This document shows, in pieces, positions 1 to 64,000 of a DNA stretch of 64,000 nucleotides. The stretch lies in NCBI RefSeq assembly GCF_000215995.1, contig NC_015680.1:868001-932000 (forward strand), written 5' to 3'. The stretch's first letter is position 1, and each line of letters begins with the position of its first letter. The notes beneath the pieces are model-generated. The model did not search any database. It saw nothing but the letters and a program-made list of their open reading frames with translations, and had not been told where the DNA came from. Source of the stretch: Pyrococcus yayanosii CH1 (GTDB lineage Archaea > Methanobacteriota_B > Thermococci > Thermococcales > Thermococcaceae). The position numbers and the translations under genes are program-made.

Positions 1-111
1 AGCACGGCCCTTCAGATGGGATAAAATCACCCCTCAATCTTTTTTTCAAGACTACTAAAGCTCTTCTTTTTCACAGGGAATCTTAAAGCCTGGGCCTGAG
101 CTCGGCATCAT

Positions 112-156
112 AAAAAATTATAAACTCTGATTGTCATGTCCCTACTAACGTTAGTA
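112..156 (+). promoter_or_regulatory. Promoter with palindromic operator candidate
   Basis: An A/T-rich TATA-like stretch at 112-126 is followed by a perfect 14-base palindrome, TACTAACGTTAGTA, at 143-156, where transcription would be expected to begin. A second TATA-like run (GTTTATAAG) lies at 172-180. A repressor site over the start point is typical of archaeal negative control, and ABC-2 type exporters are often controlled by GntR/YtrA or PadR-like repressors. No regulator gene is visible next to it here. The palindrome is seen directly; its function is inferred. Confidence 0.4.
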
Positions 157-198
157 CCTGCCTGCTGTGATGTTTATAAGTGGAGCTAGGTGATTCTT

Positions 199-795
199 AT
201 GTATGCGATTGAAATCGAGCACCTGACGAAAAGCTACGGGAACTTTAAGGCCGTTGATAACCTAACGCTTAAGGTGGAAGAAGGAACTGTTTTTGGCTTT
301 CTTGGACCAAACGGGGCCGGTAAGACTACGACAATTCTAAGCATGCTTGGCCTCATAATACCAGACGAGGGTATCATAAGGCTGCTTGGCCACGAACTGA
401 GATATAGAAAGGCGAAGACCTTACTCAAAGGGCATGAAACAGAGGCTTTTACTTGCCCAGGCCCTTATAAACGACCCAGAGCTTCTAATACTCGATGAGC
501 CCACCAGCGGCCTCGATCCTGAAGGGCCATACCTCCTCAAAAGTATAATCCGAGAGCAGAGGACAGAAGGAAAGACAATCTTTTTCTCGTCGCACGTCCT
601 CAGCGAGGTGGAAGAGCTCAGTGAGAAAGTCGGCATAATTGTGAGAGGCAAGCTCAGGATGGTGGGAACGATAGAGGATATAAAGAGGCAGTTCATGTAA
701 CTTGAGGGCTACGAGATTAAGCTTGAGACGAAGCAGCCAATTCCAGACCTTGACCTACCCGACCTCATAAGAATAGAGAGGTTGAATGAGAAGAG
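199..795 (+). pseudogene. ABC transporter ATP-binding protein, broken
   Basis: The N-terminal part begins at ATG 199, four bases after the SD AGGTGAT, and has an intact Walker A (GPNGAGKTT). The reading frame then jumps at about 410-422, and roughly 50-60 residues including the Q-loop are missing. The other frame resumes directly at a signature-like YSKGMKQRL, followed by Walker B ([13 protein letters not shown]) and the H-loop region (SSHVLSE). A stop at 698-700 ends that frame, but recognisable C-terminal sequence (LEGYEIKLETKQP) continues until it runs into the transposon relic near 797. The original was probably the ATPase of an ABC-2 exporter. No permease remains. An internal deletion, a frameshift, a stop and an insertion together make a functional product very unlikely. 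Confidence 0.88.
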
Positions 796-796
796 G

Positions 797-1060
797 CTGA
801 CCTCCTCCCCGCCCTGAAGGGCGAGGGTTCCAACGAATTAACCCCTCGCCAGAGGCGGTTCGGTTCGCGGGCCCATCACCTACCCCCGTTGCCGGTTTCG
901 GTTCAGCCCGCAAGCCGGGTCTTCGGCCCGTTACCCCTACCGGCAAACCCGGATTAGGGTTATCGTTTAGAGGCCACCGTGAAACCCCTCATCTCATCGG
1001 GTTATCTTACGGTGGCCTCTTCGAGGCCTTATTACGCTGGCAAGACTTAAAAAGGTTTCG
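797..1060 (-). ncRNA. Possible omega-RNA (TnpB guide RNA) scaffold
   Basis: The minus strand from about 1050 to 800 is G+C-rich and dense in inverted repeats: the 12-base AGAGGCCACCGT hairpin (969-1020), TTGCCGG paired with CCGGCAA further on, and the terminal GCCCTTCAGGGC hairpin. In IS605-family elements such a 3' region forms the TnpB guide RNA, and the bases just past the right end serve as guide. Here that guide would be the minus strand of about 796-777, lying in the broken ABC gene. A TATA-like box near 1047-1054 could drive it. There is no tnpB in the window, so any activity would need a TnpB from elsewhere. This is inference from architecture. Confidence 0.35.
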
Positions 1061-1110
1061 GTGGAATACTGCATCCCCTCCCTAAAGGGCGAGGCTTTCA
1101 CCGGCACGGA
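797..1110 (-). mobile_element. TnpB-less IS200/IS605-type element relic
   Basis: Both ends carry short hairpins of the kind flanking IS200/IS605 elements: GCCCTGAAGGGC at 811-822, and CCCTAAAGGG at 1080-1089 inside a similar C-rich/GGGCGAGG context. Read on the minus strand, the 1110 side looks like the left end, with a TATA-like TTTTTAAG near 1047-1054, and the 800 side like the right end. A TCAG tetranucleotide (800-797), resembling the TCAx cleavage motif of this family, follows the right-end hairpin. The short minus-strand frame near the right end (residues such as GDGPANRTASGEGLIRWNPRP) is of the composition seen at archaeal TnpB C-termini, but no catalytic RuvC part remains. A perfect 12-base inverted repeat (969-980 and 1009-1020) sits inside. 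Neither tnpA nor an intact tnpB is present. The exact left boundary is uncertain. Confidence 0.68.
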
Positions 1111-1274
1111 ACATCCTATTTCACAGACCCAGCTGGGACTTTGAGTGTAGAACTGAAACCTGGTAAATATGAGCTCATAATCAAAAAGGAAGGCTACGAA
1201 GAGGAGAAGACTGAGATTCAGCTCGAAGATGGTGAGGAAGCTACCAGCTTGACGTCAAGGTCTACTACGGCTGA
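1100..1274 (+). pseudogene. PEGA-like domain gene tail (fragment)
   Basis: Immediately beyond the transposon relic, one frame reads TDPAGTLSVELKPGKYELII followed by KKEGYEEEKTEIQLEDGEE, the beta-rich pattern of a PEGA domain (surface or cell-wall carbohydrate-associated repeats). After about 1232 the natural continuation (YQLDVKVYYG and a TGA at 1272-1274) lies in another frame, so a one-base change has also occurred. No start or upstream part exists, because the element and the ABC remnant lie directly in front. It is the 3' end of an otherwise lost secreted-protein gene. The link to PEGA is pattern-based. Confidence 0.6.
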
Positions 1275-1330
1275 CCCTTCTCTAAAACCTTTTTAGCCCC
1301 TTTATTTCCCAATTCTTGGAGGGATTCTCA

Positions 1331-2970
1331 ATGATAAGATGGTTCCTAGTGACCCTTCTGCTTATTCCCCCAGTTCTCGCCGAGGAGGTCCCGAACGTCC
1401 TGAAGCTGACCACTATGGAAACTGCTACTGCCGTCATCGCGCTCTATGAGGTCGGCCACTACGAAGGGGCTCTTGAAGGTTGCGAGTGGTTACTCGTCAT
1501 AAAGACTCCCCAGTCTTCATGGGGAGCAGCCTTCGGAGAAAGGCCGAGCCTAAGTATACTGCCATGGCCTTAATGGCCCTTCTGAGATGCGAGAGGATTG
1601 CAAGAGGGAGATATGAAAGGACCATTGACCAGGCGGCCTACTGGCTTACATACGTCCAAGGGGATGACGGTTCCTTCGGTGATATTTACGATACCGCCCT
1701 ATCCGTCGTTGCACTTAAGGAATACTCGGACTATTGCTCCGGGGACGTCCCAGTTGAGGAGGCGGTAAGAAGAGGGAAAGTGTGGCTTGGGCTCTACAAG
1801 CCAAAAGACGAGCTTGAGAAAGTTTTTAAGGGGCTGGGGATTGGTAACGCTTCTATGGTCGAAAGAGCGAACGTTGAGGGAGAGGGAAGTGCTTGGAAGC
1901 TCTTCGCATTGAAGTATCTCGGAAAGGAAGTCAAAGACGATGCCAACTTCAAATCAACGCTCTCGATAGCACTCACCCTCTACGCCACCAAAGATGATAG
2001 ACTCCTAAGCGAGCTCCTTAAAAGGCAGCATCTAGGGTTCTGGGGAGTCAAGAGGTTTAACACCGTGGAAATACTCGATGCATCGCACGTTGAAGGCTTC
2101 GAGATGCTCAGGGACGTGGCATGCCGCTACATAGACATGATAAAGCCCCAAGACGATATGGGATGGGCTATCTTCGCGCCATACCTGCTCGAATGCGGAA
2201 GGGATGCGAAACTTGACCTAAACTTAACGGCCCTAAGACCCTGGCTTGTGGCACAGATCGCACTGCTCAAGGACCAGATGGGTCTTGACAACTCACGAGA
2301 GATAAGTTTTCTGCTGGGAAAGGATGATTGGGGTGACTTTTACAACACCGCTTATGTCCTTTGGGCTCTCAGGACCCTTGAGATAGAAGGCAACTATTCC
2401 GAGGCCGAAAGGTTTCTGGAGGAAAGCCTTGAGGAGGGCTATCCAACTTACTATTATGCCCAGGCTCTGAAAACTTTCCACGTCCTCGGAAGGGATGATC
2501 TCATTGAGAGAACGCTAACGATACCCAAGGATTACCAGAACCCGGATGGCGGCTTTGGATACTCCAAAGGGAATCCAAGCGGTATAAGGAGCACAGCCCT
2601 CGTTCTCGATGCCCTAGAATACTGTGGCATAAAGAACGAAACCTACCAAAAGGGCTGGAATTTCCTGAGATCCGTCCTCTTCATAGAAGTCCCGAAAGTG
2701 AGGATTGATGGGGAGAGTGCAGTACTTCCGAACGGAACCCTCCTCCTTATAAAGGACTCGAAGTTCGTCGGCCAGTCGAACGGCACGGCGAAGATAACGG
2801 GTCTCGATGGTTTCATTGCCATATACATGCCCGATGGCGAGGTCTTCGCGGTGGACGCCGTTCCGGTGGAAGGTTTCGCCCCGAATGAAGAGGGAGGCCC
2901 CATCCCTCCCTGGATCGCGCTTCCAGTCGTCCTCTTGATTGCGATTCTGCTCAGGCTGAGGAAGGCCTAA
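1331..2970 (+). pseudogene. Secreted toroid-repeat protein, frameshifted
   Basis: ATG 1331 follows the SD GGAGGG at 1318-1323. The first part begins with a signal peptide (MIRWFLVTLLLIPPVLAEE). The frame is lost near 1538-1541, where GGAGAAAGG appears to lack one A: adding one restores GEKAEPKYTAMALMALL and the remaining 475 or so residues. The long part holds several prenyltransferase/squalene-cyclase type repeats (DDGSFGDIYDTALSVVAL, DDWGDFYNTAYVLWAL, NPDGGFGYSKG with IRSTALVLDAL), which build an alpha-alpha toroid, and ends with a hydrophobic anchor (IALPVVLLIAILLRLRKA). Together this would be a cell-surface protein of about 545 residues. The ligand is unknown, and no terpene-cyclase acid motif (DXDD) was seen. 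A sequencing error in the A-run is a real alternative to decay. Confidence 0.75.
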
Positions 2971-3059
2971 ACCTTTCCTTATCTTCTTAGCCGAAAGAGG
3001 TTTATGTACTTCGGAGGCAAGACTTATACCTCGAAGTTCGATGCATCGGGGTGGAAGAT

Positions 3060-3389
3060 ATGGAGGAGGTAATCGTCGTTACGACCGAGACTATTCCCGG
3101 CTACCGGATTGTTGAGGTCAAGGGGATAGCCCGCGGGGGCATCGTGAAGGCCGCACACCTTGGTAAGGACATACTCGCGGTCTTCAGGAACATAAAGGGA
3201 GGCGAAGTGAAGGAGTACACCCAGATGATGGCCGAGGCGAGGGAGGAAGCACTTAGGAGGATGATAATGCACGCAAAGGAGCTTGGAGCAAACGCTGTCG
3301 TGTGCGTACGCTTCGCAACTTCTAACGTTGGTTCGGGCATGGCAGAGGTCTATGCCTACGGAACGGCTGTTGTCGTCGAGAAGGAGTGA
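3060..3389 (+). CDS. YbjQ/UPF0145 family protein
   Basis: A small protein of 109 residues matching the YbjQ family pattern: an early TTETIPGYRIVEVKGIARG strand, then a long helix rich in EAREEALRRM, then ELGANAVVCVRF and a final YAYGTAVVVE strand. YbjQ proteins form pentameric rings and are often labelled heavy-metal-binding, but their role is not established. ATG 3060 was chosen because CGGGGTGG at 3046-3053 gives a proper SD; a GTG at 3051 is possible. It lies five bases before a membrane-protein gene, so the two are probably co-transcribed with the PadR gene that follows. Confidence 0.85.
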   Translation: MEEVIVVTTETIPGYRIVEVKGIARGGIVKAAHLGKDILAVFRNIKGGEVKEYTQMMAEAREEALRRMIMHAKELGANAVVCVRFATSNVGSGMAEVYAYGTAVVVEKE

Positions 3390-3394
3390 TCCCC

Positions 3395-4096
3395 ATGTAC
3401 CTCCTCCCGTTCCCCGCGCTCGGGGGACTGCTCGCTTGGGCAACAATATATTTCCTAGGCCTCAGAAGGACGAAGTGGGCAGAGTTCTTACTCGGTCTGG
3501 TGGCGTTCTTCCTCGCGATGATAGTCCAGACTCCAATCCAGCAGTTATCGCTCCTCGCCCTTGGCATTCGCTCTAACGCCGATGTGATCACCAGGGGATC
3601 GGCTTTCATAGTGGAGACCGCGCTATGGCTGGGCTTCGCCGCCGGCCTAGTCCAAGAAGGTGTTAAGTACTTCTTCGTCAAGGACAAGGACCTTAGAACG
3701 GCTTCCTTCGTCGGCCTCGGTTTCGGCGTTACGGAGGCGTTTTTCGTAACGATAATGACTGCGGTTGCCGGAGCAGTCATGGGAAAGGGACTTGACGTTC
3801 CACTAGGTGCGGCCCTTATGTCCCTTCTGGAACGCTACTTTGCAACCCTCTTCCATGTGGGCACCACTGTCTTCCTCGCATATGCCGCCGCCAAGGGCTT
3901 TGGAAAGAAAGGGCTCGTGGCCATGATTGCCGTTCACACCCTCGTGGATTCGATGGCCGCCTACTACCAGCTCACCGGGCATGCAATGGTCGGCTACGCC
4001 GTCGAGGTCATATTAGCTCTCATCGCGCTCCTCCTGGTCTCCTACACCCTCCCGAAGGTCAAGGCAGAAAAATCCGGGGAAAAGGTTATATGGTGA
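3395..4096 (+). CDS. YhfC/PrsW-like integral membrane protein
   Basis: About 233 residues with six to eight hydrophobic segments. Conserved-looking polar residues sit inside or next to membrane spans: QEGVKYF (about residue 89), GFGVTEAFF (about 113), FHVGTT (about 152) and HTLVDS (about 180). This E...E...H...H layout is what the YhfC/PrsW/CPBP group of putative intramembrane metalloproteases shows. The substrate is unknown. The start at ATG 3395 follows the stop of the preceding gene, and its end overlaps the next gene by seven bases, so this is one operon. A PadR repressor directly downstream suggests regulated expression. The protease activity is inferred from family resemblance only. Confidence 0.7.
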   Translation: MYLLPFPALGGLLAWATIYFLGLRRTKWAEFLLGLVAFFLAMIVQTPIQQLSLLALGIRSNADVITRGSAFIVETALWLGFAAGLVQEGVKYFFVKDKDLRTASFVGLGFGVTEAFFVTIMTAVAGAVMGKGLDVPLGAALMSLLERYFATLFHVGTTVFLAYAAAKGFGKKGLVAMIAVHTLVDSMAAYYQLTGHAMVGYAVEVILALIALLLVSYTLPKVKAEKSGEKVIW

Positions 4097-4476
4097 AGGA
4101 CTTGCCCGGGGTTGAGAAGGAGAAGGCCCTTAAGAAGTTTAGGAGGGAGCTGAGGGCTGGCCTCTACTCCTACCTAATTCTTTCCATTCTGGAGAAAAAG
4201 GGCGAGCTCCACGGCTACGCCATAAGAAAGGAGCTGGAAGACCTGAGCAGTGGAGAGCTCGTGCCGAGTGAGGGAGCCCTATACGATATCCTGAAGAGTC
4301 TTAAGAAGCTGGGGCTCGTGGAGAACTTCTGGGCGGAAATTGGAGGAAGGCCCCGAAAGTACTACCGGCTCACCCCCCTTGGTCAGGAGGTCATTAGGGA
4401 GGTCCGAGCTGAAATAGAGGAGATAAAACGGACGCTTGAAAGACTTGAAGACCCAAGGGCAGCCTCTAACATTTAG
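4090..4476 (+). CDS. PadR-family transcriptional regulator
   Basis: A 128-residue winged-helix protein. The core LRAGLYSYLILSILEKKGEL and HGYAIRKELEDLSSG is followed by the recognition-helix motif EGALYDILKSLKKLGLVENF and the wing GGRPRKYYRLTPLGQEVI, which together are diagnostic of PadR. A C-terminal helix (VRAEIEEIKRTLERL) would serve dimerisation. The ATG at 4090 overlaps the end of the upstream membrane-protein gene, so the regulator is made with the YbjQ and YhfC-like proteins and may control that operon. The effector is unknown. It converges on the glutaredoxin-like gene, overlapping by four bases. Confidence 0.92.
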   Translation: MVKDLPGVEKEKALKKFRRELRAGLYSYLILSILEKKGELHGYAIRKELEDLSSGELVPSEGALYDILKSLKKLGLVENFWAEIGGRPRKYYRLTPLGQEVIREVRAEIEEIKRTLERLEDPRAASNI

Positions 4477-4859
4477 GGAAGAAAGAGAGCTCTCAGGCGC
4501 TCTACGGCATCTGAATTCCTGAAGAAAAATGCCCGAGAGTTGTCCGTCACCACCGGGACGACCTTTGGGTTTGGCCTCAGCTCATCGAGCTTCGCCACAC
4601 CGACTATGGCCATGTCTCCCTGGTATACCGCAACGAGCTCATTCCATTGGAAGACGCCCACCAGCGGGTAATTTCTGGCCCCCGTTATGCGGCATATCTC
4701 CATGAACCGCCTTCTCGCCTCTTCATCCTTCTCAACGTCATAAAATTCATAGCCATAGTGAAGCCTCTCATCGAGGAGCCTCTTGAGCTCCTTGCACCTC
4801 TCGCAATTTTCAGAACCGTAGATGTAAAGATTAGGTGCCACCAATCCCGTGCACCTCAC
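4473..4859 (-). CDS. Glutaredoxin/thioredoxin-like protein
   Basis: A 128-residue protein with an N-terminal thioredoxin fold: strand LYIYGSE, active-site CERC at about residues 19-22, then helix KELKRLLDERL, and a TGARNYPLVGVF stretch that supplies the cis-proline loop. The CXXC points to dithiol redox activity in the cytoplasm. The C-terminal 40 residues (VVPVVTDNSRAFFFRNSDAVERL) are not part of a minimal glutaredoxin and are unassigned. The start overlaps the stop of the upstream aminotransferase gene (ATGA at 4859-4856), so the two are translationally coupled. The partner protein is unknown. Confidence 0.8.
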   Translation of the reverse strand: MRCTGLVAPNLYIYGSENCERCKELKRLLDERLHYGYEFYDVEKDEEARRRFMEICRITGARNYPLVGVFQWNELVAVYQGDMAIVGVAKLDELRPNPKVVPVVTDNSRAFFFRNSDAVERLRALFLP

Positions 4860-6025
4860 ACGAGCTTCTTCTTCCTCAGCACCCTCTCCATCCTGTCCAT
4901 CGCCTCCTCGAGCTTTTCATACGCTGTGGCGTAACTTATTCTAATGTAACCTTCACCCGCCTTTCCAAAGGCCGAGCCAGGGACAACCGCAACCCTGGCT
5001 TCCATCAGCATAAGCTCGCTGAACTCTTTGTCAGTTAGGCCGGTGGTCTTTATATTTGGGAATATGTAGAAGGCCCCTTTCGGTTTCACAGTGGGTAAAC
5101 CCATTTCGTTCAGGCGCTTCCATACCAAAAGCCTCCTTCTGTCATACTCTCGCCTCATAGCCTCAACGGCCTTCCAGCTACGCTCGTCCCTTAGGGCCTT
5201 TGCGGCCGCGTATTGTATAAATGTCACAGGGCACGTGGCATTGTACATCTGGAAGCGAACCATCCTTTCGATTATCCACGCCGGGGCCGCAACGAAGCCA
5301 AGGCGCCAACCGGTCATGGCGAAGGTCTTGGAGAATCCGTTCACCGTTATGGTCCTCTCGAACATGCCGTCAAGGGCGGCCATACTGTAGTTCCTGACGC
5401 CGTCGTATACGAAGTGCTCATAGACCTCATCGCTTATGACGATGAGATCATGTTCTACTGCGAAGTCCGCTATCTCCTCGAGGTCCTTCTTCGTAAGCAC
5501 GGCGCCGGTCGGGTTGTTTGGGCTGTTTATTATGAGCGCCCTCGTTCTCTCCGTGACGTGCCTTTCGAGATCATCAACACTGATACGGAACTCGTTCTCT
5601 TCGTATGTGGGCACCTCAACAGGCCTTCCGCCCGCGAGGATAACCGCGGGGGCGTAGCTGACGAACATAGGGCTCGGAATGAGGACTTCATCCCCGTCCT
5701 TCAGAAAAGCTGCGAAGCTCATTAGGAAGGCCTGGTTTGCTCCAACGAGAATCATTATCTCCTTTTCGGGATCCGCTTCTATTCCGTTCTGCTTCTTCAG
5801 CTTCTCGGCTATCGCCTCCCTAAGCTCTAGAAGGCCGATGTTTGGACCGTAATGCGTATACCCTTTATCTAATCCCTCCTTGGCATATTCCTTAATATGC
5901 TCCGGCGTGTCAAAGTCTGGTTCCCCGATTCCCAGGGAAATCACGTCCTTCATCCCCGCAGCGATGTCGAAAAGCTTCCTGATTTCAGAAGGGTTCACGA
6001 GATCGAGCCTGTCGCTCAGGGCCAT
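4856..6025 (-). CDS. Class I/II PLP-dependent aminotransferase
   Basis: A 389-residue fold-type I aminotransferase of the archaeal aspartate/alanine/aromatic group. Visible are the N-terminal substrate loop SLGIGEPDFDTPEHI, INSPNNPTGAV (cofactor-contacting Asn), VISDEVYEHF (Asp holding the pyridine nitrogen) and NGFSKTFAMTGWRLGF with the Schiff-base lysine. A C-terminal arginine in YIRISYA would bind the substrate carboxylate. ATG 6025 follows GGTGAT with four-base spacing and is preferred over the two upstream candidates. The amino-donor specificity cannot be told from sequence. It is co-transcribed with the glutaredoxin-like gene. Confidence 0.93.
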   Translation of the reverse strand: MALSDRLDLVNPSEIRKLFDIAAGMKDVISLGIGEPDFDTPEHIKEYAKEGLDKGYTHYGPNIGLLELREAIAEKLKKQNGIEADPEKEIMILVGANQAFLMSFAAFLKDGDEVLIPSPMFVSYAPAVILAGGRPVEVPTYEENEFRISVDDLERHVTERTRALIINSPNNPTGAVLTKKDLEEIADFAVEHDLIVISDEVYEHFVYDGVRNYSMAALDGMFERTITVNGFSKTFAMTGWRLGFVAAPAWIIERMVRFQMYNATCPVTFIQYAAAKALRDERSWKAVEAMRREYDRRRLLVWKRLNEMGLPTVKPKGAFYIFPNIKTTGLTDKEFSELMLMEARVAVVPGSAFGKAGEGYIRISYATAYEKLEEAMDRMERVLRKKKLV

Positions 6026-6287
6026 GAGCATCACCAGGAACTATGTCACTCTCGGCTCCTTTTAATAAGTTTGCTCTCGAAAAATAGTTGTCCACCGAAG
6101 AACGCAAAAATTTCAAGTCCATCTAACGGAATTTCGCAAAGGGATAACCTTCATTCCAGCCCCAATTATATTTGTCATTTATCCAAATTTTTCCATAGCA
6201 AGGCTTATTAATTTCCCTATGCATTATTATGCGTCAACGCCCCTAAGTTGCGCCTAATGAATATGAATATTGGGAGGGTGAACTTAT

Positions 6288-7847
6288 ATGGAGCAGAGAG
6301 ATAGGTGGGCAACCAAGATTGGACTGATTTTAGCGATGGCAGGAAATGCCATAGGCCTCGGTAACTTCGTCAGGTTTCCAACCCAGGTTGCCGGCAACGG
6401 TGGCGGCGCCTTCATGGTGCCCTACTTCGCGGCGCTGTTCCTCCTCGGAATCCCGGTGATGTGGGTTGAGTGGGTTCAGGGACGGTATGGCGGTAAGTAT
6501 GGCCACGGAACCCTTGGTCCAACCTTCTATCTCATGGCCAGAGAGAGTCTCAAGCCCAAGAGCGCTCTGATATTCGGTCTCATCGGCGGTGCCCTTGCAT
6601 TTGCCACGACCACGCTCCTCAACAGCTACTACCTGCACCTGATAGGCTGGTCTGCAGCCTACTCCTGGTTCAGCATAACTGGAGCATACTTTGGCAAGAA
6701 CACCGCCGAATTCTTCGGCAACTATCTCACCAATCACGCCCAGGTGTTCCTCTTCTGGGGCATAACGGTTGTCTTGCTCGGCATAGCCGTTGGCCAGGGT
6801 GTCAGCAAGGGTATAGAGCGTTGGGTTAAGGTCATGATGCCGCTTCTCTATGTGTTCGCAATAATCCTCGTTATATACGTCTTCGCCCTTGGCTCTCCCC
6901 TCGGCGATCCAAATTGGAGCACCATCAAGGGCTTCGAGTTCATCTGGAGCCCCAACTGGTCCTATCTGAGGGAACACCTCTACGAGGTCCTCCTGGCGGC
7001 CAGCGGACAGATATTCTTCACGTTATCCCTTGGAATGGGTATCATTCAGAACTACGCCAGCTACCTTGGTCCCGACGACGACGTGGCCTTGAGCGGTCTC
7101 GCGACTGTTTCGCTCAATGAGTTCGCTGAAGTTGTTCTCGGTGGCTCCATAGCCGTTCCGCTTGCCGTCGCCTACGCCCCGAAGATAGTCCCGCCTGAGG
7201 TCCTCGCCCAGGGCAGCACCGAGACCCTCAACTGGATAGCGGGCGAGTTCGGGCTTGGATTCTCGTACACCAGCCTGCCCAACATATTCGTCGAGATGGG
7301 CACCGCAGGAAGGTTCTTTGGAGCGCTATGGTTCCTCCTGCTATGGTTCGCCGGCTTCACCTCGGCCATAGCCATGTATAACTACCTCACAGCTCTCCTC
7401 GAGGAGGACCTCAACATCAAGAGAAGCACCGGAACATGGATAGTCTTTGCGCTGTACTTTATTCTTGGCCTGCCCGTGGTTTACATCGACGGCTACCTCG
7501 ACCAGGTCGATGCTTGGATAAGCTTCCAGCTGGCACTACTGGCGCTCTTCGACATAATAGTGGCGGTGTGGCTCTTCAAGCCCGACAACTTCTGGGAGGA
7601 GCTCCACAGGGGCGCCTACATCAGGGTGCCAGGATTCTACAAGTGGATCACCATGATCGTGGCACCAATATTCCTGATATTCCCGCTTGCAGGAACATTC
7701 ACAGACCTCATTGGCAAAACTCTTGGCTGGCCCGCCAGGATCGCCATTTTGGCGATGCTCCTCATAGGGGCCGTGGAGACCTACTACGCCATCAAGAAGA
7801 AGTACGGCGAGGAGCTCGAGAAGAACGAGGTCATAATAAAGGTGTGA
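6288..7847 (+). CDS. Sodium-dependent symporter, NSS/SNF family
   Basis: A 519-residue integral membrane transporter with about 12 spans and a LeuT-like fold. The TM1 signature GLILAMAGNAIGLGNFVRFP is intact, including the unwound GNAIGLGN segment that binds sodium and substrate. TM6 reads FFTLSLGMGIIQNYASY and TM8 WFAGFTSAIAMYNY. The family imports amino acids with Na+; the substrate here is unknown, although the small partner gene just downstream is typical of the bacterial MetP/MetS methionine-alanine type. The start ATG 6288 follows the SD GGGAGGGTGA. The 260-base region upstream contains AT-rich promoter-like DNA between divergent genes. Confidence 0.95.
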   Translation: MEQRDRWATKIGLILAMAGNAIGLGNFVRFPTQVAGNGGGAFMVPYFAALFLLGIPVMWVEWVQGRYGGKYGHGTLGPTFYLMARESLKPKSALIFGLIGGALAFATTTLLNSYYLHLIGWSAAYSWFSITGAYFGKNTAEFFGNYLTNHAQVFLFWGITVVLLGIAVGQGVSKGIERWVKVMMPLLYVFAIILVIYVFALGSPLGDPNWSTIKGFEFIWSPNWSYLREHLYEVLLAASGQIFFTLSLGMGIIQNYASYLGPDDDVALSGLATVSLNEFAEVVLGGSIAVPLAVAYAPKIVPPEVLAQGSTETLNWIAGEFGLGFSYTSLPNIFVEMGTAGRFFGALWFLLLWFAGFTSAIAMYNYLTALLEEDLNIKRSTGTWIVFALYFILGLPVVYIDGYLDQVDAWISFQLALLALFDIIVAVWLFKPDNFWEELHRGAYIRVPGFYKWITMIVAPIFLIFPLAGTFTDLIGKTLGWPARIAILAMLLIGAVETYYAIKKKYGEELEKNEVIIKV

Positions 7848-7857
7848 GGTGGGCAGA

Positions 7858-7956
7858 ATGTGGGCCGTCTATATGGCAATCGCCTGGCTTGTAATCTTTG
7901 CACTGATGGGCTGGAGCATCAGCAAGCTCCTTAAGGCAGAGGGCAGTAAGGTCTAA
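7858..7956 (+). CDS. Small membrane subunit of NSS transporter (MetS-like)
   Basis: A 32-residue peptide, MWAVYMAIAWLVIFALMGWS followed by ISKLLKAEGSKV, starts ten bases after the symporter stop behind a GAGGTGGG SD. It is a single transmembrane helix with a basic tail. MetS-type small subunits, single-span peptides encoded directly after an NSS transporter, have this size and shape and are needed for transport by MetP in Corynebacterium. Function here is inferred from position, length and topology. Confidence 0.8.
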   Translation: MWAVYMAIAWLVIFALMGWSISKLLKAEGSKV

Positions 7957-7996
7957 TCTTTTAAGCCCTCCTCCTTATTTTTCTGGGGGTGAAGAA

Positions 7997-8731
7997 GTGA
8001 AGAGCTCAGCCATTCTCAAGGAGGTCGCCGAGAACCTAAAGCTCACGGTCGAGAGGCTGAACAAGGTCAAGGCCTTGGAGGAAAAGGATAAGAAAAAAGC
8101 CATAAGACTTCTAATGGAAGCCTCTGACAATTTTCTCAGGCTCAGCGATGAGGTAGAAATCGATAACGAGCAACTCGCCGAGTTCTTCAGAAAGCGCTCG
8201 GTTCAGCTGAAGAACAACGCCCATGATAAGGGTATAGAGAGGATGGGAAGGAAGGAGTTCCTCAACGAGGTAAAGCGGATGAACCTATACTCGAAGGCTG
8301 CCCCCTACGACTTCAAGCCAGGCAAGCTGAGAGAGCTTAAGAGAGCTTACAGGACGTTTATTTTCGGGATGGCCTTGTACTTTCTGCTATCGGGTCTCTC
8401 ACTGAGGCAGGAATTCGCGATAACTGGTTTGATACTGGCGATACCGGCTATTCTATCAATGCTCAGCCTTCAGAGAAGGGGCTACACTGGCTGGATGCTG
8501 GCCTTCGCAGTCGCCCCTATACCCATAATCCAGTCGGCCATTATCGTGAGGATGTTTTACTCCGTGGTCTCGAACCCCGAGGTTGTCAAGAAGGTCGCCG
8601 AATTCCTCGGAAAGAGCGAGGGCTTTGTCATGGGCTACAGTTATGCCGTGATGTTGCTGGCAACTCTCGACTTCATTCTCCTAACCTATGGCCTATACTC
8701 CCTCTACAAGCACCGGCATGCCTTCCTCTAG
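7997..8731 (+). CDS. Membrane protein with N-terminal helical-hairpin domain
   Basis: A 244-residue protein of unrecognised family. Residues 1-75 form two or three amphipathic, charged helices (EKDKKKAIRLLMEASDNFL, DNEQLAEFFRKRSVQL) with a loose resemblance to MIT/TPR-like three-helix bundles. After a short linker come four hydrophobic spans (about 115-135, 140-157, 165-190, 210-235). The cytoplasmic N-terminal domain could dock a partner. GTG 7997 was chosen because the SD GGGGGTGA lies six bases in front. It converges with the RNA methylase gene, overlapping by four bases. No function is proposed. Confidence 0.75.
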   Translation: MKSSAILKEVAENLKLTVERLNKVKALEEKDKKKAIRLLMEASDNFLRLSDEVEIDNEQLAEFFRKRSVQLKNNAHDKGIERMGRKEFLNEVKRMNLYSKAAPYDFKPGKLRELKRAYRTFIFGMALYFLLSGLSLRQEFAITGLILAIPAILSMLSLQRRGYTGWMLAFAVAPIPIIQSAIIVRMFYSVVSNPEVVKKVAEFLGKSEGFVMGYSYAVMLLATLDFILLTYGLYSLYKHRHAFL

Positions 8732-9657
8732 AGCTTCTTTATTTTTGCGACGAAGAAGCCACTCGTCCCGTGTCTGTCCGGATAGAATCTTCTCGCCTTC
8801 GCGATTTCCTCGCTGAGCTCAATGCCGAAGGGCCTCCTCAGGGCGGGCTCTCCGTATTTAAGGGGCAACAACTCAACGTCAAAGTTATCGAGGACCCACT
8901 GGATTACGAACTCGTTCTCTTCCGGTTCAAGGGAGCACGTCGAGTAAACCAAGATGCCTCCCGGCTTGAGGACATCAAGTCCCCTCTCAAGCAACCTCAT
9001 CTGGAGCTTTTGGCAGAACTTTATGTCGTCCAAGGCCCTGTTCCACTTCCTCTCTGGATTCTTATGTATCGTTCCTGAGCCCGTGCATGGAGCATCGAGA
9101 AGTATTCTGTCGAACTCAATACCCAGCTCGTCTATGTAAAGGGCCGACTTGTGGAAGAGCACCACGTTTGTGACGCCCAATCTGGAGATGTTCAACCTCG
9201 TCTCCTTCAGCCTTTCCTCACCAACGTCGAAGGCGTAAATGATGCCTTCGTTCTTCATCAGCTGGGCCATGTAAGAAGTCTTCCCACCCGGGGCAGAGGC
9301 CATGTCGGCAACGACTTCTCCAGGCTTGGGGTCGAGGGCAACGGGCGGATACATCGAGCTCGCTTCCTGAATGTAGAGGAGACCACTCAGGTATTCCGGT
9401 GTCGAAGTTATCGAGAAGGGTTCCCTCGTTAGACAGAAACCCTCCCTTGCCCAGGGGACCCTTTTGAACTGGAAGCCCTTCTTGTTGAGCCTCTTGGTGA
9501 GCTCGGGAACACTTATGCGGAGAGTGTTGACGCGGAAGCACCTCGGCAGGGGCTTCTCCATAGCTTCGGCTATCTTTAAGGCCCTCTCACCCCAGAGCTC
9601 ATAGTAACGCTCGGCGAAGGTCTTGGAGTAGCCAAGGGAGAAGAGTTTCTCAATCAT
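8728..9657 (-). CDS. NOL1/NOP2/Sun family RNA m5C methyltransferase
   Basis: A 309-residue SAM-dependent RNA (cytosine-5) methyltransferase. Markers are the SAM-binding loop ADMASAPGGKTSYMAQLM, DAPCTGSGTIHKNPERKW with the motif IV cysteine that aids product release, and STCSLEPEENE with the motif VI catalytic nucleophile cysteine. An N-terminal RRM-like region (CFRVNTLRI) is present. There is no separate PUA domain, and the short size resembles archaeal tRNA C48/C49 methylases. The ATG overlaps the stop of rpiA (ATGA at 9657-9654). The RNA target cannot be fixed by sequence alone. Confidence 0.92.
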   Translation of the reverse strand: MIEKLFSLGYSKTFAERYYELWGERALKIAEAMEKPLPRCFRVNTLRISVPELTKRLNKKGFQFKRVPWAREGFCLTREPFSITSTPEYLSGLLYIQEASSMYPPVALDPKPGEVVADMASAPGGKTSYMAQLMKNEGIIYAFDVGEERLKETRLNISRLGVTNVVLFHKSALYIDELGIEFDRILLDAPCTGSGTIHKNPERKWNRALDDIKFCQKLQMRLLERGLDVLKPGGILVYSTCSLEPEENEFVIQWVLDNFDVELLPLKYGEPALRRPFGIELSEEIAKARRFYPDRHGTSGFFVAKIKKL

Positions 9658-10343
9658 CTCTCCAACCTTTTAACGCCATCCCTCGTCCCGACGAGAACTA
9701 TGTCGGCTATGTCGGCAAATATTCCATTTTCAACGACGCCAGGAATCGTGTTAAGCTCTATTTCCATGTCCAGAGGGTCGTCTATGCGCTCGAACCACGC
9801 GTCAAGGATGAAGTTACCATTCTCCGTAACGACGGGTCCATCCTTTCTGATGCCCATCCTGAGCTCAGCCCTTGCGTTGAAAATTTCAAGCTCCTCCTTT
9901 ATGGCCTTCCATGCGGCCGGGATTACCTCTATTGGAACTGGCATCTTCTTGCCAAGGTATTCGACGAGCTTGCCCTCGTCTACGAGAACGACAAATGTCC
10001 CGGCCCTGTACTCGATTATCTTCTCCATTGTCAACGCGGCGCCGCGCCCCTTTATGAGGTTAAGGCTCGGATCTACCTCATCGGCCCCATCAACCGCAAC
10101 GTCTATCGCATCCACCTCATCGAGGGATACTACGGGGATCCCATGCTCCAGGGCGAGAAGGCGCGCCTGGTGGGAGGTTGGTACGCCGTAAACGTCTTCC
10201 AGCTGACCTCTCTCTATCATCTGGCCGAGGTAGCGGATGAAGTAGGCTGTCGTCGAACCGGTGCCGAGGCCAATGACCATGTCATCCTCTATGAACTTCA
10301 GGGCCTCTCTCGCAACGAGCTTCTTGAGCTCCTCAACGTCCAT
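9654..10343 (-). CDS. rpiA: Ribose-5-phosphate isomerase A
   Basis: A 229-residue enzyme interconverting ribose 5-phosphate and ribulose 5-phosphate. In Thermococcales it connects the ribulose monophosphate pathway to nucleotide synthesis. Visible are the phosphate-binding loop GLGTGSTTAYFIRYL, the DGADEVDPSLNLIKGRGAALTMEKI core with the catalytic acid and base residues, and the C-terminal NGIFADIADIVLVG strand. Length is normal for the family. It sits in a minus-strand run between a small membrane gene (stop three bases upstream) and the RNA methylase. Confidence 0.96.
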   Translation of the reverse strand: MDVEELKKLVAREALKFIEDDMVIGLGTGSTTAYFIRYLGQMIERGQLEDVYGVPTSHQARLLALEHGIPVVSLDEVDAIDVAVDGADEVDPSLNLIKGRGAALTMEKIIEYRAGTFVVLVDEGKLVEYLGKKMPVPIEVIPAAWKAIKEELEIFNARAELRMGIRKDGPVVTENGNFILDAWFERIDDPLDMEIELNTIPGVVENGIFADIADIVLVGTRDGVKRLER

Positions 10344-10346
10344 AAC

Positions 10347-10670
10347 TCATCCCTTCGTGAGGTTGTGGAGGAGGGTCCCGTTATAGTAGACCACGGGCTG
10401 GAATTTAATCATAAGGGTGTAAGTCATGCCCGTGAAGTACAGCCAGAAGAAGAAAAAGCTCCAGAGCGTCTTCCTGAGTATGATTCTCTCGTTTCTCATT
10501 TCCTCAGGCAAGTCCCTGACAACGGCAAGAATTATCTTGGGGGATAGGAAGTATATTAGCCACCCAGAAACCCAGCCAAGGGGGGCGTATACAGCAAGCA
10601 AACCGCTGATAATCCCGGCCATCGTGGCGATAGCATAAGCGATGAGCATCATCTTTCCCTCAGGATTCAC
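10347..10670 (-). CDS. Small conserved-looking membrane protein
   Basis: A hydrophobic protein with about four membrane segments (LIAYAIATMAGIISGLLAVY, GWVSGWLIYFLSPKIILAVV, LWSFFFFWLYFTGMTYTLMI). The GTG at 10670 (VNPEGKMM...) is preferred: GAAGGTGG lies just upstream and a TATA-like TTTTAAAC is about 35 bases before it, whereas the longer frame to 10733 would run back through this promoter into the neighbouring gene. The predicted length is 107 residues. The family is not recognised. It may be co-transcribed with rpiA, three bases downstream. Confidence 0.7.
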   Translation of the reverse strand: MNPEGKMMLIAYAIATMAGIISGLLAVYAPLGWVSGWLIYFLSPKIILAVVRDLPEEMRNERIILRKTLWSFFFFWLYFTGMTYTLMIKFQPVVYYNGTLLHNLTKG

Positions 10671-10713
10671 ACCCGACCACCTTCTCAGACTTTGGATGGG
10701 GGGTTTAAAAGCC

Positions 10714-11666
10714 TTAGCCCAGCCTTTCCTCAAGCTCTTTTAGTCTCTTACGGGCAGGTTCACTCAGTGCCTTTTCCAGTTCTTCCCTTGCCGCCTTCGC
10801 GAGCTCAAACTTAGAGGGGAAGCCCCCGAGTTCAATCCAGCTAAGCTTCTTTCCCTGAACGAAGACATCTATATCGCAGAGCCTCCTGTAACCCTTATAT
10901 TCGAGGCCTTTAAGGAGGAACTTCACCCTCCGTGGATCTTCCCACGTCAGGAGCTTGAGCTTGTAAACTGGAACCCTCATAAAGGGACGCGGGTAATCCC
11001 AGGCCCACCCCTCCCATATGATATAACCAAGGTCGAGATCCTCCACAACCACTATAAGCCTCTCCACATTCTCTTCGTAATGATTCGTGCTGTCATAAAG
11101 CTTTATCGTGAGCTCGTTCCACTCAGGGATGAGCCTAAAGAGAACTACCGAGGCTTCGAGGAGCAGGGTCCTGTAAACCCTGAAGAAGCTCTCCTCAACT
11201 AAAAGAGCGCCCTCCACATCCTCGAGAGGCACTGGTTTTTCAAGGCTATTTTTAGTAAGGAATATCATCGTATTTCCTGCCTCCGCCCTTTCCATTGCGC
11301 CGAGCGGGTCCAAAACTTCTCCCCCAAATTTCTCTCTCAAGATCGCAAGGGCTTTCTCAACATCGGGAACCCTCATGAGGAGAACGATCCCCTCCAAGTC
11401 TACCCTTAGGATTGGAACATCGGAATTGACGACATCTGCCATGACCTTCCATGGACAGTCCATAACGAGGATTGCCCTTTCCCCTGGAACCGTTTTATCT
11501 TCGGGTCCCGTAACGAAGACCACGGTTTCAAGCTCCCCCGCCTCCCTAAAAGCCTCCTCCCTGCTCAGCTCCTTTCCACCGAGGTTCGCCACGAGGAATT
11601 TCGTTACCTTCTCGGGCTCATTCGTCCTCAGGAAAAGCATTCCCGGACCGAGCCTCACGAACCTCA

Positions 11667-11667
<1 letters not shown>
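10714..11667 (-). CDS. Uncharacterised protein, possible VOC-like halves
   Basis: A soluble protein of 317 residues. Two N-terminal stretches have the rhythm of vicinal-oxygen-chelate beta-alpha-beta units (MLFLRTNEPEKVTKFLVANL with LGGKEL, and VLLMRVPDVEKALAILREKF with GGEVLDPLGA), but no His/Glu metal set could be assigned. The C-terminal half (LLEASVVLFRLIPEWNELTI, WEGWAWDYPRPFMRVPVY) is not recognised. The ATG at 11667 overlaps the stop of the phosphoesterase gene (TGATG), so the two are coupled. The VOC suggestion is weak. Confidence 0.65.
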
Positions 11668-12959
<1,292 letters not shown>

Positions 12960-13029
12960 GGCGATATTTTTTTATATTCAAGCTTTTCTACTCATTTCAA
13001 CTCGATTCAACCCGAGCGGGGGATGTCAA

Positions 13030-14409
13030 ATGAGAAAACTGAACCTGTACTTCGCCTTTATAGTTATAGCGTACACGGTAGGTATATGGACGTTCACGGT
13101 TACACCAAAGGTCCTTATGCTTCTAGGCCTTAAAGGCGCCGTGCTAATGCTTGCCTTTACGCTCGTGGCCGCAGCGGCAATCGTGCTCCAGATTTCCAGC
13201 ATAAATGCCACCAAATACAGAGTCCACGAATACCTGGTGAAGGTCGCAAGGTTTCCATCGATATCAATAATCATGATATCCTTCCTGTTAGTCGTGACGG
13301 CCGTCATTGGACACTACACGGGGGAGGCCCTCGCCAAAGCCCTTAACACCAACATCGCGATTTTCGGTATACTCTCGATTTTATTGGTCGCCCTGCTTCT
13401 CCTGATGGCAAGGGGCAGGACCCTTCAGCTGATAGTCATAGTCTCTGTACTTTTCGTAATCCTTGCCGTGTTATCAGCTGTATTCCTTCATTCGAAGGTT
13501 GATGAGGTCGTCGTAGATAGAGCATCCCGAACGTACTTGACGGCGACTTTCGATGCAATGAAATCATTTGAAGCACCCCTCAAGCTTTCAAGTGTCGTTC
13601 AGGTGTTCTTAGTATCTATACTCAGCTTCGGACTGGGCGTCGGATTCTACTACGTCCTCGGAACATTCATGCCCCCAGACCTAGATATTAAAAAGGTGCT
13701 CGCGATAGTCATACTTCTCCAAGTCATGCTGAGCCTCGTTGCTGCCCTCGTCGTTGCCTACTCAATCGCAATATCTCACCAAGCTTATTCAACGGCTTTC
13801 AAGACCCGCGACCCATGGGAAGCCCAGGAGATATACGAGAAGTACTTCCTGCCCCTTCTCAAGTACAGGCAGTCCGAGGATATTAAGATCATATACTCCG
13901 TGGAGGCAATATACCTTATCCCCGATGTCCTCAGGACGACGAAGCTGGAAGGCGGAGAGGGCATAATAACATTCCTTATGCTGTCCCTTTTCCTGGCTGG
14001 ATTCACGACGCTTCTCCTGCTGATAGAGGGAGGAGCACAAATCGCGGCCGACGTGTTCCAGATAAACAGGAGAAACAGCATAGCAGTGATAACCGCGCTG
14101 AGCAGCATTCTAACGGGCCTAACGGCTATTCCCAGCATAAAAGTTGTTCTCACAACGGTAGTCGTTATCATGATCCCAGTGTTCGCAGCGGTGGAGCTAC
14201 TTCCCGTGATGCGGGCAAGAGGAATTTGGGGAGCCTCAAAGGGAGCTACTGCAGTGTTGGTAGCAATATTCATAGCACTCTGGCTTCCAGCAGTCATAAC
14301 AGTCGCCAGAATTAGAGAGGAAGCAGTTATGCTGGGGATAGCCCTCGGTCTCGTGCTGCTCGTTCCACTCCTCTTCAACGGGGTACTTGTGAAGTCGGGG
14401 AAAAGGTAG
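13030..14409 (+). CDS. Divergent NSS-like membrane protein
   Basis: A 459-residue protein with about 12 hydrophobic spans. No standard family signature is intact, but two segments align by eye with the NSS symporter at 6288-7847: SILSFGLGVGFYYVLGTFMP (symporter TM6: FTLSLGMGIIQNYASYLGP) and FLAGFTTLLLLIEGGAQIAA (symporter TM8: WFAGFTSAIAMYNYLTALLE, followed in both by a short NI/QIxR motif). The TM1 sodium-binding GNAIGLGN is absent; TM1 reads FAFIVIAYTVGIWTFTVTPK. It may be an NSS-fold protein that has lost or changed ion coupling. ATG 13030 follows the SD GCGGGGGA. Confidence 0.6.
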   Translation: MRKLNLYFAFIVIAYTVGIWTFTVTPKVLMLLGLKGAVLMLAFTLVAAAAIVLQISSINATKYRVHEYLVKVARFPSISIIMISFLLVVTAVIGHYTGEALAKALNTNIAIFGILSILLVALLLLMARGRTLQLIVIVSVLFVILAVLSAVFLHSKVDEVVVDRASRTYLTATFDAMKSFEAPLKLSSVVQVFLVSILSFGLGVGFYYVLGTFMPPDLDIKKVLAIVILLQVMLSLVAALVVAYSIAISHQAYSTAFKTRDPWEAQEIYEKYFLPLLKYRQSEDIKIIYSVEAIYLIPDVLRTTKLEGGEGIITFLMLSLFLAGFTTLLLLIEGGAQIAADVFQINRRNSIAVITALSSILTGLTAIPSIKVVLTTVVVIMIPVFAAVELLPVMRARGIWGASKGATAVLVAIFIALWLPAVITVARIREEAVMLGIALGLVLLVPLLFNGVLVKSGKR

Positions 14410-14472
14410 CGGGGAAAAACTAATAAATTGGGCCCCCAAAACACCTCCGAGAAAAAGATAGGGGGAAGGAAA

Positions 14473-14889
14473 ATGGGAGACAAGACGAAGGTTCAGGTGA
14501 GCAAGCTCAAGCCGGGCAGGTACATCATAATAGACGACGAGCCCTGCAGAATAGTCAACATAACAGTCTCCTCCCCGGGCAAGCACGGTTCGGCCAAGGC
14601 TAGGATCGAAGCCGTCGGAATCTTCGACGGTAAGGTCAGGAGCATCGTCAAGCCGACAAGCGCCGAGGTTGACGTCCCGATAATCGACAAGAGGACAGGC
14701 CAGGTCATAGCCATAACCCCCGACACCGTCCAGATAATGGACATGGAGACCTATGAGATATTCGAGGTCCCCATAGAGACGGGCGTCGAGGAGGAGGTCA
14801 AGGGACAGCTCAAAGAGGGAATAAACGTCGAGTACTGGGAGACTCTAGGCAGGATAAAGATAATGAGGATAAAGGGCGAAAGCGAGTGA
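14473..14889 (+). CDS. eif5A: Translation factor aIF5A
   Basis: A 138-residue protein promoting peptide-bond formation at stalled ribosomes. The hypusine/deoxyhypusine loop [15 protein letters not shown] is intact, with the modified lysine in PGKHG. It is followed by an SH3-like domain and a C-terminal OB-fold ([20 protein letters not shown]). ATG 14473 is preceded by GGGGGAAGG. The longer frame opening at 14428 starts inside promoter-like DNA and was not used. Length is as expected for archaeal IF5A. Confidence 0.97.
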
Positions 14890-14895
14890 TCCCTC

Positions 14896-15438
14896 TTAAT
14901 TCTTTTCTAGGATTATGCAATCTGGTGGAACGTGCTCCACTATCCTGACGTTCTTCCCGGCCTTGTAAATCCTCAGCCCCCTTTTCCTCAGGCAGTCGGC
15001 GTCAATTATCAGAAGAACCACATCCTTCCCGTGCCTCCTGCCGGTTTCAAGGGCCTCGCTTTTGCTCGTTGTTAGATGGACGAACTGCCTTTTCATCGGC
15101 TTGAGGCCCTCGCGCATAATGCTCCTCAAGTTTCTACGCGGCGTCCCATGGTAGAGGACTCTTGACTCCCTATCTTCTTCATGGTTGAGCCTGACTTCAA
15201 AGCTGTGACCGTAGCGGGCGCGGATTTTGTCTCCTCTAATCTCGTAGCGCCCCTTTGCGTCCCTCTCAACTATCTCCCTTACGAGCTCCTCCGTGACGTC
15301 TGGATAGACTTTTCTTAGGGCCCTGACGAGTTCCAAAATTGGCACAAAGCCGCCCTCCTCAGGCTCAAGGCCGAACTCCCAAGGGGAATGCCGCAGGATG
15401 TAGGCCATTAGCTTGCTGACCTTAACCCTCGGCGGCAT
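14896..15438 (-). CDS. kptA: RNA 2'-phosphotransferase (Tpt1/KptA)
   Basis: A 180-residue NAD+-dependent enzyme that removes a 2'-phosphate from RNA by ADP-ribosyl transfer. Visible are the N-terminal winged-helix [20 protein letters not shown], the RYGHS segment, [20 protein letters not shown] with the NAD+-contacting His-Gly-Thr, and [20 protein letters not shown] with the conserved His-Leu and Arg. In archaea that lack a 2'-phosphate-leaving tRNA ligase its natural substrate is uncertain. It converges with eif5A, with only six bases between them. Confidence 0.94.
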
Positions 15439-15469
15439 GGAGAAAAGGTGGAAATGAAAAATAAAAACC

Positions 15470-15585
15470 TCACGGCATTGCTATTACCGCCCACACCGGC
15501 CTGTGGTCTGACACCAGGACGTCGCAGAGGCAGCCGTAGTCCTTCGCCTCAGCCGGCCAGTCCTTTTTTATGACCGGAGCGCAAA
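15470..15585 (-). pseudogene. Endonuclease/exonuclease/phosphatase C-terminal remnant
   Basis: On the minus strand the frame reads KKDWPAEAKDYGCLCDVLVS followed by [12 protein letters not shown] and a TGA at 15472-15470. The SDHRPVWAVI ending is the hallmark C-terminal motif (catalytic Asp-His) of the EEP nuclease/phosphatase superfamily. Nothing upstream continues the domain: the sequence gives way to the start of the next plus-strand gene at 15615. It is the severed 3' end of a lost gene of about 35 codons. Confidence 0.65.
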
Positions 15586-15614
15586 ATCTTTAGAGATGGC
15601 CCCCAACATCCCAC

Positions 15615-16327
15615 ATGAAGAATTCAAAACTGCTCGTTGCCTCTGCATCTCTGCTAATCGCATTGACCGCCTATGGAAGGACCGAGAGTTTTTACATGAG
15701 CAGTGAGAGCGGGATTTTCTACGCTATCATTTACAATCTGTTATTCCTTCTGCCGACTGCAACGGCATTGCTCCTTTTGATGATAAGCGCCGACAGGAAA
15801 AGAAAAACTGCTTCCGCTTGTCTCTATGCCCTCTTCCTGACGCTCTACGTTGCATCGCTCCGCTATGTAAACTCTAAGAGTGCCCTCTTTTCCCTGCCGA
15901 ATCCTCTCCCAGAGGTTTTCAGCTGGTTTGGGGACAAAATTCCAGTTTTTACCTACCACTTCCTGCTCTTTGACCTTGGCTTTCCCTGTCTGATTCTCTC
16001 GCTCGCGTTGCTCATCGATGGAAAGCTCTTGAGGTCGTTTTTGCACTGTTTGGTGCATTGCTGATTGGATTAACTTATCAAGACTGGTTCTGGTTCTTAA
16101 CACATCCCCGGGGACATCTTACCTGCGGTTCCCGCTACGGGGTTTACTTCACTTGGTGGGTTAAGTTCGGGCCCTTCTGCCTTCCGGGAATGTACATTGT
16201 CAACGTCTTAGCTGGTCTCGGATTGCTCTTCATCTTTGGTGAGCGCTCAAAGGGGTTCGTCGTTTCGATTTTAGTCCTCATTTCTGGAGTAACACTCATC
16301 GGTCTCGCTCTTTCCTGTTGCTCATGA
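15615..16327 (+). pseudogene. Multi-span membrane protein, frameshifted
   Basis: ATG 15615 opens a hydrophobic protein (LLVASASLLIALTAYG, YAIIYNLLFLLPTATALLLL, FLLFDLGFPCLILSLALLID) whose frame stops at 16064. The continuation lies in another frame: adding one A to GATGGAAAGC at about 16021-16024 gives DGKALEVVFALFGALLIGLT and runs to a TGA at 16327 through two or three more spans (WVKFGPFCLPGMYIVNVLAG). The full protein would have about 237 residues. The family is not recognised. Either a true mutation or a homopolymer sequencing error explains it. The 3' end overlaps a minus-strand small gene by 32 bases. Confidence 0.7.
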
Positions 16328-16433
16328 TTATGAAGAACGCACCAGCTCCCACGAACGCCCAGACTTTCGTGGCGATGCCGATTGCTATCAGAGCGATGCC
16401 CAAAAGGAACCAAAGCTCCTTACTTTTCCTCAT
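16296..16433 (-). CDS. 45-residue membrane peptide
   Basis: A short frame, MRKSKELWFLLGIALIAIGI continuing ATKVWAFVGAGAFFIIMSNR and KERDR, has two likely membrane helices with charged ends. Its ATG lies inside the last codons of the upstream small gene (14-base overlap, KDEEK stop), with GGAGGAAGG as a possible SD just before it. Tandem overlap with a similar-sized membrane gene and a convincing hydrophobic pattern support real coding. The family is unknown. Confidence 0.55.
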   Translation of the reverse strand: MRKSKELWFLLGIALIAIGIATKVWAFVGAGAFFIIMSNRKERDR

Positions 16434-16596
16434 CTTTCCTTCCTCCATAGGTTACGTACCACGCGATTATAAATGCCACAAATGTCAGGACTGCGAGGAT
16501 AAACCTTCGCGTGAAAAACCAAAAAGCTGTCAAAAGAATTAGGCCGAGCAGGAAGGGATTTTTCAGCGAGTCATTCCAGATTTGTCCAAGTCTCAT
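16420..16596 (-). CDS. 58-residue membrane peptide
   Basis: A protein starting MRLGQIWNDSLKNPFLLGLI and containing two membrane helices (FLLGLILLTAFWFFTRR and FILAVLTFVAFIIAWYVTYG), ending in a charged tail GRKDEEK. ATG 16596 follows GGGGGGAAGAG. It overlaps the last 26 bases of the broken M48 protease gene upstream and the start of the 45-residue gene downstream, so the three formed one operon. The function is unknown; it may have accompanied the protease. Confidence 0.6.
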   Translation of the reverse strand: MRLGQIWNDSLKNPFLLGLILLTAFWFFTRRFILAVLTFVAFIIAWYVTYGGRKDEEK

Positions 16597-17739
16597 TTCT
16601 CTTCCCCCCAATTGACTTTAGATGCTCAACCCTCAGCTCTATGGAGGGGTGATACGTTATCGCCTGGAACCAGATGCCGGTTCTTCTGGGGTAGGGGCTC
16701 ATCTTGGACAGCTTCTCAAGTGCCCGTATGGTAGCTTCAACGCCAACGGTTTTGGCCGCGAACTCGTCGGCCTTGAATTCATTATCTTATATAACATAAT
16801 CCCAAAGGAGCAGTGCCAGAATGAAAACGGTAAGGAACCCAAACGTGCTCTGGAACAGCATTTTCCTGAGGCCGGGAACGGCACAGGTGAGCCCCACCCA
16901 GAAGAGGAACCACCCAGCTGTGAGGAGCATCCTTATCAGGAGGTGTCTCCCCTTTATATGTCCGATTTCGTGTGCGATTATCGCCTTAATCTCATCCATT
17001 TCAAAGTTCTCAAGAAGTGCCGTGGTGAGTATTATGTACCTCCTTCCGGGCAGTACTCCCGTAACCATCGCGTTCGGATACCTGGCCCTCTTGACAACTA
17101 TATCCTTTACTTTGACGCCGTTCTCAAGGCAGAAACGAAGAAGCTCTCTTCTAAGGTCTTCAGGCAACTTTCGGGCTCCCCCGAGTCTGACTTTCACTTC
17201 AGGATAGAGGGCGAAAACAGAAGCACGAGGAGGGAGTACATTATAAAGTCGAACCACCACTTTGAGGTTAGGCTGGGAGGAAGGTATATTATAAGCGCCC
17301 ACCATACAAGACCAAAACCGAGGATGGGCGTAAGAAGTATTGTTATGAAGAGCAGGATCCCCCTTGCAAGCCTTACGAACTTTATCTTCTTTTCCCCGCT
17401 CTTTTCGCTAACTAAACTAACCGAGAGCATCACGAGAAACGTGGAAGTCAGGAGGGGCGAAATTAGGACGAGGGCAAACAGAAGTGCCTGAAGGAGCAGG
17501 GGCATCGAGGTTCCGCTCAGCCTATCCATGAGAGGGTCCATAATCCCGGTCGTGGTGATGAGGGGAACGTGAATTGCCACAGCAATGCCGATTCCAATCA
17601 GCACTACCTTGCTCAGCCCGTAGGTTCTCTCTTTACGGTCTTCTGTCGATTTGAATATCCTCTTGGAGCTAATCAGGGTGAACAGGGGAGGAATCACAAG
17701 CTCCATTGCCAAAAGAACGGCTAACAGGTCGAGTTTCAT
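16571..17739 (-). pseudogene. M48-family membrane metalloprotease, broken
   Basis: Three pieces form one M48 protease of about 390 residues. The start is ATG 17739, four to eight bases after GGTGAG. The N-terminal part has several membrane spans. Near 17209-17211 one base is missing (adding a C to the CCC run on the coding strand restores FSPLYPEVKVRLGG). The catalytic part has the zinc motif IIAHEIGHIKGRH. An in-frame TAA at 16789-16787 then cuts it before NEFKADEFAAKTVG, which carries the third zinc ligand. The tail continues through ATIRALEKLSK and HPSIELRVEHLKS to a TGA at 16573-16571. A frameshift plus a nonsense codon make a functional product unlikely. Confidence 0.85.
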
Positions 17740-17786
17740 GAGGCTCACCGATTAAATGAAAAAAAGTTTAGGATAAAATCTTCCCC

Positions 17787-19106
17787 TCACCTGAACCTTC
17801 TCAAAGCCATCTCCGCTGCAACTGTTATCGGATCAATAGTCGGGCTTATCGGAGGAGCATAAGCTGTCTCAAGGTAAACGAGGTCTTCAACAGTTGCGCC
17901 TTTCTGGGCCAAAGCTGAGAGCGTCATTATCCTTCCCCACACCCTTTCCCCGCCGACTATCTGGGCGCCGATGAGCTTTCTGTCGGACTTCCTGAAGATG
18001 ACCTTGACCGTTATCGGCTTTCCACCGGGGTAGTACTCTGGCTTAGTTGAGCCCTTGAACTTGCCGACAACTATTTCAACGCCCTCTTTCTTGGCCCTCT
18101 CCTCTGTCATTCCGAAAGTGCCTATTTCGAGGCCAAAGAGCTCTGTAATAGCTGTGTTGAAGACCGGCCTGAAGGAGACGTCCTTTCCCGCTATGTGCTC
18201 CGCCGCTACCTTGGCCATCCTGACGGCGCTCGTGCCCAGCTGACTGAGGATTCTCTGGCCTGTTGCGGCGTCAACGACCTCAGCGCAGTCCCCTATTGCA
18301 TAGATGTTGGGGTCGCTTGTCTGCAGGTGCTCATTGACTACTATTCCGCGGTTTACCTCAAGGCCCGCTTTTTTGGCGAGGTCAACGTTAGCCCTAACAC
18401 CTGTGGCAACTAGGACGAGGTCAGCTTCTACTTCTTCATCCCCGATTTTGACTGCTTTAACGGGACTTCCAATGATCTCACTTACGCCAACGCCGAAGCG
18501 GAAGGAAACGCCGTGCTTCTCCATCTCCTTCTGGACGAGGGTCGCCATATCCCTGTCAAGCATCGTGGGCATTAATCTGTCCATCAGCTCGACGACGAGG
18601 ACCTCTATCCCAAGCTTCGCGAAGGCTTCCGCGCCTTCAAGGCCGATTAGGCCAGCACCTATGACAACTGCTCTTTTCGGCTTCTTCTCGGTGATGTAAG
18701 CCTTAATTTTGCGCACATCGTCGAGGCTCTTAAGGGTGAACACACCCTCGTTCTCGACGCCCTTTATCGGCGGGATAAAAGCCCTTGAACCCACGGCCAA
18801 AACGAGTTTGTCGTAGGGAACTTCGCCCTTCTCAGTTATTACAACTTTCCTCTCCCTGTCTATTGCCTTCGCTTCGGTGTTCAGCATGAGCTTTATTCTC
18901 TGCCTCTCGTAGAACTCGTTCGGGAACACGATGACGTCTTCGGGCTTTTCTATGGTTCCGCTTATCACGTGCGGAAGGGCGCAGGGAGAGTACTGCATCG
19001 TTGGTTCCTTTCCGATGACGATGATTTCCGCCTTCCTGTCGAGCTTTCTCATGAAGAGGGCGAAGTTGCTTCCAGCGGTTCCAGAACCAATGACGACGAT
19101 CTTCAT
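17787..19106 (-). CDS. CoA-disulfide reductase / NAD(P)H oxidase
   Basis: A 439-residue flavoprotein disulfide reductase with FAD-binding VVIGSGTAGSNFALFMRKLD, a single active-site cysteine in QYSPCALPHVISG, an NAD(P)-binding AVVIGAGLIGLEGAEAFAKL and a second FAD motif NIYAIGDCAEVVDAATG. The lone Cys is the mark of CoA-disulfide reductases, which in Thermococcales also act as NAD(P)H oxidases or sulfur reductases. ATG 19106 follows GGTGGTTCC, and a TATA-like TTTTTATACC lies about 40 bases upstream. It is downstream of coaD and an FAD oxidoreductase on the same strand. Confidence 0.92.
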   Translation of the reverse strand: MKIVVIGSGTAGSNFALFMRKLDRKAEIIVIGKEPTMQYSPCALPHVISGTIEKPEDVIVFPNEFYERQRIKLMLNTEAKAIDRERKVVITEKGEVPYDKLVLAVGSRAFIPPIKGVENEGVFTLKSLDDVRKIKAYITEKKPKRAVVIGAGLIGLEGAEAFAKLGIEVLVVELMDRLMPTMLDRDMATLVQKEMEKHGVSFRFGVGVSEIIGSPVKAVKIGDEEVEADLVLVATGVRANVDLAKKAGLEVNRGIVVNEHLQTSDPNIYAIGDCAEVVDAATGQRILSQLGTSAVRMAKVAAEHIAGKDVSFRPVFNTAITELFGLEIGTFGMTEERAKKEGVEIVVGKFKGSTKPEYYPGGKPITVKVIFRKSDRKLIGAQIVGGERVWGRIMTLSALAQKGATVEDLVYLETAYAPPISPTIDPITVAAEMALRRFR

Positions 19107-19156
19107 AGGAACCACCAAAGAGAGAATTGGGAAAGGGTATAAAAACTTGCAGGCCG

Positions 19157-20407
19157 TTAGAGCTCCCAGCCCTGAAATTCCCCAACACCTATCCTCTCCA
19201 GAACCCTCATGACACCGAGAGCAATGCCATCTACCTCTATCCCACCGGGCGGCCTATAAGAATCGCCGACAACATACACGTCGGATAAGGGAAACTCCAG
19301 GTGCATGCCGGCCCGCACTCTGTTCACCGGGTTGCTACCCCTGTAAACCTGGACCATGATGACCTCCGCCCCAGGGAAAATCTCGGCAAGCTCCTCCCTG
19401 CCCTTCCTTATCGCCGCCTTAACGTTTCTCTCGAAGAGGGCTTGGTGGGCCATCACGAGAGAGTACCCCTCGGGGGCAAGACCTGGGTCCAGGGAGGAAG
19501 GCTCATTAACTCCATTGATTGAGAAGCCAGGCGTGAACACGACGGTGTTCCCTATCCCCCCCTTTCCAGGAATGGCCAGGTTGTACTTTATACCCTCCGC
19601 AGGCTCCATAGAGTCGAGCCGTTTGAGGAAGTCCCGGCCGAAATTCTCCCTGCCCATGAGCTCCACCGTCTCCCTCATCCCAACGTTCGAGACGAGGATG
19701 TCGTAGGGGAATTCTTCCCCGTCCTCGGTTATCACCCGCTTGTTTTCGTGGTCTATCTCAACGGCCTTCTTCCCGAGGAGTATCCGCCCACCGGCTTCCC
19801 TCACTATCCTGGCCAGCTCCTCGGTAACAGCCTTACAGCCACCCCTTATTAGGCCCGGCCCTCCCCAAAGGAGGGCGGCCCTTATCTCCTTGGCAAGCTC
19901 AAGGGCTGGGAGCTGGGATAAAGAAACGCTATCGGCCCATCCGGCAAAGCTTTCCAAGAAGGCCATGACGAACTCGTTGTCCCCTATACGCTCCGTTATC
20001 CATTCATCAGCTGGCATGACGGCTTCTTCACCTTTTGGCATTCTGCCAGCCCTTATCTCGGCGAGGAGCTTCACAGCTCTTGCCTTCTCCCTGAGGCTCA
20101 GGAGCTTCCAGCCTTCCCTATAATGTATCAGCTTCCCCCGGTAGAATATCATTCCTTTTGGGCTCGAATTAACTATCTCGACTCTCGCCCCAAGGAGACG
20201 GAGGAGGTGAGCTAGCGGTCCATCCTTCCCGTGCGGGACCATGTGGAGCGCGCCCGTGGAGAGCTGGAAGCCCCTGTAGGGGAGGTTGGTGAAGCGGCCA
20301 CCTACGAAGGGGGCCTTCTCAAGAATGGTCACATCATGACCCGCCCTCGCGAGGAACGCCGCCGTGAGCAGGCCTCCAAGGCCAGCCCCCACAACCACAA
20401 CCCTCAT
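19157..20407 (-). CDS. FAD-dependent oxidoreductase, phytoene desaturase-like
   Basis: A 416-residue flavoprotein with an N-terminal dinucleotide-binding fold (VVVVGAGLGGLLTAAFLARA, then VTILEKAPFVGGRF with the conserved Gly-Gly-Arg) and a C-terminal FAD strand DVYVVGDSYRPPGGIEVDGI. The layout is that of the amine-oxidase/phytoene-desaturase superfamily. The substrate is unknown; isoprenoid saturation is one possibility. ATG 20407 follows GGGGTGAT. The gene starts five bases after the coaD stop, so the two are co-transcribed. Confidence 0.85.
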   Translation of the reverse strand: MRVVVVGAGLGGLLTAAFLARAGHDVTILEKAPFVGGRFTNLPYRGFQLSTGALHMVPHGKDGPLAHLLRLLGARVEIVNSSPKGMIFYRGKLIHYREGWKLLSLREKARAVKLLAEIRAGRMPKGEEAVMPADEWITERIGDNEFVMAFLESFAGWADSVSLSQLPALELAKEIRAALLWGGPGLIRGGCKAVTEELARIVREAGGRILLGKKAVEIDHENKRVITEDGEEFPYDILVSNVGMRETVELMGRENFGRDFLKRLDSMEPAEGIKYNLAIPGKGGIGNTVVFTPGFSINGVNEPSSLDPGLAPEGYSLVMAHQALFERNVKAAIRKGREELAEIFPGAEVIMVQVYRGSNPVNRVRAGMHLEFPLSDVYVVGDSYRPPGGIEVDGIALGVMRVLERIGVGEFQGWEL

Positions 20408-20411
20408 TTAA

Positions 20412-20879
20412 TCACCCCTTAATCGGGTTGCCGAAAGGGTCTATAAGACCGGCCCGTATGAGGGAGGAGCTTATTTTTTGCCCAAGTTTGCTCCTTATGA
20501 TGGGGATTACCACTATCTCGAGGGGTCTCAGACCGAGCTCCTGCCTTGCCCTGTTGACGAGTATGGCTCCCTTGTATGTTTCCTCGCTCACAACTATGGC
20601 CTCGAGGCTCTTAATCTTCGTTGTGAAGCCTATCGCGCTGTATATCTTGATTATTCTGTAGTTCCGGTAGCCGTTCGCGTCGAGAAATTTGAGTAGGTCC
20701 CTGAGGCGGAGCTCGTAGGGAAGTATCCTCTCAGCGTAGGGCTTCTGCTTGATAATCTCGTCCGCCGTGAGCCCTATGTAAACGTACTTCCCGACCTCGA
20801 AGGCCTTCCTCAACAGGGCCTTGTGACCGAGATGGAGCCTGTCGAAGGTTCCCCCAACGACGACCTTTCTGAACTTCAT
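20412..20879 (-). CDS. coaD: Archaeal phosphopantetheine adenylyltransferase
   Basis: A 155-residue nucleotidyltransferase that joins ATP and 4'-phosphopantetheine to make dephospho-CoA. The N-terminal KVVVGGTFDRLHLGHKALLR contains the (H/T)XGH-type motif, and IIRSKLGQKISSSLIRAG carries the C-terminal ISSS(L/T)xIR motif. Length fits archaeal PPAT. It leads an operon whose last gene is a CoA-disulfide reductase, a sensible pairing of CoA synthesis with CoA redox care. The divergent acyl-CoA synthetase gene begins 55 bases away. Confidence 0.93.
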   Translation of the reverse strand: MKFRKVVVGGTFDRLHLGHKALLRKAFEVGKYVYIGLTADEIIKQKPYAERILPYELRLRDLLKFLDANGYRNYRIIKIYSAIGFTTKIKSLEAIVVSEETYKGAILVNRARQELGLRPLEIVVIPIIRSKLGQKISSSLIRAGLIDPFGNPIKG

Positions 20880-20933
20880 GGCAACCGCTATCCTTTTTAT
20901 CCCACCGGCTAAAAAGGTTGGGGGTGACTCGCG

Positions 20934-22265
20934 ATGAACTTAGACAACTTCTTCTATCCCTCCTCTGTGGCCGTCTTCGGATCCTTCAGGAGAGGCGCCA
21001 TAGCGTACGAGATACTGCGGAACATCGTCGAAGGTGGCTTTGAGGGGAAAGTAATACCCGTGAACCCGAAGGGCGGAACGGTAGAGGTTACGGGAAGGAC
21101 CCTTAAGATAAAGCCGAGGCTCGACGAGCCCGTCGAGGTTGCGATAATCGCCATACCGGCGAAGTTTGTGCCCGGCCTGATAAAGGAGCTGAAGGGGCTC
21201 ACGAAGGGAGCTGTCGTCATAAGCGCCGGCTTCTCTGAGGTGGGGAACGCAAAACTAGAGGAAGAGCTCGTCAGGGCCGCTAAGGAGGCAGGTATAAGAA
21301 TAATAGGGCCAAACTGCGCCGGCATCTTTGGCGTTCACGGGAAGTTCTTTGGCTCTTTCGAGGTGAGGGTCAAGCCAGGTGGCTTGGCCTTGATAAGTCA
21401 GAGCGGGGCCTTCGGTGGTGCAGCATTGGCCATGGGCAACGAGGAAGGGGTAGGCTTCTCGGCATTCGTCTCCTACGGAAACGCCGCCGATCTTAACGAG
21501 AGCGACTTCCTCCGCTACTTCGCCGATGACAAGAACACGAAGGTGATAGCCCTTTACATAGAGGGAGTTAAAGATGGAAGGAGGTTTATGGAAGCTTTAC
21601 GCTACGCCGCCAGCAAAAAGCCCGTCATAATCCTCAAGGCCGGGAAGAGCGAGAGCGGGGCGAGGGCGGCTTCTTCACACACGGGTTCCCTAGCTGGTTC
21701 ATACGAAATCTACAGGGCTGTTTTCAGGCAGGTCGGGGCAATCGAAGTCGAGGAGATGGAGGAGCTGTTCGATGCGGCAAAAGCCTTCGAGATGTATGAA
21801 CAAGCAGGAAAGCGCGTCGCTATCATAACGAACTCCGGCGGTCCTGGAGTATTGGCAACGGACAAGCTTGAAAGCCTTGGCCTTGAGATCGCTCAGCTTA
21901 GCGAGAAGACCGTTAAAGTCCTTAGGGCCTCGCTCCCACCCCAGTGCTCCGTGAAGAACCCTATAGACCTCATCGCAGATGCCGACTACGGGCGTTACAG
22001 AAGGGTTATCGAGGTAGTGTGTCAAGATGATAACGTTGACGCCTTGCTAGTAATCTGCGTCCCTCCAATATTCATTCCCAGCGAGGAGATAGCGAGGGCA
22101 GTTATCGATGCCAAGTGCAATAAACCGATAATTGTGAACTTTATGGCAGGTGAGCTCGTCAGGGAGGGCATTAGGCTTCTCGAATCCCATGGTATTAAGA
22201 ACTTTCCTACGCCCGAAAGGGCCGCCAGAGCAATCGCATGGCTCGCCAAGAGGCAAGATTTTTGA
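20934..22265 (+). CDS. ADP-forming acyl-CoA synthetase, alpha subunit
   Basis: A 443-residue alpha subunit of an NDP-forming acyl-CoA synthetase, which turns acyl-CoA, ADP and phosphate into acid, CoA and ATP in peptide and sugar fermentation. It has the CoA-binding domain (VAVFGSFRRGAIAYEILRNI), the succinyl-CoA-ligase-like fold (LISQSGAFGGAALAM) and SSHTGSLAGSYEIYRA with the phosphorylated histidine. No beta subunit is nearby, as is usual for Thermococcales paralogues. Which acyl group it prefers (acetyl, aryl or branched) cannot be read. The SD is GGGGGTGAC. Confidence 0.95.
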   Translation: MNLDNFFYPSSVAVFGSFRRGAIAYEILRNIVEGGFEGKVIPVNPKGGTVEVTGRTLKIKPRLDEPVEVAIIAIPAKFVPGLIKELKGLTKGAVVISAGFSEVGNAKLEEELVRAAKEAGIRIIGPNCAGIFGVHGKFFGSFEVRVKPGGLALISQSGAFGGAALAMGNEEGVGFSAFVSYGNAADLNESDFLRYFADDKNTKVIALYIEGVKDGRRFMEALRYAASKKPVIILKAGKSESGARAASSHTGSLAGSYEIYRAVFRQVGAIEVEEMEELFDAAKAFEMYEQAGKRVAIITNSGGPGVLATDKLESLGLEIAQLSEKTVKVLRASLPPQCSVKNPIDLIADADYGRYRRVIEVVCQDDNVDALLVICVPPIFIPSEEIARAVIDAKCNKPIIVNFMAGELVREGIRLLESHGIKNFPTPERAARAIAWLAKRQDF

Positions 22266-22820
<555 letters not shown>

Positions 22821-22827
22821 AGGATGG

Positions 22828-22973
22828 TGGGGGCGCGGGGATTTGAACCCCGGTCCGCGGGTTTCTCCGGCCCTCGGGGCTCCAAAGGTTCATCACGCCC
22901 CGAGGTCAGCAAACCCGCCTGTCCTCATGGCCTCTGGAGCCCGCGATGATGGACCAGGCTACACCACGCCCCC
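22828..22973 (-). tRNA. tRNA-Trp (CCA) with intron
   Basis: The acceptor stem GGGGGCG (22973-22967) pairs with CGCCCCC (22835-22829), and the discriminator A is at 22828. The anticodon stem GCGGG/CCCGC encloses C-T-CCA-G-A, giving anticodon CCA at 22937-22935. The T arm contains GGGGTTCAAATCCCC. Exon 1 is 22973-22934 and exon 2 is 22862-22828; a 71-base intron lies between nucleotides 37 and 38, the standard archaeal splice site. The CCA end is not encoded. Its promoter is probably the palindromic TATA at 23001-23008, shared with the MFS gene. Confidence 0.96.
22863..22933 (-). ncRNA. Intron-encoded box C/D guide RNA
   Basis: On the minus strand the intron has box C ATGAGGA (22928-22922), D' CTGA (22909-22906), C' TGATGA (22895-22890) and a degenerate D CCGA (22877-22874). 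The bases before D (TGGAGCC) pair with GGCTCCA of exon 1 so that the fifth pair falls on C34. The bases before D' (GCGGGTTTG) pair with the 35-43 region so that the fifth pair falls on C39. This matches the known pre-tRNA-Trp intron guide of euryarchaea, which directs 2'-O-methylation of positions 34 and 39 of its own tRNA. Confidence 0.85.
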
Positions 22974-23000
22974 ACTCGTTCTAGGTTAGTCATCGATGGA

Positions 23001-23008
23001 CTTATAAG
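23001..23008. promoter_or_regulatory. Palindromic TATA box, tRNA-Trp and MFS
   Basis: CTTATAAG is a perfect palindrome between the divergent tRNA-Trp and MFS genes. About 25-28 bases to the right lies ATG 23032 of the MFS gene, which would then be nearly leaderless. About 28 bases to the left lies the 5' end of the tRNA at 22973. No second TATA-like run is present. Confidence 0.55.
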
Positions 23009-23031
23009 CTTTACTCCCGGTGCTTCCAAGG

Positions 23032-24288
23032 ATGAAGAGGGAACTCTCACTCATTCAGGGGCTTCGGGAGAGGGCCGGGAAAGTTAGAAGGAGGAGCATA
23101 GCCCGAAGGAACATGCTATTCCTAGCCATATCGATGTTCTTTGCCAACATGTCCTGGGGAATTGCGTTTCCCTACCTGAGCGTCTATATGAGGATGATTG
23201 GGGGAACGATGTTCCTCGTTGGCATGCTCAGTGTCGTCTTCAACGTAACCTCCACGGCTTTCCAGTACCCCTTTGGCTATCTCTCGGACAAGACCGGAAG
23301 AAGGAAACCCTTCATAGCCCTGGGAGTGCTCTCCTCTGGAGCTACCTATGCTCTCGTAGCCTTCATAGCGAGTCCGCCCCTCCTCCTCGGCTTCAGGGCC
23401 CTTCAGGGTGCTCTGAGCGCCTCCTTAGCACCCGCCCACTCAGCCCTAATATCCGAGCTGGCAACTAGAGTTGGATCTGCATTTGGATTCTTCAGCTTCG
23501 TTGAGAATATGGGTTACATGGCCGGGAACTTTCTCGGAGGAATTGTAGTCAGGGATTTGGGAATAAGAAAGACCTTCATGCTAGCCTCTACCTTTTCCCT
23601 GCTTTCCATTCTCTTCCTCTTCCCAATTAGGGAGAAAAGCACTGGAAAGAGATCATACTCAAGGCCGATAGTCGTGCAGGAGGGTAGGGAATCCGAGAAG
23701 GTATCCTTTGAAGGGGCCGCCTTCAGGAGGCTCATGAAGGGAAAGCTTGGGAGGTTTTACCTTTCCATCTTCTTCGTTATGATAGCATCTGGGGAAGTTT
23801 ACTCAACGGTGTCGGTTTACTTCGGAGAGAGGTTTGGGGAGGAGTTCGTCGGCCTTTTCTTTGGGATAGACTCTCTGGCCGCGGCACTCAGTTCTATAGC
23901 CATAGGGCGTCTGATAGACAAGTATGGACCGGAACTCTTCTATCGGGCCGCCATAGTCGGCTACATGCTCACCTTCCTCGGCTACGCCTTCGCAAAAACC
24001 GTTCCCATCATGGTGGCCATCTCCGCACTCTCCGGCGTGAAGTGGGCGATGACCCTCAGTTCCTCCTCGACCTACGTGGCGATGAAGGTCTCTCAAAGAG
24101 AAAGGGGGCAAGGGATGGGACTGCTCAATACGATGATGAGCCTTGGATGGGCAATCGGACCTCTCCTCGGCGGGTATCTCAGTGGCATAAGCTTCAGGCT
24201 GATGTTCCTATCAACCTTAGTCCCACTGTTCGTCGCCCTTATCCTCACGGGTTCACCAATATCCTCTCGGCGGCGTCCCTCTCCATGA
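23032..24288 (+). CDS. Major facilitator superfamily transporter
   Basis: A 418-residue, roughly 12-span MFS transporter. The TM2-TM3 loop motif GYLSDKTGRRKPFI is intact, and TM4-TM5 contain FRALQGALSASLAPAHSALI and SFVENMGYMAGNFLGG. A central charged loop (about residues 200-230) separates the two halves, and a second-half loop reads GRLIDKYGPELF. It is most like drug or multi-sugar efflux types, but the substrate is unknown. ATG 23032 is the first start after the TATA box; an upstream GTG at 23020 would precede the expected transcript start. The 3' end overlaps gins51 on the other strand by 44 bases. Confidence 0.92.
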   Translation: MKRELSLIQGLRERAGKVRRRSIARRNMLFLAISMFFANMSWGIAFPYLSVYMRMIGGTMFLVGMLSVVFNVTSTAFQYPFGYLSDKTGRRKPFIALGVLSSGATYALVAFIASPPLLLGFRALQGALSASLAPAHSALISELATRVGSAFGFFSFVENMGYMAGNFLGGIVVRDLGIRKTFMLASTFSLLSILFLFPIREKSTGKRSYSRPIVVQEGRESEKVSFEGAAFRRLMKGKLGRFYLSIFFVMIASGEVYSTVSVYFGERFGEEFVGLFFGIDSLAAALSSIAIGRLIDKYGPELFYRAAIVGYMLTFLGYAFAKTVPIMVAISALSGVKWAMTLSSSSTYVAMKVSQRERGQGMGLLNTMMSLGWAIGPLLGGYLSGISFRLMFLSTLVPLFVALILTGSPISSRRRPSP

Positions 24289-24805
24289 GAACCCTCGCTA
24301 TGCTCCGCGGTAGGGTTACAAGGTCGCCAGCTTTGAAGGGACCGTACTCCCTGAGCTCTTCATCAAGAACCTTGGGAACGTCCACCTTTATTATGTAAGC
24401 TTCCCAGGTAGTGGCCTTACCTTCTTCAACCTCGACTTCCCCGGTCTTCTCTTCTACAACCTCGTGCTCAACGGGCAAGGGTTCTCTGTTTATGAAGGCA
24501 GAAAGGATAGCGAAGATCTTCCTCTCCTCACCAACAAGGTTTTTGGGGACGCCTTCAAAGGCCATGTCAACTATCTTGTGAAGCCGGATTTTAAGTATCT
24601 CCCTGATTATCTGCTCAGCTATGGAGAGCTCCGCCAGGTAAAGCCTCTCCTCTATCTCTTCCCCCCTCTCCTTCGAACTCTCCGCCCTAATCTTGAGGGC
24701 CTTAACGAGGCCGTCAATCTCCCGGTAGAACTCCTCATCGAGGGGTGTGAGCTCATCATTCGAAAGCTCCTTTTCGAGGAGCTCCCTCAGAACCGCTATA
24801 TCCAT
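24245..24805 (-). CDS. gins51: GINS complex subunit Gins51 (Gins15)
   Basis: A 186-residue replication protein. The N-terminal alpha domain (LRELLEKELSNDELTPL through RLYLAELSIAEQIIREILKI) is followed by an acidic linker (VVEEKTGEVEVEEGK) and a C-terminal beta domain (AYIIKVDVPKVLDEE...FKAGDLVTLP, IARVLMERDAAERI). The alpha-then-beta order is that of Sld5/Psf1-type Gins51, as opposed to Gins23. With MCM and Cdc45/GAN it forms the replicative helicase. It lies 30 bases downstream of pcn in the same direction, a pairing known in Thermococcales. Confidence 0.9.
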   Translation of the reverse strand: MDIAVLRELLEKELSNDELTPLDEEFYREIDGLVKALKIRAESSKERGEEIEERLYLAELSIAEQIIREILKIRLHKIVDMAFEGVPKNLVGEERKIFAILSAFINREPLPVEHEVVEEKTGEVEVEEGKATTWEAYIIKVDVPKVLDEELREYGPFKAGDLVTLPRSIARVLMERDAAERILVNP

Positions 24806-24835
24806 CAGGACACCTCAAAAAGTGGTTAAAAGGAA

Positions 24836-25585
24836 TCACTCCTCAACCCTCGGCGCGAGGAGGAACGTCAGCCTGCCCTCATCCCTTATGTAGTACTCCA
24901 TCTGCATGGGCATCTCGTTGCCGAACCTTATGGTTACTTCGTCCGCTTTACTTATGCCCTTGACCATGTCCGCCAGGTAGCTGACACCGTAGGCACTCTT
25001 GGTCTCTTCCTGAACCTCAAGGTCGAGAAGACCTTCGTCCTCAAGGGTCAGCCTTATCTCAACCTCCTGCGTCTCACCCTCCGCCCTCATGATGAACTCG
25101 CTCTCGGTGGCTATGAACTTCAGGCTGTCGCTGACGAGGGAGGCATCCTTAACGGCCTCCTTGAGTACCTCACCGAGGACGACGACCTTAGCCGTGAACG
25201 GCAACTCGGGAAGCTCAAGCTCGAGCTCCTCAACGTCTATGAGCGGGAGCCTGAACGTCCTCGTGGCGGTTCCCTGGAGGGTGACTTCAAGGAAGTTCTC
25301 CTCACCCTTCTTGAGGATGAGGGTGTCCTTGGCCTTCCCCCTCTTTAGTATCTTCTTCAGGTGATCCATATTCACACCTATCGTCTCCTCCCCCTCCACC
25401 TCGTACTTGCTGAATATACTTGCGGGAAGGTTGAGGTCTATCAGGACAACCCTGCTCGGATCCATGGCCCTCATCGAAATGCCTTCCTCCGTGATTTTAA
25501 AGGCGGCCTCGTCTATCAGCTGGCTGGCCGTGTCTATCAGCTGGGCAAACTCCTTAGCCCCATCAAAGACTATCTCGAACGGCAT
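24836..25585 (-). CDS. pcn: DNA sliding clamp PCNA
   Basis: A 249-residue homotrimeric clamp. It begins MPFEIVFDGAKEFAQLIDTA and has both clamp folds, the interdomain-loop segment LPELPFTAKVVVL, and a C-terminal LTFLLAPRVEE near which client PIP motifs dock. ATG 25585 is chosen because GGAGGG lies six bases before it; ATG 25591 would abut the SD. It is coupled to the small gene upstream, overlapping if the earlier start is used, and to gins51 downstream, forming a replication operon with tfs. Confidence 0.97.
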   Translation of the reverse strand: MPFEIVFDGAKEFAQLIDTASQLIDEAAFKITEEGISMRAMDPSRVVLIDLNLPASIFSKYEVEGEETIGVNMDHLKKILKRGKAKDTLILKKGEENFLEVTLQGTATRTFRLPLIDVEELELELPELPFTAKVVVLGEVLKEAVKDASLVSDSLKFIATESEFIMRAEGETQEVEIRLTLEDEGLLDLEVQEETKSAYGVSYLADMVKGISKADEVTIRFGNEMPMQMEYYIRDEGRLTFLLAPRVEE

Positions 25586-25587
25586 GC

Positions 25588-25758
25588 TCATCCCTCCATC
25601 TCCTTCAGAATGTTGAGCATCAGCCTAACCCTTTCTTTCCCCCTGAATAAATAAGCTTTTCCATTGTTCGTGTCGGGTATCCTCTTGTAGGCCTCCTCAA
25701 GCTCCTTGAGAGCCCTTTCCGCCAGACGCCTCAGCACCTCTATTCGTAACTCCTCCAT
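25588..25758 (-). CDS. Small helical protein between tfs and pcn
   Basis: A protein of about 56 residues, largely helical and charged (VLRRLAERALKELEEAYKRI, then KAYLFRGKERVRLMLNILKE). ATG 25758 lies inside the last codons of tfs; a GTG about eight codons later is an alternative start with GGAGGAG upstream. The stop overlaps the pcn start region. Its place inside the tfs-pcn-gins51 operon hints at a replication or transcription role, but no family is recognised. Confidence 0.65.
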   Translation of the reverse strand: MEELRIEVLRRLAERALKELEEAYKRIPDTNNGKAYLFRGKERVRLMLNILKEMEG

Positions 25759-26072
25759 ACGTATCCGCACCGCTTGCACTTGAAGAATATAGTGCTCGGC
25801 TCATCCCCTGCCCTCGTCTGGAGCTCCCACCAGTAGGCTTCATTGTGACCACACTTCGGGCAGGTAACTTTCGCCGTTGGTAGGGTGGATAGTTCCTGCT
25901 CCACGACTATAACTCCCTCATCAGGTCTGTGCTTAACCTCCTCTGTCCTCCTGTAGGCCTTCGCATCCTCGGGATTGATAGGCTCCTCGTAACCGCACCG
26001 TCTACAGACGAAAACTCCTTTGTTCTTGTCGGGAACCATTATGCTCCCGCACTTGGGACAGAACTTAACCAT
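25740..26072 (-). CDS. tfs: Transcription factor S (TFS)
   Basis: A 110-residue RNA-polymerase cleavage factor related to TFIIS and Rpb9. The N-terminal zinc ribbon MVKFCPKCGSIMVPDKNKGV / FVCRRCGYEE and the C-terminal zinc ribbon VTCPKCGHNEAYWWELQTRA / FFKCKRCGYVWR are complete, with the acidic tip GDEPST corresponding to the catalytic DE pair of TFIIS. ATG 26072 follows GGGTGAG; a longer frame upstream is not needed. It heads the operon with the small gene, pcn and gins51. Confidence 0.96.
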   Translation of the reverse strand: MVKFCPKCGSIMVPDKNKGVFVCRRCGYEEPINPEDAKAYRRTEEVKHRPDEGVIVVEQELSTLPTAKVTCPKCGHNEAYWWELQTRAGDEPSTIFFKCKRCGYVWRSYE

Positions 26073-26152
26073 CTCACCCACCCCCTCAGCCAAGGGCAGG
26101 ATTTGGGCGTTGGTGATAAAAAAGTTTTGCCAAATTTTTGATGGGTGGTGAG

Positions 26153-26767
26153 ATGAGGATTGGGGAAATAGTTGAGGTCTTGAGGACAAGGCTCGACGAG
26201 AAAGACGAGCTGAGAGAAGAAGCACTCCAGATAACAAGAGAGGTTGTCAGGCTCAGCGGCGACGCCATCAAGGCGATGCACAGGGGCGAGTTGAAAAGGG
26301 CGAGGGAAAGGCTCGAGAGGGCCGGTCAGCTTTTAGGGGAACTCAAGAAAAAGCTCAGGAACCATCCAGACCTCTACTTCACAGGCTACGTCCAGAGTGC
26401 TAACCAGGAGTTCGTAGAGGCCCAGCTCCTCTACCACTATCTCACCGACCGAGATTTTCCCGGACCGGACGAACTAGGAGTTCCTCCGCAGGACTACATC
26501 CTTGGCCTTGGCGACTTCATAGGGGAGCTCAGGAGGCACTTCCTAATCCTCCTTATGGAGGGCGACCTGAGAGGGGCCGAAGAGGTTTACCGCTTTATGG
26601 AAGAAACTTACGAGGAGCTCATGACCCTCGAGTATCCCAAGGGGCTGGTAAACGTGAGGCAGAAGCAGGACCAGGCCCGCTACACCGTGGAGAGAACCCT
26701 TGAGGACCTCGTCAGGGCGAAGCTCAACAAGGACTTGGAGAGAAAGCTGGAGGGAGCCATAGGATGA
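26153..26767 (+). CDS. Translin-like protein
   Basis: A 204-residue all-helical protein. The motif [20 protein letters not shown] plus [15 protein letters not shown] matches the translin/TRAX core, with acidic residues (QEFVEAQ) where TRAX-type RNases keep catalytic glutamates. Archaeal translin relatives are proposed to be RNA- or DNA-binding rings or RNases. ATG 26153 follows GGGTGGTGAG. Its stop overlaps the endonuclease V start (ATGA at 26764), so the genes are coupled. Confidence 0.8.
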
Positions 26768-27318
26768 AGCTGGAAAAACTCGCCGAGGTTCAGAGGAAAC
26801 TCGCCACTAGAATCGTGGAGAGGGAGCTCGACTTGGCAGAAGTTAAAAGGGTCGGAGCAGTGGATGTTTCCTACAGGGACAAGAAGGCTAGGACGGCCTT
26901 CGTCCTCTGCTCCTTTCCTGAGGGCGAACCCATCCGGTGGAGGGTTGTTGAAACTGATGTAACAGCCCCTTACGTCACAACGTTCTTCTTCCTAAGGGAG
27001 ACGCGGCCAATCCTCTTGGCCGTCAAGGGGGAAGATTTCGACGTCCTCCTCGTAGAGGGTCACGGAAAGGCTCATCCGCGAGGCTACGGTCTCGCCTCCC
27101 ACGTCGGCCTCATTCTCGGAAGGCCCACCATAGGGGTCGCCAAGAAGCCTCTCAAGGGGGCCCCAGAGGGAAGCTTCAGGAAGGTGGGAAAGGTCTACGT
27201 GAGCGTCGGGCACCTGATAGTCCTCGAGGACGCCGTGAGGCTCGTGAAAGCCCTTCTCGAGGGAGGATACCCAAAACCCTTAAAGCTGGCAGATAAGCTC
27301 TCAAAGGGATGGTCATGA
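26764..27318 (+). CDS. nfi: Endonuclease V, short form
   Basis: A 184-residue deaminated-base (inosine) endonuclease. Recognisable blocks are [13 protein letters not shown] (first catalytic Asp), [20 protein letters not shown] (equivalent of the PGFLxFRE Glu), [20 protein letters not shown] and [14 protein letters not shown]. The usual VDGHG aspartate is Glu here, and the protein is some 30 residues shorter than typical bacterial enzymes, with PYVTTFFFL replacing the YxPG wedge. It lies between the translin-like gene and ribK with overlapping stops and starts. Confidence 0.88.
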
Positions 27319-27953
27319 AGCTCAAAACTTTAGACCTAATGGTTCGGATAGCTGAGAGGGGCGGGATTGGAAAGCCTATCCCCCTAACCCTGAGAGTGCT
27401 GGCCAAGGACTTGGGAGTTTCCCCTCAGACGGTTCTCCGGTGGATAGGGGAGCTCGAAGAGATGGGATACATTAAAAGGGCCGAAGAGGGCAGGGGGACG
27501 AAGATTCAGCTGACCGAGAAGGGTCTCGAGTTCCTAGAAGAGCTCTACGAGAACCTCTCAAAGGCCTTGTACAGGGGGGTCATCATTGGGGAAGTTGTGT
27601 CTGGCATAGGGGAAGGGGCCTATTACGTGAGGCAGTACGCCCCGCTGATAAGGGAGTACCTCGGCTTCGATCCTTTCCCCGGGACGCTCAACGTTAAGGT
27701 GATATTTCCCAAGACTATATTCGATGCCCTGTACTCCGCAAGGCCGATAGTGATTCCGGGCTTCGTCAAGGAGGGCAGGAGTTTCGGAGACGTGAGAGCC
27801 TACAGGGTGAGAATAGGGGGCATCGAGGGGGCCATAGTTATTCCCTCCAGGACCATCCATTCGCCGAAAATTGCCGAGATTATTTCGCCCGTGAACCTAA
27901 GGGAAAAGCTAGGCCTGAAGGACGGGGATAGGATAAGAATCGAGGCCCTATGA
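27315..27953 (+). CDS. ribK: CTP-dependent riboflavin kinase with HTH domain
   Basis: A 212-residue protein. Residues 1-85 form a winged helix ([20 protein letters not shown] then [20 protein letters not shown]). Residues 90-212 form the archaeal cradle-loop kinase that makes FMN from riboflavin and CTP ([29 protein letters not shown], then [19 protein letters not shown]). Such fusions are called RbkR in some archaea, where the HTH regulates riboflavin genes. ATG 27315 overlaps the nfi stop. The structured RNA on the opposite strand begins at its stop codon. Confidence 0.92.
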
Positions 27954-28107
27954 GGGCCCGGTTTATCCGCCCGCCATCATAGAAGGCCCTTGTCGGCCAC
28001 CTCTGGCGGCCCCGGAGACCGGGCCCTGTCCGTCCGGGTGTCCAGCCCCCTCATCGCATCCCCACTGGGGCCTCCGGGGACCGGGGCGACCGGACGGGGT
28101 CGGACGG
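27950..28107 (-). ncRNA. Structured G+C-rich RNA, two-hairpin H/ACA-like
   Basis: This 155-base stretch between ribK and pheS is about 70% G+C. Two perfect long stems are visible: CCGTCCGG (28030-28037) with CCGGACGG (28090-28097), and GGGCCCGGT (27954-27962) with ACCGGGCCC (28018-28026). Read on the minus strand, the first stem is followed immediately by ACA (28029-28027), as in archaeal H/ACA guide RNAs, and the loops contain GATGAGG and CTATGATGG, which may form k-turns. A TATA-like CTTAAAAAC at 28134-28126 is about 25 bases before the 5' end on this strand. High-G+C RNAs of this kind (Hgc RNAs) are known in Pyrococcus; identity with one of them was not checked. The strand choice is inference. 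Confidence 0.6.
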
Positions 28108-28125
28108 TTGATTATACCCAAAAGT

Positions 28126-28134
28126 GTTTTTAAG
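28126..28134. promoter_or_regulatory. TATA box between ncRNA and pheS
   Basis: GTTTTTAAG on the plus strand lies about 25 bases before the likely transcript start of pheS (ATG 28164, SD GGAGGGGGTCGCC). Its reverse, CTTAAAAAC, is about 25 bases before the 5' end proposed for the minus-strand structured RNA. It may therefore serve both. Confidence 0.5.
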
Positions 28135-28163
28135 CCTCACCCCGATAAGCGGAGGGGGTCGCC

Positions 28164-29666
28164 ATGGACCTGAGCTACAACGAGAAAATTGTGCTCCTTA
28201 ACCTCGCAGAGACCAAGCGAGCCAGTGTGGAAGAGCTCGTCGAGAGGACGGGTCTTGAGCAGGTAGCTGTTATGAGAGCGCTTCTTGGTCTCCAGAGCAA
28301 AGGATTAGCCAAACTCCATGAGAGGAGCGAGAAAATCGTCAAGCTTACGGAGATAGGAAAGAGATACGCCGAAATTGGTCTGCCGGAGTGGAGGGTTCTA
28401 AGGATTCTAAGGGAGAAGGGCAAGGTTGAACTCGAGGAACTCAGGAATGTCCTCAGCGAGGAGGAACTCAGACCAATAGTGGGGCTCCTCAGGAAAGAGG
28501 GGTGGGCGAACGTAAGGAAAGAAGGGGAAAAGCTCATCCTTGAAATCACGGAGAAAGGTTTAGAAGCCGGTGAGAGACCTATCGACAGGGTGTTGAGGCT
28601 TCTCGCGGAGCGTGGGACAGTTCCCCTGCGAGAGATTGAGACGATAGTCAAGATCGGCGAGCTCAAAAGGCGAAAGATAGCTGAAGAAGACGTCATCACG
28701 GAGCGTTGGGCTGAGATAACATCTAAGGGAGAGGAGCTGGTCAGAAAGGGAATAGAGCTCAGGCGAGAGGTTTCCCTCCTGACGCCCGAACTGATAAGCT
28801 CAGGCAAGTGGCGAGAGGTTACCCTCAAGCGCTTCGACATAAAGGCGCCCGTTAGAAGGGTTTACCCTGGTAAGAAGCAACCCTATAGGGCCTTTCTTGA
28901 TAAAATAAGGCGGAAGCTCATAGAGATGGGCTTCATAGAGATGACTGTTGACAGCCTGATCGAGACCCAGTTCTGGAACTTTGACGCCCTTTTCCAGCCC
29001 CAGAATCACCCGGCAAGGGAGTGGACCGACACCTATCAGCTCAAGTATCCGAAGGTAGGCCATTTGCCAGAGAAGGAATTAGTTGAGAGGGTTAAAACGG
29101 CCCACGAGAGGGGCCTCGCTGGTTCGAGAGGCTGGGGCTACGTCTGGAGTCCCGAGAGGGCGATGCTTTTGATGCCGAGGGCTCATGGAACTGCCCTGAG
29201 CGGGAGGCAACTAGCCAAGGGCGTCGAGATCCCGGGGAAATACTTCACAATCCAGCGCGTGTTCCGCCCAGATGTTCTCGACAGGACGCATCTGATAGAG
29301 TTCAACCAGGTGGACGGCTTCGTCGTTGGCGAAGATTTAAACTTCAGACATCTGCTTGGCATACTCAAGCGCTTCGCGATAGAGATCGCCGGGGCGAAGA
29401 AGGTCAAGTTCCTGCCCGACTACTACCCGTTTACCGAACCAAGCGTCCAGATGAGCGCCTATCACCCCGAACTTGGGTGGGTGGAGTTCGGCGGCGCGGG
29501 TGTTTTTAGGGAAGAGATGACAAAGGCCCTTGGCATAGACGCTCCTGTAATAGCGTGGGGAATCGGAATAGACAGGCTCGCGATGTTCAAGCTTGGTATA
29601 GATGACATTCGCTACCTCTTCAGCTATGACCTAAAGTGGCTCAGAGAAGCCAGGGTGATATTGTGA
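28164..29666 (+). CDS. pheS: Phenylalanyl-tRNA synthetase alpha subunit
   Basis: A 500-residue catalytic subunit of the (alpha-beta)2 PheRS. Archaeal-type N-terminal winged-helix repeats ([60 protein letters not shown]) precede the class II core: motif 2 region [20 protein letters not shown] and motif 3 [16 protein letters not shown], with [10 protein letters not shown] near the Phe pocket. ATG 28164 follows GGAGGGGG. pheT starts 10 bases after the stop. Confidence 0.97.
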
Positions 29667-29676
29667 GGTGATGTCC

Positions 29677-31347
29677 ATGCCCAAGTTCGACGTCTCGAAG
29701 GAAGACCTCGAAAGACTTATCGGGAAGAGCTTCACCCTCGAGGAGTGGGAGGATCTTGTGCTATACGCCAAGTGTGAGCTCGATGACGTTTGGGAGGAGA
29801 ATGGGAGGGTATATTTCAAGCTTGACTCCAAGGACACGAACAGGCCCGACCTCTGGAGTGCAGAGGGAGTTGCGAGACAGATTCGCTGGGCACTGGGAAT
29901 GGCCAGAGGGCTTCCCGAGTATAAAGTCGAGAGGAGCGACGTCGTCGTTTACGTGGATGAAAGGCTGAAGGACATCAGACCCTACGGTGTCTACGCCATC
30001 GTTGAGGGGCTGAAGCTTGACGAAGAGGCCCTCAGGCAGATGATAAACCTCCAAGAGAAGATAGCCCTGACGTTCGGGAGGCGAAGGAGGGAAGTCGCGA
30101 TAGGCATCTTCGATTTTGACAAGGTGAAGCCTCCGATTTACTATAAGGCGGCGGAGAAGACCGAACGGTTCGTCCCGCTTGGCTTTGAGGAGGAGATGAC
30201 CCTCGAAGAAATCCTGGAGAAGCATGAGAAGGGCAGAGAGCACGGCCATCTCATCAAGGACAAGCCCTACTATCCGCTCCTCGTGGACAGCGAGGGCAAC
30301 GTTCTCTCGATGCCGCCCATAATTAACTCCGAGCTGACCGGAAGGGTAACAATCGGGACGAGAAATGTCTTCATCGATGTCACCGGGTGGAATCTAAAGA
30401 AGATAATGCTCGCCTTGAACGTCGTGGTTACCGCCCTAGCCGAGCGTGGTGGAAAGATAAGGAGCGTTAAGGTCGTCTACCCCGACTTTAAAATCGAGAC
30501 ACCCGACTTAACTCCCAAAGAGTTCGAGGTTGAGCTTGACTACATAAGGCGGCTCAGCGGCCTTGACCTGAGTGACGAGCAGATAAAAGAGCTCCTCGAG
30601 AGGATGTTCTACGAGGTGAAGCTTGAGGGTGGAAAGGCCAAGCTCAAGTATCCTGCCTTCCGCGACGACATAATGCACCCTAGGGATGTGCTTGAAGACG
30701 TGCTTATCGCCTACGGTTACAATAACATCGAGCCCGAGGAACCAAAGCTGGCCGTGCAGGGCAAGGGAGATCCGTTCAAAGACTTTGAGGATGCCATAAG
30801 AGAGCTCATGATAGGCTTTGGTCTCCAAGAGGTCATGACATTTAACCTAACCAACAAGGAGGCCCAGTTCAAGAAGATGAACATTCCTGAGGAGGAAATC
30901 GTCGAGATAGCCAATCCAGTGAGTCAGAGATGGAGCGCTCTCAGGAAGTGGCTCCTTCCAAGCCTCATGGAGTTCCTAAGCATGAACACTCACGAGGAGT
31001 ACCCACAGAGGATCTTCGAGGTAGGTCTCGCAACCTTAATTGACGAGACCAGAGAGACTAAAACCGTCAGCGAGCCCAAGCTTGCGGTGGCTATAGCCCA
31101 CCCAAGGGCTAACTTCACGGAGGCCAAAGAGATCCTCGATTCCTTCCTGAGGCACCTCGGCGTAAAGTACGAACTGGAGGAGACAGAGCATGGCTCCTTT
31201 ATCCCGGGCAGGGTTGGAAGGATAATCGTGGACGGCCGAGAAATAGGGATAATAGGGGAAGTGCACCCCCAAGTCCTCGAAAACTGGGGGCTCGAGGTTC
31301 CCGTTGTGGCTTTTGAGCTCTTCCTGAGACCCCTCTATCGCCCCTGA
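29677..31347 (+). CDS. pheT: Phenylalanyl-tRNA synthetase beta subunit
   Basis: A 556-residue archaeal beta subunit. It begins with MPKFDVSKEDLERLIGKSFT, has the B3/B4-like region around residues 90-280, the B5 tRNA-binding domain (PKEFEVELDYIRRLSGLDLS) and a pseudo-catalytic class II-like domain (PVSQRWSALRKWLLPSLMEF; GEVHPQVLENWGLEVPVVAF). It lacks the extra C-terminal anticodon-binding domain of bacterial PheT. ATG 29677 follows GAGGTGAT; two upstream start codons fall within the SD. Confidence 0.97.
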   Translation: MPKFDVSKEDLERLIGKSFTLEEWEDLVLYAKCELDDVWEENGRVYFKLDSKDTNRPDLWSAEGVARQIRWALGMARGLPEYKVERSDVVVYVDERLKDIRPYGVYAIVEGLKLDEEALRQMINLQEKIALTFGRRRREVAIGIFDFDKVKPPIYYKAAEKTERFVPLGFEEEMTLEEILEKHEKGREHGHLIKDKPYYPLLVDSEGNVLSMPPIINSELTGRVTIGTRNVFIDVTGWNLKKIMLALNVVVTALAERGGKIRSVKVVYPDFKIETPDLTPKEFEVELDYIRRLSGLDLSDEQIKELLERMFYEVKLEGGKAKLKYPAFRDDIMHPRDVLEDVLIAYGYNNIEPEEPKLAVQGKGDPFKDFEDAIRELMIGFGLQEVMTFNLTNKEAQFKKMNIPEEEIVEIANPVSQRWSALRKWLLPSLMEFLSMNTHEEYPQRIFEVGLATLIDETRETKTVSEPKLAVAIAHPRANFTEAKEILDSFLRHLGVKYELEETEHGSFIPGRVGRIIVDGREIGIIGEVHPQVLENWGLEVPVVAFELFLRPLYRP

Positions 31348-31351
31348 TTTT

Positions 31352-32398
31352 TTACTTCAGCATAAAGACTATCTTTCCGGTCTTGCCCGCGCGCATCAGC
31401 TCGAAAGCTTCCTCATATTTGTCGAAACCCTTGTACTTGTGAGTTATTATTGGGTCGATATTCAGCCGGCCACTCTGGAGAAGCTTCGAGACGGTGTACC
31501 AGGTCTCCCATAGGTGCCTGCCCGTGATTCCGTAGACCGTCAGCGCTTTGAAGATTATAAGGTTGTTAAAATCTATGCTGACGTTCCCGGGGAATAGGCC
31601 GAGCAGAGAAACCCTTCCTCCAGGCGTCACGGCCTGAAGACCTTGTTCAAGGGCTTTAGGGGCACCGCTGAACTCAAGGAAAACGTCAACGCCATTTCCG
31701 TCCGTTATGTTCATGACTTCCCTAACGACATCCTCCTCGAAAGGGTTGAGCACGTAGTCGGCACCAACCTTCTTTGCCAACTCTCTCCTAAACTCGCTGG
31801 GCTCTGAAACGATGACAGGGTACGCCCCACTGGCCTTCGCAACGGCTATCCCAAGGAGGCCAAGCGGGCCTGCCCCAGTTATCAGGACACTCTTTCCAGC
31901 TATCGGGCCCGCTAGAACTGTATCCACGGCGTTTCCAAGGGGTTCCTGAAGCGTAGCGTACTCCGGCGGAATGCTCTTCGGATTTTTCCAGACATTCTGG
32001 GCTGGCACAACGGCGTACTCTGCGAAGACACCGTTGGTATCAACGCCGAATATCTTGGTGTTCTGGCAGACGTGATAGCGGTTGTGTCTGCAGGCGTAGC
32101 ACTTGCCACACACTATATGAGTCTCAACGCTGACGTAATCGCCCACCTCTATTCCCTCAACGCCAGGGCCGACCTCGACGACCTCGCCGGCGACCTCATG
32201 CCCCATGATTTGGGGCGGCTTGATCCTGGTCTGGGCCCACTCGTTCCACTCGTATATATGGAGGTCCGTTCCACAGATGCTCGTTGCAAGGACTTTGATG
32301 AGAACCTCCCCCGCTCCGGGCTTTGGAATATCCACCTCAACGAGCTCAGCACCATAGGCGGGCTTAGTCTTCATAATTGCAACCATCTTCTCTGGCAT
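31352..32398 (-). CDS. tdh: L-threonine 3-dehydrogenase
   Basis: A 348-residue zinc medium-chain dehydrogenase that oxidises L-threonine to 2-amino-3-oxobutyrate with NAD+. Catalytic zinc ligands appear in [15 protein letters not shown] and [14 protein letters not shown], the structural zinc in [15 protein letters not shown], and the NAD site in [20 protein letters not shown]. Length and motifs match the Pyrococcus and Thermococcus enzymes closely. ATG 32398 follows GGAGGGG. It converges with pheT, with four bases between stops. Confidence 0.96.
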
Positions 32399-32476
32399 GC
32401 CATCCCCTCCAGAAATATTTTTCCCATTCAAATAATTTCCAGCAGGGTATAAACGGTTTATGGTCGCAAAATTGTA

Positions 32477-33400
32477 TTAGAAGCCGAAGCCCCCAATTTC
32501 CATTTTGGTACCAAGGATAAACACCAAGATGCCCATAGCTATCATTATCGCCCCATACTTAAGGCCAGCCGAGAAATTCCCTTCCCTTATCACCCCTATA
32601 CCAAGCCCGCTGACGAAGGCTTGGGCAACCACGAAGAGTCCCAGTATTGTCCTTATCGCATCCACAGGCAGTGTAAAGCCGAGCTGTGCACCGGACATTC
32701 CCTCAGTAATCTTGGAGATAACCGCCAGTATGAGAGGCCCTATGAAACCGCTTGCGGCCATGAAGAACATCATCTGCATGCCCGTCGCGGCTTTCCTCTC
32801 CTTCTTTATCCTGAGTATCTCCCTGACATCGTTGGCAACCGCTACAAGAACGTCGGCCATAGGGGCACCCCTTTCAAGTGCCTCGATTATTATCATCATT
32901 GATCTGTAGAGCACCGCAGACTTCCTGTTCCTCATAGCGAACGCCCTAAGGGCATCTATGGTTGGTCTTCCCCTCTTTATCTCGGCGACGGTCCTCTTAA
33001 ACTCCTCCGTTAATGCACCAAACTTTGCCGTTGTCAGCTCTTCCATAGCTTCCGAGAAAGAAACGCCCGCCCTCAGGGAGCTCGCTAGGTAAAAGAACGC
33101 ATCGGGGAGCATCTTCTCCATTTCTTCTATTCTCCGAGATACTTTCCAGTAGGGGTAGATAATCGCAAAGGCGAGGAAACCACCAAAGAAGCCGGCGATG
33201 CCATAGAGAGGATTAAAGAACATCAAGATTAAGATTAAACCAGAAACTATGCCTACCATGACGGATATTCCAAGGTACTCTGAGGCCTTGAAGTTTATCC
33301 CCGCCGAATAGAGAAGGAGCTCGTACCTCTTCAAGTGCCTCTTTGGAACCATCCTCTCTATAAAACCCGTCAGCAACCTGGTGAGCCTTCCATTTGGCAT
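32477..33400 (-). CDS. Type II secretion F / TadC-like membrane protein
   Basis: A 307-residue polytopic protein with the T2SF pattern: spans at about 40-85, a cytoplasmic helical bundle (RRIEEMEKMLPDAFFYLASS, LRAGVSFSEAMEELTTAKFG, IDALRAFAMRNRKSAVLYRS), then three C-terminal spans. Such proteins are the inner-membrane platform of type IV pilus and type II secretion machines and work with a GspE/TadA-type ATPase. It is the last gene of the minus-strand operon and pairs with the 353-residue homologue just upstream, probably as a heteromeric platform. Confidence 0.9.
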   Translation of the reverse strand: MPNGRLTRLLTGFIERMVPKRHLKRYELLLYSAGINFKASEYLGISVMVGIVSGLILILMFFNPLYGIAGFFGGFLAFAIIYPYWKVSRRIEEMEKMLPDAFFYLASSLRAGVSFSEAMEELTTAKFGALTEEFKRTVAEIKRGRPTIDALRAFAMRNRKSAVLYRSMMIIIEALERGAPMADVLVAVANDVREILRIKKERKAATGMQMMFFMAASGFIGPLILAVISKITEGMSGAQLGFTLPVDAIRTILGLFVVAQAFVSGLGIGVIREGNFSAGLKYGAIMIAMGILVFILGTKMEIGGFGF

Positions 33401-33404
33401 TTTA

Positions 33405-34466
33405 TCACCTCGGCTCGGCCCTCTTTATCATCATGACCATAATGAACGACAGGGAGGGGAATGCGAAGAGTAAGATGACGGCAAGTGCCGGTATCGTTAT
33501 TACGAGGGCCTTCGCCATGAGGGATGCCGCAAGTATCGCCACAACCATGAGGGTCGGCATTACAACCGTCAGGAACATATATATGAACGCGAGACCGTTC
33601 ACCTTCTGGACATACTCCATGAGCTTAATGCGATACTCAAAAGAAAAATCCTCAGCCATCTTGTAGAGTACATCGGCAAGGTTGCCGCCAAACTTTATCG
33701 CCCTAAGCATCTGCTTCACAACCCTACTGACACTCTCCGACCCCATGCGCTCCTCGAACCTTGTTATCGCATCTTCAAAGCTCGCCCCACCATGCATGTC
33801 CCTAATCATGAGCTCGAATTCCTCTGAGATGGCTCCATAATCAGCGTTCGCAACTGACAGAAGGGCTTCCGCAATGCCCACGCCTGCGTTCAATAGCGCG
33901 GCCATGTGCCTAAGAACATAGGGCAGAGCTCTTTCAACTTCTTCAACTCTCCTCCTCCACACTATCTTTGGGTAGTACCTCATGTACATGAAACCACCAA
34001 TGAATCCGAGGAGTCCAAGGAGGATAGAAAGGTCTATTGGCATGTAGAGGAGAAAGCCAACCAGAAATCCAAATATTGCCGCAAATATAGCAACGCCAAG
34101 CATAAGGGCAACGTATCTTTCCCTGGACATCCTCATATTAGCCCTGTAAAGATCAACATCAAGACCCTTGATTGATTTGCTGAGCGATTCGACAGGCCCC
34201 CTGAAGTACTTGAGCATTGCATCAGCAAACCTCTCCGAAAACGGACGCTGAAGCTCTTTCTCGCGCCACTCAATCGTCTCTTCAAGGATTTCCTCCTCTT
34301 TCTTTTCTCTCTCCTTTTGGATTTCCTCCTGCATTTTCTTTAGGAGCTGGAGCCTTTCGGCTATTGGCATACTGCGGGGTATCCTCCTGATTGGCTTCTC
34401 TGCAACTTCAATTGTCTTGCCCCCGAGCTTCTCTAGGAAATTCGTTATCTTTTTCTTAATAGCCAT
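33405..34466 (-). CDS. Type II secretion F / TadC-like membrane protein
   Basis: A 353-residue protein. The first 80 residues are charged and coiled (LQLLKKMQEEIQKEREKKEE), followed by membrane spans (VALMLGVAIFAAIFGFLVGF, LGFIGGFMYMRYY) and the T2SF bundle VEEVERALPYVLRHMAALLN / AGVGIAEALLSVANADYGAI, then C-terminal spans. It is a paralogue of the downstream 307-residue gene. It is four bases from that gene and ten from the KlbA-type ATPase gene, so all are co-expressed. It likely forms the membrane platform for a pilus- or secretion-like device. Confidence 0.9.
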   Translation of the reverse strand: MAIKKKITNFLEKLGGKTIEVAEKPIRRIPRSMPIAERLQLLKKMQEEIQKEREKKEEEILEETIEWREKELQRPFSERFADAMLKYFRGPVESLSKSIKGLDVDLYRANMRMSRERYVALMLGVAIFAAIFGFLVGFLLYMPIDLSILLGLLGFIGGFMYMRYYPKIVWRRRVEEVERALPYVLRHMAALLNAGVGIAEALLSVANADYGAISEEFELMIRDMHGGASFEDAITRFEERMGSESVSRVVKQMLRAIKFGGNLADVLYKMAEDFSFEYRIKLMEYVQKVNGLAFIYMFLTVVMPTLMVVAILAASLMAKALVITIPALAVILLFAFPSLSFIMVMMIKRAEPR

Positions 34467-34476
34467 TTACTCTCCC

Positions 34477-37050
34477 TCACACGAATTCTTGAACCCTTCT
34501 GCTCATCTCTATTGTGGATTCCCTTTGAATCTTCTTCAGGAACTCCTCCTCGTCCACGTAAAACTCCCTTATGTTAGCACCTACCTGGTCTATGCCTCTT
34601 ATGCCCCTCTCTATCATCCACTCTAGAATGAGCTTTCTCTTCTCTATCTCGATTTTCAGCTCCTCGACGCTCATGCCCGTGTGATATGATAACGTATTAA
34701 GAAATCTGCTCGGAACGCCCGTCGACACGAGCTCATCCTTGGCGGGGTCGTATTTATAGAGCTTGTTCAACTGAACGCTCTCCCCCTCTATTCCAGAAAC
34801 CTCAGCTATCTCCGTTATCCTTCTTATCGTTCCCTTCTTACGACTGTGATAGCGGACCTGCATAATAATTATGTCGAGTGCCGGGATCATAATCCTGGGA
34901 ACGTTCATCGGTGGGCTCTCAAGACGAACTATGGTCTCCCTAGCGCTGTTGGCGTGTATGGTGCCCATACAGTTGGAAACTATAAACCCACCGAACTTCC
35001 CGGCTATGTAGGTGTGATTATCCGCAACTGTCAGGTCGTACACATAATCATCCACGTTAATCTCCTCTATCTCCACGACCAAATCCCAGTAGACATCCGC
35101 ATCGGCGAGGAGTTCGAGTTCCGAGCGCTGTAAAATCTTTGCCAACTCCTTAACGCGTCTGCGTGAGGGTGAGCAGACGTTCCGCTCATAGGCCTCTATA
35201 GTGCTTCCACTAAGTCCGAGCAGGGAAGCAAGCTCTTCCTGAGTCAGTCCAGCAGATCTTCTTATCTCCCTGATAAGCTCACCGATGTTTGGTATAACGT
35301 CAAGGGACTCACCGGCTTTCTGAGAGAGTGCTATGTAGTCGCCAACCCTCAGCTTCTCGGCGTTTATCTCAACTATTCCGTTTTTGATTATGTAAACGGG
35401 GTGGTCCGGAGTTAAAGTTATCTCCTTGCCTGTCTTGGTTCTGATACGCAGCATCCTGCCCCTGTATCTCCTGCGCCATACCCTCGTCACTGGCTTATCC
35501 TCAATCTTGAAGGTCTCCTTGTTGAAGCTCTTGACGAGAATCCCCCTCTCGGATACGTCCACCCACTCAAAGTCCCCTTCTCTGTGGATCTCTCCATCCT
35601 GGAAGAACTCCTCAGCCAGCCTCCCTATCTCAATTACTCCGCCGTCAGAGAGCTGTATTGGCTCGTCCCCGAGTAAGGCACCATCATGACCGGTATTCAT
35701 CGCCGTGAACATAGTTCTCGCTTCAGGCCCGCGAACCTCACCAACGATAATCCTGTCGGGACGCATACGCAGGGTGTTCTTAACAAGGTCATCCATAGTT
35801 ATTTCTCCCTTCCCCTCGACGTTTGGCGGTCTCGTCTCGAGCCTTACCCAGTGCTCTATAGGCAACTGAAGCTCCGCAGTATCCTCTATGCTTATGACGC
35901 GCTCGCTCGGGGGTATGAACATTGCAATGGAGTTGAGAGTAGTGGTTTTACCGGAACCGGTTCCACCGGCCACGAGGATGTTGGCCGGCTTAACGCCGAG
36001 ACCATCAACGAGGAGCCAGAGAAACGCTGCGACCTCCGGGTTAAGCGTGCCATACTTTATCAGGTCTATTATCGTCAGCGGATCCTTTTTGAACTTACGG
36101 ATAGTTAGCGTCGGTCCGTCAAGGCTTATCGGAGGTATGGTGGCGTTTACACGGCTACCATCGGGGAGGCGGGCATCAAGAAGCGGACTTTGTTGGTCTA
36201 TCCTCCTGCCAACCTCCCTCGCTATGCGCTCTATTATGTTGAGGATTTCCCTATCATTTTCGAAGACGATGTTGGTCTTGCACATGCTGAAGCGGCGATG
36301 CCACACGTAGACAGGCCTGTTCGTTCCAATAACCATAATCTCCTCAAGGTTATCATCCCTAACGAGGGGATCAAGCTTGCCGTAGCCAATCATGCTTTGA
36401 ACGACGAGTTCCGAAAGAAGCTCGACCCTACCCTCCGACAGGGTTGGTGCCATTTCCTTGACCATCTTCCTAACTTCTCGGAGAAAGACCCTCCTACGTT
36501 CCTCGAGGTTCGGTATGCTCTCCGGATCTATCTGAATTTCCACTATAGCCCTGTCCCTGACCATTTTAAGCAACCTTTCCTCCTCCTTGCTCAATTCTGG
36601 CATTTTAATTTCATATATTGGAATTGGTTCCCCTTTGACCTTCAGTATCCTCACGTTGCCGTAAACATCGAGAACCTTAATCTCCCCAGAATAAACGGAG
36701 GGTTTTCTCGCTCTCGTCCCAAGGATGTCTTGAATACCCATATCTACAAGAGCAGGCTGCTCTCTCACTTTCTTGGGCTCCTCGCTCGGCTTCTTCAGTA
36801 TGTCTTCAAGCTTCGGACCTCCGCCCCCTTTCAAGAAGGCCAGGGGAGATGGAGTATCTTCCCTGGGTGCACTCTCCTTGGTGAGGAGTGCCCCAAGGGA
36901 GAGATCTGGAAGGGATGCTTTATCCTTCTCTGCTGGCTTCTCTTTCGGCCTCTCACCCTTACCAAGTATGGCCTCAAGGGAGAGATTATCTCCACTAAGT
37001 ATCTCATCAATCCAGGACGTTGACTTTTTCTTTTTCTCCTTCTTTTCCAC
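34477..37050 (-). CDS. klbA: KlbA-type secretion/pilus ATPase with intein
   Basis: An 857-residue precursor; about 621 residues after splicing. It is a GspE/TadA/VirB11-type hexameric ATPase. Residues 1-120 are low-complexity and charged (possible partner-binding leader). The core follows with the arginine-finger-like DARLPDGSRVNATIPP, Walker A AGGTGSGKT (about 361-369), the Asp box ISIEDTAELQLP, Walker B-like RPDRIIVGEVRG (about 431-441) and, after the intein, the His box GTIHANSARE. An intein interrupts it between MNTGHDG and CMGTIHAN, the usual KlbA site. Start is GTG 37050. It is expected to power the two TadC-like proteins encoded directly downstream. Confidence 0.94.
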   Translation of the reverse strand: MEKKEKKKKSTSWIDEILSGDNLSLEAILGKGERPKEKPAEKDKASLPDLSLGALLTKESAPREDTPSPLAFLKGGGGPKLEDILKKPSEEPKKVREQPALVDMGIQDILGTRARKPSVYSGEIKVLDVYGNVRILKVKGEPIPIYEIKMPELSKEEERLLKMVRDRAIVEIQIDPESIPNLEERRRVFLREVRKMVKEMAPTLSEGRVELLSELVVQSMIGYGKLDPLVRDDNLEEIMVIGTNRPVYVWHRRFSMCKTNIVFENDREILNIIERIAREVGRRIDQQSPLLDARLPDGSRVNATIPPISLDGPTLTIRKFKKDPLTIIDLIKYGTLNPEVAAFLWLLVDGLGVKPANILVAGGTGSGKTTTLNSIAMFIPPSERVISIEDTAELQLPIEHWVRLETRPPNVEGKGEITMDDLVKNTLRMRPDRIIVGEVRGPEARTMFTAMNTGHDGALLGDEPIQLSDGGVIEIGRLAEEFFQDGEIHREGDFEWVDVSERGILVKSFNKETFKIEDKPVTRVWRRRYRGRMLRIRTKTGKEITLTPDHPVYIIKNGIVEINAEKLRVGDYIALSQKAGESLDVIPNIGELIREIRRSAGLTQEELASLLGLSGSTIEAYERNVCSPSRRRVKELAKILQRSELELLADADVYWDLVVEIEEINVDDYVYDLTVADNHTYIAGKFGGFIVSNCMGTIHANSARETIVRLESPPMNVPRIMIPALDIIIMQVRYHSRKKGTIRRITEIAEVSGIEGESVQLNKLYKYDPAKDELVSTGVPSRFLNTLSYHTGMSVEELKIEIEKRKLILEWMIERGIRGIDQVGANIREFYVDEEEFLKKIQRESTIEMSRRVQEFV
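34972..35679 (-). other. KlbA intein, Ala1 type, with HTH insert
   Basis: A 236-residue intein (precursor residues 458-693). Block A is ALLGDEPIQL, so the first residue is Ala, not Cys or Ser. Block B contains TLTPDHPVYI, block F is VYDLTVADNHTYIAGKF, and block G is GFIVSN followed by Cys+1. Ala1 inteins at this site are known from Methanocaldococcus KlbA and splice by direct attack of Cys+1. Instead of a LAGLIDADG endonuclease, residues about 131-190 form an XRE-like helix-turn-helix (IREIRRSAGLTQEELASLLG, LSGSTIEAYERNVCSP). The intein is in frame with both exteins and looks splicing-competent. Confidence 0.92.
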
Positions 37051-37066
37051 ACTCCATCACCGTCCC

Positions 37067-38083
37067 TTAATCTCCAATCTCCCACCTGAATCTGTAAGAA
37101 ATCTCGAATTCAAGCTTTCTACATCCTATGTTCATATCTGCACCAAGCCACACTATCCAAATAGGGAAGTCAATGGGCTCCATCTCGCCTCCTTGAATTA
37201 ACGTGGCCTTTATCTTGCCTAGGGTGATTAGGGAATCTGTGAGCTCGTAGAGGACAAGGTCAGGGGTCACGTTGAGGGAGACGCCCTCCTTCATAGGTTC
37301 AATTCCAAGGTATTCGGGGAGGAAATCATTAACGTACTCCCTATATGTCATCGTGTAATTGGGCGTGAAGGCATAGTGCTCCGCATCCTTAAAGAGGACA
37401 GGGGGTGCAATGGCAAAAAGTGTTCTGAAGTTTCCGTATTGTCCGGGAACATTTTCAACCCTAAACCCTACCGTCCCCCAGTAATTAAGGATCTTTATGC
37501 TGGGATCCCGAATTGGAAAGAGTATCGTTGGATCAATGAACTTCGGGGTGTTAAGCAACTGGGGGTATATAACATCGCAGAAGGGTCCATTTCCAAGGTC
37601 ATCTTTCGTATTGACGTGGCCTGTGACATTTCCATTTTCAAGGGTTACCTCAGTTATTTTATACTCACCACATAGACTGACGTAATCCTTGAGGTCTATC
37701 ACAAGGGGGTTCGACTCTATAATCCTGAACTCAACGACCACAACCTCGTGTGGATGTATCCAGAAACCAATGTAGTAGTTCAATGTGTTTGCCCAGGAAT
37801 TGCCAAGAGAATAGTACACCGTGTCACCAACCAAGAAAGACTTATAGCTTTCGTTGCCAGGATATCCCCTGTGAACGACGAAATCGTAGCGAGGATTCAC
37901 AAGGACGAACTTAGGGAAGGGGCCCGTGTTTACAAGGGTAACGTTAAGGGTCAGGTAAAGCTCTGAGTGGAGACCTATGTTATTATAATCGGGGTGACTG
38001 GGGAGGTTATACGTCCCACCGAGCACGGGAGACGTCGTAAAAGCTACTAAAAATGTTAGGAAGAGAGCAATAACCGGCCTCAC
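37067..38083 (-). CDS. Secreted protein in KlbA operon
   Basis: A protein of about 338 residues with a signal peptide (VIALFLTFLVAFTTSPVLGG) and a beta-rich exported part (LYLTLNVTLVNTGPFPKFVL, VVVVEFRIIESNPLVIDL). Two cysteines may form a disulfide. No TM anchor follows. The family is not recognised. GTG 38083 is preferred because GGGGTGA lies just before it; a GTG at 38092 falls within that SD. Its position between the DUF515 gene and klbA suggests an outer component or substrate of the secretion device. Confidence 0.75.
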   Translation of the reverse strand: MRPVIALFLTFLVAFTTSPVLGGTYNLPSHPDYNNIGLHSELYLTLNVTLVNTGPFPKFVLVNPRYDFVVHRGYPGNESYKSFLVGDTVYYSLGNSWANTLNYYIGFWIHPHEVVVVEFRIIESNPLVIDLKDYVSLCGEYKITEVTLENGNVTGHVNTKDDLGNGPFCDVIYPQLLNTPKFIDPTILFPIRDPSIKILNYWGTVGFRVENVPGQYGNFRTLFAIAPPVLFKDAEHYAFTPNYTMTYREYVNDFLPEYLGIEPMKEGVSLNVTPDLVLYELTDSLITLGKIKATLIQGGEMEPIDFPIWIVWLGADMNIGCRKLEFEISYRFRWEIGD

Positions 38084-38088
38084 CCCTG

Positions 38089-39502
38089 TCACCCCACGAT
38101 TTTCGCTATCACTATCGAGCCCCTATAATTGAGGATGTCGGGAACGAACTCCTTGGGAACCTCGACCACCACTAGGACGAGGGTGTTAGGTGGTAACGCA
38201 AGGAAGCCGGACTCTTCTTCGAGATCAAGGACTCTCCACCCGTAGTTCTTTAGTTGCTCCCTGACTTCCTCCGGAGTCTTTATCTTACCGGCCGCTATCG
38301 CCTTAAGTATTTCGGAGAGGTCAACCGTGTAGGAATAGGAAGCGGTCACACTCTCGCTACTGACTTGGCTAGTGGAATGCTGCTCCTGCTTCTGCTGGCT
38401 TATCGTGAGGGTATTGTCACCCGGGGTGTAGGAGGTGCTAGAGGTGTCGGTCGTTGAGGTTGTGGCAGAGCTCGATATCGAGGTGCTCTGACTCTGAGAT
38501 TCGGAAACCGAGATCATCCCCGCATCCGTTGAGAGAAGTGGCAAGACGACGTAACCCTCTGGAGCTATCTCTACGAATTTTGTTCCGTTCATAGCGTATA
38601 TCTTTATCTTATCTCCAGGTTGGAGGAACCCACCAACGACGTTGTCGCGCGTGAGGAGAAGGGCAATTTGAACATATTCAACTTTCTCAACTTCATAGGA
38701 GAGAAGCTCCGCGAGGTCGTTTATCTTGCTTATCTCCACCTTCGCCTCCTGCTTAGTGTATATCCGCATTTCTTGGCCCTTCTTGAGGATTACCTTCTGG
38801 GTGGGAATTGTATCAATGCGATAGTAGTAGTACTGCTTCCACAGATTCAGGAGGTAGGGCGTCGGGTCTATCGAGAGCACGGCTTCCTTGCTTTGGGCTT
38901 CATCGATCTTCTGGATGATTTCATCCATGGTCTTTACCACTTCACTCTTGAGTTCATCGGGAAGCGGCATGGCAAGAAGGGGTTCAAATGCCATCGTCAC
39001 GTTGGCTTTCACCTGCTCCTTGAGCAGTTCAAGCTCCCTTTGAGCCCTCAGGGCCTCCTCTCTGCGCCTTTCTTCTTCTATTTCTCTAAGCCTTTGCTCG
39101 TATGTAGCCTTTACATCTATCTGATTGAGCTCCTCAATACTTTTGGCAGCCATAATCTTATTTATTATGTTGGTACTTGACAGTATCATTAGCGAGCTCC
39201 CCCGTAAAGTATTTATTTACCTCAGCTATTTTGGCTTGTTTAGCTAATTCCAGTTCTCTCGCGGCCTTGTTTTGAAGGTAGACATAAACGGCAAGCACAG
39301 CAACTATGATTATTATGCTTATAATCGTCGCCCCTATAATTATCCTCTTCCGCCTCTCCCTTTCTCGCAGGGTACCTATCCTAGAAATCCTCCTCCTAGG
39401 AGGTTTCGGTGCCGCAGGAACGGGAGGCTGCTCCTCCGTCTCTCCAATAGTTCTTCCAAGCTCTCTTAAACGTCTAATCTTGGACTCTATATCCTCAGCC
39501 AC
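38089..39502 (-). pseudogene. DUF515 family protein, frameshifted
   Basis: Two frames together give about 470 residues, typical for DUF515. The first covers a charged N-terminus, one membrane span (IIIGATIISIIIIVAVLAVY) and the helix KAARELELAKQAKIAEVNKY. It ends at 39158. The second continues TNIINKIMAAKSIEELNQID, a long coiled coil (YEQRLREIEEERRREEALRA), a SAF-like FLQPGDKIKIYAMNG segment and a Ser/Thr-rich low-complexity stretch. A +1 shift near 39165-39185 joins them. GTG 39502 follows GGTGGTG and sits about 8 bases past the expected transcript start; ATG 39520 would precede it. It heads the klbA operon. Mutation, sequencing error and programmed shifting are all open. Confidence 0.7.
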
Positions 39503-39920
39503 GTTCGACACCACCGTCATAATTATCTAACTTAAACGCGAGATCAGTAATTGGAAGTCCTGCCATAATCTTGGACTCACCATATTTATTTAACTTTCGC
39601 CTTTCGCTAACACGGTTCGGAGGGATTAGCATTGGAGAGATTAACAGCCCGCGTCGTGGAAATTCGTGGCAGATGTCCGGTATTTAAGGTTGGGGACAGA
39701 ATAGTTATAGAGGGACCAGAGGTAAAACTTGACGAAACGGATGCCCTCTGCACCCATGCCTTTGCATCCCTACTACCATATATAGTCGCCCTTCGAAAGG
39801 GTATTAAGCCGAGGGAACTTGGCCTAGGAAAGGGAGACAAGGCCTACATCCAGTGTCTTGATCCGGGACCACCCTATACGGATGGGGGAACAGTAATCTT
39901 CGAGATAGCGGTGGTGGAGA

Positions 39921-42052
<2,132 letters not shown>

Positions 42053-42092
42053 AACTTTTAAGCAAATTTTTCCTACTTTGTTTGGTGGTTAT

Positions 42093-42476
42093 ATGAAGGA
42101 AAAGGCAATCATTTTTGGCCTCACCGTTCTAGTGGTGCTTCTCGCCGGGGGTATATACTACACTTTCAACCACTACAGCTTCAACTACGAGTGGAAGACC
42201 AACCTTGAGGACTACAGAACATACAGGCTCATCGGGAACTCGACGCTGAACGGCTACGTGAAGGCTAATGGCGAGATAAGCGTCTATATACTCACGAAGG
42301 AGGACTTTAAGAGGCTCAAGGAGGGCGAGTCCTTCAGCTATTACAGGGCCTGGGAGCACGTGAAAGATGTAGAGTTCAAGAACGTCAGAATTCCAGATGG
42401 AGATTACCTCCTCGTCATCAAGAACGACAAGAAGGGAATGCAGTGGATTTCGGTGAAGCTGGTCAATAAGAAGTAA
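42093..42476 (+). CDS. Small membrane-anchored protein
   Basis: A 127-residue protein: an N-terminal signal anchor (AIIFGLTVLVVLLAGGIYYT) followed by an extracytoplasmic beta-rich domain (YKTYRLIGNSTLNG-like strands, GEISVYILTKEDFKRLKEGE, VRIPDGDYLLVIKNDKKG). Proteins with such GDYLLVI strands bind neighbouring partners at the cell surface, but no family is recognised. ATG 42093 follows TGGTGG. A TATA-like CTTTTAAG is about 40 bases upstream, overlapping the trm14 stop. Confidence 0.75.
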   Translation: MKEKAIIFGLTVLVVLLAGGIYYTFNHYSFNYEWKTNLEDYRTYRLIGNSTLNGYVKANGEISVYILTKEDFKRLKEGESFSYYRAWEHVKDVEFKNVRIPDGDYLLVIKNDKKGMQWISVKLVNKK

Positions 42477-42480
42477 AAAA

Positions 42481-43158
42481 TTAGCAGAGGATTGAGCCCT
42501 CAGCCAGAACGTCGAACTCGACCTTTCCAATGCCCTCTATCCAAGCTTCAACCCTGTCTCCATGCCTTAAAGGGCCAACACCTGCAGGAGTCCCTGTGGC
42601 TATTATGTCTCCCGGTTCGAGCGTCATAATGCTTGAGATGTATTCTATGAGCTCCGGAATTTTGAAGACCATTTGACTCGTTCTCCCAAGCTGCCTGACC
42701 TCTCCGTTAACCTTTAGGCCAATCTCAAGGTCGCTGGGGTCAAGCTCCCGCCTGTCCACGACACGAGGACCGATTGGGGCGAAGGTGTCGAAGCCCTTGG
42801 CGATGGTCCAGGGAAGACCCTTCCTCTTAGCCTCAGCCTGAAGGTCTCTCGCTGTGATGTCGAGCATTATAGTGTAACCGAGGACGAATTCCATTGCCCT
42901 CTTGGCTGGAACGTTCTTAGCGCGCTTGCCGATTATCACAGCGAGCTCGACCTCATGGTCAACGCGTTTACTGATCCGAGGAAGGATTATCGTGGAGTTT
43001 GGCCCTATTAGCGCCGAGGGAGGTTTTAGGAAAAAGACTGGCTTTTCTGGAATGTCGCTTCCCATTTCCCTCGCGTGCTCGGCGTAGTTCTTTGCCAGTG
43101 CTATTATCTTCGTCGGCCGAACCTCATAGTAACCGTCGCGGAAGGGAAGTCGTATCAT
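42481..43158 (-). CDS. Fumarylacetoacetate hydrolase family protein
   Basis: A 225-residue FAH-fold enzyme. Markers are IIALAKNYAEHAREMGSDIP, the metal-binding RVDHEVELAVIIGKRAKNV (Glu-X-Glu), TARDLQAEAKRKGLPWTIAK and IIATGTPAGVGPLRHGD. The family includes acylpyruvases, oxaloacetate decarboxylases and 2-hydroxyhepta-diene-dioate isomerases. The exact reaction is undetermined. It lies 10 bases downstream of a nitrilase-type gene in the same direction, which may feed it or share its control. Confidence 0.92.
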   Translation of the reverse strand: MIRLPFRDGYYEVRPTKIIALAKNYAEHAREMGSDIPEKPVFFLKPPSALIGPNSTIILPRISKRVDHEVELAVIIGKRAKNVPAKRAMEFVLGYTIMLDITARDLQAEAKRKGLPWTIAKGFDTFAPIGPRVVDRRELDPSDLEIGLKVNGEVRQLGRTSQMVFKIPELIEYISSIMTLEPGDIIATGTPAGVGPLRHGDRVEAWIEGIGKVEFDVLAEGSILC

Positions 43159-43168
43159 CGTGAAAACC

Positions 43169-43954
43169 TCACAACTCGTAGTACTCAGGTCTTCTGTCCT
43201 TGAATATGTCGTTAAGCTCGTTTAGCCTCTTGTTCCTCGCAAGACTCAGGTCTATCTCCGCGACACCGACCTCCTCCTTATCCTCGCTACCTTGAACCAA
43301 AACCTCTGCCCTCGGGGAAGCTATGGTGCTGAGGCCTATAAACCTTAGACCGCGCTCCTCACCTATGCGGTCGGCGGTAATCGTGTAGACGCGGTTCTCG
43401 AGGGCCCTAATAGGCATGGCCCTAGGTGCATAGGGCATGACTAAGTTGGCGGGATGGGCTATTATATCGGCCCCCTTCAGTGCGAGCGTTCTTGCAGACT
43501 CTGGGAAGAACCAGTCGAAACATATCATCACACCCAGCTTGACGGAGCCGAGGTCGAAGACGCGAAAGCCAAGATTTCCAGGCTCAAAGAAAAGCCTTTC
43601 CCTGTAGAAGAGATGCACTTTGCGATACTTTCCGATATAACCTTCTGGGCCGACCACGACGGCCGAATTATATAATCTGTCCCTATCCTTCTCGGCTGTT
43701 CCGGCCACTATGAATATGTCCAGCTCCTCGGCAAGCTCCATAAGGAAGTCCGTTGTCTTCCCATTGGGAATTGGCTGTGCTATGGCATAAACTTCATCCC
43801 CACTCTCAAAGTTGTAGCCTGTGTCGAAAAGTTCTGGAAGGACAACGAGTTTAGCCCCCTCTTTCGCCGCTTCCCTCACCAATCTCTCCGCCTTCGAGTA
43901 ATTCTTTTCAGGTTCGAGGAGCACCGGTTCCATCTGGACGAAGGCGACCTTCAT
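43169..43954 (-). CDS. Nitrilase-superfamily carbon-nitrogen hydrolase
   Basis: A 261-residue hydrolase with the full catalytic triad: Glu in VVLPELFDTGY, Lys in YRKVHLFYRE and Cys in LGVMICFDWFFPES. ATG 43954 follows GGTGATG. The size and motifs are very like the characterised Pyrococcus abyssi nitrilase, which prefers aliphatic dinitriles, although amidase activity is also possible. It forms an operon with the FAH-family gene downstream. The upstream 265 bases (43955-44219) contain no gene, only T-rich stretches and the eL41 promoter. Confidence 0.93.
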   Translation of the reverse strand: MKVAFVQMEPVLLEPEKNYSKAERLVREAAKEGAKLVVLPELFDTGYNFESGDEVYAIAQPIPNGKTTDFLMELAEELDIFIVAGTAEKDRDRLYNSAVVVGPEGYIGKYRKVHLFYRERLFFEPGNLGFRVFDLGSVKLGVMICFDWFFPESARTLALKGADIIAHPANLVMPYAPRAMPIRALENRVYTITADRIGEERGLRFIGLSTIASPRAEVLVQGSEDKEEVGVAEIDLSLARNKRLNELNDIFKDRRPEYYEL

Positions 43955-44219
43955 ATCATCACCGGACGTTCGTGGTGAGGTTCCTCTTAATAAAGTTTTT
44001 GAAGTCCAAGAGTAGGTAGTGGGGGCACGATAACATTGCAAGATTGAAAATTGTCTCTGGCCTTTGCCCAACGTTCCATTAAGGCCAACTTGTTCTTTTT
44101 TTATTCTAAGGAAGGGGAGCCTCTCTAAAAAGGCCTACGTCTGATGGAAGGAATCGGGGGTGGGAAAAGCTTAAAAAGACCCCTCTTAAGCCTACTCTGG
44201 AGCCCAGGAGGTGACGCTC

Positions 44220-44333
44220 ATGAAGAGGAGACCAAGGAAGTGGAAGAAGAAAGGTAGGATGAGGTGGAAGTGGATAAAGAAAAGGATAAGGCGCCTCAAG
44301 AGGCAGAGGAAGAAGGAGAGGGGCCTTATCTGA
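44220..44333 (+). CDS. rpl41e: Ribosomal protein eL41
   Basis: A 37-residue, extremely basic single-helix peptide beginning [20 protein letters not shown] and ending [14 protein letters not shown]. This is the archaeal form of L41e, which sits between the ribosomal subunits. ATG 44220 has the strong SD AGGAGGTGAC, and a TATA-like CTTAAAAAG lies about 50 bases upstream. Its composition and length leave little doubt. The phosphoesterase gene follows 20 bases later. Confidence 0.9.
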
Positions 44334-44353
44334 GCCCCTCCTTCGGTGATTTT

Positions 44354-44989
44354 ATGGATTTTTCCGACCTCGTCCTTGAGTTTGAAACCTCTCGCGGAAG
44401 GCTTCTTCTTCTTGCCGATCCCCACCTTGGATTTGAAATCACTAGAGGCATCAACATCAGGACGAAGTTTGAGGTTAAGCTGGCAGAGTTTATATCCGAG
44501 AGATCACCCGATATCGTTGTAATCCTTGGGGACGTCAAGGACGAGCTCGGCCTTGGCCCCTTCACTCGACGAGTTCTCGAAGAGTTCTTTGCCCTCCTAG
44601 GGGATTTTGATGTTATCATAACAAAGGGCAACCACGACGGACGGATTGAAAATGTGGCTGAAAAATTCGAGAATATTGAGGTTGTTAATTACGTTTTGAT
44701 CGACGGAGCTCTCTTCATTCACGGTCATCAAACCCTCCCGGAAGTGGAGTTTGAGATGGCATATCTCGGTCATATCCATCCGGCGGTCCTAATAGGCTGG
44801 AGAGGTGTTAAAAAGAAAGTTAAGTGCTTTTTTAAAATTGGAAATTTCTTGATAATTCCAACGGTGAACCCCTTCTTTGAGGGAATGGACGTTCGAGAGG
44901 GAATAAAGAGAGTGCCCTTCTTGAGGGAGGCCGTAGAGGGGGAGGCATTTCTGCCACCGGGAATTTATCTCGGCAAACTATCTATATAG
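44354..44989 (+). CDS. SbcD-related archaeal phosphoesterase
   Basis: A 211-residue calcineurin-like phosphoesterase with an intact dimetal site: LLLLADPHLGFE (DXH), VVILGDVKDELG (GDXXD), IITKGNHDGRIE (GNHD), FIHGHQTLPE and YLGHIHPAV (GHXH). It matches the archaeal SbcD-related family often encoded near Lhr helicases; lhr is 15 kb away here. The substrate is unknown. ATG 44354 follows CGGTGAT; a longer frame beginning inside eL41 was rejected. Confidence 0.88.
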   Translation: MDFSDLVLEFETSRGRLLLLADPHLGFEITRGINIRTKFEVKLAEFISERSPDIVVILGDVKDELGLGPFTRRVLEEFFALLGDFDVIITKGNHDGRIENVAEKFENIEVVNYVLIDGALFIHGHQTLPEVEFEMAYLGHIHPAVLIGWRGVKKKVKCFFKIGNFLIIPTVNPFFEGMDVREGIKRVPFLREAVEGEAFLPPGIYLGKLSI

Positions 44990-45072
44990 ACTATATTGGA
45001 TTAATAGCTCACAATATTCTATTTCGGCAATGTATTTATAGCAAACCCTACCACCGGCGACTTGGTGAGAAA

Positions 45073-46290
45073 ATGTTATGGGACCCATGGCTCCTGATAA
45101 CTATAGCCATTGGTCTCTTCATGGCCTGGGCCATAGGTGCCAATGATGCGGCCAACTCCATGAGTACAGCCGTAGGAGCGGGGGCTATTACGCCAAGACA
45201 GGCGGTTATCATCGCAGGCGTTCTTGAGTTCACGGGAGCATACTTCTTCGGAAAGACCGTCACCGAAACTATCAGAAAGGGTATAATAGATCCCTCGAAA
45301 ATAAACGACCCCAACGTCCTGATATATGGGTCCGTGGCCGCCCTCCTTGGTGCCACGCTCTGGCTTTTGATAGCCACCCACTACGGCCTCCCGGTCTCGA
45401 CAACGCATTCAATAATCGGAGGGATAGTTGGGTACGGAATCGTCTACGCAGGTCTATCCGTGGTTAACTGGAGTAAGATGGTGCAGGTAATCCTCAGCTG
45501 GATACTCTCTCCGATAGCCGGTGCCATCATGGCCTTCATAGTTTTCAAGGCCGTTACAAAGACCGTCCTCCAGAGCAAGGATCCGATAAAAAGCGCCAAG
45601 CAGTGGTCTCCATTCTGGATAGGGCTGGCCTTCGTCGTCATAGGGACGATGTTCTACATCAAGGTTCTCCATGGAAAGTCCCTCCCGGCGGGCATCCTAA
45701 AGTACGGCATACCTGCTGGCATCCTCGCGTTTCTCGTGAGCTTTGCCCTTCTCCAGATCAGGTTCCCCAAGGTTAATCCCTACCTCGGGGCCGAGGCGAT
45801 ATTCCGCAGGGTCCAGGTTATAACGTCCGGGTACGTGGCCCTTGCCCATGGAGCCAACGACGTCGCCAACGCCGTGGGTCCCGTTGCTGCGGTCTATACG
45901 ATAGCGACGATGGGTCTGGCAGGAGCAAAAGTGCCCGTTCCCAAATGGATACTTGCCCTCGGCGGCCTAGGCATAGCCCTCGGCGTGCTAACCTACGGAT
46001 ATAAGGTTATGGAGACCGTTGGTAAGAAGATAACAGAACTCACGAACACCAGGGGATTCAGCATAGACTTCTCAGCGGCGACTGTAGTCCTCGTCGCAAG
46101 CTGGCTTGGCATGCCAATATCAACTACTCACACCGTAGTTGGAGCCGTCATAGGCGTCGGGCTAGCTAGGGGCATAAAGGCCATAAACAAGGACATCGTG
46201 AGGGATATAATAATCTCTTGGTTCGTCACGGTGCCCGTCGCCGCCATAATATCCGCCGTAATATTCAAAGCCCTCATGCTCGTGGGGTGA
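45073..46290 (+). CDS. PiT-family phosphate permease
   Basis: A 405-residue inorganic phosphate transporter with about 10-11 spans. Both duplicated signatures are present: GANDAANSMSTAVGAGAITP near residue 23 and AHGANDVANAVGPVAAVYTI near 258, plus the PVSTTHSIIGGIVGYG and PISTTHTVVGAVIGVG repeats. It moves phosphate with Na+ or H+. A TATA-like TGTATTTATAGC at about 45030 precedes it. A DUF47 regulator follows five bases after the stop. Confidence 0.96.
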   Translation: MLWDPWLLITIAIGLFMAWAIGANDAANSMSTAVGAGAITPRQAVIIAGVLEFTGAYFFGKTVTETIRKGIIDPSKINDPNVLIYGSVAALLGATLWLLIATHYGLPVSTTHSIIGGIVGYGIVYAGLSVVNWSKMVQVILSWILSPIAGAIMAFIVFKAVTKTVLQSKDPIKSAKQWSPFWIGLAFVVIGTMFYIKVLHGKSLPAGILKYGIPAGILAFLVSFALLQIRFPKVNPYLGAEAIFRRVQVITSGYVALAHGANDVANAVGPVAAVYTIATMGLAGAKVPVPKWILALGGLGIALGVLTYGYKVMETVGKKITELTNTRGFSIDFSAATVVLVASWLGMPISTTHTVVGAVIGVGLARGIKAINKDIVRDIIISWFVTVPVAAIISAVIFKALMLVG

Positions 46291-46294
46291 TGAC

Positions 46295-46969
46295 ATGCAG
46301 GTGTGGACGAAGCTCTTCGCCAAGAGTCCCTTCAAGCCCCTCATAAAGCACGCTGAGGTCGTTGTGCAGGCCGTGGAGACCCTTGAGAAGGCCCTTGAGA
46401 GCTGGAGCAAGGGGGACTACGAGGCGATGAGACGCTACGCGGTTGAAGTTGACAGGCTGGAGGACATTGCCGATACCATAAAGAAGGAGCTCAGGGACAG
46501 CATCACTTCAAAGCTTCTGATGCCCGTTCAGAGGAGCGACATCCTAGAGTACCTCCACATGCAGGACAAGATAGCCGACGCCGCCGAGGATACTGCCAAG
46601 TGGCTTCTTGTGAAGACTAATCCAAACGTTCCGGAGGATATTAGGGACCTCATACTGAAGATGGGGAAAGAGAGCATAAAGGCTGCCAAGCTCGTTTTCG
46701 AGGCTATAAGGCAAATGGACATCGTAGTTGAAAGTGGCTTCTCAGAGAGGGAGATAGAGAGGGAGTACGAGCTCATCAGGGAAATCGAGGACGTGGAGAA
46801 CAAAATAGACGGGCTTGATACAAAGCTCATGAGGCTAGTTTTCGAGAATGAAGATAGGCTGAGCTGGGGCGATGGCCTTTACATACTCAACATAGCCAGA
46901 ACACTCAGTAACATTTCGGACAAGGCAAAGGACGCCGCGGAAAGAATAAGGATAATGATGAACAAGTGA
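46295..46969 (+). CDS. DUF47 (PhoU-like) phosphate regulator
   Basis: A 224-residue all-helical protein of the DUF47/PhoU-related family (FAKSPFKPLIKHAEVVVQAV; VDRLEDIADTIKKELRDSIT; ILEYLHMQDKIADAAEDTAK; IEDVENKIDGLDTKLMRLVF). Members are encoded next to PiT permeases and probably gate them or sense phosphate and metal through acidic E/D-XXX-D clusters. The ATG lies five bases after the permease stop. It converges with the Lrp-like gene. Confidence 0.93.
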   Translation: MQVWTKLFAKSPFKPLIKHAEVVVQAVETLEKALESWSKGDYEAMRRYAVEVDRLEDIADTIKKELRDSITSKLLMPVQRSDILEYLHMQDKIADAAEDTAKWLLVKTNPNVPEDIRDLILKMGKESIKAAKLVFEAIRQMDIVVESGFSEREIEREYELIREIEDVENKIDGLDTKLMRLVFENEDRLSWGDGLYILNIARTLSNISDKAKDAAERIRIMMNK

Positions 46970-46986
46970 TACGCTCTTCTTTTTCT

Positions 46987-47214
46987 TCAAATTGCTATCA
47001 TAGTCGAGGTCATCTGTATCTCGGGCATCTTCCTTATCTTCTCCGTTATGAACTGGTCGAGGTCCTTCAGTGTATCCGTCTCAACCTTCACTATGAGGTC
47101 ATACTCACCGTAAACGACGTAGGCCTCCTTAACCTCGGGCATCGCGAGAAGCTTCTCCATGATTTCTCTTTCCTTACCGGCGGCCGTAACCATCAGTATA
47201 AATGCCGTCACCAT
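46987..47214 (-). CDS. Stand-alone Lrp/AsnC ligand-binding (RAM) domain
   Basis: A 75-residue protein consisting only of the RAM domain of Lrp/AsnC regulators: VTAFILMVTAAGKEREIMEK, LLAMPEVKEAYVVYGEYDLI, VKVETDTLKDLDQFITEKIR. There is no helix-turn-helix. Such proteins in Pyrococcus (DM-type) form rings and bind amino acids, perhaps modulating full-length Lrp proteins. It is a single gene with its own promoter region toward cysS. Confidence 0.92.
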   Translation of the reverse strand: MVTAFILMVTAAGKEREIMEKLLAMPEVKEAYVVYGEYDLIVKVETDTLKDLDQFITEKIRKMPEIQMTSTMIAI

Positions 47215-47329
47215 CGGCTATCACCAAAATGAATTTACCCTCAGCTAGTATTTAAAGGTTATCTCCTCCTCCTTTGCCGAAACCGACACGCTAATAAGCT
47301 ACCATCCAGATGGAAACGCGGTGGTCAAA

Positions 47330-48760
47330 ATGGTCATCATGGTTTACAACACGCTCACCAAGAGGAAGGAAGAGTTCAAACCCCTAAGAAAAGGCGAGGT
47401 CAGGATGTACGTCTGCGGCCCGACTGTTTACGACTATCCTCATCTTGGCCACGCGAGAACTTACATAGCCTTCGACGTTATAAGGCGCTATTTAGAGCAC
47501 AGGGGTTACACGGTTCTCATGGTCATGAACTTCACCGACATAGACGACAAGATAATCAAGAGAGCTCAGGAGACGGGCGAAGATCCGAAGGAGCTTGCCG
47601 AGAAGTTCATCAGGGTCTTCCTCGAAGACATGGCCGCCCTCAAGGTTAAGCCAGCCGACGTCTACCCCAGGGTAACGGAGCACGTCAACGATATCATAGC
47701 CTTCATAGAGAGACTCGAGGAGAAGGGCTACGCCTACGAGGGGAGCGACGGTGTTTACTTTGAGGTTTCTAAGTTTAAAGAATACGGAAAGCTCAGCGGA
47801 ATAAAGGTTGAAGAGCTCAAGAAAGGTGCGAGGGTTGAGCCCGGCGAGGGTAAGAAGAACCCTGAAGACTTCGCCCTCTGGAAGAAGGCTAAGCCGGGAG
47901 AGCCAAAATGGGAAAGCCCCTGGGGCGAGGGAAGGCCGGGCTGGCACATCGAGTGCTCAGCTATGAGTAGTAAATACCTTGGCGAGAGCTTCGACATTCA
48001 CGGCGGCGGCAATGATTTAATCTTCCCGCACCACGAGAACGAGATAGCCCAAAGCGAGGCCTGCTTCGGGCACGAGTGGGTCCGCTACTGGCTACACACG
48101 GGCTTCGTGATGGTCAAGGGCGAGAAGATGAGTAAGAGCCTCGGAAACTTCGTGACGGTGAGAGAGCTTCTCCAGCGGTATTCTCCCGAAGTCATCCGCT
48201 TCTTCGTCCTTCAGAAGCACTACCGCTCGCCGCTTGACTACACCGAGGAGGGCCTGATGCACGCGAAAAACAATCTTGAGCGTTTATACAACACGCTTGA
48301 GAATATAAGGGTTGCAATGGAGAGGGTGGAGCTGGCTTATACCTGGGGCGAGGAGGAGTTCGAGCTCTACGAGGTGATTAAGGAGGGAAGAAGAAAATTC
48401 TATGAGGCTATGGACGACGATTTCAACACCGCTGAAGCCCTTAAGGCCGTCTTTGAGGTTTCCAACGCCGTGAACAGGTACCTCACAAAGGTAGAGAGGC
48501 CAAAGGAGAGCGTCCTAAGGAAGGCCTGGGAGTTCTTCAAGGCTGTAAGCGAGGTCTTCGGTCTCTTTGAGGACTACTTCAAGGAGCAGAAGACCGGAAA
48601 CGAGGAGGCCCTTATAAAGCTGCTCGTGGATGTCAGAGCCCAGCTGAGGAAGGAGAAGCGCTATGACCTTGCCGATAAGATCAGGGAAGAGCTCAGAAAG
48701 CTTGGCATTCAGCTGGAGGACACTCCCCAGGGCACGGTGTGGAAGAGGATTAGAGTTTAA
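47330..48760 (+). CDS. cysS: Cysteinyl-tRNA synthetase
   Basis: A 476-residue class I synthetase. It has the zinc cysteine in RMYVCGPTVYDYPHLGHART with the HIGH-like PHLGH, the tRNA/zinc segment WHIECSAMSSKYLGESFDIH and GGGNDLIFPHHENEIAQSEA, and GEKMSKSLGNFVTV with KMSKS. The C-terminal helical anticodon-binding region ends RKLGIQLEDTPQGTVWKRIR. ATG 47330 follows GCGGTGG; ATG 47339 is a possible alternative. Confidence 0.97.
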   Translation: MVIMVYNTLTKRKEEFKPLRKGEVRMYVCGPTVYDYPHLGHARTYIAFDVIRRYLEHRGYTVLMVMNFTDIDDKIIKRAQETGEDPKELAEKFIRVFLEDMAALKVKPADVYPRVTEHVNDIIAFIERLEEKGYAYEGSDGVYFEVSKFKEYGKLSGIKVEELKKGARVEPGEGKKNPEDFALWKKAKPGEPKWESPWGEGRPGWHIECSAMSSKYLGESFDIHGGGNDLIFPHHENEIAQSEACFGHEWVRYWLHTGFVMVKGEKMSKSLGNFVTVRELLQRYSPEVIRFFVLQKHYRSPLDYTEEGLMHAKNNLERLYNTLENIRVAMERVELAYTWGEEEFELYEVIKEGRRKFYEAMDDDFNTAEALKAVFEVSNAVNRYLTKVERPKESVLRKAWEFFKAVSEVFGLFEDYFKEQKTGNEEALIKLLVDVRAQLRKEKRYDLADKIREELRKLGIQLEDTPQGTVWKRIRV

Positions 48761-49047
48761 TCCTCCGGCCCGTGAATGTATGAAAAGTTCATCGTCAAGA
48801 GCGTGTCCACAAATCCGCTCCTGATGTTTTCAATTATCTTGGGGAGTAGCCTTCTGAGTTCTTCCCCCTCAATGGGCCTTTTATCACTCAGCCTTTTTAT
48901 GCGGCCGTCCCTCCTGTCGAGCACGATGATCTCATCATTTCCCAAGTACAGAGGGAGATAGTTCATCCGAAAGCCATAGAACTTCTCGGCAAACTCCATC
49001 CTCGCTCTTAGGAGGCTGAGGTACTCCAAGAGCTCTTTTTCGTCCAT
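48757..49047 (-). CDS. Small uncharacterised soluble protein
   Basis: A 96-residue protein with a charged helix (KELLEYLSLLRARMEFAEKF), a short beta segment (YLPLYLGNDEIIVLDRRDG) and a second helix (EELRRLLPKIIENIRSGFVD). No family is recognised. The ATG follows GGGAGGGTCCTC. It overlaps the cysS stop by four bases on the opposite strand. Codon use and composition resemble its neighbours. Confidence 0.72.
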   Translation of the reverse strand: MDEKELLEYLSLLRARMEFAEKFYGFRMNYLPLYLGNDEIIVLDRRDGRIKRLSDKRPIEGEELRRLLPKIIENIRSGFVDTLLTMNFSYIHGPED

Positions 49048-49093
49048 GAGGACCCTCCCTTACCCTCCACCCTCCAGTATTTAAGACTTCCGC

Positions 49094-49855
49094 TCAGAGG
49101 ACGCCCAAGTATTTGTGAACCTGGAAGCTCAGGCTGACGTTCTTCCTCCCCATTATCAGGGCAGCTTCACGGTAAAGGGCCATGAGCTTTGTCATGGGAA
49201 TGTCCATTGGCTCCCTCGGCTGGATGGCAAGGGGAGCAAGGCCCTTCAGGAGCGAGGCGTACCAGCGAATGTTCTCAACCTTGGTATCCTTCGTTACTAC
49301 GAGCTTCGCGTAGACCTCGGCTCCCGCCTCCTTTAATATCCTTATGCTCTCAACCTCCCTGAGAACGAGGGAGCGCCAGTTCTCCGTAGCCTTAGCGGTC
49401 TCGTCCTTTATATCAACACTCGCATAGTCCGTTAGGGGAGCGATCTCCTTGATGAGCCCCGGAAGGCCCCCGTGGGTTTCTAAAAAGTTGTCGAAGCCGA
49501 GCTCCCTCATTTTCTCCATTATAGCCTGAAGCCCCCTGACCTGGAGCGTCGGCTCGCCACCCGTGTAGCTTATCGAGTGAATGTCCTCAGTGTCGAGGCG
49601 AAGAATTGCATCTACGACCTCATCCAGCCTGGCCGGATTTGGTCTGTACTCGAAGCGGCCCGTGAAAGGCTCAACTTCATAGCGCCAGTGAAGGACGCTG
49701 GAGGCATTTATAAACTCTCTGGAATCGCAATAATTACAATCAAGGTCGCAGCCTGCGAAGCGGATGAATATCTGCCTTCTCCCAAAGGCGCTTCCCGGGA
49801 CGCTACCTCCCTCACCCTGCCAGCTGTTGAAGACCTCTGCCAGAACGAGCCTCAT
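49094..49855 (-). CDS. queE: 7-carboxy-7-deazaguanine synthase QueE
   Basis: A 253-residue radical-SAM enzyme that makes 7-carboxy-7-deazaguanine for preQ0 and archaeosine. The N-terminal VFNSWQGEGGSVPGSAFGRR is typical of QueE. The cluster motif is FAGCDLDCNYCDSRE (CX3CX2C), with SYTGGEPTLQ following. Its start is 9 bases after the queD stop, so the two are in one operon. In archaea the product feeds TGT for G15 modification of tRNA. Confidence 0.93.
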   Translation of the reverse strand: MRLVLAEVFNSWQGEGGSVPGSAFGRRQIFIRFAGCDLDCNYCDSREFINASSVLHWRYEVEPFTGRFEYRPNPARLDEVVDAILRLDTEDIHSISYTGGEPTLQVRGLQAIMEKMRELGFDNFLETHGGLPGLIKEIAPLTDYASVDIKDETAKATENWRSLVLREVESIRILKEAGAEVYAKLVVTKDTKVENIRWYASLLKGLAPLAIQPREPMDIPMTKLMALYREAALIMGRKNVSLSFQVHKYLGVL

Positions 49856-49864
49856 CTTATCACC

Positions 49865-50212
49865 TCAGAACTCAAGCTCGACGGCGTTCTCGTCCCCTTC
49901 CCAAAGAATTACGCGCTTCAGCTTCACGTGGCTTGGGAGTCTGTCTCTTATCCGCCCCGCTATCCGGAGGGCAATATTTTCAACTGTGGGATTGTCGAGA
50001 AGGTTGTTAAGGTTCCTGTGGTCGAGCTCCCTTACAACACCCTCAACTATCTTCCTGAGCTTTAAGAAGTCTATAACATAGTCCCTCCTTAACGGCCCCT
50101 CAACGGTTACTTCGAGCGTGAAGGTGTGGCCGTGAACTTCTTCCCAAGCGTCTCCTATTTTTACCGCGTGGGCCGCCTCAAACTTAAAACGGGAGGTAAC
50201 CCTAATCTTCAT
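49865..50212 (-). CDS. queD: QueD/PTPS-family 6-pyruvoyltetrahydropterin synthase-like
   Basis: A 115-residue T-fold enzyme. Zinc ligands are visible in FEAAHAVKIG and WEEVHGHTFTLEV. The residue four places before HGH, Cys in bacterial QueD, is Trp here, while the nearby Glu makes an EXXHGH motif like that of PTPS-III proteins. LDHRNLN supplies the second half of the active site (Asp-His). Adjacency to queE suggests 6-carboxytetrahydropterin synthase in the preQ0 path; a role in pterin synthesis is the alternative. Confidence 0.85.
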   Translation of the reverse strand: MKIRVTSRFKFEAAHAVKIGDAWEEVHGHTFTLEVTVEGPLRRDYVIDFLKLRKIVEGVVRELDHRNLNNLLDNPTVENIALRIAGRIRDRLPSHVKLKRVILWEGDENAVELEF

Positions 50213-50253
50213 TCGAGGCCACCACGAAAAGTAAGATGGGGGAGGTAATAAGT

Positions 50254-52455
50254 CTACCTGATTTTGGCCCCAAGCTTTACCTCCCTGTCGGGCATAAGGA
50301 GGGCCACGTTCTCGCCGTCATCTGCCGCTAAAAGCATTCCCTGACTTTCAACACCGCGGAGCTTCTTGGGCTCGAGGTTTGCGACCACGACAACGTAGCG
50401 GTTGAGAAGTTCCTCGGGCTTGTAATACTTCTTCAGCCCGGCGACAAGCGTCCTAACTTCGCCCCCAAGATCCACCTTGATCACATATAACCTGTCGGCG
50501 TTCGGATGGTCCTTGACTTCGATTATCTTTCCAACGCGGAGGTCAAGCTTCGCGAAGTCCTCGAACTTGACGCGCTCCATTTCCTCACCCCCCTTTTTCT
50601 TCCCCTTCTTGGCCTTTTTCTCGAGTTCTTCACCGTAGATACTCTTAAGTATTGCCACAGCCTCCTCCCTGCGCTTCTCGCCAAAGCGCTCAAGAATTAT
50701 CCTAACGACGTCATCCATCTTGTAGTATTTATCGAGGAGGAGCTTCGCGCTCTCGGGGTTTCCGCGTGCAACGTAGTTCACAATGAAATACACAATTTCA
50801 TCGTCGGTGACCTTCCTGAAGAGTATCTCAGCCTTCCTGACCCTGTGACCGGCCGGAAGCTCCCTGAACTGCCAGCGCTTGAGCTCCTCGAGGTTGAGCA
50901 GGTGCCATATCTTCTCGCTCGCATCCGGCAGGAAGGGCTCGAGGAGTATTCCTAGGGCCTTGACTATCTGCAGGGAGACGTTGACAGTCGTCGCCGTCCT
51001 AATCCTGTCCTCCTTCGCGGTCTTCCACGGCTTCTGGTGGTCGAAGTAGCGGTTTCCGAAGGATGCAAGGGCCATAACCCTCTTGAGGGCGTCCTTGAAT
51101 CTGTACTGGCTTATTAGCTCACCAACCTCCTTGAATGCCCTTTCAATCTCCTCGAAGGCCTGTTTATCAAGGTCGTCCAGCTCACCCCTTTCCGGGACTA
51201 TTCCGTTGAAATAGCGGTTCACAAAGGTTAACGCCCTGTGGACAAAGTTTCCAAGGTTGTTAACGAGCTCTTCATTGATTTTCGCCTTAAAGTCGGCGAA
51301 GCTGAAGTCGCTATCTCTAGTCTCGGGCATTATTGCGGTGAGGTAGTAGCGGAGGTAGTCTGACGGAAACACGTCGAGGAACTCGTGAACCCAGATGGCC
51401 CAGTTCCTGCTCGTCGAGAACTTTTTGCCCTCGAGGTTGAGATATTCGTTAGCCGGAATGTCGTAGGGCAGGTTCCACTCAGCCTCGACGTCCCTATCCT
51501 TGTACTTGCCGTAGGCCATCAGGAAGGCCGGCCAGAATATGGCGTGGAATGGAATGTTGTCCTTGCCTATGAAGTGAATTACCTTAGTTTGACCGTCGAT
51601 GTTGAGCCAGTATTTCTTCCAACCGTCCGGCTCTCCCTTCCTCTTGAAGTACTCCATCGTTATCGAGATATAGCCTATGGGAGCCTCAAACCAGACGTAG
51701 AGGACCTTGCCCTTTACGTCCTCTTCATCGAGTGGAACAGGAATGCCCCAGTCGAGGTCGCGCGTCATTGCCCTCTCTTCAAGACCTTCCTCAATCCAGC
51801 CGAGGACGGTGTTCCTCACGTTCGGCTTCCAATGCTCCTGCCGCTTCACCCACTCTTTGAGCCTCTCCGCGAAGTCCTCCATCTTGATGTAGTAGTGGGC
51901 GGAATCCTTGAAGGTTATCGGGTTGCCGCAGAGGTTACAGCGCGGGTTTATGAGTATCTCCGGCGTGAGTGGCCTTCCACAGATCTCACACTGGTCGCCA
52001 CGCTGGTTCTCCGCCCCACAGTAGGGGCATGTTCCGATGACGTACCTGTCGGGCAGGAACATCTTGTCATGCTCGCAGTAGGCTTGCTTTGTGACCTTCT
52101 TGACGAGATGGCCGTTTTTGAGAGCCCTTAGGAAGAACTCCTGGCTTAGTCTGTAGTGAACAGGAAGTTCAGTTCTTCCAAAGAAGTCAAAGCTTATCTT
52201 CGCCCTCTCGAACGTCGTCTTTATGTGCTCGTGAAACTCATCAACGATTTCTCTTGGGCTCCTACCCTCCTTCAGGGCCCTGAAGGTTATCGGCGTTCCA
52301 TGCTCATCGGTTCCGCATATAAAGACCACTTCCTCGCCCCTCAGCCTCAGATAACGAACGAAGATGTCCGCGGGGAGGTAAGCACCGGCGAGATGACCGG
52401 CGTGAATTGGCCCATTGGCATAGGGAAGCGCGGAGGTCACCATGTACCTGACCAT
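50254..52455 (-). CDS. metG: Methionyl-tRNA synthetase
   Basis: A 733-residue class I synthetase. HIGH appears as [16 protein letters not shown] and KMSKS as [10 protein letters not shown] double zinc knuckle is present ([23 protein letters not shown]). The C-terminal 110 residues ([53 protein letters not shown]) form an EMAPII-like tRNA-binding OB domain, joined through a Lys-rich linker ([13 protein letters not shown]). ATG 52455 follows GGAGGTGG. Confidence 0.97.
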
Positions 52456-52530
52456 TTTACCACCTCCTGCCCGTTGTTGTGAAAGGTGCAAAATTTAAAC
52501 ATTACGGTAGGTTATTACGACAGGTAGACG

Positions 52531-53370
52531 TTATGTCTCATTTTGTATATCAATCGCCAGCTCCACCCAGTTTTCCCTTCCCTTCTTGTAAATCTTGACG
52601 AGACCCCTCTGCTCTAGTCTTCTAAACATCCTCCAAGCGGAGGTCTTAGGTATATCAAGAGCCTTCCTAACATCGGCCTGGCTAGCTCCCCCGCCAACCT
52701 CCATCAGGTACTTTATGGCCCTTATCTCATCGTCATTTAGGTTGTATTCCCGCATCAAGCGGGAAAGAAAGTCTTCGGGAGGTTTCTCCTCAACCTTCTT
52801 CGGCCTCCTCCAGAATCTCAAGGCCACCAAAAGGGCAATAATAACCGCACCGATGAGGAAGTACGTATAGAAACGCCTCCTTTCGGGGATTATGTCCTCG
52901 AACACGTAGGAAATGCTCTGATTTCCTGGTGGCATCTCTATTGTGTTCCCGGAAAGGGATATTGGGATATCACTCAGGCCCACGATCACCGTGCCCTCCG
53001 GAAGCACCACCGTGAAAGTCTGATTGATGGAAACTTTAAGGGTCCATACGACACCCTCCTTCATCGTGAGGTCGGGCGTGTAATAACTCACGAGAATCTC
53101 ATCCGCATCTTCTGGGTAAACCACGAGGACATCCCCACGAATCTCATAGACGAGCGGCTCCCCATTTTCATCAGTTACCTCTATTCCCTCAACATTTTTC
53201 CCAAGCAACGGGATTTCAACCTGGAAGGCGTACTCCTCCGGGATTATCCTCATCGAGACCTCAACGACACCATCCCTGTAAACCTTAAGCTGGAGATCGA
53301 TTGGGATATACTGGGCAGATGCGAGGGGCAGGAGAAGCATGAGAAAGAGCAAAAAAATCCAGGTCCTCAT
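52531..53370 (-). CDS. Membrane-anchored winged-helix regulator
   Basis: A 279-residue protein with a signal peptide (IFLLFLMLLLPLASAQ), an exported beta domain of about 140 residues (VEVSMRIIPEEYAFQVEIPL, FTVVLPEGTVIVGLSDIPIS), one membrane span (FYTYFLIGAVIIALLVALRF) and a cytoplasmic winged helix (NDDEIRAIKYLMEVGGGASQ, ADVRKALDIPKTSAWRMFRR, LEQRGLVKIYKKGRENWVEL). This layout could pass an outside signal directly to DNA. It overlaps the helical-protein gene upstream by four bases. The regulatory role and targets are inferred. Confidence 0.85.
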   Translation of the reverse strand: MRTWIFLLFLMLLLPLASAQYIPIDLQLKVYRDGVVEVSMRIIPEEYAFQVEIPLLGKNVEGIEVTDENGEPLVYEIRGDVLVVYPEDADEILVSYYTPDLTMKEGVVWTLKVSINQTFTVVLPEGTVIVGLSDIPISLSGNTIEMPPGNQSISYVFEDIIPERRRFYTYFLIGAVIIALLVALRFWRRPKKVEEKPPEDFLSRLMREYNLNDDEIRAIKYLMEVGGGASQADVRKALDIPKTSAWRMFRRLEQRGLVKIYKKGRENWVELAIDIQNET

Positions 53371-54467
53371 TCCGAGCCCCCCCCAGCCATCGATATGAAG
53401 CGACCCACGTAATTCAGGGCCCTAAGAGCGTTGACCATGTAAAGGAGGGCCTCCCTCTCCCTACCCATGGAGAGGCTTAAGGAGGCCACTTCGATGTTCT
53501 TCTCCGCGAATGTCAATGCTTCCATGGGTCTTGAAACATCAATTCCACTTCTCGACATATCCTCAAGGATACCCCTATACTGGTTGGCCTTAACTTGGAG
53601 CCTACCGAGAAAAGACCTCGGATTCTCGGAGGCCTGCCTGAAGACGTAGGCTGCCTGAAGCCTGCTGGCCTCAGCCTGGAGTTTGAGGAGGAGTGGTGAG
53701 CTCTCATCTATGAGCTGAAGAGCCTCCAACCACTTGCCTTCTTCCACGAGCCTCTTTACTCTTTCCCTTAAGGCCCTAACCTCCTCCACCTCATGCCGAA
53801 TTTCATTGACCTCAATGCCAACGTCCTCAGCACTTAGGGCGGTCAGCTCGGCGTACTTCAGGAGAAACCCACTCTTATTCAGGAAATCCTCGACTACGTG
53901 CCTCGCGTTCCTCTGCCTGAAGGTGAGAAACATAGATATTAGAGCACTTTCAAGCATCCTTTTCTCACTTTCCGCTTTCTCCAACGTTTTTTTAGCAGCC
54001 TGAACGTTCTCGACTCTTAGCTCATTCCTTGCCTGCAGGTATAGGGAAAGGGTGTTCAGATAAGCTTCTCTAAGCGCGGAGGTGTTGTAACCCCTCTTTT
54101 CTAGGTAAGTTAAGGTTAAGTTAACGTAACTCAGGTATTTCAGCCCCCTGTTTATCTCCCCGGCAAGGTCCATTTGGCTCTCGTCCCTAACCTCAACCTG
54201 CCGAAGGGAACTCTCAACGGCTCTGAGACCCATCACCGAGAGATTTTTGGCCTCTAGATACTTTCCGGCATCCAGCATATCTGTTGCCCTATCCCTAAGC
54301 TCCTCCGCGGCCTTCACGTTTCCATCAACATCGAACATCTTGGCAACGCTTATCGCCCTCTCAAGAACCTTAAGAAGAGCTTCCGCACTCTCCCTTTCAT
54401 CCGCATAGACTACGGTCGCGGAAAGAATCATTGCCACGATTAACAGAGCAGCGCTTTTACTTCTCAT
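53367..54467 (-). CDS. Exported helical-repeat protein
   Basis: A 366-residue protein with a signal peptide (SAALLIVAMILSATVVYADE) and an almost wholly helical, coiled-coil-like remainder (AEELRDRATDMLDAGKYLEA; VQAAKKTLEKAESEKRMLES; EVEEVRALRERVKRLVEEGK; FAEKNIEVASLSLSMGREREA). Repeated A/L-rich helical pairs hint at TPR- or hairpin-like repeats. There is no C-terminal anchor. It is translationally coupled to the membrane winged-helix gene downstream, so it may be its outside sensor or partner. The family is not recognised. Confidence 0.8.
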   Translation of the reverse strand: MRSKSAALLIVAMILSATVVYADERESAEALLKVLERAISVAKMFDVDGNVKAAEELRDRATDMLDAGKYLEAKNLSVMGLRAVESSLRQVEVRDESQMDLAGEINRGLKYLSYVNLTLTYLEKRGYNTSALREAYLNTLSLYLQARNELRVENVQAAKKTLEKAESEKRMLESALISMFLTFRQRNARHVVEDFLNKSGFLLKYAELTALSAEDVGIEVNEIRHEVEEVRALRERVKRLVEEGKWLEALQLIDESSPLLLKLQAEASRLQAAYVFRQASENPRSFLGRLQVKANQYRGILEDMSRSGIDVSRPMEALTFAEKNIEVASLSLSMGREREALLYMVNALRALNYVGRFISMAGGGSE

Positions 54468-54555
54468 TCACGCTCCCACTTGAACTTTACCTAATTCATT
54501 CATAGGGTTTGCGGTGAGGTGCCAATGTTTTTAACCTAAGCACCGAGCTCCCCTC

Positions 54556-55674
54556 ATGCGGAGATACGCTATCGTTCTCGGTAAAAACCCGGAGCTCAGC
54601 ATCGCAGAGCTCAGAGCATTCTCCAAAAGGTTCAGGTTAGGGATTAGGATACTTGAGGAGCATCTCTCAGGCCCAAATACGAGCTGGGTTCTCATCAAGG
54701 CAAAGGAAGAGATAGAAAGATATTTCAGATGGCTCGGAGGCTCTCTGAAGCTTGTCTGGATTATCGGGAATGGGGAGGATGCGATAGAACATCTCGAATA
54801 TGCAAGGCTCTTTACCCTCAGCCTTTACGGGAACAACGACTGGCGGGTGTGGAGGAAGCTTGGGTCAAAAGTCAAGGAAATCCTCAAGAGGAAAGACAGA
54901 ACGAAGTTCTTTAAACCTGCCAACGTTTACGCCATGCCCGGCGAGCTCCTGCTAAAGGGCTTTCCAGAGACCAAGGACTTCGTATTCTTCTTCAGGGACG
55001 GTGATATCCTCGTGGGAGAGACCGTTAGGATAACGGATCCCTTCGAACTCAAGAAACTTGACGTTGAAAGGCCGGTTGTGAGGCCCATCCTTTCGATACC
55101 ACCAAGGCTTGCAAGGATAATGGTCAACCTCGCCGAGGTCAGGAGGGGGAATGTCCTCGATCCATTCTGCGGCATCGGAACAATCCTTCAAGAGCTCATC
55201 CTCCAGGGCCTGAACGCCTACGGAAGCGATAGGAATCCGGAAAGAATAAGGGAAGCCCGGAGAAATCTCGAGTGGCTTAGAAGAGAGTTCCGCGTCAGGA
55301 AGGTTGCCCAGCTTGAGATCTGCGACGTCAGAAGGCTTAGAAAGTGCTTCAGGACTCGCTTCGATGCTATAGTCACGGAGCCCTACATGGGCAAGCCCCT
55401 ACGCCGAACGTCCACGAAGGAAGAGGCCGTGAAGATGGCAAGGGAGCTCGACCGCCTCTACTACGGGGCCTTCGAAAGCTTTGCGGACGTCCTGAAGAGG
55501 AACGCTCGCGTAGTTTTCGTCTTTCCAGCCTACAGGCTCGAGGGGGGTGGCATGTACAGGAGAAACCGCCCATGGCTTGAAGAGCTGGGCTTCGAGGTTC
55601 TCGAAAGGCATCTCGACTTCGAGGAGAGGCACAGGCTCATAAGGGACATCCACGTGATGAAGTTCAAAGGGTAG
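54556..55674 (+). CDS. TRM11-like SAM-dependent RNA methyltransferase
   Basis: A 372-residue methyltransferase. The N-terminal half (YAIVLGKNPELSIAELRAFS; FFKPANVYAMPGELLLKGFP) is of the Trm11/TrmG10 type. The SAM domain has GNVLDPFCGIGTILQELILQ and VTEPYMGKPLRR, where TEPYMG takes the place of the usual NPPYG/DPPYG amino-methylase motif. It probably methylates a tRNA guanine N2. A TATA-like GTTTTTAACC about 27 bases before ATG 54556 suggests a leaderless transcript. Confidence 0.85.
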   Translation: MRRYAIVLGKNPELSIAELRAFSKRFRLGIRILEEHLSGPNTSWVLIKAKEEIERYFRWLGGSLKLVWIIGNGEDAIEHLEYARLFTLSLYGNNDWRVWRKLGSKVKEILKRKDRTKFFKPANVYAMPGELLLKGFPETKDFVFFFRDGDILVGETVRITDPFELKKLDVERPVVRPILSIPPRLARIMVNLAEVRRGNVLDPFCGIGTILQELILQGLNAYGSDRNPERIREARRNLEWLRREFRVRKVAQLEICDVRRLRKCFRTRFDAIVTEPYMGKPLRRTSTKEEAVKMARELDRLYYGAFESFADVLKRNARVVFVFPAYRLEGGGMYRRNRPWLEELGFEVLERHLDFEERHRLIRDIHVMKFKG

Positions 55675-55716
55675 CAAAATTTATAAAGGCCCTTGCTCGT
55701 TAGGGAATTGGCACGA

Positions 55717-55793
55717 GCCGGGATAGCCTAGCCTGGTGGGGCGGGGGACTCGTAATCCCCAGGTCCCGGGTTCAAATCCCGGTCCCGGCTCCA
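55717..55793 (+). tRNA. tRNA-Thr (CGT)
   Basis: The acceptor stem GCCGGGA/TCCCGGC, T discriminator and encoded CCA (55791-55793) are all present. The anticodon arm is GGGGA-CTCGTAA-TCCCC, giving anticodon CGT. The T arm contains CCGGGTTCAAATCCCGG. There is no intron. A TATA box (TTTATAAAGG at about 55680) lies roughly 35 bases upstream, overlapping the end of the Trm11-like gene. Confidence 0.97.
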
Positions 55794-55848
55794 CAACTTT
55801 TCCGACATGTTTAAAAGCCTAGAATCCGCCACCCTTCTGGGTGAGAGT

Positions 55849-56268
55849 ATGGCGGTTAAGCGATTACCGGGAAAAGTGAGAAGGGCCCTTCGGGCGAGAT
55901 ACTATGATATCGAGCCGCGAGCCTGGATAGGGAAGAGGGGGCTTGAGGAGAGCGTCATAAAGGAGATAGAAACTCAACTCGCGAGAACCGGCGTCCTTAA
56001 GGTTGAGATAAGAAAGGGCGCCCTCATCGCGACCAAGATGACGAGAAAACAGATAGCAGAGAAGGTCGCCGAGCTCACGGACAGCGAGCTCCTCGAGGTC
56101 AGGGGCAAAAGGTTTATATTGTTCCGCCCGAGAGAGGGGTGGGAAAGGTATTTAAAGAGACTCCAGCTTAAGGAGCAGGCAAAGAGGAGGGCTCAGGAGG
56201 AGCCCGTACGCAAGATTAAGCTCGATATCCTCGAATTCCGGAAGAAGTTCAAGAAGGGGAGGGGTTGA
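55849..56268 (+). CDS. CRM-domain (YhbY-like) RNA-binding protein
   Basis: A 139-residue protein. Residues 1-90 form a YhbY/CRM domain: VRRALRARYYDIEPRAWIGK, RGLEESVIKEIETQLARTGV, LKVEIRKGALIATKM and the GKRFILFRP strand. A basic C-terminal tail (LQLKEQAKRRAQEEP) is added. YhbY proteins bind pre-ribosomes, and adjacency to eS19 (stop and start three bases apart) supports a ribosome-assembly role. ATG 55849 follows GGGTGAGAG. Confidence 0.9.
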   Translation: MAVKRLPGKVRRALRARYYDIEPRAWIGKRGLEESVIKEIETQLARTGVLKVEIRKGALIATKMTRKQIAEKVAELTDSELLEVRGKRFILFRPREGWERYLKRLQLKEQAKRRAQEEPVRKIKLDILEFRKKFKKGRG

Positions 56269-56271
56269 AGA

Positions 56272-56724
56272 ATGGCGACGGTTTATGATGTTCCCGGTGA
56301 CCTGCTCGTCGAAAGGGTTGCCCAGAAGCTCAAGGAGATACCAGAAATAAAGCCTCCTGAGTGGGCTCCGTTCGTAAAGACCGGGAGGCATAAGGAGAGG
56401 CTTCCGGAGCAGGAGGACTGGTGGTACTACAGGGTCGCTTCCATACTCAGGAGGGTCTATGTGGATGGCCCCGTTGGCATCGAGAGACTTAGGACTTACT
56501 ACGGTGGTAGGAAGAATCGTGGTCATGCACCGGAGCGCTTCTACAAGGCCGGTGGAAGTATAATAAGGAAGGCCCTTCAGCAACTCGAGGCTGCAGGTTT
56601 CGTGGAGAAGGTTCCTGGTAAGGGGAGGGTTGTAACGCCCAAGGGCAGGAGCTTTCTCGACAAGATAGCTACCGAGCTCAAGAAGGAGCTTGAAGAGATA
56701 ATTCCCGAGCTCAAGAAGTACTGA
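56272..56724 (+). CDS. rps19e: Ribosomal protein eS19
   Basis: A 150-residue small-subunit protein. It begins [20 protein letters not shown] and contains [40 protein letters not shown] and [20 protein letters not shown], all typical of archaeal S19e, with the winged-helix ending [20 protein letters not shown]. The start is behind GGGGAGGGGTTG. It is co-transcribed with the CRM gene. Confidence 0.98.
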
Positions 56725-56799
56725 GCTTCCCTTTTCTCTTCACCCTTGGCCTCCACAAAAATTTTATACCTTCCAGTGGATGCTCTCAGGGGATGGTAA

Positions 56800-57087
56800 A
56801 TGGTGAAGATAAAGGCATCAAAGCTCAGGGATGTTGAGCTCATAACTGACACCGGCATGAGGCTCGGTTGGGTTTACGACCTGAGCTTCGACGAAAAAAC
56901 CGGAGAGCTTCTTGTAATAGTCGCGGAACCTGACGAGGACTTGGACACGAGCCAGTTCGTCACTACCCACGAGGGTCTCCTCCTAATACCAATAAGCGCC
57001 GTCAAGAGCATCGGCGAGGTAATAATCATTGACTCCTCTAAGCTAGCCGTGAAGTCCAAGCTGAGGAGCACCGGGAGGCATTCCTGA
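56800..57087 (+). CDS. PRC-barrel domain protein
   Basis: A 95-residue single PRC-barrel: KASKLRDVELITDTGMRLGW, VYDLSFDEKTGELLVIVAEP, LLIPISAVKSIGEVIIIDSS. Such small archaeal proteins are often linked to RNA processing or division (CdpB-like), but the role here is open. A TATA-like ATTTTATACC at about 56760 precedes it. The next gene starts at the base after the stop. Confidence 0.85.
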   Translation: MVKIKASKLRDVELITDTGMRLGWVYDLSFDEKTGELLVIVAEPDEDLDTSQFVTTHEGLLLIPISAVKSIGEVIIIDSSKLAVKSKLRSTGRHS

Positions 57088-57687
57088 TTGTCCCTCCAGA
57101 CACTTCTTCCAGAGGAGGGCAAGGTTTACGAGCTCCTGCTCGTCACGAAAACCAACGTAACGCCAGTAGGTGTCGTTAGGAGGGGAAATATTCTGCACTT
57201 TAAGCTGTTCGAGGGAAGGAGCTTCGAAGATCTGAAGGCATGGCCCTACGCCGTTCTTCATGTAGTAGATGATGTCGAACTCCTCGTGAAGGCGGCCTTC
57301 AACTTTTCCCTCTCCCTTGAATTCGTTCCAGCCGAGAAGGTCCCTCTGCAAAGAATTGAAGGTTTCTCCTGGATCGAGGGAAGTGTTAAGTGCTTAGAAG
57401 GACTTATCGAGGACTCCCTGGGAAGTAGTCAGGTGCTAAGGTGCACCTTCGCACCAGTCCACGTTGGAATCATAGCGAGACCACCAAGGCCCCTTAGCAG
57501 GGCCGACTGTTACCTGCTAGAACTCGCGGTTCTTGCCTCAAGGATTCTAGTGGCAAGAAAGAGAGGAATCGACTCATCGAAGATGCTCGACAAGGCAAGG
57601 GAACTCTTCGGAGAATACGAAAGGTTAGGAGGAAGGAGTGAGACCGCCCGGGAGATCATGCGGCTCTTAGGCCAGGAATATCTGTAG
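57088..57687 (+). CDS. DUF447 family protein, possible flavoprotein
   Basis: A 199-residue protein with the DUF447 pattern: VYELLLVTKTNVTPVGVVRR at the N-terminus, FKLFEGRSFEDLKAWPYAVL, HVVDDVELLVKAAFN, then a helical C-terminus (SRADCYLLELAVLASRILVA). A methanogen member of this family has been solved with bound FMN in a split-barrel. The start is a TTG directly after the PRC-barrel stop, with GGGAGG nine bases earlier. The last 21 bases overlap the convergent secreted-protein gene. Confidence 0.85.
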   Translation: MSLQTLLPEEGKVYELLLVTKTNVTPVGVVRRGNILHFKLFEGRSFEDLKAWPYAVLHVVDDVELLVKAAFNFSLSLEFVPAEKVPLQRIEGFSWIEGSVKCLEGLIEDSLGSSQVLRCTFAPVHVGIIARPPRPLSRADCYLLELAVLASRILVARKRGIDSSKMLDKARELFGEYERLGGRSETAREIMRLLGQEYL

Positions 57688-59214
57688 GGTGGCTTCCTCT
57701 CCAGGCTCCAGCTCGTCGATTTCCCACACGACCTTGCCATCTTCGATTTTAACATCCCCTTTGGTAGCCCAAGCCTCAATGGCCTTGGCTGCCTTCTCAT
57801 ACCTGAAACCGTGGAGAGCCCTTAGCTTCGGAGCCCTTATCTTGACAAAGTAGTACCTGCCCAGCCTGTCTTCGACAACTAGAGGCCTAAAGAACGCCAC
57901 GTAGGAGCTGGTAGCAAAGAGTGCCAGGAAAATGAAAAGGATTAAGGGCAGATGGCTTCCCTTGGTGTATGCGAGCGACGGGGTGTAATTTGGCGAGGGA
58001 GTAATCGGAGGAGTTGTTGCTTGGGATATAGACGTCTCCGTATAGGTCGGGCTCATGGTTAAGGGCGTGGACGTTGGGGCCTCAAGCGTTATGGACTCTC
58101 TAGCCGAGAGATAGCGAGAGCTCTCTACAATCACCGTAATGAGACCGTACCCAATATCTTCTCCATCGAAGCGCACGGTACCGTTAGCGTCCGTTGTTCC
58201 GTATGCTTTTCCCTCGGGTCCAACAGCAACTACTGGGACTTCCGCTATTGGACTCCCTGTCGGGTCGAGCACCCTCACGACGAGCTCAGAGCCCTCTTGC
58301 CGGAGCATAAGGATAGGCCTCTTAACATCCACAACGGTCTCTACGATTTTTTCGTCCAGATTAAGCACGACTCTGTATGTTCCAGGCTCACTAACTGGAT
58401 ACTCAACCATTCCGCTCTCGTCTGTCAGCATCGTGGTGTTTCCTATCGTCACAGGTATCCCCGAAACGGGCCTATTCCCTTCCGTAACCCTCACCACTAT
58501 CGCACCGTTCTCAAAGCTGACTGAGTACCTGAGGTCCCTCCTGTAAACCGTAAAGTTCAGCGATACCTCCTTCCTGACTCCATAAAAGTCGGCAGAGAGA
58601 ACGGCGGTGTAGTTCCCGGGTTCTGGCCTTTCTATCTTCACGGAGCGTCTCCAAGTCTCCCCAGGGGAAAGGTATACTATGAACCGCTCGCCCTTCAAGA
58701 GGCTTCCGTTCATGTATAATTTGAACTCAACGGTCCCTATCAGGATTGAGTTAGCCTTCGAGGAAAGTGTTAGTAGGAGACCCACATCCTTCCCGTAAAG
58801 ATAGCGCTCCGCTCCCTCTATGGAGAGTGAGTAACCTATGACCGATTTAACACGGAGCCTGAAGGGAACTTCCACAAGCTGGCTCCCGAATCTAGCCACT
58901 ACTTTTAGCTCGTAGACCCCAGCTTGGGCATCATTTATGTAAATCGTTAGAGTTACGTTGGTGGCGTTCCCGGGGGGGAGAAGCCTTATGAAGGCCTGCG
59001 TGAAGAGAATTCCTCTCACTGGACCGGCAATGTAAACGGTCACGTTCTCGGCCGGTTCACTTCCAGCGTTCCTGACGGTAACGTTCAGGTGCAGGACCTC
59101 GCCTGGCAGCCCTTCCAGGTAGTTTGGGTTCACCTCCAGCGTCAGGGAAGACTGAGCTCCCACGGGGAAGTTTATGAGCATGAGAACCGCGAAAAAGATA
59201 GCAAGCTTCCTCAA
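57667..59214 (-). CDS. Large secreted beta-domain surface protein
   Basis: A 515-residue surface protein: signal peptide (MRKLAIFFAVLMLINFPVGA), CARDB/NEW3-like beta domain (NYLEGLPGEVLHLNVTVRNA GS-type), then several immunoglobulin-like or carboxypeptidase-regulatory-like domains (GTYRVVLNLDEKIVETVVDV; EVPVVAVGPEGKAYGTTDAN), a Ser/Thr/Pro-rich stalk (about 395-430), one membrane span (LPLILFIFLALFATSSYVAF) and a cytoplasmic tail of about 75 residues. The cytoplasmic tail is unusual for a mere anchor and could interact inside. The ligand is unknown. Confidence 0.82.
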   Translation of the reverse strand: MRKLAIFFAVLMLINFPVGAQSSLTLEVNPNYLEGLPGEVLHLNVTVRNAGSEPAENVTVYIAGPVRGILFTQAFIRLLPPGNATNVTLTIYINDAQAGVYELKVVARFGSQLVEVPFRLRVKSVIGYSLSIEGAERYLYGKDVGLLLTLSSKANSILIGTVEFKLYMNGSLLKGERFIVYLSPGETWRRSVKIERPEPGNYTAVLSADFYGVRKEVSLNFTVYRRDLRYSVSFENGAIVVRVTEGNRPVSGIPVTIGNTTMLTDESGMVEYPVSEPGTYRVVLNLDEKIVETVVDVKRPILMLRQEGSELVVRVLDPTGSPIAEVPVVAVGPEGKAYGTTDANGTVRFDGEDIGYGLITVIVESSRYLSARESITLEAPTSTPLTMSPTYTETSISQATTPPITPSPNYTPSLAYTKGSHLPLILFIFLALFATSSYVAFFRPLVVEDRLGRYYFVKIRAPKLRALHGFRYEKAAKAIEAWATKGDVKIEDGKVVWEIDELEPGEEATLQIFLA

Positions 59215-59217
59215 TTC

Positions 59218-59586
59218 TCACACCTCCAGGAGTTGTCTTTGAAGACCCAGGAGTACGTCGAGGGACTCCCCCTTGCCAGGCGAGAACCTGAGGCGACTCC
59301 CTCCGTCCAGTCTGAAGAACTCCCATCCCCTTCCCACGAACTTAACGGCGAGCACGGGGACACCACCAAATCTTTCCGCGAACCTCTTAACCCTCTCAAT
59401 GTCTTCAGCCCTCACGTAGAGCTTCTCGGCCCTAGTGCTCTTGACCTCTATGCAGAGGTAAATCCTCCCATTGCCGGCGACGAGGTCAACCCTCTTGCTC
59501 CCGGCAGACCTAACAACCGCGAATCCCCTCTCCTCGAGCATTCTTATGAGCTCCCTCTCGGCGGCCGCTCCCCTTCTGTACCGCAT
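59218..59586 (-). CDS. hjc: Holliday junction resolvase Hjc
   Basis: A 122-residue archaeal resolvase. The catalytic residues of the nuclease fold are visible: Glu in RGAAAERELIRML, Asp in SAGSKRVDLVAGNG, and Glu-X-Lys in LCIEVKSTRAEKL. It cuts four-way DNA junctions during recombination repair. ATG 59586 follows AAGGTGA. It shares a palindromic TATA region with lhr, a DNA/RNA helicase also tied to repair. The surface-protein gene begins three bases after its stop. Confidence 0.96.
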   Translation of the reverse strand: MRYRRGAAAERELIRMLEERGFAVVRSAGSKRVDLVAGNGRIYLCIEVKSTRAEKLYVRAEDIERVKRFAERFGGVPVLAVKFVGRGWEFFRLDGGSRLRFSPGKGESLDVLLGLQRQLLEV

Positions 59587-59615
59587 GGGTTCACCTTGGA
59601 CTATGATGACGGTCA

Positions 59616-59629
59616 AGCTTTTAAAAGCT
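59616..59629. promoter_or_regulatory. Palindromic TATA region, hjc and lhr
   Basis: AGCTTTTAAAAGCT is a perfect 14-base palindrome between the divergent hjc and lhr starts. To the right, ATG 59649 is about 26 bases from its centre, implying a leaderless lhr message. To the left, the centre is about 36 bases from ATG 59586, leaving room for the AAGGTGA SD. One element can position TBP in either direction. Confidence 0.6.
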
Positions 59630-59648
59630 CACCGCCGCACCTGATAAC

Positions 59649-62393
59649 ATGCACATAACCCTCAGAAAGGCCGTGAGAGAGAAGTTTGGGAGCCTGAACG
59701 AGCTCCAGATTAAGGCCTTTCGAGAAATAAAGGCTGGAAAAAGCGTCCTGATAATCGCCCCAACGGGTAGCGGTAAAACCGAGGCCGCCTTCCTCCCCGT
59801 TCTTGACACGATTCTCAAGGAAGGCCTCAAGCCCATAGCGGCCCTCTACATAGCCCCCCTCAAGGCCCTCAACAGGGACCTCCTCGAGAGGCTCGAGTGG
59901 TGGGGAGAAAAGACGGGCGTAAGAGTAGAGGTAAGGCATGGGGACACCCCCCAGTCCCGAAGGGCTAGGCAGGTTAGGAACCCTCCCCACGTCCTCATAA
60001 TAACGCCCGAGACCTTAGGAATAATCCTGACGATGAATTCCTTAAGACCCTATCTCCGGAACGTCCGCTACGTGATCGTTGACGAAGTGGCGGAGCTCGT
60101 GGACAATAAGAGGGGAGCTCAGCTTATTCTTAACCTTGAGAGGTTAGCTCTTCTGGCCGACTTTCAGAGGATAGGGCTCTCGGCCACTATAGGGAATGAG
60201 AGGGAGGTCATGGAGTGGCTTGGAGCTGAAATTGTCGTGAAGCCATCCTTAAGGAAGGAGTACTCCTTCACAGTTCTTTTCCCAGCCCCGGACGAAAGGG
60301 ATGCTGATCTCGCAGAGAGGCTGAAGGTCCCGATTGATGTTGCCGCAAGACTGAGGGTTCTGTGGGAAATCGTGGAGAGGCATGAGAGAGCCTTGATATT
60401 CGTGAACACGAGACAGTTCGCCGAAGTACTCGCCCATAGGCTCAAGGTCTGGGGGAAGCCAGTAGAGGTTCACCACGGAAGTCTCTCAAGGGAGGCGAGG
60501 GTTGAGGCCGAGAGGAAGCTGAAGGAGGGAAAGGTCAAGGCTCTCGTCTGTACCTCCTCGATGGAGCTCGGCATCGACATAGGAGACGTGGATGTCGTAA
60601 TCCAATATATGAGTCCACGTCAGGTGAACAGGCTCATTCAGAGAGCAGGGAGGAGCCGCCACAGGCTCGGAGAGGTCAGCGAGGCGTATGTAATCGCCAC
60701 CAGCGTGGAGGATTACCTCCAGAGCCTTGTCATAGCCAAAAGAGTCCTTGAAGGAAAGCTGGAACCCGTAAGGCCATACAAGAACGCTCTGGATGTTCTG
60801 GCTCACTTCGTGATAGGCCTTCTGATAGAGAATCGGACCATGAAGGTCTGGGAGCCCTATCAGGTAGCAAAGAGAGCATACCCCTACAAAGAGCTCGAAT
60901 GGGAGGACTATCTTAAGGTTATAAGGATGCTTGAGGAAGCGAACATAATAAGTCAGGATGAGGAGGGGAACCTTAAGCTGAGGAGGAACGCCTACAGGTA
61001 TTACTTCGAGAACCTCTCGACCATCCCGGACGAGGTCAGCTACAGAGTCCTCGACGTCACCAGCGGCAGGGTCATCGGAAGGATAGACGAGAGCTTCGCA
61101 ATGAACCTAACGGAGGGTGTCGAGTTCATAATGCATGGAAGGAGCTGGGTCGTTCTGGAGATAAACGAAGAAGCCTTCCTAATAAAGGTTAGGGAAAGCG
61201 GAAACGTGGAGGGAGCTGTGCCTAGCTGGGAGGGCGAGATGATACCCGTACCCTTCGAAATTGCCAGGGAGGTCGGGAGGCTCAGGAGAGAGCTAGTCTT
61301 TGACATGGAGAGGGGGAAGAGGCTAATTAAAGGAGTGAAGTTTAGGGAGGAGGAACTCCGAAGGGCCGTCGAAATCCTTAGGAAGCAGGAGCCCCTGCCA
61401 ACGGACAGGGATGTATGCGTTGAGTCACTTCCAAAATTCCTAGTCATTCACGCCGATTTCGGAAACAACGTCAACGAGGCCCTCGGTAGGTTCGTATGGG
61501 CTCTCCTAAGCCTTAAGTATGGTAAGATATTCGCTTTCAGGGCACAGGCCCATACCTTAGTCTTCAGGACACCCTTCCAGCTGAACCCGGAGGAGGTAAA
61601 AGGTTACCTGACGATGGGCGCGGGAAGACTCCGGGAGTTTGTGGCAGCTTCCCTGAGGGAGGGCCCTATCTACAGGTGGAGGATGCTAAACGTGGCCAGA
61701 AGGATGGGAGCCCTCAGGAGGAACGCGAGGATAAAAGCCGTGGAGAAGCTGTTCGGGGGGACTATAATAGAGAAAGAGACCCTTAACGAGCTCTTCCATG
61801 ACAAAATCGACGTCGAGAGGGCAGAGAAGGTCCTGGAGGAAATCAGGGAAGGTAAAATAAGGGTCAGAACGATGCTCGCCAAGGAGCCTTCACCCCTAGC
61901 CTCCGCAAACATCACGGTCGGCGGGGAATTCCTGGTTGCAGGGGGCCTTGACAGGGATGAACTGCTCGAAATCTTCAGGAGAAGGCTCCTTGACTCCAGT
62001 ATAGTGCTCGTCTGCACAAATTGTGGGAAGGCTTGGGAGACTAGGGTAGGACGGCTGGAGGAGAGAGCGGAAGAGCTAAAGTGCCCTGCTTGTGGCTCCA
62101 TAATGCTAGCCCCACTGCACCCCAAGGACGCTGAGGAGTTTCAGAAGGCCCTAAAGAAGATGCGGAGGGGCAAATCCCTCAGTCCGGAAGAGGTGAAAGC
62201 TTATAGGAAGGGTCTGAAGGCCAGCGACCTGCTCAGGAGCTACGGGTTTGATGCAATCCTAGCCCTAGCTACTTACGGCGTCGGACCTGGGACTGCTACG
62301 AGGTTACTCGCTCAGTACAGGGGAGCCGCTCTGTTGCTGGTCCTCATGGAAGCTGAGAAGCAGTTCATACGCACGAAAAGGTTCTGGCGCTGA
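59649..62393 (+). CDS. lhr: Lhr-type superfamily 2 helicase
   Basis: A 914-residue ATP-dependent helicase. Motif I APTGSGKTEAAF (residues 38-49), Ia APLKALNRDL, motif II DEVAEL (His of the usual DEVH is Ala), motif III SATIGN, motif IV IFVNTRQFAEVLA, motif V SMELGIDIGDVDVV and motif VI QRAGRSRHR. The winged-helix and Lhr-specific beta domains follow, and a C4 zinc module (CTNCGKAW, CPACGSIM) lies near residues 790-820. Lhr unwinds branched DNA and RNA-DNA hybrids in repair. Its divergent partner is hjc. Confidence 0.95.
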   Translation: MHITLRKAVREKFGSLNELQIKAFREIKAGKSVLIIAPTGSGKTEAAFLPVLDTILKEGLKPIAALYIAPLKALNRDLLERLEWWGEKTGVRVEVRHGDTPQSRRARQVRNPPHVLIITPETLGIILTMNSLRPYLRNVRYVIVDEVAELVDNKRGAQLILNLERLALLADFQRIGLSATIGNEREVMEWLGAEIVVKPSLRKEYSFTVLFPAPDERDADLAERLKVPIDVAARLRVLWEIVERHERALIFVNTRQFAEVLAHRLKVWGKPVEVHHGSLSREARVEAERKLKEGKVKALVCTSSMELGIDIGDVDVVIQYMSPRQVNRLIQRAGRSRHRLGEVSEAYVIATSVEDYLQSLVIAKRVLEGKLEPVRPYKNALDVLAHFVIGLLIENRTMKVWEPYQVAKRAYPYKELEWEDYLKVIRMLEEANIISQDEEGNLKLRRNAYRYYFENLSTIPDEVSYRVLDVTSGRVIGRIDESFAMNLTEGVEFIMHGRSWVVLEINEEAFLIKVRESGNVEGAVPSWEGEMIPVPFEIAREVGRLRRELVFDMERGKRLIKGVKFREEELRRAVEILRKQEPLPTDRDVCVESLPKFLVIHADFGNNVNEALGRFVWALLSLKYGKIFAFRAQAHTLVFRTPFQLNPEEVKGYLTMGAGRLREFVAASLREGPIYRWRMLNVARRMGALRRNARIKAVEKLFGGTIIEKETLNELFHDKIDVERAEKVLEEIREGKIRVRTMLAKEPSPLASANITVGGEFLVAGGLDRDELLEIFRRRLLDSSIVLVCTNCGKAWETRVGRLEERAEELKCPACGSIMLAPLHPKDAEEFQKALKKMRRGKSLSPEEVKAYRKGLKASDLLRSYGFDAILALATYGVGPGTATRLLAQYRGAALLLVLMEAEKQFIRTKRFWR

Positions 62394-62482
62394 CACCAAA
62401 AGAGCTTTATACTCACTCTCCATTTAAAGCCTTAGGTATTTATGATGCCCTCCCAAATAAAACGTCCGGAAAGGGGATGAAA

Positions 62483-64000
62483 ATGAGGAAGCTCGCGGTA
62501 ATTCTTATCGGGCTCGCATTCTTCGCAATCTTGCAACCCATAGAAATTGTCAGCGCCCAAGAGAGCTATTCAGGTCTGTCAAAGATGATTGGACTAAAAC
62601 TGGGGGGTTATATAGAGTTCGGGAGATACACGGTAAAATTCACGGACGTTGACCAAGATTGGACGAAAGCCGTCATAACAATATATGAGGACGGGGTCAA
62701 AAAAGCGGAGGAGCCACTGTCCGTCGGTGATGTCCTCTACTATCCTAGCTCGGCAAACGTTCTCTTCGCCGTAAAGCTGTCGTGGGTCGCCTCCTACAGG
62801 GAAATGGTGTACCTGGAGCTGATGACACCCCTTAAGCTCCTGAAGGAGAACTACAAGATGACCGTGGGAGCCACCTACACTCTTCCCAGTGGATACCCGC
62901 CTTATAAAATCACCCTGACAGAGGTCACGGACAACACCGCGACCTTTAAGATAACGACCCCGAGTGGCAGTATCATCGTGAGAAGTGTCGACGAAGGAAA
63001 GCACCTTATCGTTGCGTATCCAATCACATCGGACATATCCCAGACCCCAATCATATATCTCATCCTTGACGACGCCGTTAAGGATGATTACGCCATAGTT
63101 GACATTTACGTTCCAACGCTCATATTCTCCGGTCTGAAGATCGTGGAGGGTGGCAACACCTCTGAAAAGGAGAACGCCCAGGTAGTTGAGGAACCTACCC
63201 AGCTTATATACAGCGACATACTTTACGTCGGGGAGCGCCTTAGGGTTGATTACAATGGAACAACTTACCAGATATACCTAGCCACCTTGGGCTACTATTC
63301 CAAGTTCTCCATCCTCGACAAGGCCGGTAAGGTTCTCGAAACGTTCACCGTGAAGGAGGGTGGGAGCTATACCTGCACGAAAGCCCCGCTGAGGGTTGAG
63401 ATCCCTCCGAACAGCGTCGACCTTGAGTATAACAGAACCCTAGTAAGGGTTTACGCACCCCCCGGGGCTGTTGCGGAACCGATAATTAGAGAAGCCAAGG
63501 TAATAGCTGAGCTAAGCGTCAGTAGCAGGGCTCTTCTGCTGGATGGGGAGGAACTCATAGTTTTCATCAATGTGAGGAACGATGGGAGAGGTAACGCCTT
63601 CAGGGTTAAGGTCGTGGCACCCTTGCCCAACGACTTCGAGCTCAAGAGTGGCATAGGCGTCTGGACACTCAGCACCCTTGACCCATTCTCCGAGATGCCC
63701 GTCCTCGTCTACACGATTAAGCCCACAAAAGTCGGAACTTACTCCCTCGGGCCCGTGAAGGTGGAGTACTACAACGAGGCCGGAAAGAAGATCTCCGTGA
63801 CCTCTAATACAATTGACAAAATAGTTGTTTATGCGATTCCACGGCTCGAACTCAAAGCGGTTGCGTACAATGGCACCTGGAGTAACTACGTGAGGGCAAA
63901 GGCTAACTCGACGATCAGGCTCAGATTCACGGTTTCCGCTGCGGGAACAGATCCCACCTACGAGTTCGTGAAGAACGCAACCCTCATTCTCAAGCTGGGG
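62483..64000 (+). CDS. Secreted beta-rich protein, runs off window
   Basis: The first 506 codons of an open frame with no stop before the window ends. ATG 62483 follows GGAAAGGGG; ATG 62477 abuts that SD. A signal peptide (MRKLAVILIGLAFFAILQPI EIVSA) leads an S-layer-associated-like beta region (KLGGYIEFGRYTVKFTDVDQ; LSVGDVLYY) and later CARDB-type domains (DGEELIVFINVRNDGRGNAF; TIKPTKVGTYSLGPVKVEYY; KANSTIRLRFTVS). Such proteins occur in large cell-envelope proteins of Thermococcales. The function and C-terminal anchor are not visible. Confidence 0.88.
   Translation, partial: MRKLAVILIGLAFFAILQPIEIVSAQESYSGLSKMIGLKLGGYIEFGRYTVKFTDVDQDWTKAVITIYEDGVKKAEEPLSVGDVLYYPSSANVLFAVKLSWVASYREMVYLELMTPLKLLKENYKMTVGATYTLPSGYPPYKITLTEVTDNTATFKITTPSGSIIVRSVDEGKHLIVAYPITSDISQTPIIYLILDDAVKDDYAIVDIYVPTLIFSGLKIVEGGNTSEKENAQVVEEPTQLIYSDILYVGERLRVDYNGTTYQIYLATLGYYSKFSILDKAGKVLETFTVKEGGSYTCTKAPLRVEIPPNSVDLEYNRTLVRVYAPPGAVAEPIIREAKVIAELSVSSRALLLDGEELIVFINVRNDGRGNAFRVKVVAPLPNDFELKSGIGVWTLSTLDPFSEMPVLVYTIKPTKVGTYSLGPVKVEYYNEAGKKISVTSNTIDKIVVYAIPRLELKAVAYNGTWSNYVRAKANSTIRLRFTVSAAGTDPTYEFVKNATLILKLG

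Follow-up and report, generated by a model that had tools for sequence, protein, structure and literature searches.

The KlbA intein of Pyrococcus yayanosii CH1 is a class 2 (Ala1) intein which is probably (at a rough probability of 0.82) part-way through the loss of its homing enzyme, with a helix-turn-helix (HTH) domain left behind as a drifting remnant of the accessory domain of the nuclease. The intein is encoded in the window analysed here, a stretch of 64,000 nucleotides from an assembly which consists of a single contig of 1,716,818 bases. The features of the window on which the argument rests are the following:

34477..37050, minus strand: host gene, a KlbA/TadA-type secretion or pilus ATPase with an in-frame intein (T2SSE E=6.5e-46; TadA/FlaI-type models)
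34972..35679, minus strand: complete class 2 (Ala1) intein of 236 residues, ALLGDEPI...GGFIVSN (open reading frame, domain matches, alignment of intein-less ATPases)
35323..35679, minus strand: N-terminal half of the Hint domain, intein residues 1-119, with TPDH as block B (68% identical to the JdFR-02 KlbA intein and homologous to 2JMZ)
35098..35322, minus strand: retained accessory domain, intein residues 120-194 (E=1e-22 and 55% identity with its JdFR-02 counterpart)
35110..35274, minus strand: XRE-type HTH core, intein residues 136-190, with Gln147 and the recognition helix STIEAYER (HTH_3 match; fold)
34972..35097, minus strand: C-terminal half of the Hint domain, intein residues 195-236, with blocks F and G and the end Ser-Asn (83% identity to JdFR-02)
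34969..34971, minus strand: Cys+1, the first C-extein residue and expected splicing nucleophile (sequence; role from PMC4031507)
35320..35325, minus strand: putative place of the LAGLIDADG deletion, near residues 119/120 (JdFR-02 alignment; good to a few codons)

The klbA frame is intact and, with the GTG start taken from the ORF finder output, encodes an 857-residue precursor in which a T2SSE-family ATPase is interrupted by the intein. Two T2SSF/ArlJ-like membrane proteins are encoded downstream (33405-34466 and 32477-33400), which gives the cluster the look of an operon for the assembly of a type IV pilus-like structure, while the 341-residue protein encoded directly upstream of klbA (37067-38092, minus strand) gave no family match in Pfam or NCBIfam. 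The intein corresponds to residues 458-693 of the precursor, with the junctions ...MNTGHDG/ALLGD and ...GGFIVSN/CMGTIHANS; an Intein_splicing match lies inside the frame (E=5e-27) and intein-less ATPases align across the insertion site. Class 2 inteins are marked by Ala1, Cys+1 and a Ser that precedes the terminal Asn, and all of them were orthologues of the Mja KlbA intein (PMC4031507). The P. yayanosii intein begins with Ala1 in place of Cys or Ser, has Ser where His would usually precede the C-terminal Asn, and is followed by Cys+1; the Mja KlbA intein, which occupies the same site, is its closest solved structure by sequence (2JMZ, E=1.5e-42 over residues 1-121 and 197-235). The Ala1 KlbA intein that a first-pass annotation of this DNA had placed at 34972-35679 is thus confirmed to the exact position. 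Because of its class membership, the intein should splice by Cys+1 attacking the N-terminal junction directly.

The same annotation had described the intein as lacking a LAGLIDADG endonuclease and as carrying an XRE-like HTH in its stead, and both descriptions hold. None of the endonuclease families searched in the klbA precursor matched at E<=1, and the roughly 8 residues between the N-terminal half of the Hint domain and the HTH motif leave no space for one that escaped notice; a hidden endonuclease core, which had been named as possible counter-evidence, was looked for and is rejected. Like a mini-intein, the P. yayanosii intein has no homing endonuclease domain, and it differs from one in holding another inserted folded domain, the HTH at residues 136-190. 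This domain matches HTH_3 (E=1e-10), HTH_31 and HTH_19 and is free of frameshifts and stops. In an AlphaFold model of the intein it forms five helices at residues 132-193 with pLDDT values of 72-91 over most of the stretch, in a whole-intein model that is weak (mean pLDDT 63.6) and, outside the HTH, too weak to judge the interface between HTH and Hint domain. The modelled HTH fits the complex of the P22 c2 repressor with its operator at 1.0 Å over 53 columns, and a fold search places it close to DNA-bound P22 c2 and SinR, so that the model supports an intact fold of the lambda-repressor-like kind found in XRE regulators. The recognition helix is kept as well, being identical to that of JdFR-02 at 9/12 positions versus 27/54 in the rest of the aligned region; a loss of DNA-contact residues, the other counter-evidence named, is not what is seen. 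A canonical fold of this kind, as modelled, and a conserved recognition helix both speak for the suggestion that the unspliced precursor or the excised intein binds DNA as a regulator, for example at its own klbA operon, after a domestication comparable in principle to that of WhiA. The origin and the divergence of the domain point the other way.

The nearest relative is the KlbA intein of Thermococcus sp. JdFR-02 (G093; MTLP01000012.1, L115/L038), which is inserted at the same site and has 433 residues. The two inteins align end to end but for one large gap, about 196 residues long, which contains the two-motif LAGLIDADG domain of JdFR-02 (LAGLIDADG_3 E=2.6e-17) and is followed by the orthologous HTH. 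Among 94 genomes the HTH region finds JdFR-02 first (E=1e-22). CDC21-1 inteins follow with their accessory domains (E about 1e-11 to 1e-8), and free HTH proteins, some 65-105 residues long, match more weakly (E about 1e-8 to 1e-6). An XRE HTH likewise lies between LAGLIDADG and the C-terminal Hint half in the 25 distinct CDC21-1 inteins of full length that were compared, and the accessory domains of the TliVMA and PI-TkoII inteins are HTH-like by structure, that of TliVMA being located between nuclease and Hint-C (PMC8966425). As the P. yayanosii HTH is homologous to such an accessory domain (ACD) and has no nuclease joined to it, it would be the remnant of one. The order of the matches, together with the nuclease-HTH-Hint-C arrangement of the full-length inteins, strongly supports the view that the HTH is a homing-endonuclease accessory domain left after deletion of the nuclease, the leftover that the first-pass annotation had put forward. 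A regulator role sits poorly with a domain whose closest relatives are intein accessory domains and not regulators, and the isolated TliVMA accessory domain seemingly adds little or nothing to DNA affinity (PMC8966425). No orthologue of the same Hint-HTH architecture was found in 115 genomes of the phylum, which again counts against a conserved regulator. A single scan of GTDB genome contigs with a two-sequence alignment recovered JdFR-02 only; the survey of relatives was otherwise confined to the phylum. The HTH might also stem from a cellular XRE regulator and have been captured by a mini-intein that already lacked a nuclease, and accessory domains have indeed been proposed to be originally acquired from DNA-binding proteins (PMC8966425); but the same-site JdFR-02 intein has the orthologous HTH next to its LAGLIDADG domain, including the flanking segment KAGxSxDxxPNIG common to both inteins, which is better explained by shared ancestry. 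Capture from a free XRE protein is rejected on this ground and is regarded as exceedingly improbable.

The JdFR-02 nuclease may itself be defective. In the motif YLIGALLGNGHL of this intein (L038/L115) the first LAGLIDADG motif has Asn at the expected catalytic Asp; the G011 KlbA intein has the same change (LLGNG) and that of G088 has Ser there, so that decay of the nuclease through active-site change may be common. From its LLGNG motif, the JdFR-02 nuclease is predicted to make double-strand cuts weakly or not at all. The JdFR-02 genome also contains one open frame of 1097 codons (G093:C29:1767-4646) in which two matches to KlbA-type ATPases follow one another (at 62% and 60% identity), which may be a tandem duplicate that has become fused.

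Most of the KlbA-site inteins extracted from about 40 Thermococcaceae genomes span 499-531 residues and combine two LAGLIDADG motifs with an HTH-like accessory region. In Pyrococcus the sizes are 236 (P. yayanosii), 196 (G004), 207 (G008), 322 (G009) and about 500-522 residues (four others), the intein of G010 being only partly covered. The G004 and G008 inteins have lost both nuclease and HTH with their Hint motifs intact, and the G009 intein has lost LAGLIDADG and keeps, beside a stretch of unrecognisable sequence, an HTH-like region that has no Pfam match of its own and is assigned by alignment to full-length KlbA inteins. At another site, loss of LAGLIDADG with retention of the HTH is seen in three CDC21-1 inteins of 254 residues, those of G078, G082 and G083 (HTH_3 E=2.4e-6 for G078):

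G078:C1:1374998-1375720 (L012): HTH-only CDC21-1 intein
G082:C152:2957-3688 (L010): HTH-only CDC21-1 intein
G083:C47:5871-6602 (L011): HTH-only CDC21-1 intein

Since these cases differ by gene, site or lineage, the HTH-only stage is reconstructed to have arisen independently at least three times in Thermococcaceae, in P. yayanosii KlbA, G009 KlbA and the CDC21-1 trio. The comparison with KlbA inteins that had been proposed as a check for Pyrococcus, extended to JdFR-02, decides between the readings of remnant and regulator in favour of the former. Retention of the HTH in three lineages could also mean that folding of the Hint domain or splicing at high temperature relies on it, with no role in DNA binding, and cases have been cited in which deletion of the nuclease region impaired splicing (PMC8966425). 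This main rival is nevertheless considered unlikely, given that the G004, G008 and Mja KlbA inteins have intact Hint motifs with neither nuclease nor HTH. In two further KlbA loci, L085 (G014) and L112 (G084), the parts of the extein on either side of the intein are not in the same frame, which suggests an intein frameshift or a sequencing error.

The P. yayanosii intein is of another lineage than the other KlbA inteins sampled in the family, JdFR-02 excepted. In a tree of Hint domains it groups with the JdFR-02 and Mja KlbA inteins (support 97/92), apart from all other sampled Thermococcaceae KlbA inteins, although the branching order inside this trio is unsure owing to the long Mja branch. 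Its Hint domain is 71% identical to that of JdFR-02, 52% to that of Mja KlbA and 39-46% to those of the remaining KlbA inteins, while the N-extein of the ATPase is 93-95% identical to other Pyrococcus species. The simplest reading is that the intein lineage was acquired laterally. Two distinct intein lineages thus occupy the klbA site of Pyrococcus.

In pairs of nuclease-bearing CDC21-1 inteins at matched Hint identity, HTH identity is 65.1 ± 3.9% (n=50; minimum 56.9). The P. yayanosii and JdFR-02 HTHs are 53.7% identical and fall below this value, an expectation that is derived from inteins at another site; pairs of nuclease-bearing and HTH-only CDC21-1 inteins average 48.1% versus 65.3% expected, and the HTH of G009 KlbA stands at 46.9% versus 61.2% expected. 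The identity pairs are statistically non-independent and are hence given without p-value, and all three lineages deviate in the same sense, from which the HTH is judged to diverge faster once the nuclease is lost. For the P. yayanosii pair both branches may be relaxed, if the Asp to Asn change in motif 1 marks a decayed nuclease in JdFR-02; dN/dS is not used for this pair, whose synonymous sites are likely saturated (G+C 0.51 vs 0.34). In the HTH-only CDC21-1 trio the HTH has a dN/dS of 0.32-0.55, compared with 0.15-0.23 in Hint and no more than 0.02 in the N-extein, which indicates that the HTH is constrained, but loosely. Special protection of the recognition helix after nuclease loss is not borne out, as the trio changes 1/10 conserved helix positions and 6/20 elsewhere (Fisher p=0.37). 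The residual purifying selection could be explained by structural need, in keeping with a Hint domain that depends on the HTH, or by DNA binding; the greater divergence than in nuclease-bearing inteins weighs against both of these roles. As the HTH is more diverged in all three lineages, a slowly decaying remnant is favoured over a conserved regulator, a reading for which no positive evidence emerged and which ranks below structural dependence as the least supported and highly improbable. It is similarly improbable that the HTH-only inteins of the three lineages are functional DNA binders, the excised KlbA intein recognising DNA close to the homing site in klbA and either acting as a regulator or keeping related homing endonucleases from invading.

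For the preferred reading, partial loss of a homing enzyme, it is proposed that the ancestral layout was Hint-N, two-motif LAGLIDADG nuclease, HTH accessory domain and Hint-C, and that an in-frame deletion took out the nuclease, the HTH remaining within the splicing domain. Splicing would still occur and the host ATPase would be made normally, whereas the ability to home would be gone because the nuclease is gone. The HTH, which would formerly have helped the nuclease to grip DNA, is most likely a passive, compact passenger without present function, and may persist since its fold is compact, splicing is unblocked and little is gained from its removal, its sequence drifting under weakened constraint. 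The decay of a homing intein would then follow an order in which the nuclease goes first, the accessory HTH later and the splicing domain is kept, at two insertion sites and in three lineages within a single archaeal family. Whether accessory domains outlive the nuclease through structural dependence or mere inertia thereby becomes testable, and the inteins provide natural Hint-HTH fusions for asking about DNA binding by the accessory HTH alone.

As an evolutionary intermediate the P. yayanosii KlbA intein is uncommon, though its kind is known. The JdFR-02 KlbA intein shares with it the site, Ala1, Ser-Asn, Cys+1 and the orthologous XRE HTH (54-55% identical), and differs by the two-motif LAGLIDADG domain (LLGNG, LFDSD) between Hint-N and HTH. 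The Mja KlbA intein (2JMZ/2JNQ), the founding class 2 intein, has the same class marks and belongs to the same clade, but is a mini-intein without nuclease and without HTH. Other Pyrococcus and Thermococcus KlbA inteins (G004-G011, G013 and others) share the site and the class 2 marks, and their full-length members carry a more distant HTH-like accessory domain; they form a separate lineage, either full-length with LAGLIDADG or reduced to 196, 207 or 322 residues. The Thermococcaceae CDC21-1 inteins have a homologous accessory HTH (DVVPGVGKLL...GLTQ...STYxHYER), which stands alone in three related species, but their host gene is MCM and they are Cys1 inteins ending in His-Asn. TliVMA and PI-TkoII likewise have an HTH accessory domain in a homing-endonuclease intein, with the nuclease present and in other host genes.
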